From contig CAJNOJ010000165.1 of the NCBI GenBank assembly GCA_905250025.1, positions 124,001-188,000 on the forward strand: 64,000 bases of DNA, read 5' to 3'. Shown piece after piece: positions 1 to 64,000 of this stretch; position 1 is the stretch's first letter, and each line of letters starts with the position of its first letter. Made by a program: the position numbers and the translations under genes. The stretch is from Adineta ricciae (taxonomy: Eukaryota > Rotifera > Eurotatoria > Adinetida > Adinetidae). The notes beneath the pieces were generated by a model. The model saw only the letters and a program-made list of their open reading frames with translations, had not been told where the DNA came from and ran no database searches.

Positions 1-899
1 TAAAAATTTCAACCAGAGTTTGCCATTTGGTGTTGCTAAACGACCCATCAAATGGTTTGCTTCGTTTTCCATATATACTTTCGTTACGTTTTCTTGAAGA
101 AAATGAAATGGTGATGGAACAGGATTGATTTTATTTTCAACTAAAACAAACGAGAAGTAAATGTCTTGGTGAAATATTATCGAGTCGATGATTTACATTG
201 ATCCAGTGCTGATGCAACAAAAGTCAATTCAACATCATTTGGTAAAGCATCGTTCCAATTGAAGACGTATTCAATTTGATGAAGTATATGGGCAATCATA
301 TGAACTGATGTATTTTCTTCATTGTCAGTCAGTTTTAACGAGTAATCGAACACTAACGAGTAAGAATCATAGACCTAAATTCGACATTGACTGGTAAGAG
401 AATGGAGCGATTGTTTTCCGTTTACTGTATTTATGTCGTTTTTCTTGTAGAAAATCATCGTTATATTCAGAATATGCTGTTTTCGAACGCCATCGATCAG
501 AGGACGTAGAATTTCAGTTAATTTATACATTAGTGGTGGACTCGTTCGAGTAAGTGGTTTTAGTCCACAGATAGGAGTATCTGAATAAAGGAAAGTCAAC
601 GAGGACGAAAAGGATCGAGATGAAATACAAACCACCAATGACAATTCGGTTAAAACATTGATTAGGTAGATATTTTAATTTCTGAAGCATTGTCGAAATC
701 AATGTATAAGTCATCATTGGAAGTAAAATCAATTGTTTCGTTCCATCTGTTTGTACAATTGCTTCTTCGCCATCGATTGTCAACGATTGATTATAAAGAT
801 TTTGCCACTAAGAAACGAGAAATTCGTGATAGAGATTTTCAAAATCGATTTAATTACTAGGGTTAAGTTATTAGGATGAAGCACATAAGCATCAGCCAT
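1..899 (-). CDS. HORMA-domain protein, HORMAD/Hop1-like (partial, runs off the window)
   Basis: Probable meiotic chromosome-axis protein. Joining exons across short introns (near 800-855, 582-630, 365-415 and 145-195) gives one open frame starting MADAYVLHPNN at 899 and still open at base 1. It shows the HORMA layout: a helical TYTLISTMLQKLKYLPNQCF segment, a PLMYKLTEILRPLIDGV helix, a beta strand HILNITMIFYKK and a partner strand YSLVFDYSL. The stretch NWNDALPNDVELTF followed by PFHFLQENV resembles the LPNDV...PFH region of HORMAD1. HORMAD/Hop1 proteins promote double-strand-break repair between homologues in meiosis. The N-terminus is shorter than in vertebrate HORMAD1, and the closure-motif C-terminus lies outside the window. 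It sits 177 bp downstream of MRPL38 on the same strand. The family call rests on recalled motif resemblance; another HORMA protein is possible. Confidence 0.55.
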
Positions 900-1076
900 A
901 ATAAAACGATCGTTATGATGGAAATGAAGGTATCAAACTGACTAAGAGAATTCATTATGTGTGAACCGGACTATTCCTCTTTCTTCAGTCCGTTCTTCCT
1001 TTACGCGTAGTTATACATATTCTTTTGTTTCTTTTATTTATACAAAAACAAAACAGAGAAAACAAATCTAATCGAA

Positions 1077-2731
1077 CTAAAACGGCATCATCTTCCATTT
1101 TCCTTGTCGTTTGTGATATTTCGCTAATTCGTATTTATACCAATCAGGGACCCATTTTTCATTTGGTATAGCTAATGGATACTTCGGTATATTCGGATAA
1201 CCATTGAATGGACATGTCATTGATAGATAGTGCTTAATAACTTCTTCGTTGACATCTTTTCGATCGCGATATTGCTCGAGATAAGTGTGAAATGGAGCCA
1301 TTTCAACACTGAATTGTTGTGGAGGGACATATCGTGGTTCAAAGTCGAATTCATATCGAGGTTCTTTCATTCCTGCAAAAGATTTTCAATGAAAATAAAA
1401 GGGAATCCATCCGATCATCTCTAGTTTACCTAATGTTTTATGAAAGATATCTTTGACACTGGCATCCCAGGCAACTTGAAAGAAAGCTAAACTGATTGGT
1501 CGTAGTTGTGAACAGAATTTATCGAAGAAATCATATGTATGAAAAGTACGTTTTTCGAGGCTAACACTAAGAAAACATTGAATGATGAATTCAGTTGAGA
1601 CAAGTCTTTTTATTTTACCTATTTCCTGGAAATGAGCCATAGATTTCGGAAAAGTTTATTCGTCCTCGTCGATGTTTGTATAGTAAAAATACGCATCGGT
1701 GCCATCCACTACCATTCGGTGGAAATGGTGGTAAATATGAACATAGAGTTTCACCCTGATCGATTTGATTTCCGGGAATATTTCCTCTGAAATGAAAACA
1801 TTCGCTTTTAGATGAATGAGTCTTGTTTGTTTTGCTTCTACTTACACAAACCAATGAAGCACTTCAGCACCATCCTCTTTCAAATGTCCATCCGGATTCG
1901 TAAAAACTAATGTATAAAATTCATCGCTTTTTCCGCTAGATTTCCATTCCACGTGAGGTTTTTCTCGTGCCTAAAAAAGATTTCATTCATCAGAAAGAGC
2001 GAAGTCATATTTTCCATGTCGAAACTCCTTACATCTTTTGCGTACAATCGATTACCACTATAAACCGGTGTAACTTGCTCATTCTCATATGGATAATTGA
2101 TATTCAATGGTATTCGTGGATAGAAATAACCATGTTTGAACAGATCATCGAACAGACCGTAATGATTCGCGATCGTATAGAGACTATTCGAAAATAAACT
2201 ACTTGACAACCAATCTTCTCGAACTTCATCCAATGGAACACGCACTATAACAAGAACGCATTCGATTCGATTAGATCGATTCACTTCTATACGTACAGGC
2301 GCCATCATAATGCAATCGTTTAAGGTCAGCTCGGTCTCGTTGTTTAGCATAATGTTGAAGTCGTTCACGATTTTCCGAATTACTAACAGGATTGATGGGA
2401 TACAAGAATCCGATGTTCACTTTATCAACTCTTATTGGTTGAGGATCAAACTCTTTCAAGAGAAAGTAAAAACGAGTCTAAACGAACGAAGTCGATCAGT
2501 TGCAATACCTTGCCGTCGTTCGTCTAAAGTTTTCAATTGCATATCTTTCGTATAAACTTCATCATGTGTGACTTCGAATTGTGTTTTATTTCTGAATGGA
2601 AAACGTTTCCTCCAGATCGCTGTTGTATATGGCATAGGATCAGGCATAGGAATCACACGATGATGACGTATGGATTCTATCTGAATACTCGTGATTAATT
2701 TGAATAGATTTTTTCTCAGTATCATAGACAT
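1077..2731 (-). CDS. MRPL38: Mitochondrial large-subunit ribosomal protein mL38 (MRPL38)
   Basis: Component of the mitochondrial 39S ribosomal subunit with a phosphatidylethanolamine-binding-protein (PEBP) fold. About six exons join cleanly. The N-terminal part is basic and helical (RRQEFDPQPIR...ENRERLQHYAKQRDRA). It is followed by VPLDEVREDWLSS and YGLFDDLFKHGYFYPRIPLN, which align with the human RVPLHVAYAV region. The PEBP core reads DGHLKEDGAEVLHWFV, RGNIPGNQ, LPPFPPNGSGWHRCVFLLYK and FQVAWDASVKDIFHKTL. The C-terminus (EPRYEFDFEPRYVPPQQ ... YRDR) matches the PxYHPKQ...YLDRYRD tail of the family. One join, GCCT|TGCGTG, removes an intron at about 2250-2299. Start codon ATG 2731 is immediately preceded by a TTTTAG acceptor-like sequence. 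MPC2 lies 120 bp upstream on the same strand. Confidence 0.93.
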
Positions 2732-2851
2732 CTAAAATAGACGGATTCTAATGATTTATTTTCTTAAAATCAAGGTTGTTGTTTCATAAAAAAATAGGCT
2801 TTAGGAAGGCATTCGACCACTTGGACTTCAGTTGGAAGGCAATGAGGATTC

Positions 2852-3384
2852 TCAACTTTTTACTACTTGATCAGGATGTGTGTAGCGGTGGTGTGCAATG
2901 CGTGCGATTTGTTGAAGACCAGTTAATCCGAGGCAAAAGTTAACCAGACCAAGAAAGTAATTCTTTGGTATGATTACCATACAATACTAAAAATTGAATG
3001 TAAGATGAACGTGATTATCGGATGAAAAAGAAATTTACTCGTGACCAGATCAATCCAGTTGCAGCAAGTGAAATCGATTGATTTAACGAAAGTTTATCAG
3101 CCGGACGCATCAGATCACCGAGACCAGCGACGACTAACGAACTCTTCATGACAGCTGAAAGTGAAGATCATCGATACAGATCAACATATCAATCAATTAC
3201 AACTTACGAGACCAAAAGTGAACATACTTTGGACCGGCTAGAAAAAATATCGTAATAATAGCATTACTTTTTCCTAAAAAATTCTACCTGGATGTTCCCA
3301 TTTGACAAGCTGTTTCATTGACGGTGACAGAACACGGTCTCCAATACCCACCAACAGGCGATACACGTCCGAGAGAATAAACAT
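2852..3384 (-). CDS. MPC2: Mitochondrial pyruvate carrier 2
   Basis: Inner-mitochondrial-membrane subunit that pairs with MPC1 to import pyruvate. Four exons join to about 124 residues, against 127 in human. They read MFILSDVYRLLVGIGDRV, then KQLVKWEHPGPKYVHFWSPVMK, then SSLVVAGLGDLMRPADKLS, LNQSISLAATGLIWSRY and CMVIIPKNYFLGLVNF. The family signatures are GLxDxxRPA, ATGxIWSRY and VIIPKN. The tail ends HHRYTHPDQVVKS. Introns fall at about 3236-3287, 3158-3207 and 2993-3041. The start at 3384 gives a short amphipathic N-terminus as in MPC2. It is the upstream partner of MRPL38, another mitochondrial gene, 120 bp away. Confidence 0.94.
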
Positions 3385-3858
3385 CTTCAATCTTTATATT
3401 ATTCTCTATAAACAAAAGATATACAAATGGCGATCAAATGTATCTGAAGAAAAAATGGGCTTTCGTCAATATTATTCTTGTTCAGTAGAGACTATTTGTC
3501 AAATATAAAATGTCGACTGATATTATAATTATTACAGATAAAGAATAGCAAACTGTTCGCCATTACAAAAAAAGAAAAAAAAACACAAAACACCGAGTGA
3601 AATTGAGAAACGTAAATGCAGAAAGAAGAAAGACGGTGAAAAAATGCATTAGCATCAGCAAGAACAACAACAACCACCAAACAAAGAACTGTCATATTGA
3701 GAAAGTGAGCAAGAGATAGATGAATAGATGTTTGTCATATTGATTATTGCACTTGTGAAAAAAGAGAAGAGGCAAACACCATTTATTTCACTGATTACAA
3801 AAATAAAATCTTTATGCACTGTTATTTGGTAGATTAAATTTAAAAAAAGAAGCATTAA
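3385..3858. other. Intergenic stretch, no gene seen
   Basis: Lies between MPC2 and the galactosyltransferase. It is A-rich with several poly-A/purine runs. The small open frames here lack homology and splice context, so I see only UTR or promoter sequence. Confidence 0.6.
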
Positions 3859-5612
3859 CTAAAACCAGGAGGTGGTAAACCAACATCGATAGTCAGATGT
3901 GTAAATAACGGATAGGCTATAACAGATGTGGTATTATACCGAGCAGATGACACCCCATCCCAAGTGTAACGTTTAGCTGCCGAATAGAGTAGTTTTGCTC
4001 TGAAGAAGACAAGTACAGACATAGTTTTTCCACAATAGAAAACAACAATACGGCATACCGCTTATTCCATACTGATGGCACACGTTTTGTATGTTGCAAC
4101 ATTTTATATCGAGCTATAGATGCGGGTGGACGGATGATTTTGATGGATACTTCTTTGAATCTAGAAAATCAATAGTAATCGTATGCCTTTCTTTCTCCTT
4201 TCGAATCAACTAACCGATAATAGAGATCGTCATCTTCTGCACCCCAACCCCAATAAAGATTACTGTAACCGTTAACAGCTAGAAAATGTTCCGTACGAAT
4301 ATTTAACACTCCACCAATGAGTTCTTCATAAGTTAATCTAAAACAAGAACGCATTCGTTCATCAATCTTCGGTTTCACATCTATCCTAACATACTTATAA
4401 TTCATTTCATCAATGGCTACAGACATATGCCGAGGAAGTATAGGACATGAATACATATTTCGATCATCTTCTGGTATCAAATCCACATCATGAAAGACAA
4501 AACATTGAAAATCATATTCACTAGATGCATATAAAAAAGCCGCATTCATTAAAACAGCTTTGTTATATGTGCCATTGCCATCTTGTTCAGAAACATAAAT
4601 TTTATAATCAAGTTCTTGTCGCTGCAGAATTGGATGCAAGTAATAAAGTAATGTTACTAAATGTTCGAATCGATCTCGATATGGAATGATTATTGCAACC
4701 TAAAAAACCAGAGATTTCATTATGATTTGTTGAGAAAAAGTTTGAAATTTGTTTTAGTTTGTTAGTAAAAAAGCGCAATTTCATCTCAAACTTACTCAAA
4801 ATTCATCAAAATCTATTTTTAAATTAAGATATGAGATTTTTCGAATATGTACAAGAAATAACGAATTTACCCTATAACGTGCGAGACAATGTGAAGGTGA
4901 CCACTGGCCACCCGATCTGACATTGGAATAATTTGTTTCGATTTCATGCAAAGACACATTCGGAAATGTTGAATTTTCATTGAGAAATCTTCCGTCTACA
5001 AAAACGAATGAATTAGAATATAAACAATCCATTTTCGTTCAATTTACGTAGATGCCGTGGCTCTTCTGAACAATAGTTTCGGTTTCGTTGTTTCGCATTC
5101 TGTCGTAGTTGGCTATTTCTCGTTTTTGCGTATTTCCACTGCAACCGTTGATATTCTTTGGTTGAAATCTTCGTTTTATTTGACATCGACTTTGCATGAG
5201 CTGTTGTTGAACTATCCCACAAACCAAACAAATCTTCAAAACGAGATATATATGTTTGAATTCGAAATAACAAACGCCACTGTTCTATCGGCAAAACATT
5301 ATCACGTAGCATTGCTTCCATACTCTCATCCATTTGTTTGAGTTCTTCTTGAATCTTTTGCATCGAGGAAAAATTCGCTCCATAACGAGATGTATGCACA
5401 ACAAGGATTTGAGATAAGGTTATAATGATAAGAAATAAGAAAAATAGTAGAATGAGTATAGGTGGAATGTCACGATGGAGAAGATTAGATGAGACTGGAT
5501 CATGACTATAACGATGTAATTGCTGATTGGAACGTGACGAATGTTGTCTTTGATCTTGAGATATTAATGATGTAGACGACGAGGAATGATGACTGTTGTA
5601 TGTGTATAACAT
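3859..5612 (-). CDS. Beta-1,4-galactosyltransferase (B4GALT family)
   Basis: Golgi type II membrane enzyme transferring galactose from UDP-Gal to N-acetylglucosamine or related acceptors. A Ser/His-rich cytoplasmic tail of about 50 residues precedes one membrane segment (PPILILLFFLFLIIITLSQI). A long stem rich in Arg, Gln and Asn leads to the catalytic domain. That domain begins PSHCLARYRVAIIIPYRDR and contains FHDVDLIPEDDRNMY (the DVD metal site), YVRIDVKP, the GGVLNIRTEHF element and WGWGAEDDDLYYRL. The last exons supply RPPASIARYKMLQHTKR and the C-terminal WDGVSS...YPLFTHLTIDVG strand, ending PPPGF. In WGWGxEDDD the usual Gly is Ala. About five exons. The stem is longer than in human B4GALT1. 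The exact family member and acceptor cannot be told. Confidence 0.92.
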
Positions 5613-6456
5613 TCGCTAAGAACTTGATGTAGATTAGAAAGTAAATACCATTGTAAAAAAGAGGGAATATATATCTGATTTGTAGAAGTGAGAATGAAAG
5701 AAAATAAAAACCAAAAATCTAAAAGAAAAAAACAAGAGAATCGACAAATTTCTGCAAGGGAGGAAAATGGCGACCTTTAGAGATTACCAGTCTACCGTTT
5801 AGTTTCTCTACATCTAAGCAATTACTCATTAACTAACGTCGTTTTGATCCTAAAGAAAATGTCTATTCTTGAGAATTCTTATCTTCTACAAGTCAGTTCC
5901 TTCTTCTTCTTTTTCTTCATTTTTACAAAGAAAAAAATGTATCAACGCGTTTCGGCTCATTGTTTTTCTATAGAATAATCACATGCAGGAAAAAAAAGAA
6001 TGAGAAACACGACTTTCTTCTTTTTCTTCTCCTTCGATGCAGACATGTTAGTCTGTACTTGACTAACAAGTGTCTCGTTGTTAGATGGATGCATATAAAA
6101 TGTCATTAGGATAAGATTCGCGGGAACGATCGAGAGAAAAAAAAAGACAAAAAGTTGTAAGAGTAATTTATTTTGCACATCTAATCAATCAATTAATAAT
6201 TGTCAGTTAAATAACAAGAAGATTAAAGTTTCGATCAAGAAACAAAGAAAGAAAAAACAACATGAATAAATTCTTTACCACCAGGTCATTTCATTAATTG
6301 TAAGAAGATAACAATAAATTGAGTAACAAAAAGAAAACAAGCGAACTAGTCACCCTTAGATAATTGAATAAAGAGTCAAGAGAAAGAATTAATTCAAATA
6401 AGATTAAGTCAATTACGAATAGTCACATAGAAGCAAATCTCACGTGATTAATGGAT
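5613..6456. other. Intergenic stretch
   Basis: AT-rich, with long A/G and T/C runs. One 73-codon minus-strand frame at 5957-6178 begins with a hydrophobic signal-like stretch but then becomes a lysine run with no splice partners. I do not call it a gene. It probably holds the galactosyltransferase promoter and the KRTCAP2 3' UTR. Confidence 0.5.
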
Positions 6457-7186
6457 CTACTTTTGTTTCTTTTGTGTGGCATAACCCGTTGGTGGGCCAA
6501 CGGAACTTGCATAGGTACTTGCCGAAATACGATTGATATAATATAAAGCAATCATAGAGAAGATGACGCTAAACAAAACAAAAAGCAATTCATGTCATTG
6601 AGTTGACTGTAAATGTTAATTAGTATAAAAAATGGTGCTCTGGACAACAATAGAGAGACTAGTTTTAGAAAATAGTAATAAATCCCTTTACAGTGCTTTG
6701 AGAACAAATCTTATGTTTGTCTTAAACTTACCATGTTGTAACACAAACTCGGTGGACAAACGCACAACAGACCATTGACATAAATAAACATGTAACAACT
6801 AAAAGCAGTAAATAGACGCAAGAAAACTACTTTCTACGAGCGCCTACCTTCAGGAAATACTCGGGCTTGAAAATTTGGTCCAAATGTATTCATTTCGAAA
6901 TTGCTCACAGCCTATATTAGAAGAAAACCCGTTCGACTGAGATACAAATCATGATTTGTCCGTAGAATTACCGTAAGGAGAGATACAAATACTAATGAAC
7001 CCATAAATCCACCTGCGATTGTCATTGGTTGACTTGCGGCAAGGTGACTGCGAAATATTTGCATGGATGCGAACAATAGAAGAGCAACGAGAAGTGCGAA
7101 AAGAAATGACGATGCGTTAGAAGCGGCTAGATTAGATTTCAATTGATTTCATATCTTTATAGAAACGAACATGCTAACTTACCCAT
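6457..7186 (-). CDS. KRTCAP2: Keratinocyte-associated protein 2, oligosaccharyltransferase subunit
   Basis: Small multi-pass ER membrane protein of the STT3A oligosaccharyltransferase complex, which glycosylates proteins co-translationally. The first exon is only ATGG. It joins MAASNASSFLFALLVALL, LFASMQIFRSHLAASQPMTI, AGGFMGSLVFVSLLTVI, NFEMNTFGPNFQARVFPE and, in the last exon, FSMIALYYINRISASTY. These align with the human LLFAGMQMYSRQLASTEW, GGLLGSGLFVFSLT and IFSMVGLYYINKISSTLY segments. The tail is GYATQKKQK, basic as in the family. PAXBP1 ends 129 bp upstream on the same strand. An acceptor-like TTTATTTCTAG lies about 40 bp before the ATG, so the pair may be co-transcribed. Confidence 0.92.
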
Positions 7187-7315
7187 ATTTACGCGAGAAG
7201 TGAAGTTGAAATAGATATGTCAATCTAGAAATAAAGTATTTCCATGAAATAAGGTTTAATACAAACACAGAAGATGAAGGAAACAAAAAAAAAGAGAAAA
7301 GGTAAGAGCAATATT

Positions 7316-10300
7316 TTATTTGATCTCATAATCATTGGTAAGCTTGAGGGCATGATCCAATGCGTGAAGATGAACAAAAATAACACGAATTTGTCGAATA
7401 TTTTCTCTAAAAAGAAAACAACAATAATGGAATCAAATTTCATGCGGAGTTGTTCGAACTCACTTATACACTTTGGCATCTTTTTCATTTGCACTAAAGA
7501 CCAATGCAGAATACTCTTGTGCCATTTGATTCAAAAATGAACAGAAGTTTTCTAATGCTGGTAATGTCGTATCATTCATTTGATCAGCTAGGAGAGTTTT
7601 GTTATTATCAATCCATTGTTTGATTGGAAAACATTTTGCTAGTAATAAACAACGTGTAATCATTTCATTTGATGTTAGATCCATTTGTTTCAATGCTAAT
7701 AAGATATAACGATTGAGAAGACCATCGATGGACAAATCAAGAATGGTTTTCAACGATAAAACTTGTGACCAACTTGTTATGTTTTCTAACAATTTCACGC
7801 AAGTCCAATACTGTCGAAAGAAAAATTCTGTTGCAGCAATTGCTGAACTATTCGATGATGTTCGAGATGAACCAAGTGCGATGATCTCTTTCGGATATAG
7901 AGGAATATATATGTCATCATCCAGTGAACGTTGCAATCGATCAACAGTAGCTTTTAATAAAGTCTAAAGCAATAATGACAATAATTGGAATTGACGATGG
8001 AAATATATTACCTGAACCGCTTTACTATCACTTGTCATTGTTGGATAAGTCTGAAAGATAGTTTCAATTGTTTTTACAAGATGATTCGTTTGTTTGGATG
8101 ATAATGGATCGTAGATATTTTCGACAATAACTAAATGAGAAAGTACATTTAAGGAATACTTGATCTCTTATTGACATACTCGTCAATTTTGGTATGATCA
8201 CTTTTTCGATGACCAAAGGCATGAATGGAAATTCTTCGTCTTCATTGTCACCATTTTTTACTCCATAAAAGAGTAAGTCTTGATACCAATTGAACGATTC
8301 TATAGGACGACATGAAGCCTAAAAGAAAGAACTGAGTTTCAAGCATCGAAAAAAAAAACAAAATTTACTTCGAATGGTCTCCAGTCGATCATTTCTTTAC
8401 GTATTAACGGTGAAAATACTTTTGGTAGACATATTTCAACATATGCATCCGTGTATGATTCATTTAACTGATATTTCCATTGTTCGAATATCGTCTTGAT
8501 TTTTCGATACTTGGAAAATTCATCCGACACATCGTCGAGAACATGTTCAGCTTCATTTAGAATTTCTTCTGGAAAAAGAGAAAACAAAAACCATACAAAA
8601 TGAATTGTTCTTCGAGCTCAGCTTACGTTTTTGTGTGGAGAATGTGTTAATATCCGATTGATTTTCTTCATCGTCCGTCGACATACCATCATAGTGTGAA
8701 GTTGAACTTTGCTCACGATCCTTTCGTCTTCTCAGCCTAAATCAATAACATGTCGTTCAATTTTTCACCTGGATTGGAACTCACCGTCGGGCTTCACGTT
8801 CAGTGGCTCGACGTTGCCGTTTTTGATCCAATGCTGTCCGAAAATCGTTTGTCGGTAATGTTCCATTGACAAATGCTAACGCTTTTACTAAAATATCATC
8901 GAAGTGAAACAGATCATCTACGGGTTCGTTTTTTCGAATCAATGCACAATTACCTGTGGAGTATTCTACACATTGGTCTTTGATATCTTCTTGACGACGG
9001 GTTATAATCATATCGGTTCTCTGTTTGTACAACTGCAGCCAGCGATCTTCAAGATCTATGATTGTTATTATCTTAAACAAAAATGGGTTCATTCGTTTCG
9101 GTGTGAATATTTTCTCTCACTTTCTCATTGTAACATTCAACGAAGGAATAAAGATAAGCACGGCATTTTTGATAGAACTGATAAGACTTTTCCATTTCAG
9201 GATAATTGACTTTATTCTTCTCTAATGATGTTTTACTCGCATCATATGCTTGTTGAGCTTTTCCTAATTCGATCTTGTGTTTCTCATTCGATTCGATTGT
9301 CGATTGAAGGCTAAAATATAGCGAACGTTGATTTTAGTAGATAACTAATAGGAATATATACGATGCGCGTAGACGGTCTCGAATAGTATCAAACGTTACA
9401 GATGGCAATTCAAGTGGTGGTAATTCACGTGTGATTTCAATTTCCATTGGCTGTGGTTCAACCAGCGCTGACGACGGATTTTTCGCATCTGATTGAGGTA
9501 ACTAAAATGAAAAGAATGATTTTTTCGATTCATCACACGTCATATGTACGGATGAGAGTCGAATAAACTTCTATGAGACGTCTAATTCTCTGTGTGTTGA
9601 AAAGCATTTTTTCTGTTTTTTTTTTGAAGTATAACACTGAATGAGTAAATGAGATAAAGCGTAAGAGAAAATCTTACGACGAATAACACCGACTTGAGAT
9701 TTGGAAGAGGAGGAAGCCAATGAATTGATTGTTGACAATTTTGAACTGACACCTTTGCGAATTTGTTCATGTTCAAAACGACGAAATTCTTCATCATCTT
9801 CATCATTGTCGCTACCTGAAAAAAGAAAAATCGTAGTTAGTAGACTTATGAAAGGAAATGGAATTCTCTTCGTCACCTTGTTCCAATTCCAAAAATCGAT
9901 CACGATTTTTCTGCCGTTCATTTTCTGCTCGAGTTGTATTTCGATCCATACTAACTATATGAGGATCCTCTGCTGCGCTATCATCACTTGCATCTTGATC
10001 ATCATCGCTAAAAGAAGATTATGTACATGATGTCAACGATAACAACTTCATACCGAATTAAACGAGACTTTTGATTCGATGATCCGTTTTCAGCAGTATT
10101 TAATGACATATAATCACCAGGTGTGCCCATTTCTCGTGCCATTTGACGCCGTTTACGTGCTGCATGGATCATCGTTGAATCAGGAATGACACCGCCTGTG
10201 GCAATCAAGAATTTACAAAAAAAAACTTCTCATAAACTTTGGATTTCTTACTTCTTAACATTAGTTTAACTGAGCGTTGAGTCTCATCTACTTCATTGAC

Positions 10301-11030
10301 ATCTTCATCATCTTCGTTGCCTTCGATAATCCCTTCAATTTCATCGAAATCAGCAACAGCACTCGACTGACCATTCATGGCTCGCATTTCTTTTCGTAAA
10401 CGCTATTTTATACAATACAGATCAACATGAATCGTTTGTTTCCCGTTAGAATACAACATACTTGGATTTCCATATTTGTACTTGTAAACGAATTGGCTGA
10501 CGATTTGTTGGGAACAATTTGAAGTGGCTTAACTAAAAGGATACAATTTTAAAAATGTAGATCAAGTGAAAGATCCTTCTTTTTTCATACATTTAATCTC
10601 CAGTTCACCATTTGAACTTTCTTCTTTAACTGGAACCACTTCTTCGACCGATGTAGTTTTAGTTATCGTCGTAGTTTGTTCAATTACTACAGTCGGTGTT
10701 GGTTGCTGCATCTGTTGTTGCTTTTTAAGTTCTTTGGTCATTTTACGACTTTCACGTGATTTATTCACTTTGAATTCTTCCGTATCGCCTATTTACAGGA
10801 TTCAAAAGAAATGTGATTAGTGCACAAACAAATGCTTTACCATCATCATCACCGAAACTCAGCAGCGATTTTGGAACGTCAGCTTTTTTAACCACAGTTT
10901 TCGTAGTAACTGTTTGCTGCTGGATAACAATTGAAGGCGGTTGACTGTCCGATACATTTGCTTGATCATCTTCGTTGTTATCGGTGTCCGTTCGACCACG
11001 TAAACTGCGTTGTTTTGCCTTGCGAAACAT
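7316..11030 (-). CDS. PAXBP1: PAX3/7-binding protein 1 (GCFC family)
   Basis: Nuclear GC-rich-sequence DNA-binding-factor homologue, linked to spliceosome disassembly and to PAX3/7-associated histone methylation. About a dozen exons. The N-terminus MFRKAKQRSLRGRTDTDNNE matches the MFRKARR start of the family. An acidic, low-complexity region follows, with PKSLLSFGDDD. Then come VIPDSTMIHAARKRRQMAREMG (the IPDAAFIHAARKKRQMARE signature) and RFEHEQIRKGVSSK. A coiled-coil stretch contains LYKQRTDMIITRRQEDIKDQ, and EREARR marks the next block. The GCFC core has SYTDAYVEICLPKVFSPLIR, LDDDIYIPLYPK and LSIDGLLNRYILLALKQ. The protein ends ENIRQIRVIFVHLHALDHAL. The run of conserved blocks in order leaves little doubt. 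Confidence 0.95.
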
Positions 11031-11299
11031 TTACAGATGGCTGATTAACTTCAACGTTGTCTTAAGCAATGTGTCAATCTACATAGGAAGGAAAAGAATA
11101 CATGTATCACTATAGGGAAACGACAACGACAAATGAGACGGCTAGGCATGGTGAGTTGTAAGGTAAAATCAGGATAGTTTTGTCATCACTGCTGACATAA
11201 TTAATTGGAAAAGAGAAGACTTTTATTTTACTTCTACGAGAAAAAGAAAAATGGAAATAGATGAAGAAAATTTTCTTTATATTTCGAAACGACATTTTG

Positions 11300-11330
11300 T
11301 ACGATTGGTCTGCTATTCGACCAATCAGAT
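11300..11330. promoter_or_regulatory. Inverted pair of CCAAT boxes in a divergent promoter
   Basis: GATTGG (11303-11308) and CCAATCA (11321-11327) form an inverted pair 12 bp apart. They lie in the 394-bp gap between the PAXBP1 start (minus) and the DTX3-like start (plus). Both match the NF-Y consensus core. Facing CCAAT boxes are common in bidirectional promoters; that this pair drives both genes is inference. Confidence 0.45.
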
Positions 11331-11423
11331 GTCGTGTCAGTTTCCGTTGAAGTAAGTTTTTGTTTCAAGATTTGACTCGATCAATAGACTAATTCGTTTT
11401 TCTTGATAATCCATTTGCAAAAT

Positions 11424-12571
<1,148 letters not shown>

Positions 12572-13262
12572 TGAGAATATTACAGACCTGTCTTTCACAA
12601 TTTCGAATATCAAACTTGTTACAATCAATGCTCAACAAAGCTTTTCATTCTAATTATTATTCTATTTTTTTTATGTTACGATAAAACTAAGAATGTATAA
12701 TACTCAAACATACGTTCCATTTGTCTCTCTCTTTTTTTGACTTTGTTTGGACAATGTACGTCTTTTTTTCTCAATCTTCTGAAATAATGTCAATGATGAT
12801 CAGCTCAAATCTATGAAAATTCTCCTCGTTGGATGTCGATGAACACAGTCGTCTGCTCGTCGATCATTACACAACAAAAACAAACGAAAGATACAAAAGA
12901 AAGAGAAAGAATGTCTTTTCTTTCTTTGATTTCATCGGATGGATGGTATTTGTTAATGTCTTAACTTCTAGTTGATCGTTTCGGACCGATTATGTTAAAT
13001 AAACTCGATCGTCTTCTTCACTCACTCATTCATTCATTCATTCATCGATCATTTCGTTCTAAACATTTTCATACAAGTATGCTAAGGAAAAGATCCGCTT
13101 TGAACGATTGTTGACATAAATGAAAATATTTCACAGTCATTATCATTCTTTCTCTCTCTATCGAGTAAGTCAGTTGATTCGATGTTGAAATTCTAATCGA
13201 TTGCTTCAATATTCATTTGTCTAGAAAGAATAAATAAGTGATTATGACATATTAATATCAGC
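12572..13262. other. Intergenic stretch with short tandem repeats
   Basis: T/C-rich tracts and a short ATTC microsatellite near 13023-13044. The proximal part is the 3' UTR of the Deltex gene. I see no coding signal. Confidence 0.6.
13023..13044. repeat. (ATTC)n microsatellite
   Basis: About five tandem copies of the tetranucleotide, directly readable, in the gap before the lipid-phosphatase gene. Confidence 0.8.
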
Positions 13263-15104
13263 ATGGATTCACAATCTCGCCTGTATGTTTGTGAAATGGT
13301 CAGATATGATTTGAATCGAAGGAATTGATTTTAGGAGTGCGCCGTATACGGAAGGAACAGCAGAATACATTCGAAATGGTGGCCGATACGCTCTAGCAAC
13401 AGCAGTGCTCGATAGCATTGTCTTGGTATTTACGATTGTTATAGCTTTTCTTCTTCGGTAAGTACGAATAAAGCAAATGGATTTTTATTGAAAGAATTAC
13501 TCTGTTCACAGCGCATCGGATATCTTTCCTGTCCGACAACAACGATTCTTATGCGACGATGCGCGTTACTATCAAGCGTATGAAGATGCAAACACTGAGC
13601 GAAATTATTTAATACTTTCAAATGCTTCCCTTTATGTAATTTGTTTACTTATTCCAATGATTATCGTAAGAATTTCGATGAAACAAATCGCTGTTTATTT
13701 TGTTTTATACAATGTTCTTTTAGATTTCAATTATAGAACTTGTTCGTTCGTTTTCATCGTACCACTCCTATCAAACTCGTTCTACATTACAATTTAAAGA
13801 GTGTTTGACTCGATCATTAGCTCATATTCTAAAATATCTTTGTATGTAATTGGATTTTGCTATTCATATGTCAACAAAATCTTTTCTAGCTGTGTTCGTT
13901 TTTGGTGCACTGACAGCAACGATATTGACAGATATTTTAAAAATCATGTCCGGTCGTTTGAGACCATACTTTCTCACTTTATGCGATCCGGATCAGAAAT
14001 CTTGTAATGGAATGGGTAGGTAGAACAATTATAAATTGATAGATACAATAGTAGGTTTTGATTTAAGGTTTGACTGATGCTGAATTCGTGTGTCTTTCGA
14101 AAAATATGACTGGATTATTACGAGATGCTAGGTAAATAAAAGAAAAGCTTCAGTTGTCTTCTCTTGATTGATTAATTTAGACTTTCATTTCCATCTTTAC
14201 ATGCGTCCCTATCCATGTATAGTGCCATATTTCTAGCGGTAGGTGATATTTTATTTTCAACTAAGAGAAAACTCAACAAGCCTTATTTGAACAGATCTAT
14301 TTACATCGAATTATTCGTATTGAACGTGTACGAATTGTGAAATCATTTATGATTATGTCAATCATTACATTGTCAATAGTAGCTGGTGGTGTACGATTAG
14401 CTAGTAATAAGAACCACTGGGAAGATGTAGTGGTGGGATTTACCTTAGGTGGATTACTTGCATTGTACTTAGTAAGTTTCATATGCAATGCATAAGAAAG
14501 TATTTATCGATAATTCTCATAGATGAAGACTTTTCAGTCATCTAAGTCGGTCACTGGCTTACCAGAAACACGTGTTGGTAATTACGATGATTATCAAAGT
14601 TATATTGAAGATCCAAATCAATACAATAAAGAAGTATCCTTATCGTTTTGTACTATGTAAAATTCGTATACTGATTGTGATCTAGATGGATCCAACCTAT
14701 GCTCCCGGAATGGACACTGTTTACCAAACAACCGGACACAGTATGGGTGGTCCTGAACAATTTTCTCTACAACCAAGCGCATCTCAGGGTAAATTATGAA
14801 TACGTTGCTATTCCTTTTTCTTAACAGATATTTTATCACAGGGCACATTGCAGGTGGTTTTGCTCGACATCGATATGATCTAAAGATTCAAATGCAACAA
14901 CAAGCAGCTGCAGCAGCGGCGGCCGCTGCGGCTGCGGCGATTGCCGCTCAACAACAAGCAACAGATAAATCGATGACTTCAGTTAGTCGTGGTGATACAA
15001 CTAATGGTGGTGTTATTCATCACTTGGCTCATCAAACTCAACAGCAGCCACGCGCATCGTCAAGTACTCAGCGTGCAAGTACATCACTGAGTGCCATGAG
15101 ATGA
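13263..15104 (+). CDS. PAP2-superfamily lipid phosphate phosphatase homologue (PLPP/PLPPR type)
   Basis: Six-pass membrane protein of the lipid-phosphate-phosphatase family, which dephosphorylates lysophosphatidate, phosphatidate or sphingosine phosphate, or, in the PLPPR branch, acts non-catalytically. About nine exons join. Motif C1 is KIMSGRLRPYF and is followed by TLCDPDQKSC. Motif C2 is SFPSLHASLSMYSAIFLA. Motif C3 reads VRLASNKNHWEDVVVGF. In active PLPPs, C3 is SR-x5-H-x3-D; here the nucleophile histidine position is Asn and the Ser is Val, as in catalytically dead PLPPRs, while C1 and C2 look intact. A long cytoplasmic tail follows, with poly-Ala and Gln/Ala runs (around 14892-14960), ending STSLSAMR. 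Probably inactive or altered in activity. Confidence 0.85.
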
Positions 15105-15293
15105 AATATTTATTCCTACATCACCGATCTTTGATTCAAATATTCAATAGAGGAGACAGATGTGTGTTGCTACATAGAACAAGTTGTGAAAATGATTAGT
15201 AGAATTATATCCTTTTTTGTTTTATTTCATTTGTTTTTTTTTGAAAAAGAAAAGAAAAGAAAAGAAAACGAACATTGTTTGATCTGTAAATAT

Positions 15294-15677
15294 TTATTCA
15301 GTATCATCGAAATTATCTTTGCTATTACTGTCATCATTATCATCACTATTATCATCATCGTGTCGATTGTATTGTTCATTGGATGTTTTACTAACATTTA
15401 TACCGTTTGTTTCAACAGGTAGATTGGGGACACTATCATCTTCTAGTAAAATTTCGCGATCATCAGCGTTATTATCACTCCAATTTACATCATTACTAAT
15501 ACGATCTATTGATTGCTGTACATAATCAGGAAGTTCAGATTTATCATCATTAGAATTATCCCCATCTTGATTAATTAGATCGTTCGTATCATCATCTTCT
15601 GAATTCGAATACAGAGATCGACTCGAAACTGTACCAACAAATAAGGCGAAGCAAATAATTGCCAAATACGTGCGCAT
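15294..15677 (-). CDS. Small acidic secreted protein, unrecognised
   Basis: A single-exon frame of 127 residues from ATG 15677. It starts with a clear signal peptide (MRTYLAIICFALFVGTVSS). The rest is dominated by Asp, Asn, Ser and Glu, with DDD runs near both ends, one possible N-glycosylation site (NVS) and no cysteines. An upstream in-frame ATG at 15737 would bury the signal peptide, so I prefer the internal start. Its 3' end faces that of the lipid-phosphatase gene, 190 bp away. I do not recognise the family. Acidic secreted proteins of this type can bind calcium or mineral, but nothing in the sequence proves that. Confidence 0.5.
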   Translation of the reverse strand: MRTYLAIICFALFVGTVSSRSLYSNSEDDDTNDLINQDGDNSNDDKSELPDYVQQSIDRISNDVNWSDNNADDREILLEDDSVPNLPVETNGINVSKTSNEQYNRHDDDNSDDNDDSNSKDNFDDTE

Positions 15678-16751
15678 GATTTGCTTGTTGTATGCAGAGC
15701 AAGATTTTTTTATCGAATGCCGATCGATGAGGTGCATATTCTTTCCTTTTCTTTATAAATGTTGTTTTTTTTTTCGTTTGCATCTATTGCGTTTATACGA
15801 CAGGACAAAAAACTTGCTCTGAAAAATTGTGCGAACTACAAGAAAAATATTATTTTGCCCCAACAGAAAAGGACATTAAGTTTGCATGGAAGTAATGCCA
15901 AACAAATTTCGTAAGACCAGGGAAAGAAAGAAAAGTTTTGCTGTTTTCGTAAGAAAACTCTCAAATTATTGGTAAAAACTTGTCAATAAATAAGATACGA
16001 GAGATGATTCATTTTTATAGTGTACGGCATCGTTGACATTTTGACTGAAAAAGAAGTCGTATGTTGAATGCTTTATACCTATGGAAGTTTTCTTTTAATA
16101 CGCAGTCAAAACGATAAATCGAGGCTATTAATAGAGTATCTGGTGTTTGATTAATACACTAGGTACACATTCTGTTTGAGTGGGTACCTTAGACAAGTAA
16201 CAAAATACTCAATGACGAGCAGGAGGATACAATCGTGAAAGTTCCTGCATAATTGCTTGTGAACCTTTGTCAAGATGCATTTGTTGAAATCTTCAAACTT
16301 CATTGACTACAGGTGCTAATCCGAAAACGAAGTTATCCGGCATCTAAAACGGCTGTTTAAAACTCGATGGAATGGTTGCTGGATACATTGAATAAAGTAA
16401 TTGTGACAGTAGTCAGCTGGGAGATTACGGCATCTCTAGACAGATGAAATAAGTGGAGCACCTATTTGAAAGATAAAATAACTCGCATTCATACACAAAT
16501 ATATACTTCAAAATTTTCAAGTCCAAGTACTTTGAGTTCACTAATTTAATGTTTGTCAACAAGTGAAACTTACAGCGACTTGATAAACATCAGCTCAGTT
16601 CAGAGGTTTCAGATATTTGTCTTTCTTATGTTCTCATGATATTAACGCAAGGTTTTTGCAACGTCATGCTTATGTATGCAAAATCGATGCATATTTATGT
16701 CTCCGTTTTCTTTTTTACTATGTTAGATCGAAACTGTAATTATTATTCGAT
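15678..16751. other. Mostly non-coding gap
   Basis: Apart from the degraded fragment at 16209-16420, I see no coding sequence. The last 100 bp (16652-16751) are partly repeated at 24236-24260, as part of the duplicated block described below. Confidence 0.5.
16209..16420 (-). pseudogene. Possible degraded coding fragment
   Basis: One minus-strand frame reads SMYPATIPSSFKQPF, stop, MPDNFVFGLAPVVNEV, stop, RFQQMHLDKGSQAIMQELSR and LYPPARH before a terminal stop. The amino-acid content looks like real protein but two in-frame stops interrupt it, and no splice sites rescue it convincingly. I do not recognise the parent gene. Confidence 0.3.
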
Positions 16752-17838
16752 ATGTCGACAATACCGAAACGTCAACTTGGCAAAAACGGTCCACAAGTAT
16801 CCGCGATCGGTTTTGGAGCAATGGGTTTATCAGCATTTTATGGTAAAATTGCTCCAGACGAAGAACGATTTAAAGTTCTTGATCGTGCCATTGAACTTGG
16901 CAGTACATATATCGATAGTGCCAATGCGTATGGCGATAATGAAGATTTATTAGGAAAATATTTCAAACAATATCCTCATCAACGTGAAAAAGTTTGTACA
17001 ATAGAAGAATATTTCGCATTATGACGAGTCATTTGTTGTTTTTCCTCAGGTATTTCTTGCTACGAAGTTTGGTATCATCGTTCTTCCAGATAACAAACGC
17101 GACGTACGAGGTGATGCTCAGTATGTCCATGAACAATGTGAACGAAGTCTGAAACGTCTTGGTCTCGATTACATTGATCTCTATTATGTGCATCGTATCG
17201 ATAGCAAAGTTCCAATTGAGGAGACAATGGGTGCACTAAAGGAACTTGTTCAAGCAGGAAAAATCAAATACATTGGTCTTTCCGAATGCTCAAGTGATAC
17301 TTTACGACGAGCCTGTGCTGTTCATCATGTAACAGCAGTGCAAATCGAATATTCACCATTTAGTATGGAAATCGAACACGAACAGATTGGTCTTTTGAAA
17401 ACTTGTCGTGAACTCGGTGTCGGTATTGTTTGTTACTCACCATTAGGTCGTGGTTTGTTAGGTGGACAATTGAAAAGTCCCGATGACCTTGAAGAAAGTG
17501 ATTATCGACGCCATCTTCCCCGTTTTTCCAAAGAAAATTTCCCAAAAAACCTTCAATTAGTCGAAACATTATCATCGATAGCGAAGAGAAAGAATTGCAC
17601 AACGGGTCAACTAACATTGGCATGGATTTTAGCTCAAGGTGATGACTTTGTTGTCATTCCAGGTACTACGAAAATCAAGAATTTAGAAGAAAACGTTGCA
17701 TCTATACAAGTTGAATTAAGCAAAGATGAAGAAAAAGAAATTCGCGCAGCGTGTGAAAAAGCCGATGTCGTCGGCGGGCGTTATCCAGAAGCATTTAGTT
17801 CTGTTTTATTCGGTAACTCAGCACCAAAGAAAAACTAA
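16752..17838 (+). CDS. Aldo/keto reductase (AKR13-like, microbial type)
   Basis: NADPH-dependent oxidoreductase with a TIM-barrel fold, in two exons (intron 16992-17049) and about 343 residues. Recognisable parts are RQLGKNGPQVSAIGFGAMGL and the catalytic Asp/Tyr in YIDSANAYGDNE. The lysine lies in LATKFGI and the histidine in LYYVHRIDSKVP. IKYIGLSECSSDTLRRA and VQIEYSPFSMEIE follow. The phosphate-binding end is YSPLGRGLLGG and VVIPGTTKIKNLEENV. This GAMGLSxFYG type resembles bacterial, fungal and plant YakC/AKR13 enzymes more than vertebrate AKR1 proteins, so horizontal origin is possible, with later gain of an intron. A decayed second copy, with remains of the same intron, lies at 24236-24592. 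Confidence 0.92.
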
Positions 17839-18394
17839 TGTTCATACGAAAAAACTCTTATATTTTAATAAAATAGACTTTCTTTGTTTGATTCTTATTG
17901 ATCCATAATGATTAACAGAAGCTTTCATCCACACGTCGACTTTGATCTTCATAGGTAATGTTAATAAAGGCGACGACGGTACACTAATGAAGAAGAATAA
18001 CTACGCAACTCTAAATGAGCACAAGTTAATACCTTTTGACGACGATGACAAAGGCAAGATGGATCGAAATGTGTGCGTGCTTCTCACACTAGATAAACAA
18101 AATCACTTTCGTTATTTAAACAAAACAAAACAAGAAAAGAAATGAGCTCTTGTCGCTGTTTTACCTCCATCAATATTGATCAATTCGACTCACTTCTATC
18201 CTATCTTCCCAGATTGTTCTTCTTTCTCTCTCTCTTTTTTTGTCTTCATGTGAATGGCAAAAAGATCAAGAAGAAGAAAAACCGATGTGTTAATCAACAA
18301 ATACTTGTTCTATTGAATGCAATCCTATTCATTGTATACAGCTTAGAAGAGCATCACTTTTCACATTGTTTTCTTTCTTTCATTCTAGTAAATT
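17839..18394. other. Intergenic stretch
   Basis: Holds the aldo/keto reductase 3' UTR, with AATAAA at about 17866, and probably the cadherin promoter. Open frames at 17942-18402 look random and Lys/Leu-rich, without homology. Confidence 0.5.
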
Positions 18395-20967
18395 ATGCTT
18401 AGTCATTTCTGGTTGGTGTTTGTTTTCATTAAATATTCATTTTCAAACATATTAGTTACAAATTATCCAACTATTGATCTAGTAGAAAACAGTCCATTGA
18501 ATACGCTTGTAATTCAATTGACAACATCGTTGAATATCACTCGAACATCGAAATTGGTTTTATTGAACATGAGTGGTTTCGAATCCGATGTTTTTACAAT
18601 TGTGAATGGAAGTATTTACACAACAAACTCAATTGATCGAGAAGAATTTCTTCGAAGGAAATATTGCTTAGATAATTTGTATTGTAAAGTCGAATTACAA
18701 ATTCTCGTGGATAATGGATTAGCTTATTGGGTTATTCCAATTCATGTCGTCGAGTAAGTTTCGAGTTGTACAAAGATGAACTATTCGTTTTTGTTTTGTT
18801 CCTAGTGAGAATGATAATAGACCTGAATTTGCACAAAAAGAAATCGAGTTGAGATTTCGGGAAAATATTCTTAATGGACACAAAATTCCGTTTTCTGGTG
18901 CGAAGGATCTTGATGAAGGTCGGAACGGTGAAATTCACTACGTTCTCGATTGTTCCAATGATTTTCATGTAAATAAAAGTTTCACCAATCAATACATTCA
19001 ACCGTCAATTAATTGTTTCCCATTGTTTCAACTGATCGTACTTTCACAATCTCCTTCATCAGTTAATTATGATCGACTAGCATTAAAATTCCTTCCTTCA
19101 TCATCTGTTAACATTGAAAATGAATATAAACTTCGACTCTATGCCATCGATAATAATGAAAATGGTAAACAGTTAGACAGTTCAATGAATTTGATTGTTA
19201 AAATTGATCGGAAAGAAAAAGCACCATGGTTTACTCAATCAGAATATGATTTCGTTGTAACAATCAATTCTTCATCGCGTCACAATGAAAGCATTCTCGG
19301 TCGTGTTCATGCCATATCAAATGATCCGTCACAAGTTATTCGTTATAAACTATTATCGGATAGTAGCAAAATTCGTATCAATTCTTTAACAGGTGAAATC
19401 GTTCTCTCAAATTCCAACTTGACAAAATTAAATGACGAAATCGAATTCTTTGTCCAGGCATCGACATTGTTGAAAGAGAAAGTAACGAATTTTTTAACTA
19501 CACGTTCGAAAGTGAAGGTTATCTTTCGTTCGGCTGAATTGTTAAATAATATAACTTATCATTTTCAAACGATTTCATCGTTAAATCAAAGTAAAATCCA
19601 ACGTTTAAACTCGACCAACACATTTGTTATCGATGAACATGTTCAAATCAATGAAGATCTACTCAAAATATCTCTCATTTCAAATCCTTATCGTTCTGAT
19701 AAATATATTCTTTCATTAGATAATTATCTTTCAACATTTTCACTGATTTCAACTACACCATTGAATACTTATATTTTACGAACTCGTCGACGTCTGACAC
19801 CCAAAGCAATTTACATGTTGAATATTGGAGTGAAACATAAATTATCTCAACAATGGTTGCCAAATTTAAGAATAGAATTTATTGTGATCGAACAATGGTC
19901 AACCACAACGATGACAACGAGAACATCATCAACGAAATCTCGAGTTATAATAACAAATACAACAGTTTATGCGGAACCAATCGGCTTTTGTATTGAGAAT
20001 AAGAATTATGTGTTACATGAAAATCATGATGAGAAGATTGGATTTTTAAAAGTAATCGAAACCAATGTTCATCTTAGTCAAAATCGAAGTTTATCATCGA
20101 ATTCATTTCTCTTGATCAATTCAAGTGAAATAACGATCGATGGATGTCGAATGCATATGGATCGTCTAGAGAGTTCGTTAAACAAATCTTTACGATATCA
20201 ATTATGCTCATTAACAGACGATACTGATTGTTATAATATTTCATTTACCGAAGAGATGGATTTAGAATCGAAATCAGATGAAAAACATAATCTTCGAAGT
20301 TGGTTTTTACCGATGAAACCAATTGAAATCGTTATGTTTGTACTGTCCATGGTATTCGTTCTCATAACAATCGTGCTGATTATCCTGATCTGTCGATTGA
20401 AAGGTGTGCATATTTGTTTAGCAATAAAAAATTATTTGTTTTACGGAAAGAAATATGGACTGAACAATAATTCGCATGTAACTGTGTCACCTTCAAAAAT
20501 GACTGTAAATATCAATATTTTCCTGTATAATTCTCTGCTATGTATATTTTAGCAACAAGTTCATTCAATTGTTATTCGAGAATCTCATTCATCTGCACTT
20601 CAACCAATTCACATTCGTAAGAACGATTTTTTTCCTTCTGACTTTTGACTTAATTACTTTCCATTTAGAAAAAAATGATATTTCTGAACCATATATCTAT
20701 AATATTGATCATCTACTTGATCGTGAACCACTTCCTTCAACAAATATGTTTACACTTCCGTCTCCTGCTCAGATGTCATCATCATCATCATCGTTGACTT
20801 GTTCGCTTCAACGCGAAGGTCGAACGAGATTAACAATGGACAATCGACCGAGTACAACTCCTCGAACATCTTCGTCATCGTCATTTCTTCAAGAAACAAA
20901 ACAACTTCTTGAAATGATTTCTTCGAACTCAAATCTGGATTCATCGCGATTGGCATCCGATGTGTGA
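18395..20967 (+). CDS. Short cadherin-domain single-pass membrane protein
   Basis: Adhesion-type protein of about 800 residues. A signal peptide (MLSHFWLVFVFIKYSF) precedes a protocadherin-like N-terminal repeat ending VVE|DNRPEF, the DxNDNxPxF linker. The next repeat has the calcium-site pattern GAKDLDEGRNGEIHYVL, then LYAIDNNENGKQLDSS and APWFTQSEYDFVV. Later repeats are divergent (INSLTGEIVL is still typical) and lack many calcium ligands. One TM helix (IEIVMFVLSMVFVLITIVLI) follows. The cytoplasmic tail spans two small introns (near 20503-20552 and 20612-20668) and is Ser-rich, ending SSRLASDV. Only three or four cadherin repeats are present, far fewer than in Fat or Dachsous. The duplicated block at 24-26 kb lacks this gene. 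Confidence 0.8.
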
Positions 20968-21444
20968 GAACAAACATTAAATTCTGACGACTACATATTT
21001 GTTTTTCATGGAAAATATATATAAATTAAAAGAAATTCCATTTCTATTAGTGATATAGGTGATCTCGTATAAAAGATGAGAAGACACATCGATGTCTGAA
21101 TGACGATATGAAAGTACGGCACTCATAGACCAACGATTCGCATACCAGGAAGTTGCATTTCACTAATGTACACGTGTCAGAAAAAAAATGACGAATGATT
21201 TGATTTGATTTTTAACGAACGAACAATAATTTTGTTGTGTAGTTTTATCCTCAGATAATTCATCCAACTTATTCGATAACTACTTTATTTGGTCACTTTT
21301 ATCTTGTATTGACAATCTCTATCAGTCGAAAGAGTATTTAATTATATACAAAATTCACGAACTGTAAAGCAACATCTCAATTGGCTCACAACCGATAGGG
21401 AAATGTTTGAAAAAAAGAAAGTACAAAGATGTACTTTTATTTAT
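20968..21444. other. Intergenic stretch between convergent genes
   Basis: 3' UTRs of the cadherin-like gene (+) and of the small membrane protein gene (-). No coding signal seen. Confidence 0.6.
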
Positions 21445-21753
21445 TTAAACATCCGCTTGCCTTTCAATGGCTAAAACAATGAGATTTCGTATAAAGCCAA
21501 GGAGAAAGCCCATTGGAAATTTTTTCACGTAGGGTGCAACAATATTCCATTTCTCAACCCAACCTTTTCTTTTTTCTGCTAATGCCTTTTCCTTCAGATG
21601 ATCTTTATAAAGTGTCATCACAAGTTTAAACGTCGTTGCTAAAGTTAAACTGGCAAGAATAACTATAAATAATAGACGATACCAATTTTGCTGACACCAT
21701 GTCGAGTCGGAATAAGTATCGTATTCATCGGCACAATTTGAATTACTATTCAT
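21445..21753 (-). CDS. Small one-TM protein A, unrecognised
   Basis: An intronless frame of 102 residues from ATG 21753, which lies 13 bp after an acceptor-like TTATTCTCTTAG. It has a polar, Asn/Asp/Tyr-rich N-terminus, an aromatic CQQNWYR just before one membrane helix (LLFIVILASLTLATTFKLVM), then a basic YKDHLKEKALAEKRK segment. The amphipathic end contains KKFPMGFLLGFIRNLIVL. The layout and the W-[YF] and YK-[DE] positions match neighbour B, so the two look like old tandem paralogues. A longer start at 21807 exists. No known family recognised. A decayed copy lies at about 24700-24860. Confidence 0.6.
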   Translation of the reverse strand: MNSNSNCADEYDTYSDSTWCQQNWYRLLFIVILASLTLATTFKLVMTLYKDHLKEKALAEKRKGWVEKWNIVAPYVKKFPMGFLLGFIRNLIVLAIERQADV

Positions 21754-21843
21754 ATTAGAAAGATAACTAAGAGAATAACAAACAAAACTAGAGCTGAAAT
21801 CAATCATTCGATTTCACCCGCATTTTCTTTACGACAAGTTGCA

Positions 21844-22203
21844 TTATTGTTCGAAAATTGTTGTGACCATGTCATTGATTAATTCTTTGAAAACTGTCAC
21901 TATTTGAACATTGTTCTTCTTGAGCCATTTAGCTATAAATCCATCTTTAGCAACCAAGTCTAGCACTGCATTAGCAAGACCATGTTGCTGTTTAAAATCA
22001 TTCTGAATACGTTTGCGCTGTTGAGTCAGTTCCGTCTCTTTATAAAAAATGTAGCCGAGACCACTTACAATCGCCAAATTGATAATTACAAGTGTTGTAG
22101 TTGCGATGTGAAACCAATATCGATCGCAAAATGATGAAGAACGTCTTTTTCGACGAAAGTCATCATATGAATATCTGCCCGAAGCAATACTTGTATCACT
22201 CAT
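21844..22203 (-). CDS. Small one-TM protein B, unrecognised
   Basis: An intronless frame of 119 residues from ATG 22203. A basic, Ser/Arg-rich N-terminus (YDDFRRKRRSSSFCDRYWF) precedes one membrane helix (IATTTLVIINLAIVSGLGYI). The stretch FYKETELTQQRKRIQNDFKQ then leads into a C-terminal amphipathic region (AVLDLVAKDGFIAKWL, VFKELINDMV). It lies 90 bp upstream of paralogue A on the same strand and is divergent from the glycosyltransferase (255 bp apart). Function unknown. A decayed copy at about 24990-25300 keeps recognisable pieces of both ends. Confidence 0.6.
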   Translation of the reverse strand: MSDTSIASGRYSYDDFRRKRRSSSFCDRYWFHIATTTLVIINLAIVSGLGYIFYKETELTQQRKRIQNDFKQQHGLANAVLDLVAKDGFIAKWLKKNNVQIVTVFKELINDMVTTIFEQ

Positions 22204-22457
22204 TGTGACGTTTCCAACGAACAAAAATATGAAATTGAAAAGCACAAATGTAACTAAGGAAGATTGATGTAATAGTCCACATCGTTTTTTTTTCTCTCTT
22301 CGTTGTTCTTATCACGTTCGAATATGAATCAATCAACCGAATCAAGAGAAGTAACGTGTTTGACGATGGCGATGATATAGGAAGACTATATAAAATCATC
22401 TTGTAGTCAGTTTATTATCTAGCTTGTTGAAATGTTGAATAAAGTTTTCTTTACTCG

Positions 22458-24115
22458 ATGAGTCAGTCAAAAGCAGTTTTAAGACGATTTATTTCTCTTA
22501 AAATTATCTGTGGACTAAATACTATCGTTTCATTATTTATTATTGTACTTGTCAATAAGAATTCAACGTATCATACAATTCTCACGCAGCCCGTGCATAC
22601 CATCAATGACGCATTGAAACAAGAATTAATCAATGAACATTTACTCAGTTATTCACAATTTTATAACAGTTCATCGTACGAATGTAAAATAAAGTCAAAC
22701 AATGATCAGCTGGAAAAAGAACTTAATGCTACAGCACGACTTCTACCCACTCTTGGTCGAAATATTGTCCCGTATCCAAATGATTATTTTCATGGTCGTG
22801 GAATTGTTCTTACCATCGGAAAATACCAATTACCATTTGCTAAGGTTAATTTAGAAATGATCCAACACACTAGGACGAGATTACCAGTTCAAGTAAGTCG
22901 ATCTTCTCATTGTTAGAACTTATCAAGGTCTTTGTCTTTATTTAGATTTGGTATTCATCACAAGAAATCCAAGATGGCGACGTGACTGACTTATTGATCA
23001 TTGCTCCTCGCGTCAACTTGAGTATATGTTGTTTTCTACAAAATCGATGTCGGAATTTAATTCGAACATGGCAAATAAATTCTCAATATGTTTTTAAACC
23101 ACATATAACCAATGCTGAACAACGATTTGCTTACAAACCAGCGGCAATCATCAGTTCGACATTTGCCGAAGTACTCTTTCTTGATTCCGATGCATATCTA
23201 ACACGAGATCCTGAGGAACTCTTTCTTCATGATCCGATGTATCTTCAGTTCGGTACACTCTTCTTTCCAGACGCACACATCAGTCGACAACATTCCAGTG
23301 TTTGGAAACTATTCAATACAACTTGTGGAGAAAATGAATTTGAGTTAGATAGTGCAGCAATATTAGTAGATAAAAGACGTGCTTGGAAGGGACTCTTCAT
23401 AACCAAGCTAATGAATGATAATTATCGATACTTCTATGGGGTAATTCAGTATAAAATTCGAAAGTAATGCTGAATTGTCATATTTCAGAGTATAAGTGAT
23501 GGAGATAAAGATACATTTCGGTTCGGTTTTCGTTATATGAACGTGAAGTATTACATTGTAATGATTCCATGTGCTGTAAGTTTAGTTTATGCTAACTTTC
23601 CAACACTTTCAAGTGAATTCTCTTTTAGACTGGTCAATTTAATGGTAGTCATTTTTGTGGTTTAACACTTTGTAAGACTGATAGTCTTGCACAACATATT
23701 TACATTAAGTATGAATTAATTCAAACGTATTTCTTTATCTTTGATTGTTTCGTTTCTTTTCAGTCATGTTCATATATTTAAATATGAAGATGTTTCTTAT
23801 ACAACTGAGAATTTAGAATATACTCGTATTGGTCTTGGTGATCCGAATAACCATTCGTATTTTTTCATGCATTGTCGATTACCAGGTGGACAAACAAGTT
23901 GTTTCCATATTGTTGCTCAACCAAATCCAGAAGTTATTCCAAATTTTTGTTATATAGGTGAAATTTCTCTGAAAGATATCGAAGACTATAAATATCAATC
24001 GAATGAAGTATTACTGTTCGACAGATCAAGATATAATCGAATCATATTGACTAAAACAAACAATGTAATGCCGCATTTTATTGAAAATTTAATCAAATCT
24101 TCCCATCATTTATAA
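22458..24115 (+). CDS. MNN1-type alpha-mannosyltransferase-like protein
   Basis: Predicted Golgi type II glycosyltransferase of the putative mannosyltransferase family known from fungal MNN1 (Mannosyl_trans3). The short basic N-terminus is followed by a membrane anchor (IICGLNTIVSLFIIVLVN) and a stem with several N-glycosylation sites. The catalytic part has GRGIVLTIGKYQLPFAKVNL, IQHTRTRLPVQIWYSSQE, AEQRFAYKPAAIISSTF and the metal-binding DSD in EVLFLDSDAYLTRDPEELF. FFPDAHISRQHSSVWKLF and FELDSAAILVDKRRAWKG follow, and the protein ends IKSSHHL. About five exons, with introns near 22891-22946, 23440-23489, 23578-23628 and 23710-23761. This family is typical of fungi and algae and rare in animals, so an old transfer is plausible. 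A decayed copy of its 3' end is at 25523-25760. Confidence 0.8.
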
Positions 24116-24235
24116 ATACATGATAATCTAGAATCAAAGACACTACAATCGATATCTTAAGTTTTGTCTTTGATTCATTACTTTCCAAATATTGCTAGTC
24201 CTAGTAACATTGAATTGACCAACATCTGTGTCATT

Positions 24236-24592
24236 CTTGCTTTTTCAACATCATGCTTATAACATTGTCATTGAACTTGACAGTACATACATCGGTGATA
24301 ACGACGATCAATGCGAAAAAGTTAGTACGATCGAGGAATATCTAATGAATTAATTCTTGTTTTTCTCCAGATATTTCTTTGTTTGTCCAGTTTGATGTTA
24401 TCACGATGCGAGGTAGTGTTCAATACGTTCATGAATAATGTGAAAGAAATGTGAAACCTTTTAGTCTTGGTTATATTGATCTTTACTCGATATAATCATA
24501 TGATTAGTTGATTATTTTTCAAGAAAGGAACGTTATTTGAATCTAAAACCTTTGAAAAACTGAATTGTAATATTTTAAATTGAATAAATAGA
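24236..24592 (+). pseudogene. Decayed copy of the aldo/keto reductase gene
   Basis: Runs collinearly with the intact gene: the upstream element TCATGCTTAT, then ATTGAACTTGACAGTACATA (intact gene: ATTGAACTTGGCAGTACATA), a diverged version of the intron ending TTTTTCTCCAG, then ATATTTCTTTG, CGAGGTAGTGTTCAATACGT and ATATTGATCTTTACT. The whole 3' half of the gene is deleted. The last 60 bp resemble the stop codon and polyadenylation region of the intact copy. Frameshifts and stops are frequent. Retention of intron sequence shows a DNA-level duplication rather than a retrocopy. Confidence 0.8.
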
Positions 24593-24699
24593 TGTGTTAA
24601 TAAATCAAATCATTTGAGATGTTTGACAGTAATATCATATCCACTTGCGTCTATCTGATTGGAATAATAAATCGCATTGGAGCTTTTTCGCTCATCATT

Positions 24700-24860
24700 C
24701 AATTACTTCTCTTTATTCTGAATCATTTTTCGGCTAGTTTTCTACCTGAGATGATGTTTATATGTTGTAATCACAAGTATTGATATTATTTCGAAAGTGA
24801 AACTTGCAAATCGAATTACAAATAATAGACAATACGAATTTGGTTAATATCATATGAATC
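24700..24860 (-). pseudogene. Decayed copy of small TM protein A
   Basis: AAGTGAAACTTGCAAATCG and TACAAATAATAGACAATACG align with AAGTTAAACTGGCAAGAATA and TATAAATAATAGACGATACC of the intact gene at about 21640-21690. The frame is broken and the 3' part is missing. Confidence 0.65.
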
Positions 24861-24989
24861 TTATTATAACCATTCTGTTAATTATCATAATTCATTTCAG
24901 AAGGAAAATTGAGAAAGTGTCAAACAAGAATAAAGTTAAAATAAAACATTTTTTTTCATCCGTGGTTTTATTAAATTGTCTTTCTACTG

Positions 24990-25300
24990 TGACTGAAAAA
25001 TGGTCTGAGTCATATTGACTGTCAATTCATTTAAAATCGCTGCTATTCGAACATTCTTTTTATGTATTCAGCGGTTTGATCTCTTCTAACCAAATCGAAT
25101 ACAATATTAGAAAAGCAACATTGCTTTTTAATGTTCTAAATGTACCGACATTGTTGTATGAAAATTATAATCGAAAGAGAAATATCTACTTTACAATATA
25201 AAATCAAGTTCTCGATCACAAAACGATCAACAATGGGTTGTTTTTCCTATTATCAGTTATTGTGCGAACGCCTGCTTGGGATAATGCTCGCGTCACTAAA
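24990..25300 (-). pseudogene. Decayed copy of small TM protein B
   Basis: ATTCGAACATTCTTTTTATG, followed by a diverged AACCAAATCGAATACAATAT and CAACATTGCTTTTTAATG, matches TTTGAACATTGTTCTTCTTG, AACCAAGTCTAGCACTGCAT and CCATGTTGCTGTTTAAAATC in the intact gene. The start region is still visible as GATAATGCTCGCGTCACTAA (intact: AGCAATACTTGTATCACTCA). The frame is destroyed. Confidence 0.65.
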
Positions 25301-25522
25301 TGATTAATTCTCGAAGTCGTATTAAGAAAGATACATTCTCAAATACTATTTTATGACAGTTAAATTAGAAGAGTGACAGACGGTGTAAGTAAAGATTTGA
25401 GGAAAAAAATTTACTGTAAGCAATTGAAAGAGTAGTTATTGATGGAGAATCTTGTATGGTTAACGTTGAATTAATTATCAAAGCGATTGAACTGAAAATA
25501 TCAATGTGAGTCTGATTTTTCT

Positions 25523-25760
25523 ATCGTATTTTCTTTTACACATCGTTAATTATCAGATGAACAAACAAGTTATTTTCATATGGTTGCACAATGAAATCAA
25601 GAAATTAATCTGAACGATTGTCATAGGTAAAATTTCTCTGCAAGATATCGAAGATCGATCAAATCATATTAACGACGACAAATAATATGATGCGGAATGT
25701 GATAAAAAGAAATCTTCTCAAATCTATCAGCCCCTTGTAAATATACAATAATCCGGGATT
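25523..25760 (+). pseudogene. Decayed copy of the glycosyltransferase 3' end
   Basis: GAACAAACAAGTTATTTTCA and AAAATTTCTCTGCAAGATAT, then TCAAATCATATTAACGACGA and ending AATATACAATAATC, align with the last 230 bp of the intact gene (GGACAAACAAGTTGTTTCCA and GAAATTTCTCTGAAAGATAT). Several indels and stops. Only the last exon is recognisable with confidence. Confidence 0.75.
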
Positions 25761-27537
25761 AAGTATCTTAGTGGATGTGTTTTCGTCTCAGGTACTATTA
25801 TCATTCATGCGTACAAAAGAGACACATAATAACCTGATGATGAAACTTGTTTTCTGTATTATTCGATACGTTCTTTTTTTTCTCTCTCTTGATAATGAAA
25901 TAATAACAAGAAATCGTATCCTCATAACACAACATTCTAATTATCACTGATGCCTAAGATCATTTCCTGGATATTTTGTCCGTTTCTCTAATACCATTAC
26001 AGCTGCATTCATGTCCTCGATTCTGCTGGTATTACTATTGCCCTCTATCATCGCATTAATATTCCACTGGAAAAAAAAAAACAATTTTCTCTACGATAAG
26101 AACAAACTTGAGTGATGTTCTTCCCATTCTATAGCTGTCCGAGTTCTTTTTTCCTTAATAAATAGCTTTGCTGTGAGAGAAAAGAAAAGAACGAAAGAAA
26201 AAAAAAAAACCTCGAGAAAATGTCGAGGACATTTAATACATTCTGTTTGTTTATTTATTTATCCAGTATTATATTGCATTTCATTTTTTTTTCTGCTTCC
26301 ATATTTGTAACAATTAAAAACATATATGATATTTAAAGGTCCTTATTGCAAAAAAATCTATTGAATTCTGACACCTGATCTTTTTTCACTTAGCATGGAC
26401 GAGAAGAGAAACGAATAAATCCTACTACAGCTGTCTATTTCTCAAGATTAATATCGAAACGATTGCAATATTCTGTGACTTTTATATCCAGGTGTCCTCT
26501 TCGACGCAGGTTTTTTCTTTCTCGCAAACTCGATTGTCACTTAATTGAAAGACCTTGTAACGCATGACTACATTCGTATTATGTATCATTACAAGTGTAG
26601 ATTCGATATTCTTTGTTTAATCAAACATGCTTCTTTTCTCGTTTTGATCATTTTCAATTTCAAGGTTACTTAGGAAAAAGTTTTTTTCTTTAAATCAATG
26701 ACTAAGACCTTTGAGTGACGACAAAAAAGAACAAGTATAGGTTATCTTTGACGTAAGAGCACGAAAAACTGTATAATTGTATACGTGTGTAAAGCGGTTA
26801 CGATTAGGCCTTTTTCATTTTCAATGTGCTTTTTATTTGTTCGGTTCTTTGACTCCTTCCGATAGGTAGAAATTTCTATGAAGGGTGTATACACCAAAAT
26901 TTTTTACGGTATTTCTCGTCACTGAACTACTTAGACAGGAAAGAATAAGAGAGAGAGAAAAAAAAGGGGAAGGGTTGAATGCTTTCATGACAATAACATT
27001 GGTTAATAACGTACTTCGTGAAATAAACAATTTTAAAAAATATTGATTAAGAAATATTTTTTGCTTTTCTTTTTAGATTTCTTGAAATTATTCTCCACGT
27101 CACTTGAATACAAAAAAATACAAGCGCAATATTTGTTCTCAATTTATATATTAAAAAAAAAACATTTTGATTGACGTTATGTTCTTTATGTACAATATAA
27201 ACAAATTCAATTTGAAGGACAACAATTCTTATCCATCTACATCAATTCAGAAAAATTTTTGATATTCAATTTTATCATGAATCATCTCTAATATTCTATA
27301 TTGTTTGTCTACGTATTCGTTCGTTGTGTTTTTTCAACTTAGGCCAATTCTTTTTCTTTATTTGAAGTGATTTCATCGATTCATTTTTTTTCTTTCTTTC
27401 TATCTTGCGCTTTGTGATACCAAAAAAAAACTTTCTTTTTTTGTCTTTTCGTCGCCATTTTTTTCCTGTGTCTTTAGCAGTTGTCTGAAGTGAACAATTT
27501 CTCGTCAATCTTAATAGATTTCATTCATTCTTTACCG
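25761..27537. other. Long non-coding gap
   Basis: AT-rich, with many homopolymer runs (for example A tracts near 26070 and 26200). Two minus-strand frames (26833-27030 and 27296-27508) are low-complexity Lys/Arg or Leu/Ser and look random. I see no further recognisable piece of the duplicated block here. Confidence 0.5.
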
Positions 27538-30500
27538 ATGTATTTTTCTCATATTTGTTGCCGTATATTTCTTCTCAGTCTATTCATATCATTAATTGGA
27601 ACATTTTCAATCGGAAATACTCATAATGATGTCAATCAGGTAAAGTCAATTCTGTTCTTTAAGAAAGAGTTTATGAATAGATTTGATTGGCAGGTATATC
27701 GTCGACAAGTGGTAACAAGACCGGCACGAAATCGAACGGCACAATCTAAAAAGGAATTTCATAGTCCAGATCGTAATGAATTGCCGTCAATACGTGCGAA
27801 AACATATCTATTAACAATGCTACCTGTTGCTCAAGGGGATCATGTCTTCAATAGTGGTGGCGAACAAGAATGGGAAATTCAAAGAAATACTGACGTTAAA
27901 TTTGCCATATATGGTACGAAAAGAAAACAATTTCTTCTAATATAATCATTGAATGATACTTGAGAAATCGATGAACCGATCGGTAATTTAATAAGTGTTC
28001 TTTTTCTTTTGATTACCAGGGGACAATCTCGATGGTGCCGAATTATCATTTACGACTCACGCAGCTTCGTGTGCATGGGATCGAAAAGATAAAGTTTATA
28101 AATTAGAAGTTGATGAAGCTGATCCGCATGAACGTATGAGCGAACGAGCGTTCATTACTTTGAATTTACCCTATTACAATTCAACGTTGTACATGTGTAT
28201 AACACCGGTCGGTTCAAATGAAGTATTCCATCAAGGAAATCGGTATTAAATAAAGCTTTTCACATTTGATTTCTAATTGATTTTCTTCTTCTCTTTTTCG
28301 ACTAGACCAGCATTAAAGATTCGAGTTACCCGTCGTGCATTGCCTGTTTGGGCAACAATAGCCTGTTTAATCTGCCTCTTATCTTTATCAGGCCTTTTCT
28401 CCGGCTTGAATCTTGGTCTAATGTCATTAACACCTCACGATCTGATCGTCATACAAGAAGCTGGTACTGCAAGTGATCGTAAATATGCGAAAAAAATCTA
28501 TCCCGTACGAAAACATGGTAACTTTCTACTATGTACAATCCTTCTGGGCAACGTATTGGTTAACTCAACGACAACTATCCTGTTAGATACATTGATTAGT
28601 GGTGGATTTGCCGTTGCTGCCGCAACTTTAGCAATTGTTATATTTGGTGAAATCATTCCTCAAGCTGTTTGTTCACGACATGGTCTCAAAGTTGGATCGC
28701 AAACAATTCTTTTAACAAAATTGTTCATGCTTTTAACATTACCAGTATCATTTCCATTGAGTAAATTACTCGACATTGTGCTAGGTGAAGAAGTCGGTGC
28801 ACGTTATACGCGTGATCAAATGAGTGCATTGTTGAAACATACCAAAACAACAGATATCGAAGATCGAGAGAAGATCATTATGACTGGTGTGCTCAGTTTG
28901 AAAGCCAAAAAGATTCGTGATGTTATGACGAATCTAATCGATGTGTTTATGCTTGAAGCTAATCGAATTGTTGATGATGAACTTGTTTTAAACGTGCATG
29001 GTTATGGTTATTCAAGAATACCGGTTTATGAGGGACGCAGGTTTGTAACATTTTCGATGCTCTCAGATGTTTGATGGTATTGGTGAGTGTTTTTAGAGAT
29101 AACATTATCGGTTTAGTAAACATACGTGATTTTGCGTTACTTGATACGGAATCTGGAAAGTTTACTGTACGAAATATCATGAACTTTTACAAACATCGAT
29201 ATGGAACAGCTATTACACCAGATGATTCAAGTTATGACGTATTTAACTTATTCAAGAAAGGTTTGTGGAGTATAAAATTTTCTGCGAGAAGATTTTCTAT
29301 TCATTCTTGATCGTTAAGAGCAATACCATTTGGGTGTCGTGGTTGAATACGATAATAGCAGTGAAAAAGATCCGAAAGCTAAAGCTGTTGGTATTGTTAC
29401 ATTAGAAGATATCATTGAGGAGATGATTCAAGAAGAAATTATTGATGAAACTGATGTATTTAGTAAGTGTTCCATCGTAAAGTTTTGATGAATATCTATG
29501 TTTTTCTTTCTCAAAGCTGATAATCGTCGTAAAGTACGAAATATGCTTTCTCAAGCACCTGATTTCTCGGCATTTCTTCGTGCTACAACAATTGCTATCA
29601 CTAGTAAAATCTCCGCACAAATGAAAGTTGCTGTTTTTCAATTTCTTTCCACCAGTAAGTTGATGTTTCAGAGAAACAAATCAAATGAATTTTCGTTTTT
29701 GCGTTTTAGGCGTGGAGCCATTTACTGATAAATATATCTCTGCTCATATCTTAAGTCGTCTGTTAAATGTTGATCTTTATAAAGAGTTCGAATTCGATGA
29801 AGATGATGTTAAAGCTGGTAAAACGACATACATTTATGAATATGGGAAACCCGTAGACTTTTTCGTCTTAATTGTTAATGGTAAAGCCGAGTTGGAAACT
29901 GGCAAAGAGAAAATTGTTAGCGAAGTTGGTTCATTCTCTTATTTTGGCGTTAGTGCACTCTATGTAAGTTACGAGAATGACAAGCAACGAAATGAATTTG
30001 TTTCGGTTTTAGTCTTCGGAAGAAAAAATCGAAGAACTGACGCGATTAAAATCGAATAAATTTCGTCCGTACATACCTGATTTTAGTCTTCGAGTTAGCG
30101 AAGATGTACAAATTCTACGGGTGCGTCGCGTTCATTGGTTAGCTGCTGTCCGCGCAACTTATTTCGAAAATAAACAAACAGCAAATGGTGGAACACCAAT
30201 GCTCAATTCCGACGGCGAACAGATTGATTTACTAACACAAGAACTAGAAAAGGTTGATCATGTGGATCCTATAACTTCTACGGGAAGTCTTAGCGGTGGT
30301 GTCGGTCCAGATCATATCAATGCAGTTGGATCAGCACGTGAAAGAACAGCATCATTAGCACCGACGATAGCATCCGATACGGGATTGATGAATCCTGAGC
30401 AGGAAAGGCTCTTATCCCAACATTTAGCAATGGTTAATTTAACAAATTCAACTAAAACATCACTCGATAGTCCGACTGCATCCGGTCGAAACACTCCGGT

Positions 30501-30606
30501 CTTATCTGAGAAGCAAAAACGTCAAATAATCCGTTCCGACGTACCTTCAACGCCACCACCACCATCGTTAACAGGAAGTTCATCAAAAAATCGCTCATTG
30601 ACTTAA
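27538..30606 (+). CDS. CNNM-family metal transport mediator (cyclin M, ACDP)
   Basis: Membrane protein of the CNNM2/CNNM4 family, implicated in magnesium efflux. The signal peptide ([20 protein letters not shown]) is chosen because it begins the first real ATG, at 27538. An extracellular domain follows ([20 protein letters not shown]). The DUF21 membrane domain is [37 protein letters not shown] and [17 protein letters not shown]. The CBS pair includes [38 protein letters not shown] and [20 protein letters not shown] cyclic-nucleotide-binding-homology domain carries [12 protein letters not shown] and [17 protein letters not shown]. The Ser/Thr/Pro-rich tail ends SSSKNRSLT. About eight exons. 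The conserved set of domains is complete. Confidence 0.93.
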
Positions 30607-31603
30607 AACTTGAAAAGCAAAAAACAAGATTCTAGATGTGTTTGTCTGTGTATATATATAGGCCAGTATTTGGAATGTAATTCTACATTTTGTTTTCCTT
30701 TCTCCATAGAACCAGTTTTGTCTTAGTATTCGGTTTTTGTTAGTTCCTTTTTAGTTTCGATTGTTTGCTTTGTTTTTATTGTTGGATCTGACCGATGAGG
30801 AGATCAGTATGTTTTGTTGTCTTCTTCTTCTTCTTCTTCTTCTGTTTTTTTTTTATTAGTTTTCAACCGTTGAAAGAAGTCTTAGAATCATTTAGTATAC
30901 ATCCAATAATTTTTCTTATATTTTTTTGCTTTTTTTTCTAAAATATATGCACTATTTTAAATGAATTTCTACGAAAAAGTTCAAGTCAAAACTTTGCCCA
31001 TTGCTTCTACTTCTGTATCGATGAATAATTCGAGGTTTGCACTATGTAAGAATGTCATTAGATGAGTAACTGACCTTTTCTCTCCATTACATTCAAGTAT
31101 AACATTAATGTCAACATGAAAACAAACCGAACTGATATTTTGCCATACTAAATTAGCTACAACGATATCAATTAGTTTTCTAATTAGTTCAAGATACCAT
31201 CGACAACGTTTTCAAAGAAGACGAAAACAAGAATGTTCACCCGAAACGTGAGACATGACATGAGAACAACGAAATCCTTGCGAATATTTGATTGCTTAAG
31301 TCAGTGACAACATTCTTAATCTTGCTGATATAAACATGTACATATAATCTTCGGTAAATTTTAAAATACTTATCAAAGTGAACATCTGGGAAGTGTATTC
31401 ATTCCGTGTGCTATATAAACTTTCAATTCTTGATTTTCATGTGAAATGTTTTCTTCGTGAAGAAAAACGAAGACAATTGATGATTGAAATTTGTAGCGAA
31501 TACGTCATAGAGGATTTCGCTTTTCGACAAACAAGAAAAAAAAGAATGAGCGAAAAGATCAAAGCTGAACAAACGATCATTCTTTCGTGCGCACATCAAA
31601 CAA
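30607..31603. other. Intergenic stretch
   Basis: CNNM 3' UTR, TATATATATA tracts, a (CTT)n microsatellite and AT-rich sequence leading to the BrkB-like gene. A TATA-like CTATATAAAC at about 31410 lies about 190 bp before the next ATG. A frame at 31378-31653 overlaps the gene start but has no ATG start and no homology. Confidence 0.5.
30821..30843. repeat. (CTT)n microsatellite
   Basis: About eight tandem CTT units, followed directly by a T run, in the CNNM downstream region. Confidence 0.85.
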
Positions 31604-32527
31604 ATGCAGTCGACGAATACAAACATCGAACTGTTTCAAGCAGTCAAAACTGAAACCAAACCTTATCGTTTGTTTTTTCAAAAACTCAAACATGACTGGT
31701 CATTCGTCTTCGCTAGTATGTTAGCGTTCAATTTTCTCATCGCACTTCTGCCCATGGCGATGATCTTTTTCGGTATATCAGCGCTCATTCTTGGAAATAA
31801 TTCTCATTTACAAAATCATTGGAAGAATATGATCATTAACGCATTTCCTCCGAAAGCAAACGAAGGTTTGCGTGAAATTATTAATATGGCGTTTGTGAAG
31901 TTATATCAAGATGCAGGAATTATCCTGACATTTGGCATCTTATTCGCAATTCTTGGTTGCTTAAGATTATTCGTAGCAATTGATCGATCGTTGACAATTA
32001 TCTATCGACTTGAAGAACGAACATTCGTGAAAAAGTATCTTCTAGCAATTAAAATGCTGTTACTTTTTCTTATTCTCATTCCATTGATGATCGTTGCTTC
32101 ATCAATGCCATCCATTCTCTTACATAAGATCGCGAATGTCGCGGGTCGCTTTGGAACATATGTTCTCGGAATAATCACGAGTTTTGCAATCACATTTCTC
32201 CTATTTGAAGTGATTTACTTACTAATACCAAATAGAAAGATGACATTTGAACATACGTGGCGTGGAGCGATACTCGTTTCCGGTGCGTTGCAACTCTTTA
32301 TGATTCTCTTTCCACTTTACGTTCGCAACTGTTTAACAAGTTATACAGGTCAAATTGGTTTTGCCATTATCTTAATCTTATTTCTGTTTTATTTCGCAAT
32401 TTTACTTCTTCTCGGCGCACAAATCAATGCGTTTGTCTATGAACATATTCAACCGTTACCCGTTCCCCTCGGTACATTTCTTAATCAATTCATGGAACAC
32501 GCTCACCAACAAACTGAGTCAATTTGA
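31604..32527 (+). CDS. YihY/BrkB family inner-membrane-type protein, bacterial type
   Basis: Intronless frame of 307 residues with six hydrophobic segments. The family hallmarks are a basic N-terminal helix before the first TM (FFQKLKHDWSFVFASMLAFN, FLIALLPMAMIFFGISAL), IINMAFVKLYQDAGIILTFG and LFVAIDRSLTIIYRLEERTF. The late TM block is IPNRKMTFEHTWRGAILVSG, LFPLYVRNCLTSYTGQIGFA and LLLGAQINAFVYEHIQPLP. YihY/BrkB proteins are widespread in bacteria, were once misnamed RNase BN, and have poorly defined function. They are not standard animal genes. Absence of introns in an intron-rich neighbourhood supports recent horizontal acquisition. The codon style and AT content look adapted to the host by eye. 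Confidence 0.88.
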   Translation: MQSTNTNIELFQAVKTETKPYRLFFQKLKHDWSFVFASMLAFNFLIALLPMAMIFFGISALILGNNSHLQNHWKNMIINAFPPKANEGLREIINMAFVKLYQDAGIILTFGILFAILGCLRLFVAIDRSLTIIYRLEERTFVKKYLLAIKMLLLFLILIPLMIVASSMPSILLHKIANVAGRFGTYVLGIITSFAITFLLFEVIYLLIPNRKMTFEHTWRGAILVSGALQLFMILFPLYVRNCLTSYTGQIGFAIILILFLFYFAILLLLGAQINAFVYEHIQPLPVPLGTFLNQFMEHAHQQTESI

Positions 32528-33017
32528 CTGTGAACTATCCAAAAGAGAGATAGAATTTTTATTTATCATAACTCATTCTCTGCTGTTTGAAAAACTCATT
32601 TATTCAGATTCACATTGTCAATCATATCTTTTTCAACTAGAGTAGTTATTTTCGCTTCGATTGAAATCATGGATGTGTTCGTATCATAGATCTTTAGTTT
32701 TTTTTGCAAAAGATGATTTCATGTTCAACTGGCTTTCATCTATATTTAGTTCCTTTATTCTTTGTGCTAAGAGAAATTGCTCCGGCTCATTATTAGCTAT
32801 CACAGATCAGTGAATATGGTTTTCAGATTGATCTAGACGATAAAAAAAAAGAAACGTATCCGACGACTTCATAATGGTTTTTCTAGAAGGCGAGATGTGG
32901 TGATGGTTCTTTATTCAATTCAATTTGTATAAACAAATGACGATTCAGAGAATAACATCATGACAAAAATCGAACTGCGTAGAGTTTATTATTCTTTTTT
33001 GAAATAGAATTTCTCAT
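32528..33017. other. Intergenic stretch between convergent genes
   Basis: 3' flanks of the BrkB-like gene (+) and the neuropeptide gene (-). AT-rich, no coding signal. Confidence 0.6.
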
Positions 33018-34193
33018 CTATTTGTCATTGTCATCAGCTGGTTTGGATTTATGAAAACGAACGTGATAATGATCACGTGACATGTGTGGATGGTGATATT
33101 GTTGATCATTGATACGACGTTTGAAAAAATCATTTCCAGATACGGAATCAAGACTCTAGAAAACGAATGTTGTTAAGCGAAGATTTCAATGTCATGATTT
33201 ACTTTTTTGAAGAAATCGTTACCATTCAATGAATCCAAACTCTGAAAGAAAGAATTTTTTGTAAGAAAATCTCGCTTTTCCACTGAGGAAGTATTACTTT
33301 CTTGAAGAAATCATTACCGGACACTGAATCCAAGCTCTAGAAAACTGTACATAGCGAGAACGAAAGACAAACAGTCAATCAAACAAACTTTTTTCAAGAA
33401 ATCCGAGCCTGATACCGAATCTAACGTACGTTTCTAGGTGCGAAAATAAATACTTTACAAAACAAGACGTCAATCTAAAATTAGATTACTTCTTCACGTT
33501 TGAAAAAATCATTACCAGTGAGTGAATCAAGACTCTGCAAATAGGTGTAAATAGTCAAGTGTCAAATCATAATGAATTTTACCTTTTTGAAGAAATCTGA
33601 ACCGGAGAGTGAATCAAGTGTTCGTTTCTGAAAAAAAGGACAAACAAGCCATAAAATCGATCCTATGTCCTTCATTCTTACTTCATCATTGCGTTTGAAG
33701 AAATCATTGCCTGAAAGACTGTCAAGACTCTACAAAAGTCGACAAGTTCACAATAAGACATTCATTTCGCCGTGTACATACTTTCTTAAAGAAATCCGAA
33801 CCAGATACTGTGTCAAGTGTTCGTTTCTAAAAGCAGAAAACATGATGAGAAATTATTCGTTCTAAATGAAGTTTGTTGTTATTCCATCGATCGAGAAGTA
33901 CTTCAGATTATATTGATTGATTCCATTTCGGATAATAATAGATCTAACTTGATTATATATATCTAAGCAAAACAGGAATGACCTAGGTCAGCATCGTCTG
34001 TGATTTTACTACCCACTGAGTATATTCGAAACAAATAATGAAGTCAATTTACGCAAATACTGTTAATAATTGAAATAAAAGACAAGTTCACATGAACACT
34101 CACTTTTTCTTCTTCACCATTGATACCCACGAAGTAGATGGTAATCATCATTAGTGCAACAGTCATTATCGACATATTGATAGAAATCGTCAT
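33018..34193 (-). CDS. Multi-copy neuropeptide precursor, (S/T)LD(S/T)-type, one peptide per exon
   Basis: Secreted peptide prohormone. Exon 1 encodes a signal peptide (MSIMTVALMMITIYFVGING) and EEEK. Seven mini-exons of about 39-48 nt and a final longer exon then each encode one copy. In order the copies are TLDTVSGSDFF, SLDSLSGNDFF, TLDSLSGSDFF, SLDSLTGNDFF, TLDSVSGSDFL, SLDSVSGNDFF, SLDSLNGNDFF and SLDSVSGNDFF. All are separated by KK or KR dibasic sites, some with acidic NDE or EE spacers. Every intron is phase 0 and about 50-60 bp. The last exon continues RRINDQQYHHPHMSRDHYHV and ends KPADDNDK. The LDS-x-G core recalls pedal-peptide/orcokinin peptides, but the DFF end differs, so the family is uncertain. 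An acceptor-like TTCCTTACAG 12 bp before the ATG suggests an upstream non-coding exon or a trans-splice site. Confidence 0.85.
33120..33829 (-). repeat. Tandem array of eight homologous mini-exons
   Basis: Homologous exon segments at about 33120-33155, 33204-33242, 33299-33337, 33390-33435, 33489-33534, 33584-33629, 33684-33731 and 33782-33829. Odd-numbered copies (from the 5' end of the gene) start KRT and contain SGSDF; even-numbered copies start SL and contain GNDFF. This suggests amplification as a two-exon unit, followed by single-exon duplication of the last copies. The intervening introns are diverged. Confidence 0.8.
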
Positions 34194-35124
34194 GTAGTTG
34201 TGGTAGTACTGTAAGGAAATAGAAGACAACTATTACTTGGTCTTGACGCTCAATTTGTATTTATATATATAGAGAGAGAGATATTGTCTCTAAATAATTT
34301 TTCTATAGAATTCCGTTCAGAGAGAAGCAGAGAACTTCTCTTTCTGTTCAAGGGAACTTGAAGAGAAAAACATTGGAATAACGAATCAGAAGGCGAAATA
34401 GGTTGGAAATCAATCACATGAAAATATTTGCTTGTTGTTTTGTGCTTGAATATATACTAATACAAGATGAGAGAAGCTCATGAGTACATCACGCTCTTCT
34501 TCTAATTGAATCAATAGTTTTCCGAAGGTGATTTCAGCTTAGATTTCCGTGACGCAAATAGAATTAGAAAACATTTATGTTCATCCGTGTGTTTTGATTT
34601 CAAAGTATATATGCGCAAATCTTTTCTTAGCGTTTGATCAATTAAGCTGAAAAAGACAAAATCTCATTTGTCTCCTCGTTAAAAAAAATCTACACGAACA
34701 CTTATAATTATCGTCGAAAAAGATTGATGTCTTTTTCGCCGTCGATTAGCAATACACAAGAAGAACATTCTCCTGATTTGTAATCGTACTTTCCTTCGAT
34801 ATGAACGATTTGTTATGGACGTGATTGATGTCAAAGAAAACCTAATGAGTTTTGTCATTTAATCGGCAAAATATATTCGAATTGATTACATCTATATTCA
34901 TCTGCAAACGGGATCATAGTACGAAGAACTAATTCTTCGAAAAACTGTCAAATCGATGGCATGCTTGTTCATCAAGTAGATGGCAATAAAAGAAGCAAAA
35001 TAGCGCCTTTCTATGACCTCCGACTGCGCTTGCGTGTGTTCATGTTCATAGACACAGATTAAAACAACAACAGTAAGAAGACATAATTAAATCAAACATA
35101 GTCAAATGGGAATTGAAAGGTCAG
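34194..35124. other. Intergenic stretch
   Basis: Upstream region of the neuropeptide gene and 3' flank of the GPCR. It contains a TATATATATAGAGAGAGAGA tract near 34261-34281. No coding sequence seen. Confidence 0.55.
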
Positions 35125-36181
35125 CTACACAGTTCCCAAATGATGATTATCAACAAAATAATTTACGATTTGAATAGTGAATAAATAGAGTTTATATAAC
35201 AAGCGTTGTAGTTCTTGCCGAAAGATCGTGCCCGTTAATGTGTAAATGTAAAACGCACAGCAGCAATTAATATATAGTATAAGTGCGGAAATCTACAGAA
35301 AGAAAAGAAAAGGTTTAGTGGAAGGCGAGACGAAAGATTCGACTTACTTGAAAATAGAAGTTTTCTATTGTTACATCTAGTGACGTTTTCATCCGATTGA
35401 ATGTAAATGTTGTGTAACCTTTTGATATACCCGAAGGTGTAACACAAATGAAGAATACAATAATTTGAATTAAAAGCATAGTGATCATTTGTCGATCTCG
35501 TTTTCTTATTAGATGATATCGATGTCGACTTTGAACTGTAACCGGATTGACATGTTGACGGATCTTTTGCGCATTTTTTACTGTCAACCAACCAAATGTT
35601 ATCATTAAAATCGGCGGAATGATCGAAAAAAGTATCAAAAACAATATGTCATTGAACATCTGGCAAACTGTATTCGGACAAAAGCAGTTCAATGGAAATT
35701 GAGTGGTAACTATAGTATAACAATAAAATGCTTGACAGTAGAGCAGACAAAAGAAAAGAACAGTCCAGAAAATCATACGATGAGCAACTGATATTCTACT
35801 AAATGCACGTATATGTACGTTTGTATTCGACGATGCCCAACGATCAATACTAGCATAGACGAGAAACAATGCGCTCAACGCTAAACACATATATGTAACA
35901 AAGTAACGAAATTTACAAACATAAATATTCGATAAAGTTGGGTCAAGACTGTAACCGGAAAGTAATCTTGTTAGAAGACCACACCATAGGCAAAACATAT
36001 TAGCGATTGACGCAGAAAGGAAATAGAACGCGCAGGAATTGTTTCTCAGTGCTCTTTGTGCTAATATGATAATGCTGAATAGATTGCCAATCGTACCGAA
36101 GACTAAGAGAGGTATAGGTATAAAACGATTGAAAGATGCAGCCAGGCGGATGTAATAGACGATAGTCGTGTTGTCTGGCAT
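35125..36181 (-). CDS. Rhodopsin-type seven-transmembrane receptor (orphan GPCR)
   Basis: About 333 residues in two exons (intron at about 35298-35347). The N-terminus MPDNTTIVYYIRL has a glycosylation site. TM1 is IPLLVFGTIGNLFSIIIL with the GN motif, TM2 SCAFYFLSASIANMFCLWCG and TM3 CKFRYFVTYMCLALSALFLV. TM3 ends SIDRW, where most receptors have DRY. TM4 to TM6 follow, with LIRKRDRQMITMLLIQIIVF and FFICVTPSGIS. TM7 in the second exon is ISALILYINCCCAFYIYTLT in place of a classical NPxxY, then FRQELQRLLY. This divergent class A type is reminiscent of peptide-receptor-like GPCRs. The start at 36181 is preferred; an in-frame ATG at 36250 would add 23 residues. The gene lies on the same strand as the neuropeptide gene and about 0.9 kb upstream of it. 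Confidence 0.85.
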
Positions 36182-36915
36182 GAGTGAAAAACTTTTTTTT
36201 GTAAATGAATGAACTCGATGGAAATGTAGGAGAATATGGGAAAAATGCATTACGTGACACTGTCAAAACTACTGTCACATACATGAAAATTATTGTGTTG
36301 TATAAGAAGAACGAAGATGTACTGAATTGTTTAATTAATCAGCACTCTGTGAGACTCCGTCTGTTCAGACGAAAGAATAGAAAAACGTTGGCCTTTTAAT
36401 TAATAATTCAGTAATTGATTGTATCGATACTTTGAAGAGGTATGATTTTATTAATACTGCTGAGAATAGATACCGAGGTTCGAAAACTGACCGCAGATGT
36501 TGAAAACATGATATATTCTTTTCTCCGTAGGTGAAGTTTTAATTAGATATGCATGATATAATTATGTGTAATAAGTCTTATTATGTAGTTCCTCGATGAC
36601 AGCTTTTATAGACTGAAAATCTTAAAGTTGATGAACTTCATAATACGATTTTTATTAATCATTCGAGAATTTAGAGCATAGTTTAACACGGTTAGATACA
36701 CATGAATATCAATCGGATTTCTAATCGATTTGATTGTTCAAGGAAATTTGGTAAACTCAAATGGTGCGTAAAACTTCTGTTGGCAGTATTCTTCATCAAT
36801 TAGTTTTCATCTACCCGACAAACTCGAACACGAGTTTCGAATATAAATGATTTCAGAGAAGAATGATGTTCTCCACTGGCATCAACATTCAATGCCAATC
36901 TGTATCTTTTCCTCT
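36182..36915. other. Intergenic stretch
   Basis: GPCR upstream region and TTLL12 3' flank. AT-rich with no coding signal. Confidence 0.55.
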
Positions 36916-39341
36916 TTATTTTGATGAAATATCAACTACGTTCGAATTACTGCTTTCATCAAGGAAAAGCGTACGAAATATATCATCGATGAATGTCGGA
37001 TAATACAAACAAGCGCGTTCAATATCCGGCATGAAATTCATCTCCAGCAAGTACGGTTGACCATTTTCATCCAGCATCAAATCGACTGCATAAATTGCAC
37101 GTGATCGAGAGCAAGGCGCCATGCCACATGGTGGTTTTCTCAAGATTGCACGTTCAAACACTTGACGGATCATTGAGAATATATTTTCCTACACTTAATC
37201 GAAATCGACATGTTATTTTCTCAAACAAAATTTTCGTACCTGAACATTAGACCATTTGAGATTTGGTTGTTGCTTGTCAAATAAAGGTACAAACTCTTCG
37301 CACGTAATCTTTTTTAAATTCTGCGCATAACGATAATTCATTACCGCTGAAATGACATGAAACTGTCATTCGTGTTATTAATCTATAGATAACTTACTGA
37401 AATGTACTTGATAATCATCATAATTGTTATCTAACGAATATGGTCTGAAAATAAATCTCAAAATTTGGTGAGTAGACAATGGAAATGTTCCATTTACTTG
37501 TTAGCAAAACGAAGCCAGAACTTTTCATAAACATAAACTTTCAATGGTTCTAACGATCGCAAGATAACAACATAACGGATGTCAAACTTCACAAGACCAC
37601 TATCCTCTCGATGAAAGAGCAATGGTCTATCAATATATTTGCACACAATCTAAGCAATTGAAAGGCAGAAGTATTTCGCTATTGGAAGATGATGAATAGT
37701 TGTTCGGTTACTTTTGGGCCTGAGTCAGCCAAGCGAATAATCTCATTGAGATTTTTGGTCACGTGTGTGTCGATCGATCGAGCTAAGTTGAATGGTTTGA
37801 CAATCCAATGATTGTCTAAATCACTAAATGAATATGACAGTTAGATTTGTAATTGAAAATGGAAATCATACTTGTTCTCTCGATGTTGAAAATATGAGAT
37901 AAACTTTGGCAATTCGTAAGTTAAATTGTACGTTGTTGGTAACCACAATGGATACGATTGTAATGTCTCATGATTGATCAATGGTGATGTTCGACGGCAG
38001 ATGACCGCGAGAAGATCTTTGATATTGATCACATTTTCAAATGGATATTGATTGATGAACTGTTGCGTTTCTTCACATAATTTCCTATGAAAAAATGTGA
38101 TGACGGATATCGACTGAATGAATTATTAAGAATGTGATAGTCTATTTACTTAAAATCTTTGAAGTGCTTTCTAGAAAAGACAATATCAGCATCGGATTGA
38201 TTATCAACGATTTGAAAACGGTTGTCAAGAAGATGATTGTGAATAAGTTCGACGTCAGTGAACACCTTTATTGTTCGATTCAACTTTGTAAGGTCGATTA
38301 CAGGGTAAGTATCACTTGACGGAAGTGTTTCACTTTCTCGTCCAGTCTAAATAATACACAAAATAAAACAATGAATATTAAAGATATTCATGTTCAAATG
38401 TACATTGAAATATTGTTCGTCTGGTTCTGTCTGTTGATACTCAACATCTTCAGTCAGATCATCATCAGTCCATGGAACAAGTTTAGCACGCCGAAGTAAG
38501 TCATCCCGTGTTCCACAAACATAATCCACAGTCACTGAATCTACATAAATACGCGCTCAGAACGAACAAATTCTCAACAAAAAGACAAAATTATTCGCAT
38601 ACCATCACATTCGATATCATCAATGACCCATAATAACGTATACATTTGCCCATCCATCATCGAAAGAAATGGTGCCATACGAACATTCGGCTGTTCGGAA
38701 TGTTCAATTGCCGAACCGAATTCATCTCGAATGTACCAATAAGGTTCCCGATCTTCCGCACTACCACCATCAACTGCTAATGTATACGTATGATTGAATT
38801 TCCACATACGTTCAATAATAGCATCGATTTTGTTCTCTTCATCAGCTGGTATCAGCATCAGATGAGAAAGTCGTTCAACTAATTGGGGTAATTGTTCCAG
38901 TTCATTTCGAATGTTGTTGATTCGATAGGTATATGCATGATCAATAAGAAAGATCCTTGAATAGAAATAAAAAACGAATATGATTCGATGTAGATGATGT
39001 TTATTTGATTTTCAACCAACATTGAAGGATCAGTTTTGAGAAGATTATGTTCACCGGTGACGCGAACTTTTCGTCGAACAGTTTCGCCTTCGTCATTTTC
39101 AACTTCAACTATACTGAAATATTCACCGGCATCAAAAATCTATGTCGAGACAGATAAGAATGACAATACTCGACGAAGTGTAATTCACCTGATTTTGTAG
39201 TTTATGAAACAGTATAGGATAGAAAAAGTTGGGCACATTGGACAATTGCAGTTGAGAACGATGCAATTCAATGAAACTATTCAATAAAGCTCTATTCTCT
39301 AGTGCATCACCATGTTCAACGTGATTGTAATTCATATCCAT
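36916..39341 (-). CDS. TTLL12: Tubulin-tyrosine-ligase-like protein 12
   Basis: SET-like plus TTL-domain protein, considered a pseudo-ligase that affects tubulin detyrosination and histone methylation in vertebrates. About eleven exons. The N-terminus reads [35 protein letters not shown] and [20 protein letters not shown]. It continues [32 protein letters not shown] and [20 protein letters not shown]. The TTL part has [24 protein letters not shown] (frame-assembled) and NRAIY-type residues within [52 protein letters not shown] is the highly diagnostic C-terminus. Order and spacing follow the human protein. The ATG is directly preceded by TTTTTCAG, and the FUN14 gene ends 110 bp upstream, so co-transcription is likely. 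Confidence 0.93.
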
Positions 39342-39451
39342 CTGAAAAAGATGTTTTATTAAGTTTATCGCTACATACTATAATTCGAAAAAATATATTT
39401 GAAATTATGAGAAAAAGAATTCGTTCGATCTTTCCGTGGAAAATGTTATTT

Positions 39452-39865
39452 TTATCGATATCTTTTCGGTAATAAAGATAAACCCATAAGAAATGCCAGA
39501 GTAAAGCCCATTCCATAATAGATGTGTTCATCAATATATCGTCGAATGTCTGACCAAAGCCATTGAATTTCTTGATTAAGATCATCGGGTGTATCACGCA
39601 GTAATTCTCGTTGAAGATCTCGTTGTAAATTATTAAACCTTGTTCGAAGTCTTCGTTGAGTTCGAAACTCTTCATACGTCAAATGTGTGACATGGGCTTT
39701 TAAATAATGAAAATGATACGCGACATCTATTAAACCAATAGAGGTAAATGCCAAATACGATAGCAGATATTGGCCGCGGTTTGTTAGTACTCCAATAACA
39801 CCGCCAGATAACAAACCTGAACACATTTGCTTGATAATTCTCTCTGTTGACTGTTGATGCGACAT
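39452..39865 (-). CDS. FUN14-domain protein (FUNDC1/2-like)
   Basis: Intronless frame of 137 residues. The N-terminal hydrophobic stretch (MCSGLLSGGVIGVLTNRG, YLLSYLAFTSIGLIDVAYHF) corresponds to the first FUN14 membrane region. A charged central segment (YEEFRTQRRLRTRFNNLQRD) leads to a helix IQWLWSDIRRYIDEHI, then YYGMGFTLAFLMGLSLL at the end, matching the FIKxNxxxSSGFxGGFLLGLA pattern. FUNDC proteins sit in the outer mitochondrial membrane; FUNDC1 is a mitophagy receptor. The N-terminus here is very short, and I see no YxxL LC3-interacting motif before the first TM. Family membership is moderately sure; the receptor role is not supported. Confidence 0.6.
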   Translation of the reverse strand: MSHQQSTERIIKQMCSGLLSGGVIGVLTNRGQYLLSYLAFTSIGLIDVAYHFHYLKAHVTHLTYEEFRTQRRLRTRFNNLQRDLQRELLRDTPDDLNQEIQWLWSDIRRYIDEHIYYGMGFTLAFLMGLSLLPKRYR

Positions 39866-40182
39866 GACTTAATCTAGAAATTCCAAGTAGAAACATTCGT
39901 GATTTTTTATTTTCTCACCGTTACGAATACAGGCATATGTACTAATAGAACAGACAAAAGTCTGATTGAAGAAAAAAGTGCACGAGTCAAGTATACTGTG
40001 ACAGAAAAACATTCCATTAGATGCGAAAAAAAAAATTTATCACTATCAAAAAAAAAGCCCATGATAAAAATCAGTTGGTTGGTGTAGTAGGGAAAACTGC
40101 GCCATCCCAGACGGCATTTTGTTCTTCTTTGTCACGGATTTTCTGTTCTAAAAATCAAACAAATCGTTCGCCATCGATTCTT
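39866..40182. other. Intergenic stretch
   Basis: Short gap between the R3HCC1L-like gene and the FUN14 gene on the same strand. A-rich, no coding sequence of its own. Confidence 0.55.
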
Positions 40183-41862
40183 CTAGTAAAAGTTAGTCCT
40201 ACGTTTAGCACTTTCGATTTTTTGACGTTCGATCTTTGTTTTATTACTACTCATCGAAGTTTTCACACCCAATGCGGCGCATATTTGACGATTAGCAGTT
40301 AGTGACGATGTCTGAGGACGCGCCTTGTACGGTTGAAGAAATTCTAAATCAAAGCCCAAGATTCAAACATGGAAAAAAACATCATCGATCTATTTACCGC
40401 CGGCATTTTTCGATTTTTTCTTCGATGCAACCGACGCTTGAGACATAGAACAAACCTTAAACATCGGGTGTTCTAATTGTAACACTTCCAAAGCTGATCA
40501 CAAGGAAAAACTAGACAGATATGTTCAAAAAGCTTTCTACTTACCTGCGCCAGCATCGGGGAAGACTATCAATGCATGTGTGTCATCCACCCATTTAATA
40601 TCAAAGCTACTTCGACTAAATGTACAAAAAGAAATGAAATCGAAGTAGAAATGTTTGAGTCAAATTTACGTGAGGATTTTAAATGCATTGGAAAGATCTT
40701 CAGTGTGAAATGTTGATGGAAAATTCGATACTTCAACGATATGTGCGAGATCAGCTTCTTTGCTTACAATGTCATCAATTGACCATTTGGAATAATCATT
40801 AACTGGCTTTTTTATCTGAACACTTTCTTTGAATCTCGATTGAATCTTGATAAAAAAGAAAATCGATATCGATAAAACGGAAATCAGTGGAATATGAAAG
40901 AGAATTTACTTCTTCAACCAAATTATCATTTCCATCGAATAGTTTTTCCCAATCCTCTTCTTCTTCGTCTTGTTCGTCTTTGACAATTTTTTTCTCTTCA
41001 CTATCTTCACATTTTTTCTCCGTTGTTGATGTTGATGCAACAGGAACTATTTCTTTAGCTACAGGTTGACTTCGTCTGGAAGGTGGTCGATAAGGTTCAA
41101 GCGATGGGCGAGGCGTTTTAGTTTTCACTGGTTTTGGAGCATCATTGCTTTGTTGACTATCCTCAGTGGCGATTGCTGGCGATGAGGGGGGTAGTGGAGG
41201 AGGAGTAGGAGAATTAGTCACTTCGAGATTCTTACTCCGACGCGGTGGTTTGTACAAAGCTTGATCTGGTCGACGTCTGGAAGATTAACAGGTCTCATAC
41301 ATTTACAAATGGAAGAAGAATTTACTTAGAGGACGAGTCGTCGTTGGAATTCGATGATGCTGCCCTGAAAATTTTAGGAAAATATGATAAATAACGGTAT
41401 GTTTTGTTTCTTGATGAAAATTTCGTCTTACTTAGACACTGTGGATGTTTCGTTCGATGGTGGTGTTCTAATCGATCAAAGAAATCAAACTGACTAATAT
41501 AACGTGATGAATATAATCTTACGCAGTCGTTTCTTCCATTAATTGTGATTTAAAACAAATAATCGTTCGTCGTGTGTCTCTATTCTCTCCAACAGAAAAA
41601 CTGAACAATTTCGAATAATCTCGTTCACGAAGTCGATGCAAAAGTAATCGATGGCGCGCTGGTAATGATGGGAAAAGAAGAATACTAAAGTACAGAAACA
41701 AAGTCTTATCAATCAAATAAAATGAAATTATCTTTTTTAAGCGAAAAGAAACAACACACACAAGGTCGATTTCTTCACTGAATTGTATTTGTTTAATTCG
41801 TTAGTAATCATATCAAGAAATTCATCATCATCCACTGTTAAATAACAACCCAACGTATTCAT
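40183..41862 (-). CDS. R3HCC1L: R3H and coiled-coil domain protein (R3HCC1/R3HCC1L-like)
   Basis: Probable RNA-associated protein. Starts MNTLGCYLTVDDDEFLDMIT. An R3H-like block follows (FPSLPARHRLLLHRLRERDY, SKLFSFSVGENRDTRRTIIC). Tiny Ser/Thr-rich exons lead to RRRPDQALYKPPRR and a Pro-rich linker with TPPPLPPSSP. An acidic helix is next (DEQDEEEEDWEKLFDGNDN). The conserved C-terminal RRM-like region is LAHIVEVSNFPSTFHTEDLS, AFKILTSRSFDIKWVDDTHA and LIVFPDAGA. The tail reads EFLQPYKARPQTSSLTANRQ and ICAALGV. FDIKWVDDTHAL, QPxKxRPxTS and ISALGV are strong signatures of R3HCC1L. About seven to nine exons; the small exons at 41330-41480 are inferred from splice sites and are the least certain part. 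Confidence 0.82.
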
Positions 41863-42193
41863 TTAGACAAAAAGATCTAAAAAGATAATATTTATTCAAA
41901 TATTTGCCGATAGATGAAATTGAAAATGGTTTCTTTGCGTTTCTTTACAAATGTATCTACGAACAACACGAGAAAAAGGAAAACAAGCATGTTTAGATAT
42001 TTTGATTTGCAACCCATACAACTGTTCGTCCTACAATCTGACTCACATACAATGCTGAAAAACGTACACGCACAATGCTCACTTAACGAATGTTCAGAAA
42101 GATTACAATAATCTGAGATCTGGCTAAAAAATAAATGAAAATATCTACAGAAGAGAAAGAAAATATAACACTGTTATCGAATGAGATCAACCA
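41863..42193. other. Intergenic stretch
   Basis: Between CUEDC1 and the R3HCC1L-like gene, same strand. No coding signal recognised. Confidence 0.5.
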
Positions 42194-43910
42194 TTAGACG
42201 GGCGCGAGATATCGACTCTAAAAAAGGAAACCAAATGCATAAATTCGGAGGTGGGAAAGAAAAACAACTGACAGGATTATTGCTGTTCATGGATATGGGA
42301 TCATCATCACTGTCAAAATCATTGTTTAAACGTTGTCGGTCGATGGTATTGGTTATTCTAATTGAATTAAAGGTTAACCGATAGACTAAGAAATAAATCA
42401 TGCATACATTGGCTGTTTCGAATATTTGCCAGCATTGGCTCCTGTTGGCTCTTTGCGCGTCGAAAAACGACGAGCCAATTGAGTGAATTTTTCCATAGAA
42501 TCTATTAATGAAAAGGAATATGATGATCGAATGTTTTTGATATTTGTTTTTCTAACTTTTTCCCATATGTTTTAAGCGACCAATAAATTCTTCATTACTC
42601 TCAGGTCTTGCGGGATCGAATTCAGCTACTAACGGTGCAGGTGGAAGTGGAATGCGTTCTGTATTGTCTGAACAAATCAAGGAATAGTAAAAGAAATTTG
42701 TTTTTTTTTAGAAGACGAGTTACTTTTTCCATACGAATATCCTTCGTCTTGAGTAACTAATTCTTCGGGGACCATTGACGCTAAACGATAGCAGTCGTTC
42801 TGTGTTTTTATTCAATAGAATAATCAGTTTCATTTCTTACTTTTCATTGTTCGTCCTTGTTCAATTTGTGTCAAAACATTCTGTAGCATTGTGGCTCGAA
42901 CTTTCGGCGTTTTAGGTATTTCAATGGTTGGCGGAGTTGGTAGAGGTGGTGGTTTATTACTAAGAAGATTTGTTGAGCGACGTTGTTTAGTTGCTGATGC
43001 TGATATTGAGCGATTGCCTTGATCTAAACATACAAATCTTACTTTTTCATACGAATCGATTCTATTACTACGAACCTGATTGAAGTGTGGACAGAAAATC
43101 TTTGTTACGTCGAAGTTCATTGATGAATGCTTCATCTTCGAAAAGTACTGCTAGCTGATCGTCATCAATACATTGCGATGCAAAATTTCCCGATATATGC
43201 TACATTTTTATGTTAAAACGAAGAAAATAAGGAGAACTACAAACAAGATCGATGTACTTTTGATTGGTGATGGAGCTCGGATTTTGATAGAAATTTCACA
43301 CATAGAAAATCATCAGGTAAATCCCCGATGTAACACGTGCGATAATGACCGTCACTAGTTTTCCATCGACGAACTTGAAGATCTTGTTTCGCGTAATCAC
43401 TACTACAATTCCATCATCAATCAAATAGTTCAAACACAAAAAATATCGATAATATACTTCTCTGAAGAATGTGGAGTTAAAGATGTCGAAGATTGAGAAA
43501 ACGGCTGCATAGTCGTTGAATGATTACTAGCTGATGCTTCGCGTTCATGACCAGGATCTATCAGAGAGATGTATATATTATTAATAATCAACACAACGAA
43601 ATGGTATGCATTTACAAGGTGGTGGATCATCATCGTATATGTTTGGAACGACAGGTAATTGTCGAAGTGGTGTGTGTGGTACTGCCTGCGAAAAAGATAG
43701 ATAATTCATATCGGAAAATTTGTTTTTTTGTCTTACTTGATGAATGTTATTTTGATTTTCAGTATCGATTGCCATTGTAAGGAGCTGATCAATAGTTACA
43801 TCAACTTGACCACGATTAGCCGACAAAACACTTTCAATTACTGACGAATCCAAATTAGAAAACATTCGCTTCAATTCCACAATTGTTGCCGATCTTGATG
43901 ACGCAGCCAT
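42194..43910 (-). CDS. CUEDC1: CUE domain-containing protein 1
   Basis: Ubiquitin-binding adaptor homologue. The N-terminal CUE domain is MAASSRSATIVELKRMFSNL, DSSVIESVLSANRGQVDVTI, DQLLTMAID, the same spacing as human FKTMFPNMDYDIIECVLRAN. A low-complexity Pro/Ser region follows. Later exons give DDQLAVLFEDEAFINELRRN (the LFLQNEEFMKELQRNRDFL counterpart), ATMLQNVLTQIEQGR, EEFIGRLKHMGKS and DSMEKFTQLARRFSTRKEP, which match the RDKLKHMGKSTRRKLFELAR block. The final two exons (NNDFDSDDDPISMN, then SRYLAPV) are inferred from splice signals, so the stop at 42194 is tentative. ATG 43910 sits in a good context (AACATGG); an in-frame ATG at 43940 is possible. About eight exons. Confidence 0.85.
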
Positions 43911-46631
43911 GTTGTATAATAAAGTGTTTGCCTTGTTCAATGTTGAATAAATCCTGCGTTCGTTTTTTTTCTCTCTTCTTCTTTCTTCACTTTTGAAAGG
44001 CGTTTCTCATCATATTTGCCTAGTACGCAACAGGTTTATCGACCTCTAAACGGATTGGCTGGAAGTTTAGGCCAATCTAAATAAATCCATATCCGAACAA
44101 AAATAAAATCGTGGACGCTTCAATCGTACTGTGAAAATTAATACTGAATTCTCAATTTATCTCGAATTGCTTAAAGAAATTAACTTATACGCTCGACTTT
44201 TTCAAAGTATTAATCAGGCTGTTGGGAGTAGATCGACGTAAAGCTACCACGAGGAAACAAAAACATAGCGGATTCTGCATCGGATGAGCTCATTTCTATG
44301 GACGGTACTTATTTGTATATAAAGTTATACGTAGTTCTTTGTCCCTTCGCACTAGCTTCACATCGATTGAAAGCAGTCAACTACAAATTTGGAAAAACGA
44401 TGTTTTTGATCATCTTTGATTATGATAATTGTTACTTCTAGTTGAAGCTGATAGACGAAACGTTTAGGTTCCGCGGAAAATGAATGTTGAGCAATTTTAA
44501 AGAGAAAAAGTGTCGATCATCGTTTAATGAATACAAATGTTCATATACGTTTTTTTCTTTTATTAGTTCACATCGAAATCGTTGTGAACATTTGTAAAAC
44601 TGATAATGCTTCTTCAGGTTTTTTCCGAAATGCAGATCAACGGTCTGGATAGCAATAATTAATCGCATTTTGAATATCATCTGCAGTTGTGTTTTGAGTT
44701 CCTGAATGTGTAATAGCCAAACAATTTCATTTTAACATTTGAATCGTCAAGCGTACTTGGGCCCACGCGAAACCATTGTTTTACAATAACGATTTTAGTA
44801 GATCGAAATTTTCGAGACTATCGACTTGACTGAGCGGTCAGTAAACAGAAATTGATGGATGTTCATTTCCATTCAAATATTTTCCTATTTTAATCATAAT
44901 TTGGGTTGAAACAGATCCCAATAACAAAATGACTTGCAGATATCGAGTAAGAATCTAGCCGGTTTTCTAAGTCTTGGATATTTTCATAGCAAATATTAAC
45001 TTGATTTTCGACTTCATGGAGTTTTTTGTATAACATAATAAACACTTGTCGAACTTCGGTATAGTTATCCTCGTCCACCAAACACCACAATTCATCAATT
45101 ACAACATCCAACAACGTTTGAACTTCATTGGGATTCTCAGATGACGTTGAATCATTATCTTCAGTTGTATCTCATACAATTGACACTGTATACAATTCAT
45201 CGATACCCGATGCCAAGAACTTTTTTCCATTGACAATATCAGCGATTATAAGATGTGCACATTTCTTTGCTTCGATCGATAACGGAAACCGACTAATAAG
45301 ATCACTGATTTTAAATAGTTAATCATTTCAAACCTAAATCAGAAAAATTCCACATCCGAAATAAGGAAATTCTGATATACACATGTTGTGCGGCGTAGAT
45401 TCGTACTTTCTTCCTTCCTTCGATTGACTTCCCGAAGTTGTCATTGTAGTGCATACAAGCAACTATGAGTATTTAGCTGACCAAAAAGAAATCATAAAGT
45501 CGAATAAAAATTGTGTTTGCTGTCTGTATCAACCGAACAAATCATCGAAATTACATTGTTAAACTATTATTTAATATTTGTGCCGTCTGATTATCATTTA
45601 TACATTTTTTTCTGAGACGAAAGGTACATAAACTCAATGAAATTTGCTTTCTCGTCCAAATCAATCAGACGCTGCAGGAGATCTTTCTCATTGAAAAACT
45701 ATCATCTTTAAACTAAGGATCAACTCGTTGTTAGTCAATTGAGATCAACGAATCGAATCATCAGCTATTTTTAGTGTTTTGTATGTCGCTGAATATAGTT
45801 GAATGGTAGTTTAGAACATGTTTTCTTGGAAAGCGGGCTGAGAGCTAGTGGTTTGACGAATGAGACGCTAATGAATGATAAATTTATCAGTTTTATTATC
45901 TTATGAACCGCGATGGAACATTTTTTCGTAAAGAGAATACAAATCAAAAGCGGAGAGATACACTCATCCCTCTGTTGTGACTAGAATAAAGCGATTAAGA
46001 AAGGAATTATTCAGCTTTTCATAACAAAATATCAAATACAAAATTTACCATTAACATAGGATGAAATTTAAAACACGATCGAAAAAATAATCAGTTTTGA
46101 TTCAGTTATTAAGACAATACTTTACCTGTAAGGAAAATGTTGCAGAAAGGATCTTGATCAACGTATTTCCAATTTCCTATCATGTTCATACAGACATAGC
46201 ATTAGACTGAAAGCCAGCGCCATCTCTCAGTCTTCAACTTTCATAGAAAAGATTGAATGCTTTACTTTTATGTAATGGTGATTTTGATTCATTGCTGAGT
46301 GTAGCGTTGAGTTGAGTGAACGAACACATCTTATCTTCGCCTAAACGACGATGACGAATGAAGTAAGAGAGGAAGAAAAAGGAAAGGATAGCGCTACATG
46401 GATATGAACATTTCCATCGCCGTTAGCGACAATATATTGAGTAATATAGAGCACGAGTTGAATAGAATAGAGCCGATCGATCACATTGACTAGTTCTCTA
46501 TCTATTATTTACTTTGTTTTCTTTTTCTTTCTCTTTGATCACTGACTTTTATTCTCGGTAAAGGTTATATGTAAAATTCAGTGTGTGTTTTTTAGGCAAT
46601 TTATCTTATCTATTTTGTTGTTTCAGATAAA
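43911..46631. other. Long, mostly non-coding gap
   Basis: Contains the CUEDC1 promoter side, with a GATTGG box at about 44052, the broken frames described at 44400-45330, and an AT-rich stretch 45330-46631 with nothing recognisable. The end of the gap is the UNC79 5' flank: a T-rich tract and the acceptor-like TTTTGTTGTTTCAG 5 bp before the ATG. Confidence 0.45.
44400..45330 (-). pseudogene. Probable degraded gene, unrecognised
   Basis: Minus-strand frames look protein-like but are broken. SRFPLSIEAKKCAHLIIADI, VNGKKFLASGIDELYTVSIV is followed by a TGA, then by the 74-residue frame with VVIDELWCLVDEDNYTEVRQ, VFIMLYKKLHEVENQVNICY. Further on, NTTADDIQNAINYCYPDR, stop, SAFRKKPEEALSVLQMFTTI is seen in one frame. 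Either a real gene with introns I cannot place or, more likely, a decayed copy of some coding sequence. No family recognised. Confidence 0.3.
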
Positions 46632-49600
46632 ATGGCGACTCGAGCGGCTGCCTGTAAATATTTTCTAAAAATCCTGCGGAAATTATTTATTAACGATTTC
46701 ATTTTCTCTTTAGTTTCATCGAAAATTCGAGCGTTGAATGATTTTTATAATAACATCGCCACCGGTGTTACGCCCTTACCAAGTGGATATGACATTGCCA
46801 ATGCAGTCAAGTTTTTTTCTCAAGCGCTTCTCGGGTAATAAATATCATATTGAAAAACATACGTTCTATCAATCGTTTTTTTTTCTCTTGGTTTTAGTGT
46901 ATTAAAAGAAATGACCATTGAATCTACTCAAGAGCCGACAACAGGAAAACATTCGTATCGGATTAGTAAATATCCATCGTTAAATTACTCATCGCTATAT
47001 CATTCATTAATTAATTTAATTGATGTTGTCCCATTGATTCAAACGGGCGACGTCGCTTTAGCACAATCCATTATACATGCATTAGCTTGTTTAGCACCAT
47101 TTTTACCTTATGAATTGCTCGATGCATTACCGTACACATTTGCAACTACATTAACTATATTTCCGTTTGATGTGCATAAAGAAACATTGGATATGTTATG
47201 CAATACACTGTTGCCGATTAATATGGGTAAAAGATCGAATGTGTTTTTTTTTGATAATTTCGAATTTGTTTTAGCATATACGGAATATCCTGAACATTCA
47301 ATGACTTTGACTTCAATCGCGTCGATTTTGTTCATTGTTTTTGAAAACATCGATAATGCCGGTAAGAAGCAGGAAGTTTTCTTTTCTATTGAAGAACTTG
47401 TTAGAGATATTATACTGATTTGACAAGATAAGAAACATTAAAAAAATTCTTCATTTCCAGTCTATCATGCTCAAGTCATGGAATGTCTATTGAGTTTAAA
47501 AGCAGATTTGATTTATGTGAGTTTCTTTTTGTGCAGATTGTTGTCGTATTCATTTCGCATGTTGTCTGTCCGTGTGTGTGTCGTGATGGCATTTGTTGAG
47601 TTCGTCTTCTGAGATGCACTTTGTAAAAACGATTTCTTTAACTCTAGGACATACTCTTTGTTATTGCACATGGAGCTGCGTCAGCGCGAGCTGCTGCTTC
47701 AAATCTTTTGTTCTTCTATTGGCCTATGCTCAACCCAACTGGAGTTGACCGACGTTCAATACATTTCAAATTTTCTCGTAAGAGTTTTCCATGTCTATAA
47801 AAAATCATTAATCGAACATATTTAGCGCGAAAGCCGATCATATGCCAAACGGAACGATGCTTAGAACGACGTAATATAGCATCGAAAGTTTGCGTGAATA
47901 TTCTTCTCTCAATTCACGGACATGATACACCTCCACCGTTGTATATGTGCACGGACTGTTATAAAAATTCGCCCAAAGATATACAAAAATATTGTCGAAA
48001 CGTCCTTTGTCCCGTGTCCGAGATCGATTTGCACTGCCAAAACAAGGTAAAGTCGAAAAAGCTGTTTCTCAAGACTGAACAATCGTGTTTTTTCTTCTGG
48101 TCTTTAGATATGTATTTCCGATAAAAAGATGACTCATGCTGTTTGTTACTCGATTGAATGTTGCGTAGCAAACGGGAATCATCCGATCAGTCTATGTCGT
48201 CAATGTCATGAACGGCGACATATTGATTCCAATCATGTCTATCAAGAAACATTAATCGATATGTGGCGTTTACCCGCCGATGTACAAAACCACTGTGTCG
48301 AAGCGATTATTAGTCTCTTGCGTGAAACGGACAATACTGAAGAGAAACGTATCGTTGATTCGATGAGTGATGAAAAGAAATCGATCTTAGTCGAAAATAT
48401 TGATAATACAACGAATATGTTTCTAAGTTTGGACATCGATGTCGGTAGGAAATTGCTAAGTCGATATGGAATCTATCTAATCTTGGGATTAATTGAGCCG
48501 ACGTCGTATGGACCACCGGTAGGAAAGAAACGATTGATTTTCTGTCGAAATACAAACACTGTTTTATTCTCCTTCAAGGAAATTTTTGGACGTTTATTAA
48601 GTATGCTGTTTCTGTGGTTTCATTCAACTGTTCGTTTACCGGGCAATGAGATCGGTAGTGTACTAGGCAAATTGAAGTCGGAGGTAAGACAATTGAATAA
48701 GTTCGATGAGTAGCTATTTGATGATATTAGTATGTGATTCCATGGTTAAAATCGGTTGTTAAAGAACATCACGAATTAGTTGTCGCTTTACTTCTTCCAC
48801 ATCCAATTGAATATGCAAAAGTTGGTGGAGTTTGGTATGAACGATGTCCTTTCCTCATAAACAAAGACCAACATAAAATGCTATTTCAGGGAAACCATGT
48901 CAAATCGTACATCACAAGTGATTGAATGTCTAAACAAGCTATACGATCTGATGCCAGATGGAATTATTACATATGAAGTAATACGATTCAATGATGCTAT
49001 ACTTAAATAAATTTTTGGTGATTTTTAGATCTGGGATTACATTATGCCGTACTGGATGGAAGCCATTCGCTTAGAAGTTCCAGAAAATGATTTGTCGGAC
49101 CTAACCATACTTTTCAGGAAAATGTTTGATCCAGATCCGGACATGTCGCCATCGTCTTTGACACGCGATCAATTGTATCATTTTATCACTGATCGTTTTC
49201 AGTCACCTGCCCCTGCAAGCGTTCAAGAGCAAGCTTTACAATGGCTACAAATCCTATGTCTTATTGATATCTATATTCCTGTGCCATTACTTGTTCAAAT
49301 CTTTGTCACGGGGATAAATTCCCTACAAAAACTTGAATCACGTGCGCAACGTCGTGAACACTACACAATGGCTGGTTCGTCTTCAAACGAACAATCGATG
49401 GAGAATGGTTTAAATCTGATGATGTTATCTCAAGATGATGCTAATACAACGAATCCGACAAGTGGAATTGCTGGTCTAACGACGGTCTCATCATCATCGT
49501 CAACCAATAAATTCTTAGTTTTCGATACATATGAAACGTATCGTGCTCATCGACATCAATTAATGTTACAGCAAATGACCGGCCAAGAAATGGTGTCCAT

Positions 49601-52600
49601 TATTAAGGAGGAAGAAGAAGAATTTATTATCAATGAAAGTGAAACCAATTCCACATGTTGTATCATGATGGTAGACATGTCTCTTAAACAAGTAGGTCTT
49701 GCTGATATTCTCGATAATTCTTTATCCGTATTCGTTTGCTTAGTTGGAACTTCAACAAAGTCCACAGCATCAAGGAATGTACAATCCACTCTCGAAAGAA
49801 ATCTTATCGTTAATGAATAAACAATTGATATTACCGTGGACACGCCGCCATCGTTGTCGAACCTCATCGAGTCAATGTTCTTTTTGTGAGGAATACATCC
49901 TATGGTTTTCTATCGCACAAGATATCCTCAAATATATTTCGCCACGTGATGAAACAAAACTACCAGAACTTGAATTACCAAATATAAATGAGCTGAAACA
50001 ACAACAATTAAAGCAACAGCAACAGCAGCAGCAGCAACAACAACAACAAACATTAAATCAATCAGCAAGATTACCAGCGAAGCCCAAATTCGGTAAGATC
50101 ATCTCGTATTTGATATTTTCGTCTATACTTTTCCTTTAGCTATCGAGATGTCATCGGGTGGTGATCTTCGAAGTTCACCGTCATCTTCGTCGTCAGACAA
50201 TGATGATGATGTAACAACAAATGCCAATACAGCAGCTCCGACCACAACAGCTAGTACAGTAGTAGCACAATCTGCCACACCAGAATTAAAGGTGGAAAAT
50301 AATCCCGATGCCGGAATATGGATTACTTCACAAGGTGTCTTCTATTTTAAACTTAACACATTACATATTCATCTGCAATTTTTCTACTCCGTTCTTCGAG
50401 TAATGTCACTTCATTCAGTATGACCATCATTGATAATTTGTGTTTCTTGTCGCTCATAGGAATTGGATCGAGTGATTGATATCGATGCGCTTTATTACTT
50501 ATTGTGCAGTTTGAAACTATTGATCTTAAATGACGAATGTCTAGAAACAGCTGGAAAGGATAATCGCGGCTTCCTCTCATATTGTCTCGAGAAATTGCTC
50601 GTCCCACAGTAAGTTCACTTTCGTGCTTTTGTTACACAATTCTTTTCTTACTTTAAAGCATTTGGAAAATTCTTGCATTGGGTCATGGTCACTTGAATGA
50701 ATGCTGTGTTCCATTACTTCTTCATGCTCTTAATTACGATTCTGGCAAAACAGCCCTATGGAATATTCTTGAACGCGATTTTTCAAGTACACATTGGAAA
50801 GTTCGTTCATCAGCGGGTAAGAATTGTACTACTGAAGATTTTCTTCATATCATTTGTTTTCCTTCAGGTACACGCGTCATTGCTCTCTATTCTCTCCTTA
50901 AACCGAAATTAATCAAAAACAATTACAATGTTTTGTCTGTTCTTGCCTATGCATTTCTCAATTTAATTACTTCCATCGAAGATGTCGAACCAACCGTGAG
51001 TCAAAAAGCGATGTGTTCACTTGAAACATTAGGTGACGCATCATTCAAAACAGTAATGTGTGCGTTAGAATTCCAATTCGATACTGTGATCAGTGATCGT
51101 TCAATAATTCTACATCGTTTATTGAAACTCTACACAATTCTACTACGAAATAACTCGGCGGTTAAAATTCTTAGTTGGGAATTCTTCCTCAATCGTTTCG
51201 ATACATTATCGCTTGAGTCTCAAATCAGCATGGAAGAATCAGGTGAACTGATCAGTCCGCAAAGTATTGGCGGATTTAACACGGAAAGCGAACATTTCAT
51301 TCGCAAGTTAAATCAAATACGCTTTGCCATGGCGAGAACAGATTCAATTAAGCCAATCTCAACGTCATTACGTTTTTCTTCGCGTCAACGACGAACGAAT
51401 ATTGTTAGCGAGAAAGTAGAAACAGATTCAATCGGAAGTTTTTCTCCAGATGGCGAGCCAAGTGATACATCGACGTTACAATTGTTACTCAATCTATTGA
51501 TGAAAGTGAGTTCATGATTAGTTTAGAACGAAAGGAAATATTTGCGTTGATTTAGTTCATGATGAAAGATGACCAAAATCAAGTGAACGACGATCGTATT
51601 ATGCTTAAACAACAAGTGAATAAAATATTTCACGCTGCTCTCTCTTTTTCACAGTAGTTTCTTTCTAGAATGTGGTTATTCGTCATGTTTGCTCATTACT
51701 TGGCTATAATCAAACTAATCGCACATTCATTAATCTACCCAGTAAAATCCGGTTAGTAGTTTTTCTCATTCGCATCGAATCGATATGTAAAGAAATGATT
51801 TTTATCCTCGTAGACGTAGTCCAGTTTTCCATGCATTCTTATCGAATTTATCCAAAGTGGTCGATTACAATTTTAGTCTTGGAACTGTTCTCTTACCGTT
51901 CTTTCTTTCTTTCTTACAATTTTCTACGTGTTCAAATGCATCGATTCAATTCTACGAACATATTGCAGCATCGAATACCTTAGGACGAATTGATCCAAGC
52001 TTACGAAATTCATGGTTGATGGTTCTCATTATTATTTTATATAAAGTAAATTATCCGTAGATAACCTGTCACTTTCTTAATTATGAAATATTTTAGTATC
52101 AATATTCGACATTTGCCAATACAATTCAACATTTGACTCGAATCGCTATGAATACGATTCTCAGTCATTACCATCAATGTGAAACACCACCATTTGGTGT
52201 TACTAGCGGCGGTTTAAGCGGACGTATTACACCGAAAGTTGCTGGATCTCGGCGAGGTAGTATTAATCTGAGAAGGTTTGATATATTGTCTTGTTGAACT
52301 TTCGTTACAGGATCGTCGCGACCATTTGACGATATTCGTGAAATCGAATTGAATGAATTAGGAGGTCGATATGATTTTGATGGAGATACACAATCGGAAT
52401 CTGCAAGTATTGTTGAACATAAACGATTTCGATTATTATCACCGCCGAAAAAAGTCAAACCAAAGTAAAGCTACGGAAGAATGATTGATATTTATTTCTC
52501 CTTCATTGTGTATCAAATAGATTATACAAACCGGAAATCGAGTGTTTTGACGAACCATTAACCATCCGTCAAACAGAAGAGAATACTGGTTCAACAGGAC

Positions 52601-55600
52601 GATCGTATACTGGCTTTCTGAAGAGTCTCTTTACTAGTGGTGGACAAGCAGGTGCAACTGGTACTGCACTTAGTCCAACAACAAATACGGCATCATCTAT
52701 ACCATCCATGGTGCCATCTGAAAAATTAACTGAGATCGATTCGAAAGGTGTTAAGGGTAAGAAAAGTTTCTGAACTATTTTAGCATAAATAATAGAAATC
52801 TACTTTTATCAGGAATGAAAGAACTCTCACGTGTAGTCTATTCAGCTGAACGCGGTAAACTTGAAACCGTTCTGCTCAAGCCTGGTGCTGGTGCTGGAAC
52901 TAAAGGTGAATTCTTCTGCTAGAATAATCATCAACATTCTTCATCCTATTGTAGAAGAGAGTCCTCCCAAAGTTCCTAAAGCAACATCATTGTCATCATC
53001 AACATTGGCTAGCATGGGCGGACCAACAGTGGGTGGCAAATTAAAACCAAGTTACCATGGTAAAAAGGGTAAACATAAAGATGATAGTGCCGTTCGATCG
53101 CCAACACTAAGGTACGTACAAATCGTTTTTCTCCTTGATATTTTTGAAAGATAAAATTTCGTTCTTAGCCGACCGCCACGTATATCAACATCTCAAGCTC
53201 ATGCAAAAAGTATAGGCGGCATCCCATCAGGCGCCAAACGAGCGACAACTACAACTACAACAGCAATTGATGAATTGGATAATCCATATGCTGATACAGA
53301 TTTACATAATCAATTCATTGCCGCACCCAAATGCGATAAGTGCGGACAAGCTATTGAGTACTATAGTGAAGAGTGTATTGGTCATTGTATAATTGTCTGT
53401 GAAACACTTGTTCATCGTGAACCAAGTATAGCTGCACCATTATTGATGGACATGATCGAAACAATAGGACGTGTTGCTGCATCGCATATTTATACGTGGC
53501 AAGAAAATTCCACAGTTATTGCGCCAGCTAATTCACGAAGTATTGCACAACAATTCATTCGTTGTACTTTTCAACAACTAGCTGCTAACAATATTTGTTA
53601 CCAATTTTTTCAACAACATTTTCGAGGTGCGTATAATGAAATTAATCGATCCTAATTAATAATCTTTTTCTTTCTTCAGATGAAAAATTACTTAACACTA
53701 TAGCTTTATCTTTGAACGATTTTCCAGAATTCAACTCAATCATTGCATTGAAATGGCTTCTCAATGTAATAGTTCAATTCTTGAATTCCTCTAGATCTTT
53801 CGTCTCTGTTTAGGATATGAACAAACAAAAAAGTCTCTCATTGGATATTTGTACGACATTACTGAGTAATATTGCACAATTCATGGAATATATTCCAATC
53901 GACTCACCAGGTCAATTGTGGACTAGTGTCTTCCTTGAATTCGACTTTTTATTCGATAAATTAACACGAGTTTATACAACACTCAAATCCAGTGCACCGG
54001 TCACTTATGATTTAACACCAATTCTTCGAATTATGATGAATATCTTGAAAGTGCCATATATAGCTACTGTAAGACTAGTATTGGATCCATTTTCGAAATT
54101 ATTAACATTCATTCTACAAAATGGAACATTTCAATTGGAACATATTATTGAACTATGTTCATTGAGCAATCGAACATTTACTCGAGTACATACCATTGAC
54201 GAAAAGAAAGAACGGATGTCTTTTGAAAAACGTATGTTTTTAGGATCGTGAAAAGTTATTATTGCCACGAACGATCGTTAATGTTCTCGTTGAAGCTATG
54301 CTTCATCGATATCCATGTCCAGATCGAAATCTACTACTGATGATACAAGTAAATCGAAAAGACGTCGATCGAAATTCTTCTCTAAATATAACAAAACTCG
54401 TTTTTAGTTAATTTTACTTGACGCGGGTGGCACAATTTATGCGTCGGCGATTGTCAGCGATGACGTTCGTGCATATGATCCCCATAATGTTGTGCGTTTG
54501 TGGTCTTAGTGCCGTGATGTTTTTTTCCTTTAGTTACAATCTATCGAATTGTTCTACATGTTCTTTTTTTGCGAACTTAGGTTACTACCAACGGTGCCGA
54601 ATGCATGAAACATTACTTAAATGAAACTGTTGCATTCATTGCTGACATTCATACGATTACAAAAATCAAAGTAAGATAAACGAAACTCAGACGCAATGAT
54701 TCAATGTTTGTTCGTTGTTCCAGAGTACAATGAAAGAAAAGAGTGAAAAGCAGCAACTCTCGAATTTAACGGAAGATACACTGGGTGGACAATTGAAAGC
54801 TGGTTTAGCACAATATTTAGCTTTAGAATTTACAAAAGGTGGTCAACGGGATGCAAAAGCAATCGTACGATTTCTTCCTTGGCTCTACAATCCGCCAACA
54901 TCAGTTCAACAAGGGTTTGTTTTCATTAAAATGTACACAAGTTTTCATATTCTTGTTTCTTCAGAGCAAAAGATTTCGTTGATTGCATTGATCGTATTCG
55001 ATTTCTCTCATGGTTAATGATTGGTTCATTGACTCATGCAGCAATAACTCGAAATGAAGGAACAATCATATGTCATCCTTTACCTGTTGACGCCAGTCAA
55101 TCGATTGCCGATTACATTTTATACATTCTAACTGGTTTTGCTGATCAATCAAAAACATCGGTCATTCATATGTCATCACTTTTTCATTCGTTTATTCTTT
55201 GTCAAGTAAGAAGACAAAATAATAACTAAATTCTACTTATTTCTCAATTCACACCTAGTTATGGACAATGTATTGTGAACAAGTTAATCGTGGACATGAC
55301 CCCGAAGCACTCGTTGCCATAATGGATTTCTGGGCGCGAATTACACCTGGTATACTTCATCTGTTATCCCATTCGAAAGTGGTACGTATAGATGCTTCTT
55401 AACGTTGACTTCAAATATTGTTCGAGAATTTTCCATGATATGAATTTGTAAATATTTTTTAAAACACATCAATGGTAAATTTCAGGATAAAGAAAGTCCT
55501 AACAAACATCGTGAGGTATTTTCGATGTCTTAAATATACACACGTGCTTATCTATTGAGCTTTATTTATATACACTGTACTTTCGTTTTTGTTTCCTTGT

Positions 55601-56064
55601 CTTCATGAGATTTTTGTGATATATACACTTTTCTATTGATTTTTAGCTTGCTGAAATGGTCAATTTGCATTTCTTAAGTTTAATCGAAGCCTTACAAGAG
55701 ATTAATTCCATTGTCTTAGCTAATGTAACAGTTTTGGAATTCACTTTGACGGATTTTCATTTTCAATTTTCATGTTCTTAGTTATTTGCAATGTGGGTAC
55801 CTGTTCTCTATACGCATCAAAGTCAATTACCAGCCCATGTTCAAGTTCGTCTTCAAACCTGTTTGAATCATCAACCATCATCGGAAACGCAAGGTGATCT
55901 ACGATTTATGTACGGTATGTACTTATGCCATCTCTTTTAAATTAAGCACTAAGCACTTTTCTCGTCTTCCAGCTATTTTACTCAAGTGGCTCAATCGTTT
56001 ACAATTTAAAATCGGACAAATCGAAACTCAATCTAGTCATGCCGCACAATTTTATAGTTTATAA
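46632..56064 (+). CDS. UNC79: UNC79, NALCN sodium-leak channel complex subunit
   Basis: Very large HEAT-repeat-type protein that with UNC80 supports the NALCN sodium-leak channel in neurons. It spans 9.4 kb and about 35-40 small exons. Exon 1 MATRAAA joins FSSKIRALNDFYNNIATGV, TPLPSGYDIANAVKFFSQAL, aligning with FASKIRYLQEYHNRV...VPSGTDIANTLKYFSQTLL of human UNC79. Next come YPSLNYSSLYHSLINLIDVV, LAPFLPYELLDALPYTFATT and FPFDVHKETLDML. Middle exons include Cys/His-rich VCVNILLSIHGHDTPPPLYM and CRQCHERRHIDSNH segments. There are Ser/acid-rich low-complexity stretches and a poly-Gln run (about 50008-50051). The end is MWVPVLYTHQSQLPAHVQVR, LLKWLNRLQFKIGQIETQ, AAQFYSL. The CRYL1 fusion gene starts 117 bp later. 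Confidence 0.92.
50008..50052 (+). repeat. CAA/CAG repeat encoding poly-Gln in UNC79
   Basis: About 14-15 Gln codons, mostly CAA with some CAG, inside a coding exon. Likely length-variable between alleles. Confidence 0.8.
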
Positions 56065-56181
56065 TCATGTATATGTCTAAACGTATCTTTTTTTCTCAAT
56101 AAATATCGCTAGTATAGTTTATGTCAAGAAAGCAGAAGAAACGTCAATTGATCGTTTTGATTTCTTTTCATATAGATAGAT

Positions 56182-58209
56182 ATGCGTGTTGTCATTATCG
56201 GTTCTGGTCTCATAGGTCGATGTTGGAGTGTTATCTATGCCCGAGCTAAACAAGATGTTTTTCTCTTTGATACGATGTCGTCGATGCTTGAGATTGCTGT
56301 AAAAGAAATTGATCTCCAACTTGGTCAATTGAATCAATTTGATTTGTTGTTTAATCAAACACCTGCAGAAATATTGAAACGTATCCAAACGATTGATACA
56401 GTTGAAAAACTACATGAACTATTTCGACAAGGAATCGATCATATTCAAGAATGTATACCAGAGGATATACAAATGAAAACGAAGCTTTTTCTACAGCTCG
56501 ATGACATTGTTCCCGCGAATGCATTGATAGCTAGTTCATCTTCGTGTATTATGCCATCGAAATTTACTGAAAATATGAAAACAAGAAATCGATGTATTGT
56601 CGCGTAAGTTGAACGAAAGGATTGACAATAGAGTTCATAAGAACTTAACCGATTTAGACATCCGATTAATCCTCCGACAACAATTCCACTTGTTGAAATT
56701 ATTGGTGCACCATGGACTGATCCAGCGTTTGTTGATTTAGCTATGGAACGTTATCGTTCTTTTGGTATGGAACCAATTCGATTGAAAAAAGAAGTCGATG
56801 GTTTCGTTGTTAATCGCTTGCAATATGCATTACTATCATCGGCTCTTCAACTAGTTCAAGATGGTGTTGTTGAGCCTGAAGACGTCGACCGAGCAATTAC
56901 ACATGGTTTAGCGTGTCGATGGTCATTTATGGGACCATTTCAAACGATTGATCTCAATGCGCCGAAAGGAATTAGTGATTGTAAGATCAGATTTTCGCTC
57001 GATGGAATCAACTAACTCTTCTTTTCATTAACAGATTTTGATCGATACGGTTCGTCGATGCAACGTGTTCTAACTGACATGAAATTTCCATCGGATTGGA
57101 CGCAAGAAACAGTGAACAAAGTCGATCATTGCTTTCGCTCGAAATATCCTGTTGGAGAAAACGGAAGTGGTATAAATGAGAAAAAACTCTGGCGTGATGA
57201 ACGTTTGCTAGATTTGGCTAAACACAAGCAAACATACGTTGATCGAGATTATCGCATTGTACGTTTCCCATTGACGGTACCGAACGATCAAGGACGCGGG
57301 ATGATTCAAGCCATTGAAAGTGAGCTAAAACAAGTCTATAAACAGGTTCAAATAAGATTGGTACCAGCTGATGAAGCAAATAATATGGATTTCTCGGCAA
57401 AACCTTGGAATTTAGCTTCATCACAACTTGGAAATAACGGCGTTTTCTGTCAATTAGGCGGAGCGAAAAATGTTGAGTTTCAACAAGGTCATTCAATTCG
57501 CTTTGATATATCCAGTGTTCTTGACCAATTACACATTAAAAATGAGCAAACGCTTGTGATTGGCCCTGGTGCTGCTGATCAAACGCATCTTTCTATCAAC
57601 GGCGAACTTGTCTTTAACATGAAACTTGATCAATACAATAAAATTACTACTCAACGTTCATACAGCTCAATGATACCGAAAGATACCGATGAGCCATGTC
57701 AACAGTTATATCTACCGAAAACCTGTGGCCCGTTTCAACATGTTATGATATCAACAGTTGATCAGCAAAAATCTGCTATTTTAATCGAAATTGACGTACA
57801 GGAACGTCTCAGTGCTGAACATGAAGAAGAAAACAACTTCATATCTGTTATAAGACGTAGTGTAAAGCAATATTCCAAAGGACCAATGGCACTCGGAGGC
57901 ATTTTTCGCATAGAAAAGGGTACCGTCAAAGCACATGTTATGCCACCCTTTGTCGATGATGATCTAACAAGCAAACAGCAAGTTGATCAATGGTTGAAAT
58001 TCTATGATATGCACGCACCTTTGAACTGTTTATCCGTTCTTTTAACCGAAGATATCAACAATGCTGGTTTTCGTTTAGAACATTCGCACTTTTTCAGTGA
58101 TCATGGAGAATGTGGTCATTACCATTTTGATACTACACCGAAAGAAGTACATTATCATGGCTATTTTATTGTATGTGAAGAGGCTGTTCTGGTCGATCCA
58201 GTTGTATGA
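56182..58209 (+). CDS. Fusion enzyme: CRYL1 (L-gulonate 3-dehydrogenase) + C11orf54 (DUF1907) domain
   Basis: About 640 residues in three exons (introns at about 56605-56656 and 56981-57034). Residues 1 to about 320 are lambda-crystallin/L-gulonate 3-dehydrogenase. The Rossmann start is MRVVIIGSGLIGRCWSVIYA; ALIASSSSCIMPSKF, VAHPINPPTTIPLVEIIGAP (family His), KKEVDGFVVNRLQYALLS and KKLWRDERLLDLAKHKQ follow. Without any stop or intron the same exon continues into a C11orf54-type domain. It shows YRIVRFPLTVPN, CQLGGAKNVEFQ, LVIGPGAADQTH and MALGGIFRIEKGTVKAHVMP. KFYDMHAPLNCLSVLLTED leads to the metal-site signature RLEHSHFFSDHGECGHYHFD, TTP. Both halves look complete with catalytic residues. 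Normal animals encode them separately. An acceptor-like TTTCTTTTCATATAG ends 6 bp before the ATG. Confidence 0.93.
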
Positions 58210-58513
58210 ATAGTAAACCACGTGTTTTTTCTTTTGATTCGTTCGCACTTGGCATAGTCTTTAGAAGTCTAATTTTCAAATGAGTATATTTTACTGCAAT
58301 CAAAAATAAATCGTGATTTGTTCTAAGACCGTGTTTTATAGTGATATCAATGATTCTTTAGTGTCTTTCCTGCAAAAGAAATGTTGATCTATTGGGTATT
58401 GATTACTAGTGCAATTTATATTTGGATGACATGTAGCAAAGAAAAAAAAACAATAAAAAGAAAAAGAAGAAGACAAAACAGGTGACTTTTTATGATGATG
58501 TTTTTGTTTTCTT
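58210..58513. other. Gap between convergent genes
   Basis: 3' flanks of the fusion enzyme and of INSM1; AATAAA at about 58305 and A-rich runs. No gene. Confidence 0.6.
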
Positions 58514-59555
58514 CTAAAAGATGATTTTATCTAACGATAAAGTGTTGCTCTTCGTATTGGTACTTGACGTGACCGCATGTTTTTTTCGAATATGTTGAAG
58601 TAGATGATTCAATTCGGAAAACTGTTCGTGACAGAAGATACACGATGATTGTAGTCGACGAAGATCAAATGTGGATGGTAGAGGTATTGGAGAAGGTCGA
58701 TGATGTGGAAAAAGTAATGGTTGTTTCATATACGAACTTGGAAATAGTGGAGGTAGCATTCGTTGAGGACTTCCATTACACATTGTTCGAAAGATTTGAT
58801 CGGATGTTTTCTGATGCATTCCGTTTAAAATAAATCCATCTTTTTTCGATAAATCAACATTGAATGAAGACGATGAAGAAGACGCAGGAAAAGATGGATA
58901 TTCATGAGTAGTATCTGAAATGGTCGATGAAGACGTATTTGTTGATCGAGAATCAGAACGTGACGAGCATCGCAGATGTTTATTTGCAATTGATTTCTGG
59001 GCAGATGACAAAGCTGGAGCTGTCACTTGTGTTGACTCATTGGATGCTACTGATGATTGAGGTTTATGCCATCGGCGATGTGATGCTAAGTTGGCTGGGC
59101 AATTGAATGTTTTGTCGCATTCAGGACAACTAAATCACACATAAAAATAACTGTCTTGCTTGTAAGTTCTTTCGTTATTGGTGTTCTTACCGAAACTCGA
59201 TGTGTACTACTCGTGGACATTTGTGCATTGCGAGTGCAAAGGCATTTTCATATTTTACTTTACATAATTGACAAATGTAATCGCCAATGATATTCTTGAT
59301 TTTTCGTAATTCTTCAACAGCTTCAGGTGTGATTTCAACATAATTCATTGTTGGTTCGATATCACCTCGTACTTCTTTCCATTTTTCATACTCTTCCCAG
59401 TCTGTAATTCGTGTACCAGCTATAGGAGAATCATTTGTATTCGCCACTGCTGATGCCGTTGTTAATACTTTCTTCTTTTTCGAGGCAGTTATTGAAACTG
59501 AACTACGATGATCATTGCTTGTTGGTGCTGATCGTTTCTTGCTTGCCGTCGCCAT
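58514..59555 (-). CDS. INSM1: Insulinoma-associated zinc-finger transcription factor (INSM-like)
   Basis: Neuroendocrine-type transcriptional regulator, two exons (intron 59130-59190), about 327 residues. Starts [19 protein letters not shown], giving a Lys-rich N-terminus. The conserved block before finger 1 ([40 protein letters not shown]) is the INSM [27 protein letters not shown] signature. Finger 2 spans the join: [28 protein letters not shown] Ser-rich region follows, then finger 3 ([22 protein letters not shown]). Human INSM1 is about 510 residues with five fingers, so this form is shorter, and I do not see the N-terminal SNAG repression motif. Whether it is INSM1 or INSM2 cannot be decided. 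Confidence 0.85.
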
Positions 59556-59735
59556 TGATTTGACAAGATTGAGAAAAAAAATCACCTCACTCATCAACGA
59601 ACGAGAAGGGAAAATGTCTCAATTTAAATTAGGTTTTGATTGGTTAAAAATCTTTCTGCGACACTTGAGAAACGAAGAGAAAGAAAAAAGAAGGAAGAAA
59701 AGACGAGGAGAATTTCTCTGTATACAAGTGTGCAT

Positions 59736-59748
59736 GATTGGCCAATGA
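59736..59748. promoter_or_regulatory. Overlapping inverted CCAAT boxes upstream of INSM
   Basis: GATTGGCCAATGA, a near-palindrome containing CCAAT on both strands, lies about 180 bp upstream of the INSM start. Matches the NF-Y core; function is inferred. Confidence 0.35.
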
Positions 59749-61170
59749 ACAAAATAACGGAGCACATGCTTATTGGTTTCGATTTGATCAGCAAGGATGC
59801 ATGACAGATGTGATCGATTGTTACTTTGATTTGTCTATCAAATACAAAAGAGTTAGAAAATGATATACATCCATTTATTGATAGTGTATATGCAGGCGAT
59901 TGTCCGACACTTGTTTACCTGGTTGTACGACAAAGTGTGCCGCCTTTAACACGCTCATCATCATCGTTATTTTCTTTCTATTGTTATCATTCTCTCATCA
60001 CTTTCGTTGATCATTTATCACGCGAGAATATGAGACAAATTGCAGTGTGAGATTTGTAATAATCAGGTCATCGCCAGTAAAAAAATGAAAATTACATTGA
60101 ATTCAGATATGATTGCTAAAAATATTCGATGTTGGTTGTCTTGTTTCTTTTTTGTTTTGTTTATTCATCACAACTCCGATTGAAATGAACACACGTGCCG
60201 ATACGTTAGGTTTCATTTTCTCTCTCTCTCAAAACTTCACACTATCAATGTCGATGTTTACTGGCTGATGATCATGTTCTCAAACGCACGTATATATTCG
60301 CATTCAGATAAGATCACAGACTAGAAAGTCACTTTCTTCTCTCCTTAACAGTTTAATGTTGTCTCGTTTGATCGTTCATTCTTCTTCAAGTTGTTGAGGC
60401 ATACTTGAACGTCGTATAGGAGTCGGGGATATATAAATACATATTGCTACCGCTGTTAAGAAGAAGAAAAGTAATTATGCAAGGAGAGAAAGTTGTCACA
60501 AAACGCTACAATAGATATGTACGTATTGACTTAAGTCTTTTGCTTTTATTGAATGATACTTGACGATATGGTCGAATTGAGTAACAAGAGGTAGCGGCAA
60601 AGGTTTTGTTATTAACAAAGAAACAAATCAAACCACTTCTTTCTATTAGTTGATTGATATGATGTAATGTAATATACAGTGATCAATCGCATCTCCGATA
60701 GAAAAATTCGCTTAGACAGAAAAACAAAAACTGATGAAGTGATTTAAACCAACTGTTAACCTATTGTTAGCGAGAGAGTGCAGAAATTAAATCAGGCGAA
60801 CAGCTTTGATGAGCTCCCTACCGTGCATGATAGGTGTTTGTCAATATAAATATATGTGCACGCACAGGTAGAAAAGAGATCGAATGTTCGCTCATTAAAA
60901 TGGACAGATAGGTGATCTGCTACGATGAGATGACGTGTCATCCACTTGATCTTGTTTTTTTTTCATTCGTATACATAATCTAATGACTACGAGAAATAAT
61001 TAGTGTCGCCAAATTGTGTCATGATTAACGAAGACACAGAATATATGGATAACTAATGTACAGGAAAAATCTGTCTTTCATCGTTTCTTATGTTTTTCTT
61101 GTCCATGTTCTCATATAGACTTGCTCATTTGAAAATTGATGTGTACCACCCACTCAGCAGGAGAGATCGT

Positions 61171-61193
61171 ATGTGTGTGTGTGTGTGCGCGCG
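61171..61193. repeat. (TG)n/(CG)n dinucleotide microsatellite
   Basis: A run of TG units followed by CGCGCG, directly visible. Confidence 0.85.
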
Positions 61194-64000
61194 TTGAGAA
61201 CATTAGTCTAGAGGAAAACATATGTCCGTTCAATTTTTTGTCTTTTTCAACGACAAATGAATAGAAGAAAAATATGACGACCAACCACTTGAGAGAAACA
61301 ACTACGATCTTTATTTTCAATGAAAAAAAAAGTAATGAAACTTGTGCATTTGTGTTTCATTATTTCTTTTACACTCATTCCAAAAAAGTGCCACTTGAAG
61401 AATAGAGAATACAGCAAGTCTTTTTTCTTATTTTATATTCGCTATATTGTGTACTGAGTAGTAAATAAAGTCCTATCGTAGTCAATATTCAAGGCAGTTT
61501 CAATCTAAGAGATTGTGCCTATATATAGTCTACGAAACACATAATTAGATGTCTTGGTGAATCGGTTTTGATCTTGTTCATAAACGTATATCGTTTCTCA
61601 TTGATGGCATTGCCAAAATAAAAATTCGATTTTTCTTCATTGAAGTAGTACAAAGCAATGGCAGGAGCATAAGAAAATATTTTTTCGACGTAAAAATCAT
61701 ACAAAGAAATTTTGGTTCGATCACAAATTACTATAGCTTGGAAAGAAAAGGGCGGTGACTTCTTTATCACAGCATGCTCATTTAATTTTCAAAACGATCC
61801 AATTATAATGCTTTGCGCGCAGTGAAACACATAAGAAACGACGCTTGTGCGGGAATCGATATAAATATAACTCAGGTCAAACAACCCGAGGATTTCATGA
61901 GAGCAGTATTTCAGTGATTAAATCCTGTCATCGAATTTAACCGGTTTCTGTGGGAACCGACAAGAATCTGCTATGACCGATAGTCGGATACGATCCTCGA
62001 ATCCTTGAGCAGGATCTAGGCACTTTCCCATAGTATCCAACGCGGAAAACATGGACATCCTACAAGTATTTATCGGAAGTAGTTGGAACCCTGCTTTCAG
62101 GTATCATCATCCTAGGAAGACATTCAAGTACAGTCAAAGGCTGATTGTTTGACAGTAGGTAATATTGTACGTTTTGCAGACGTGCGTACGAAAAACGTTT
62201 TTCTTTAACATTGCAGCTGCATGTGTGCGTACTGGACGTGCTTTGAACACAAGTTCAATTATTCAATTGCTCAGCTGTTCAAATATTATAATAGAGTGAT
62301 CGTCTTGTTTATGACTTAAAATTTTTCATAAATCTACAAAATGAATGCTTATGAAGGAATTTAACTTTACTAAAAAGCAACTTTACCAGTTATAAAGTAA
62401 ATAAAAATGTTCTGAGAAAATAATCAATAATGTAAACAATGTCATCGATCCTGAGTTTATAAACAGCCTTCATTTATTAATACAATGTGCAGTGAAAGCT
62501 ACTTTTTATTTTCTCGTGCTCATTGACCGAGAGCTGTAATCGTAGTAACCATGCAGATACATGTTCTGAGAGCTATTCGATTTTGACTCGAATAGTATAT
62601 CTTTGACGTTATATGAATATTTATATAAAGACACATACTTTGTGGTCACTCGTTGGCAAAGCAGTTTACTTTTTGTATGAGTTAGTTATGTTTTCAGAGA
62701 TAGAATTGTCAGTTAAAGTATTGCGCTGAGGTTTTTCTGGAAACCATGCGGTCAGTGGCGATACAGGTAACACCTTATTTTGCTTTTCGGAGAATAGGCG
62801 ATGACAGTTTAACGCGAATGAATATTGAATACAAATATTTAATGATAAGTTCGTATATCTGAAAAAAATAGTGACACATCAAGATTTATCACCGTATAAA
62901 GTAACATATTATATGAAACTACAGTCTCCAATGGGATATAATACATATACTGTAACGAAACTCGTATTAAATCATAGTGTATCAACTGACAATAAAATAG
63001 AGAATACTGTATACTACGATGATACAATCAATTAAATTAAATTGGCAATCTAGCTTGTAATAAAATTTCATTGTGCGACTCAGTATTTCTAGTAACAAAA
63101 TATAAGCTATATATGGTACCAAAATTAGAATCGGGTCATGTAAATTTACATATGTCGAAATCTTTTTATTATAACAATTGAATAACTTAACATTTAGGTT
63201 AATATATTGTAGATTTTTATTATAATATCTAATGATACTCAGTTTGAAATATAATAAATATAAACTTGGCCCTCTATTGAGCATTATACTTCTCCTATAA
63301 TGAAAATAGATCGAAATTATTGTGCAATCTAGCCCGATTTTTCCGAAGGAATTTGATTTAAATAATACATCGTTTGTAATTTAGAACATAGCAACGAGAA
63401 AATTGATCAATGAATATCTAAGTGAGAGTAGTGCCCTGGAAGAAATTTTCTTTTATGCACATAAAGTCATAATGTACATGTTATGATCGATTGAACTCTT
63501 GTTCATGAAAGAAAAGAAGAAAAAGAGAAGATGTTTGGAAGTTTATTTGTTTCTGCACTTTAAAATGTTACTGTTGCATAGACAGACGCTGGAATGAACA
63601 ATATCGATCTTACATAATGCATTCTTTTTTCAGTAAAAGTCTGAAGTGTGTTTATTAAGAAAGAATAATATATAATAAGAGACGCAAAGTTTTATATTCC
63701 TAATGATGCAATCAGTCGCGTTGAAATGCAAGCCAATTGTATAAGAAAAAGAAATCTTCTTTGTATAGTATCCAACTCTAATTATAGACTGAAGCTTTGC
63801 AGAGGCTTCCTACTTAACAGTCGTTGGTAGAGAATAATATTCGAAAGGATAACTAAGTTTCAAAATACTACTAGCACATATGTTCGGTACACAAACAGCT
63901 CTCGTTTCTATATATATACATATTTCAATTAAGACCCCATCATGAGATGAAACTCACATCACATCATGTGTAATTACAGCATAACGATTTCAAGTACACT

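Follow-up and report, generated by a model that had tools for sequence, protein, structure and literature searches.

Multiple copies of a neuropeptide are often encoded on one exon of the precursor gene (PMC2575521). Among the precursors with an LDS-type peptide core, those related to FCAP have been reported from three species of Rotaria, with peptides of a fixed length of 11 residues that occur in eight copies in two of the species and in nine copies in one (De Oliveira et al., 2019; PMC6425005). The FCAP peptides of the mollusc Hermissenda are GLDSLGGFNVHGGW, GLDSLGGFQVHGGW and GLDSLGGFHVHGGGW (PMC8735849), and the pedal peptide of Aplysia is PLDSVYGTHGMSGFA (PMC5656890). In echinoderms, members of the pedal peptide/orcokinin family were described by an Asp-X-Leu core, a late aromatic residue and a Phe near the N-terminus (PMC9793003). 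For Syndermata and other Gnathifera, deeper sampling of neuropeptides is said to be lacking (PMC8557429), and in the literature surveyed, mainly titles, the beginnings of abstracts and single passages, neither a rotifer FCAP gene structure nor a precursor whose copies each occupy a separate phase-0 mini-exon was found.

The stretch of 64 kb analyzed here (the window) carries on its minus strand (34193-33018) a gene with a counterpart on contig C134, which is treated as its homeolog. The analyses confirm it as a real and conserved gene, predicted to encode a small secreted signalling peptide of neuropeptide type. Exons were first read by eye and then placed by script; the resulting model, built from genomic DNA, predicts a precursor of 177 residues and comprises the following features:

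34104..34193, minus strand: signal exon 1, 90 nt; start codon and predicted signal peptide, ending in GEEEK at a phase-0 boundary
33827..34103, minus strand: intron 1, 277 nt, GT-AG, phase 0
33782..33826, minus strand: peptide exon 1, type A, 45 nt; KR TLDTVSGSDFF KK
33682..33729, minus strand: peptide exon 2, type B, 48 nt; SLDSLSGNDFF KR NDE
33583..33627, minus strand: peptide exon 3, type A, 45 nt; KR TLDSLSGSDFF KK
33490..33534, minus strand: peptide exon 4, type B, 45 nt; SLDSLTGNDFF KR EE
33389..33433, minus strand: peptide exon 5, type A, 45 nt; KR TLDSVSGSDFL KK
33298..33336, minus strand: peptide exon 6, type B, 39 nt; SLDSVSGNDFF KK
33203..33241, minus strand: peptide exon 7, type B, 39 nt; SLDSLNGNDFF KK
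33018..33155, minus strand: peptide exon 8, type B, with tail and stop, 138 nt; SLDSVSGNDFF KR RINDQQ..., the tail being His-rich and 32 residues long
34258..34271, minus strand: TATA-like stretch upstream of the start codon, read by eye and of presumed function; a similar stretch lies upstream of the homeolog

All eight introns have GT-AG borders and lie in phase 0. The initial annotation had placed one peptide on each phase-0 exon between 33018 and 34193, which is confirmed exactly, and its peptide formula (S/T)LD(S/T)-x-(S/T/N)G-(N/S)DF(F/L) fits all eight copies in the window. The exon size it gave, 39-48 nt, holds for the first seven peptide exons but not for the last (138 nt), and an intron size of about 50-60 bp agrees with the seven introns of 47-56 nt but not with the 277 nt of the first. 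The intron after peptide exon 5 has the donor GTTTGT, as has the homeolog at the same position. A hydrophobic core is present in the signal exon, with a best 12-residue mean Kyte-Doolittle value of 2.29 in the window and 2.88 in the homeolog. Each peptide measures 11 residues and is followed by KR or KK (8/8 in the window, 9/9 in the homeolog). In type A exons (peptides 1, 3 and 5) the peptide is preceded by KR and followed by KK. Type B exons hold a site on the C-terminal side of the peptide only, which is KK, KR with a mostly acidic spacer (exons 2 and 4) or, in the last exon, KR leading into the tail.

The array is readily told from chance. When both strands of the 64 kb were searched with a position matrix of 39 nt, derived solely from the nine copies at C134, eight matches with scores of 31.2-44.1 were obtained, which lie exactly at the eight peptide exons, the next-best site in the window scoring 14.0 and the maximum in 100 dinucleotide-preserving shuffles being 19.3. 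No relic exon above shuffle level was found in the window, and the best stray site in the scanned 10 kb of C134 scored 9.0. Inverted repeats (two pairs in the gene region of the window and one at C134, 77-87% complementary) are taken as chance. No tRNA was found in the 64-kb window, nor was there a match to a tentative spliced-leader pattern. Pfam gave no meaningful match for the precursor; a phage model reached its cut-off on the homeolog only by summing short repeats, no single stretch passing, and was discarded together with all matches below cut-off.

A genome search with the joined window peptides yielded nine matches, all of them on C134 and on C165, the contig of the window. The C134 gene (218088-216910, minus strand) is built on the same pattern and has nine peptide exons. 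All nine of its introns are GT-AG and phase 0, and the predicted precursor has 182 residues. The proposed multi-copy precursor of neuropeptide type, with one peptide per phase-0 exon, is thus supported by the exon model at both loci. Comparing copy number between homeologous loci, as the initial annotation had suggested, gave eight versus nine, the difference being one whole exon, namely a KK-ended type B exon. Judged from the two gene models, copy number evidently changed when an entire phase-0 exon was gained or lost.

A comparison of window frames of at least 60 codons with a 30-kb piece of C134 revealed a common gene order over about 9 kb, consisting of a multi-exon gene (window 27478-30603), a BrkB-family gene, the neuropeptide gene and a 7tm_1 receptor. 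The flanking BrkB-family and 7tm_1 genes show 59-60% protein identity between the loci. Outside window 27478-36262 no frame had a match in the 30 kb of C134 at 1e-6; judging by these 30 kb, the block common to both loci is short. We infer that the C134 locus is homeologous rather than allelic or a local duplicate.

Two of the neighbours deserve a remark of their own. The BrkB family is mainly bacterial; its member here (PF03631, window 31550-32527, plus strand) is 59% identical to its homeolog and has 25 matches in the genome, some of them several per gene. Together with the duplicated block, this gene of bacterial type points to a bdelloid rotifer as the probable source. The 7tm_1 receptor (window 35315-36262, minus strand; Pfam was run on the window copies) adjoins the neuropeptide gene and is conserved at C134. 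The idea that it is the cognate receptor is unsupported, given that other neighbours are equally conserved and that the receptor query has at least 127 matches in the genome, itself included.

Between the loci, the eight matched 11-residue cores differ by 35 synonymous and 10 nonsynonymous changes (dS 1.28, dN 0.05; dS 1.30 and dN 0.06 if the sixth window copy is paired with homeolog copy 7 instead). Core dN/dS is about 0.04, and purifying selection on the peptides is strong; signal and tail align poorly between the loci. With this value, and with a frame that stays open through all nine exons of the window gene and all ten of the homeolog, a decayed or untranscribed repeat array can be given hardly any credence. 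The second reading on which selection bears is that of a secreted micro-exon gene like those of schistosomes, which would make variant surface or gland proteins. Such genes are described as combining a signal peptide with very small symmetric exons (PMC4350168), and the present gene shares both characters; its dibasic sites, however, are regular, dibasic peptide repeats not being mentioned in the passages of that source that were used, and its mature part is slow-evolving, whereas mature regions of the schistosome genes evolve fast, with dN/dS above that of their signal peptides (PMC4350168). We consider this reading very improbable.

The synonymous sites also bear on the age of the array. Mean pS is 0.63 between positional partners, compared to 0.76 and 0.84 among copies within a locus, and since partners are closer to each other than copies of the same locus, the peptide array was probably already present when the two loci split. 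Six of the eight window copies have their positional partner as the nearest copy in the homeolog. The exceptions are window copy 7, nearest to homeolog copy 7, and window copy 8, nearest to homeolog copy 4, their assigned partners being copies 8 and 9; window copy 7 was paired with homeolog copy 8 by the LNG core, although homeolog copy 7 is closer in nucleotides. Homeolog copy 9, in turn, is nearest to homeolog copy 6. These three copies with nearest non-partners count against a simple one-to-one history. Over 33 sites, 300 bootstraps recovered pair 2 in 276, pair 3 in 169, pair 1 in 119, pair 5 in 105, copy 7 with 8 in 102 and pair 6 in 53 replicates, and pair 4 as well as copy 8 with 9 in none, so that pair 2 is the only partner pair with more than weak support. 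A recent origin of the extra C134 exon was rejected, as its flanking introns are unlike (H6 vs H7 z 1.39; H7 vs H8 z 0.65), and gain at C134 cannot be told apart from loss in the window copy.

From the alternation of two exon types it had been suggested that the array was amplified as a two-exon unit. At synonymous sites this finds no support, the observed values being reached by 11544 and 13703 of 20000 label shuffles; the two types are distinct in their amino acids, but their synonymous codon choice does not differ. In neighbour-joining bootstraps the six type A copies do group, in 214 of 300, but these used all sites, including the amino-acid differences by which type A is defined.

All internal exons are symmetric, and the reading frame survives any internal skip. 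To this extent the statement of the initial annotation that any exon can be skipped stands; it fails where processing is concerned, for a cleavage site is lost whenever peptide exon 1, 3 or 5 is left out. Single skips lose the dibasic site at the junction in three of seven internal peptide exons of the window and in three of eight of the homeolog, which are the type A exons both times, while peptide exons 2, 4, 6 and 7 leave a dibasic junction when skipped. It is therefore conceivable that the gene serves as an alternatively spliced cassette, in which different cells would produce different peptide mixtures: type B exons would be skipped or included per cell and gained or lost in evolution, and type A exons would form a fixed frame that gives the N-terminal KR. 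Such a cassette predicts that the loci differ by a KK-ended type B exon, which matches the exon observed, and alternative splicing has been described for the multi-exon, same-phase periviscerokinin genes of beetles (PMC6585902). Against it stand the cleavage sites lost with exons 1, 3 and 5 and the length of the introns. Short introns (here about 47-60 nt) favour intron definition, under which exon skipping is uncommon. The introns, moreover, are little conserved and hardly align between the loci: three of nine positional comparisons exceed z 2, as do several non-positional pairs, and the best of 136 pairs reaches 3.48. Altogether we regard a cassette tuned by splicing as rather unlikely, though less so than the micro-exon reading.

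We hold with considerable confidence that the locus is a secreted neuropeptide precursor gene of the LDS type (FCAP/pedal-peptide-like), and very probably the same as the rotiferan FCAP-related precursor reported from Rotaria. Peptides of 11 residues in eight or nine copies are common to both (PMC6425005). The Rotaria precursors were reported mainly from transcriptomes, and the comparison concerns length, copy number and probable taxon, not sequence (PMC6425005); the agreement in these three respects is so close that both are taken as the same precursor. The novelty of the peptide implied in the initial annotation is in consequence probably mistaken, given that FCAP-related peptides of this length, with these copy numbers, are reported from Rotaria (PMC6425005).

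Molluscan FCAP likewise starts with xLDSLxG and derives from a multi-copy precursor, and five of the first seven positions are common to Hermissenda FCAP1 when aligned by eye (LDSLGG core). It differs in ending with GW, as the three Hermissenda peptides do, instead of DFF, and in its usual length of 13 residues (PMC6425005). The C-terminal GW is absent here, since all 17 peptides of both loci end in DFF or DFL. The Aplysia pedal peptide, with an xLDSVxG start, also has five of the first seven positions in common (by eye), but it comprises 15 residues and ends in SGFA (PMC5656890); orcokinin (NFDEIDRSGFGFN) is little alike. The pedal-peptide likeness noted earlier is accordingly fair, yet no closer than that to FCAP. 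The remark that the DFF C-terminus is distinctive agrees with the two examples compared, DFF being found neither in the Hermissenda FCAP nor in the Aplysia pedal peptide. With regard to the echinoderm features, a late Phe is present in all peptides, and Asp-Ser-Leu in four of eight in the window, with Val in the other four, and in nine of nine in the homeolog; the early Phe is lacking, Ser or Thr followed by Leu taking its place in 17/17. Genome searches with molluscan FCAP, and with pedal peptide and orcokinin, found nothing, the window gene included, so the family link rests on the short N-terminal core.

For a neuropeptide precursor, the following course would be expected. The gene would be transcribed and its nine exons spliced together, and the precursor would enter the secretory pathway, where prohormone convertases would cut at the KR and KK sites and a carboxypeptidase would trim the basic residues. 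Eight peptides of 11 residues (nine at the homeolog), of two similar types, would be released, presumably to act on a receptor; because no Gly precedes the basic sites, they are predicted to be free acids. In the pedal peptide/orcokinin family, amidation is absent in starfish and mostly absent in sea urchin, but present in sea cucumber (PMC6586643).

With each copy on a separate phase-0 exon and two loci one exon apart, the array provides a clean natural case for peptide dosage by exon gain and loss, and also a case for asking whether splicing tunes peptide mixtures.

Other precursors in the genome were sought with made-up amidated tandem queries, which are blind to introns. Two loci that look near-identical (L019, L020) encode a precursor of FLRFamide type, all eight copies of which lie in a single frame running without interruption to the stop; unlike the homeologous flanking genes at the neuropeptide locus with their 59-60% identity, they are perhaps alleles or the result of a recent duplication. 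Two further precursors likewise occupy a single uninterrupted frame each: L021, whose frame runs from 1339 on the reverse strand, carries PYRFG three times and HFRLG once, and L022 (plus frame from 1237) carries repeats like DLPNEAVLLGKR, with eight M/L-L-G copies. L023 had no frame passing the filter, and L017 and L018 look like non-coding repeats. As tandem queries blind to introns favour single-exon precursors, all that follows from the contrast is that not every precursor in this genome has the mini-exon plan.

Judged by the gene models, a precursor gene in which each peptide copy has a tiny exon to itself is an unusual and notable variant. The periviscerokinin (Capa) genes of beetles resemble it in that their peptides are spread over several coding exons with introns of one phase, and in that exon number varies between species (PMC6585902). 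They differ in belonging to another peptide family, in having four to seven coding exons and in the phase of their introns, which is 1 in the beetles and 0 at both loci described here (PMC6585902 for the beetle genes).
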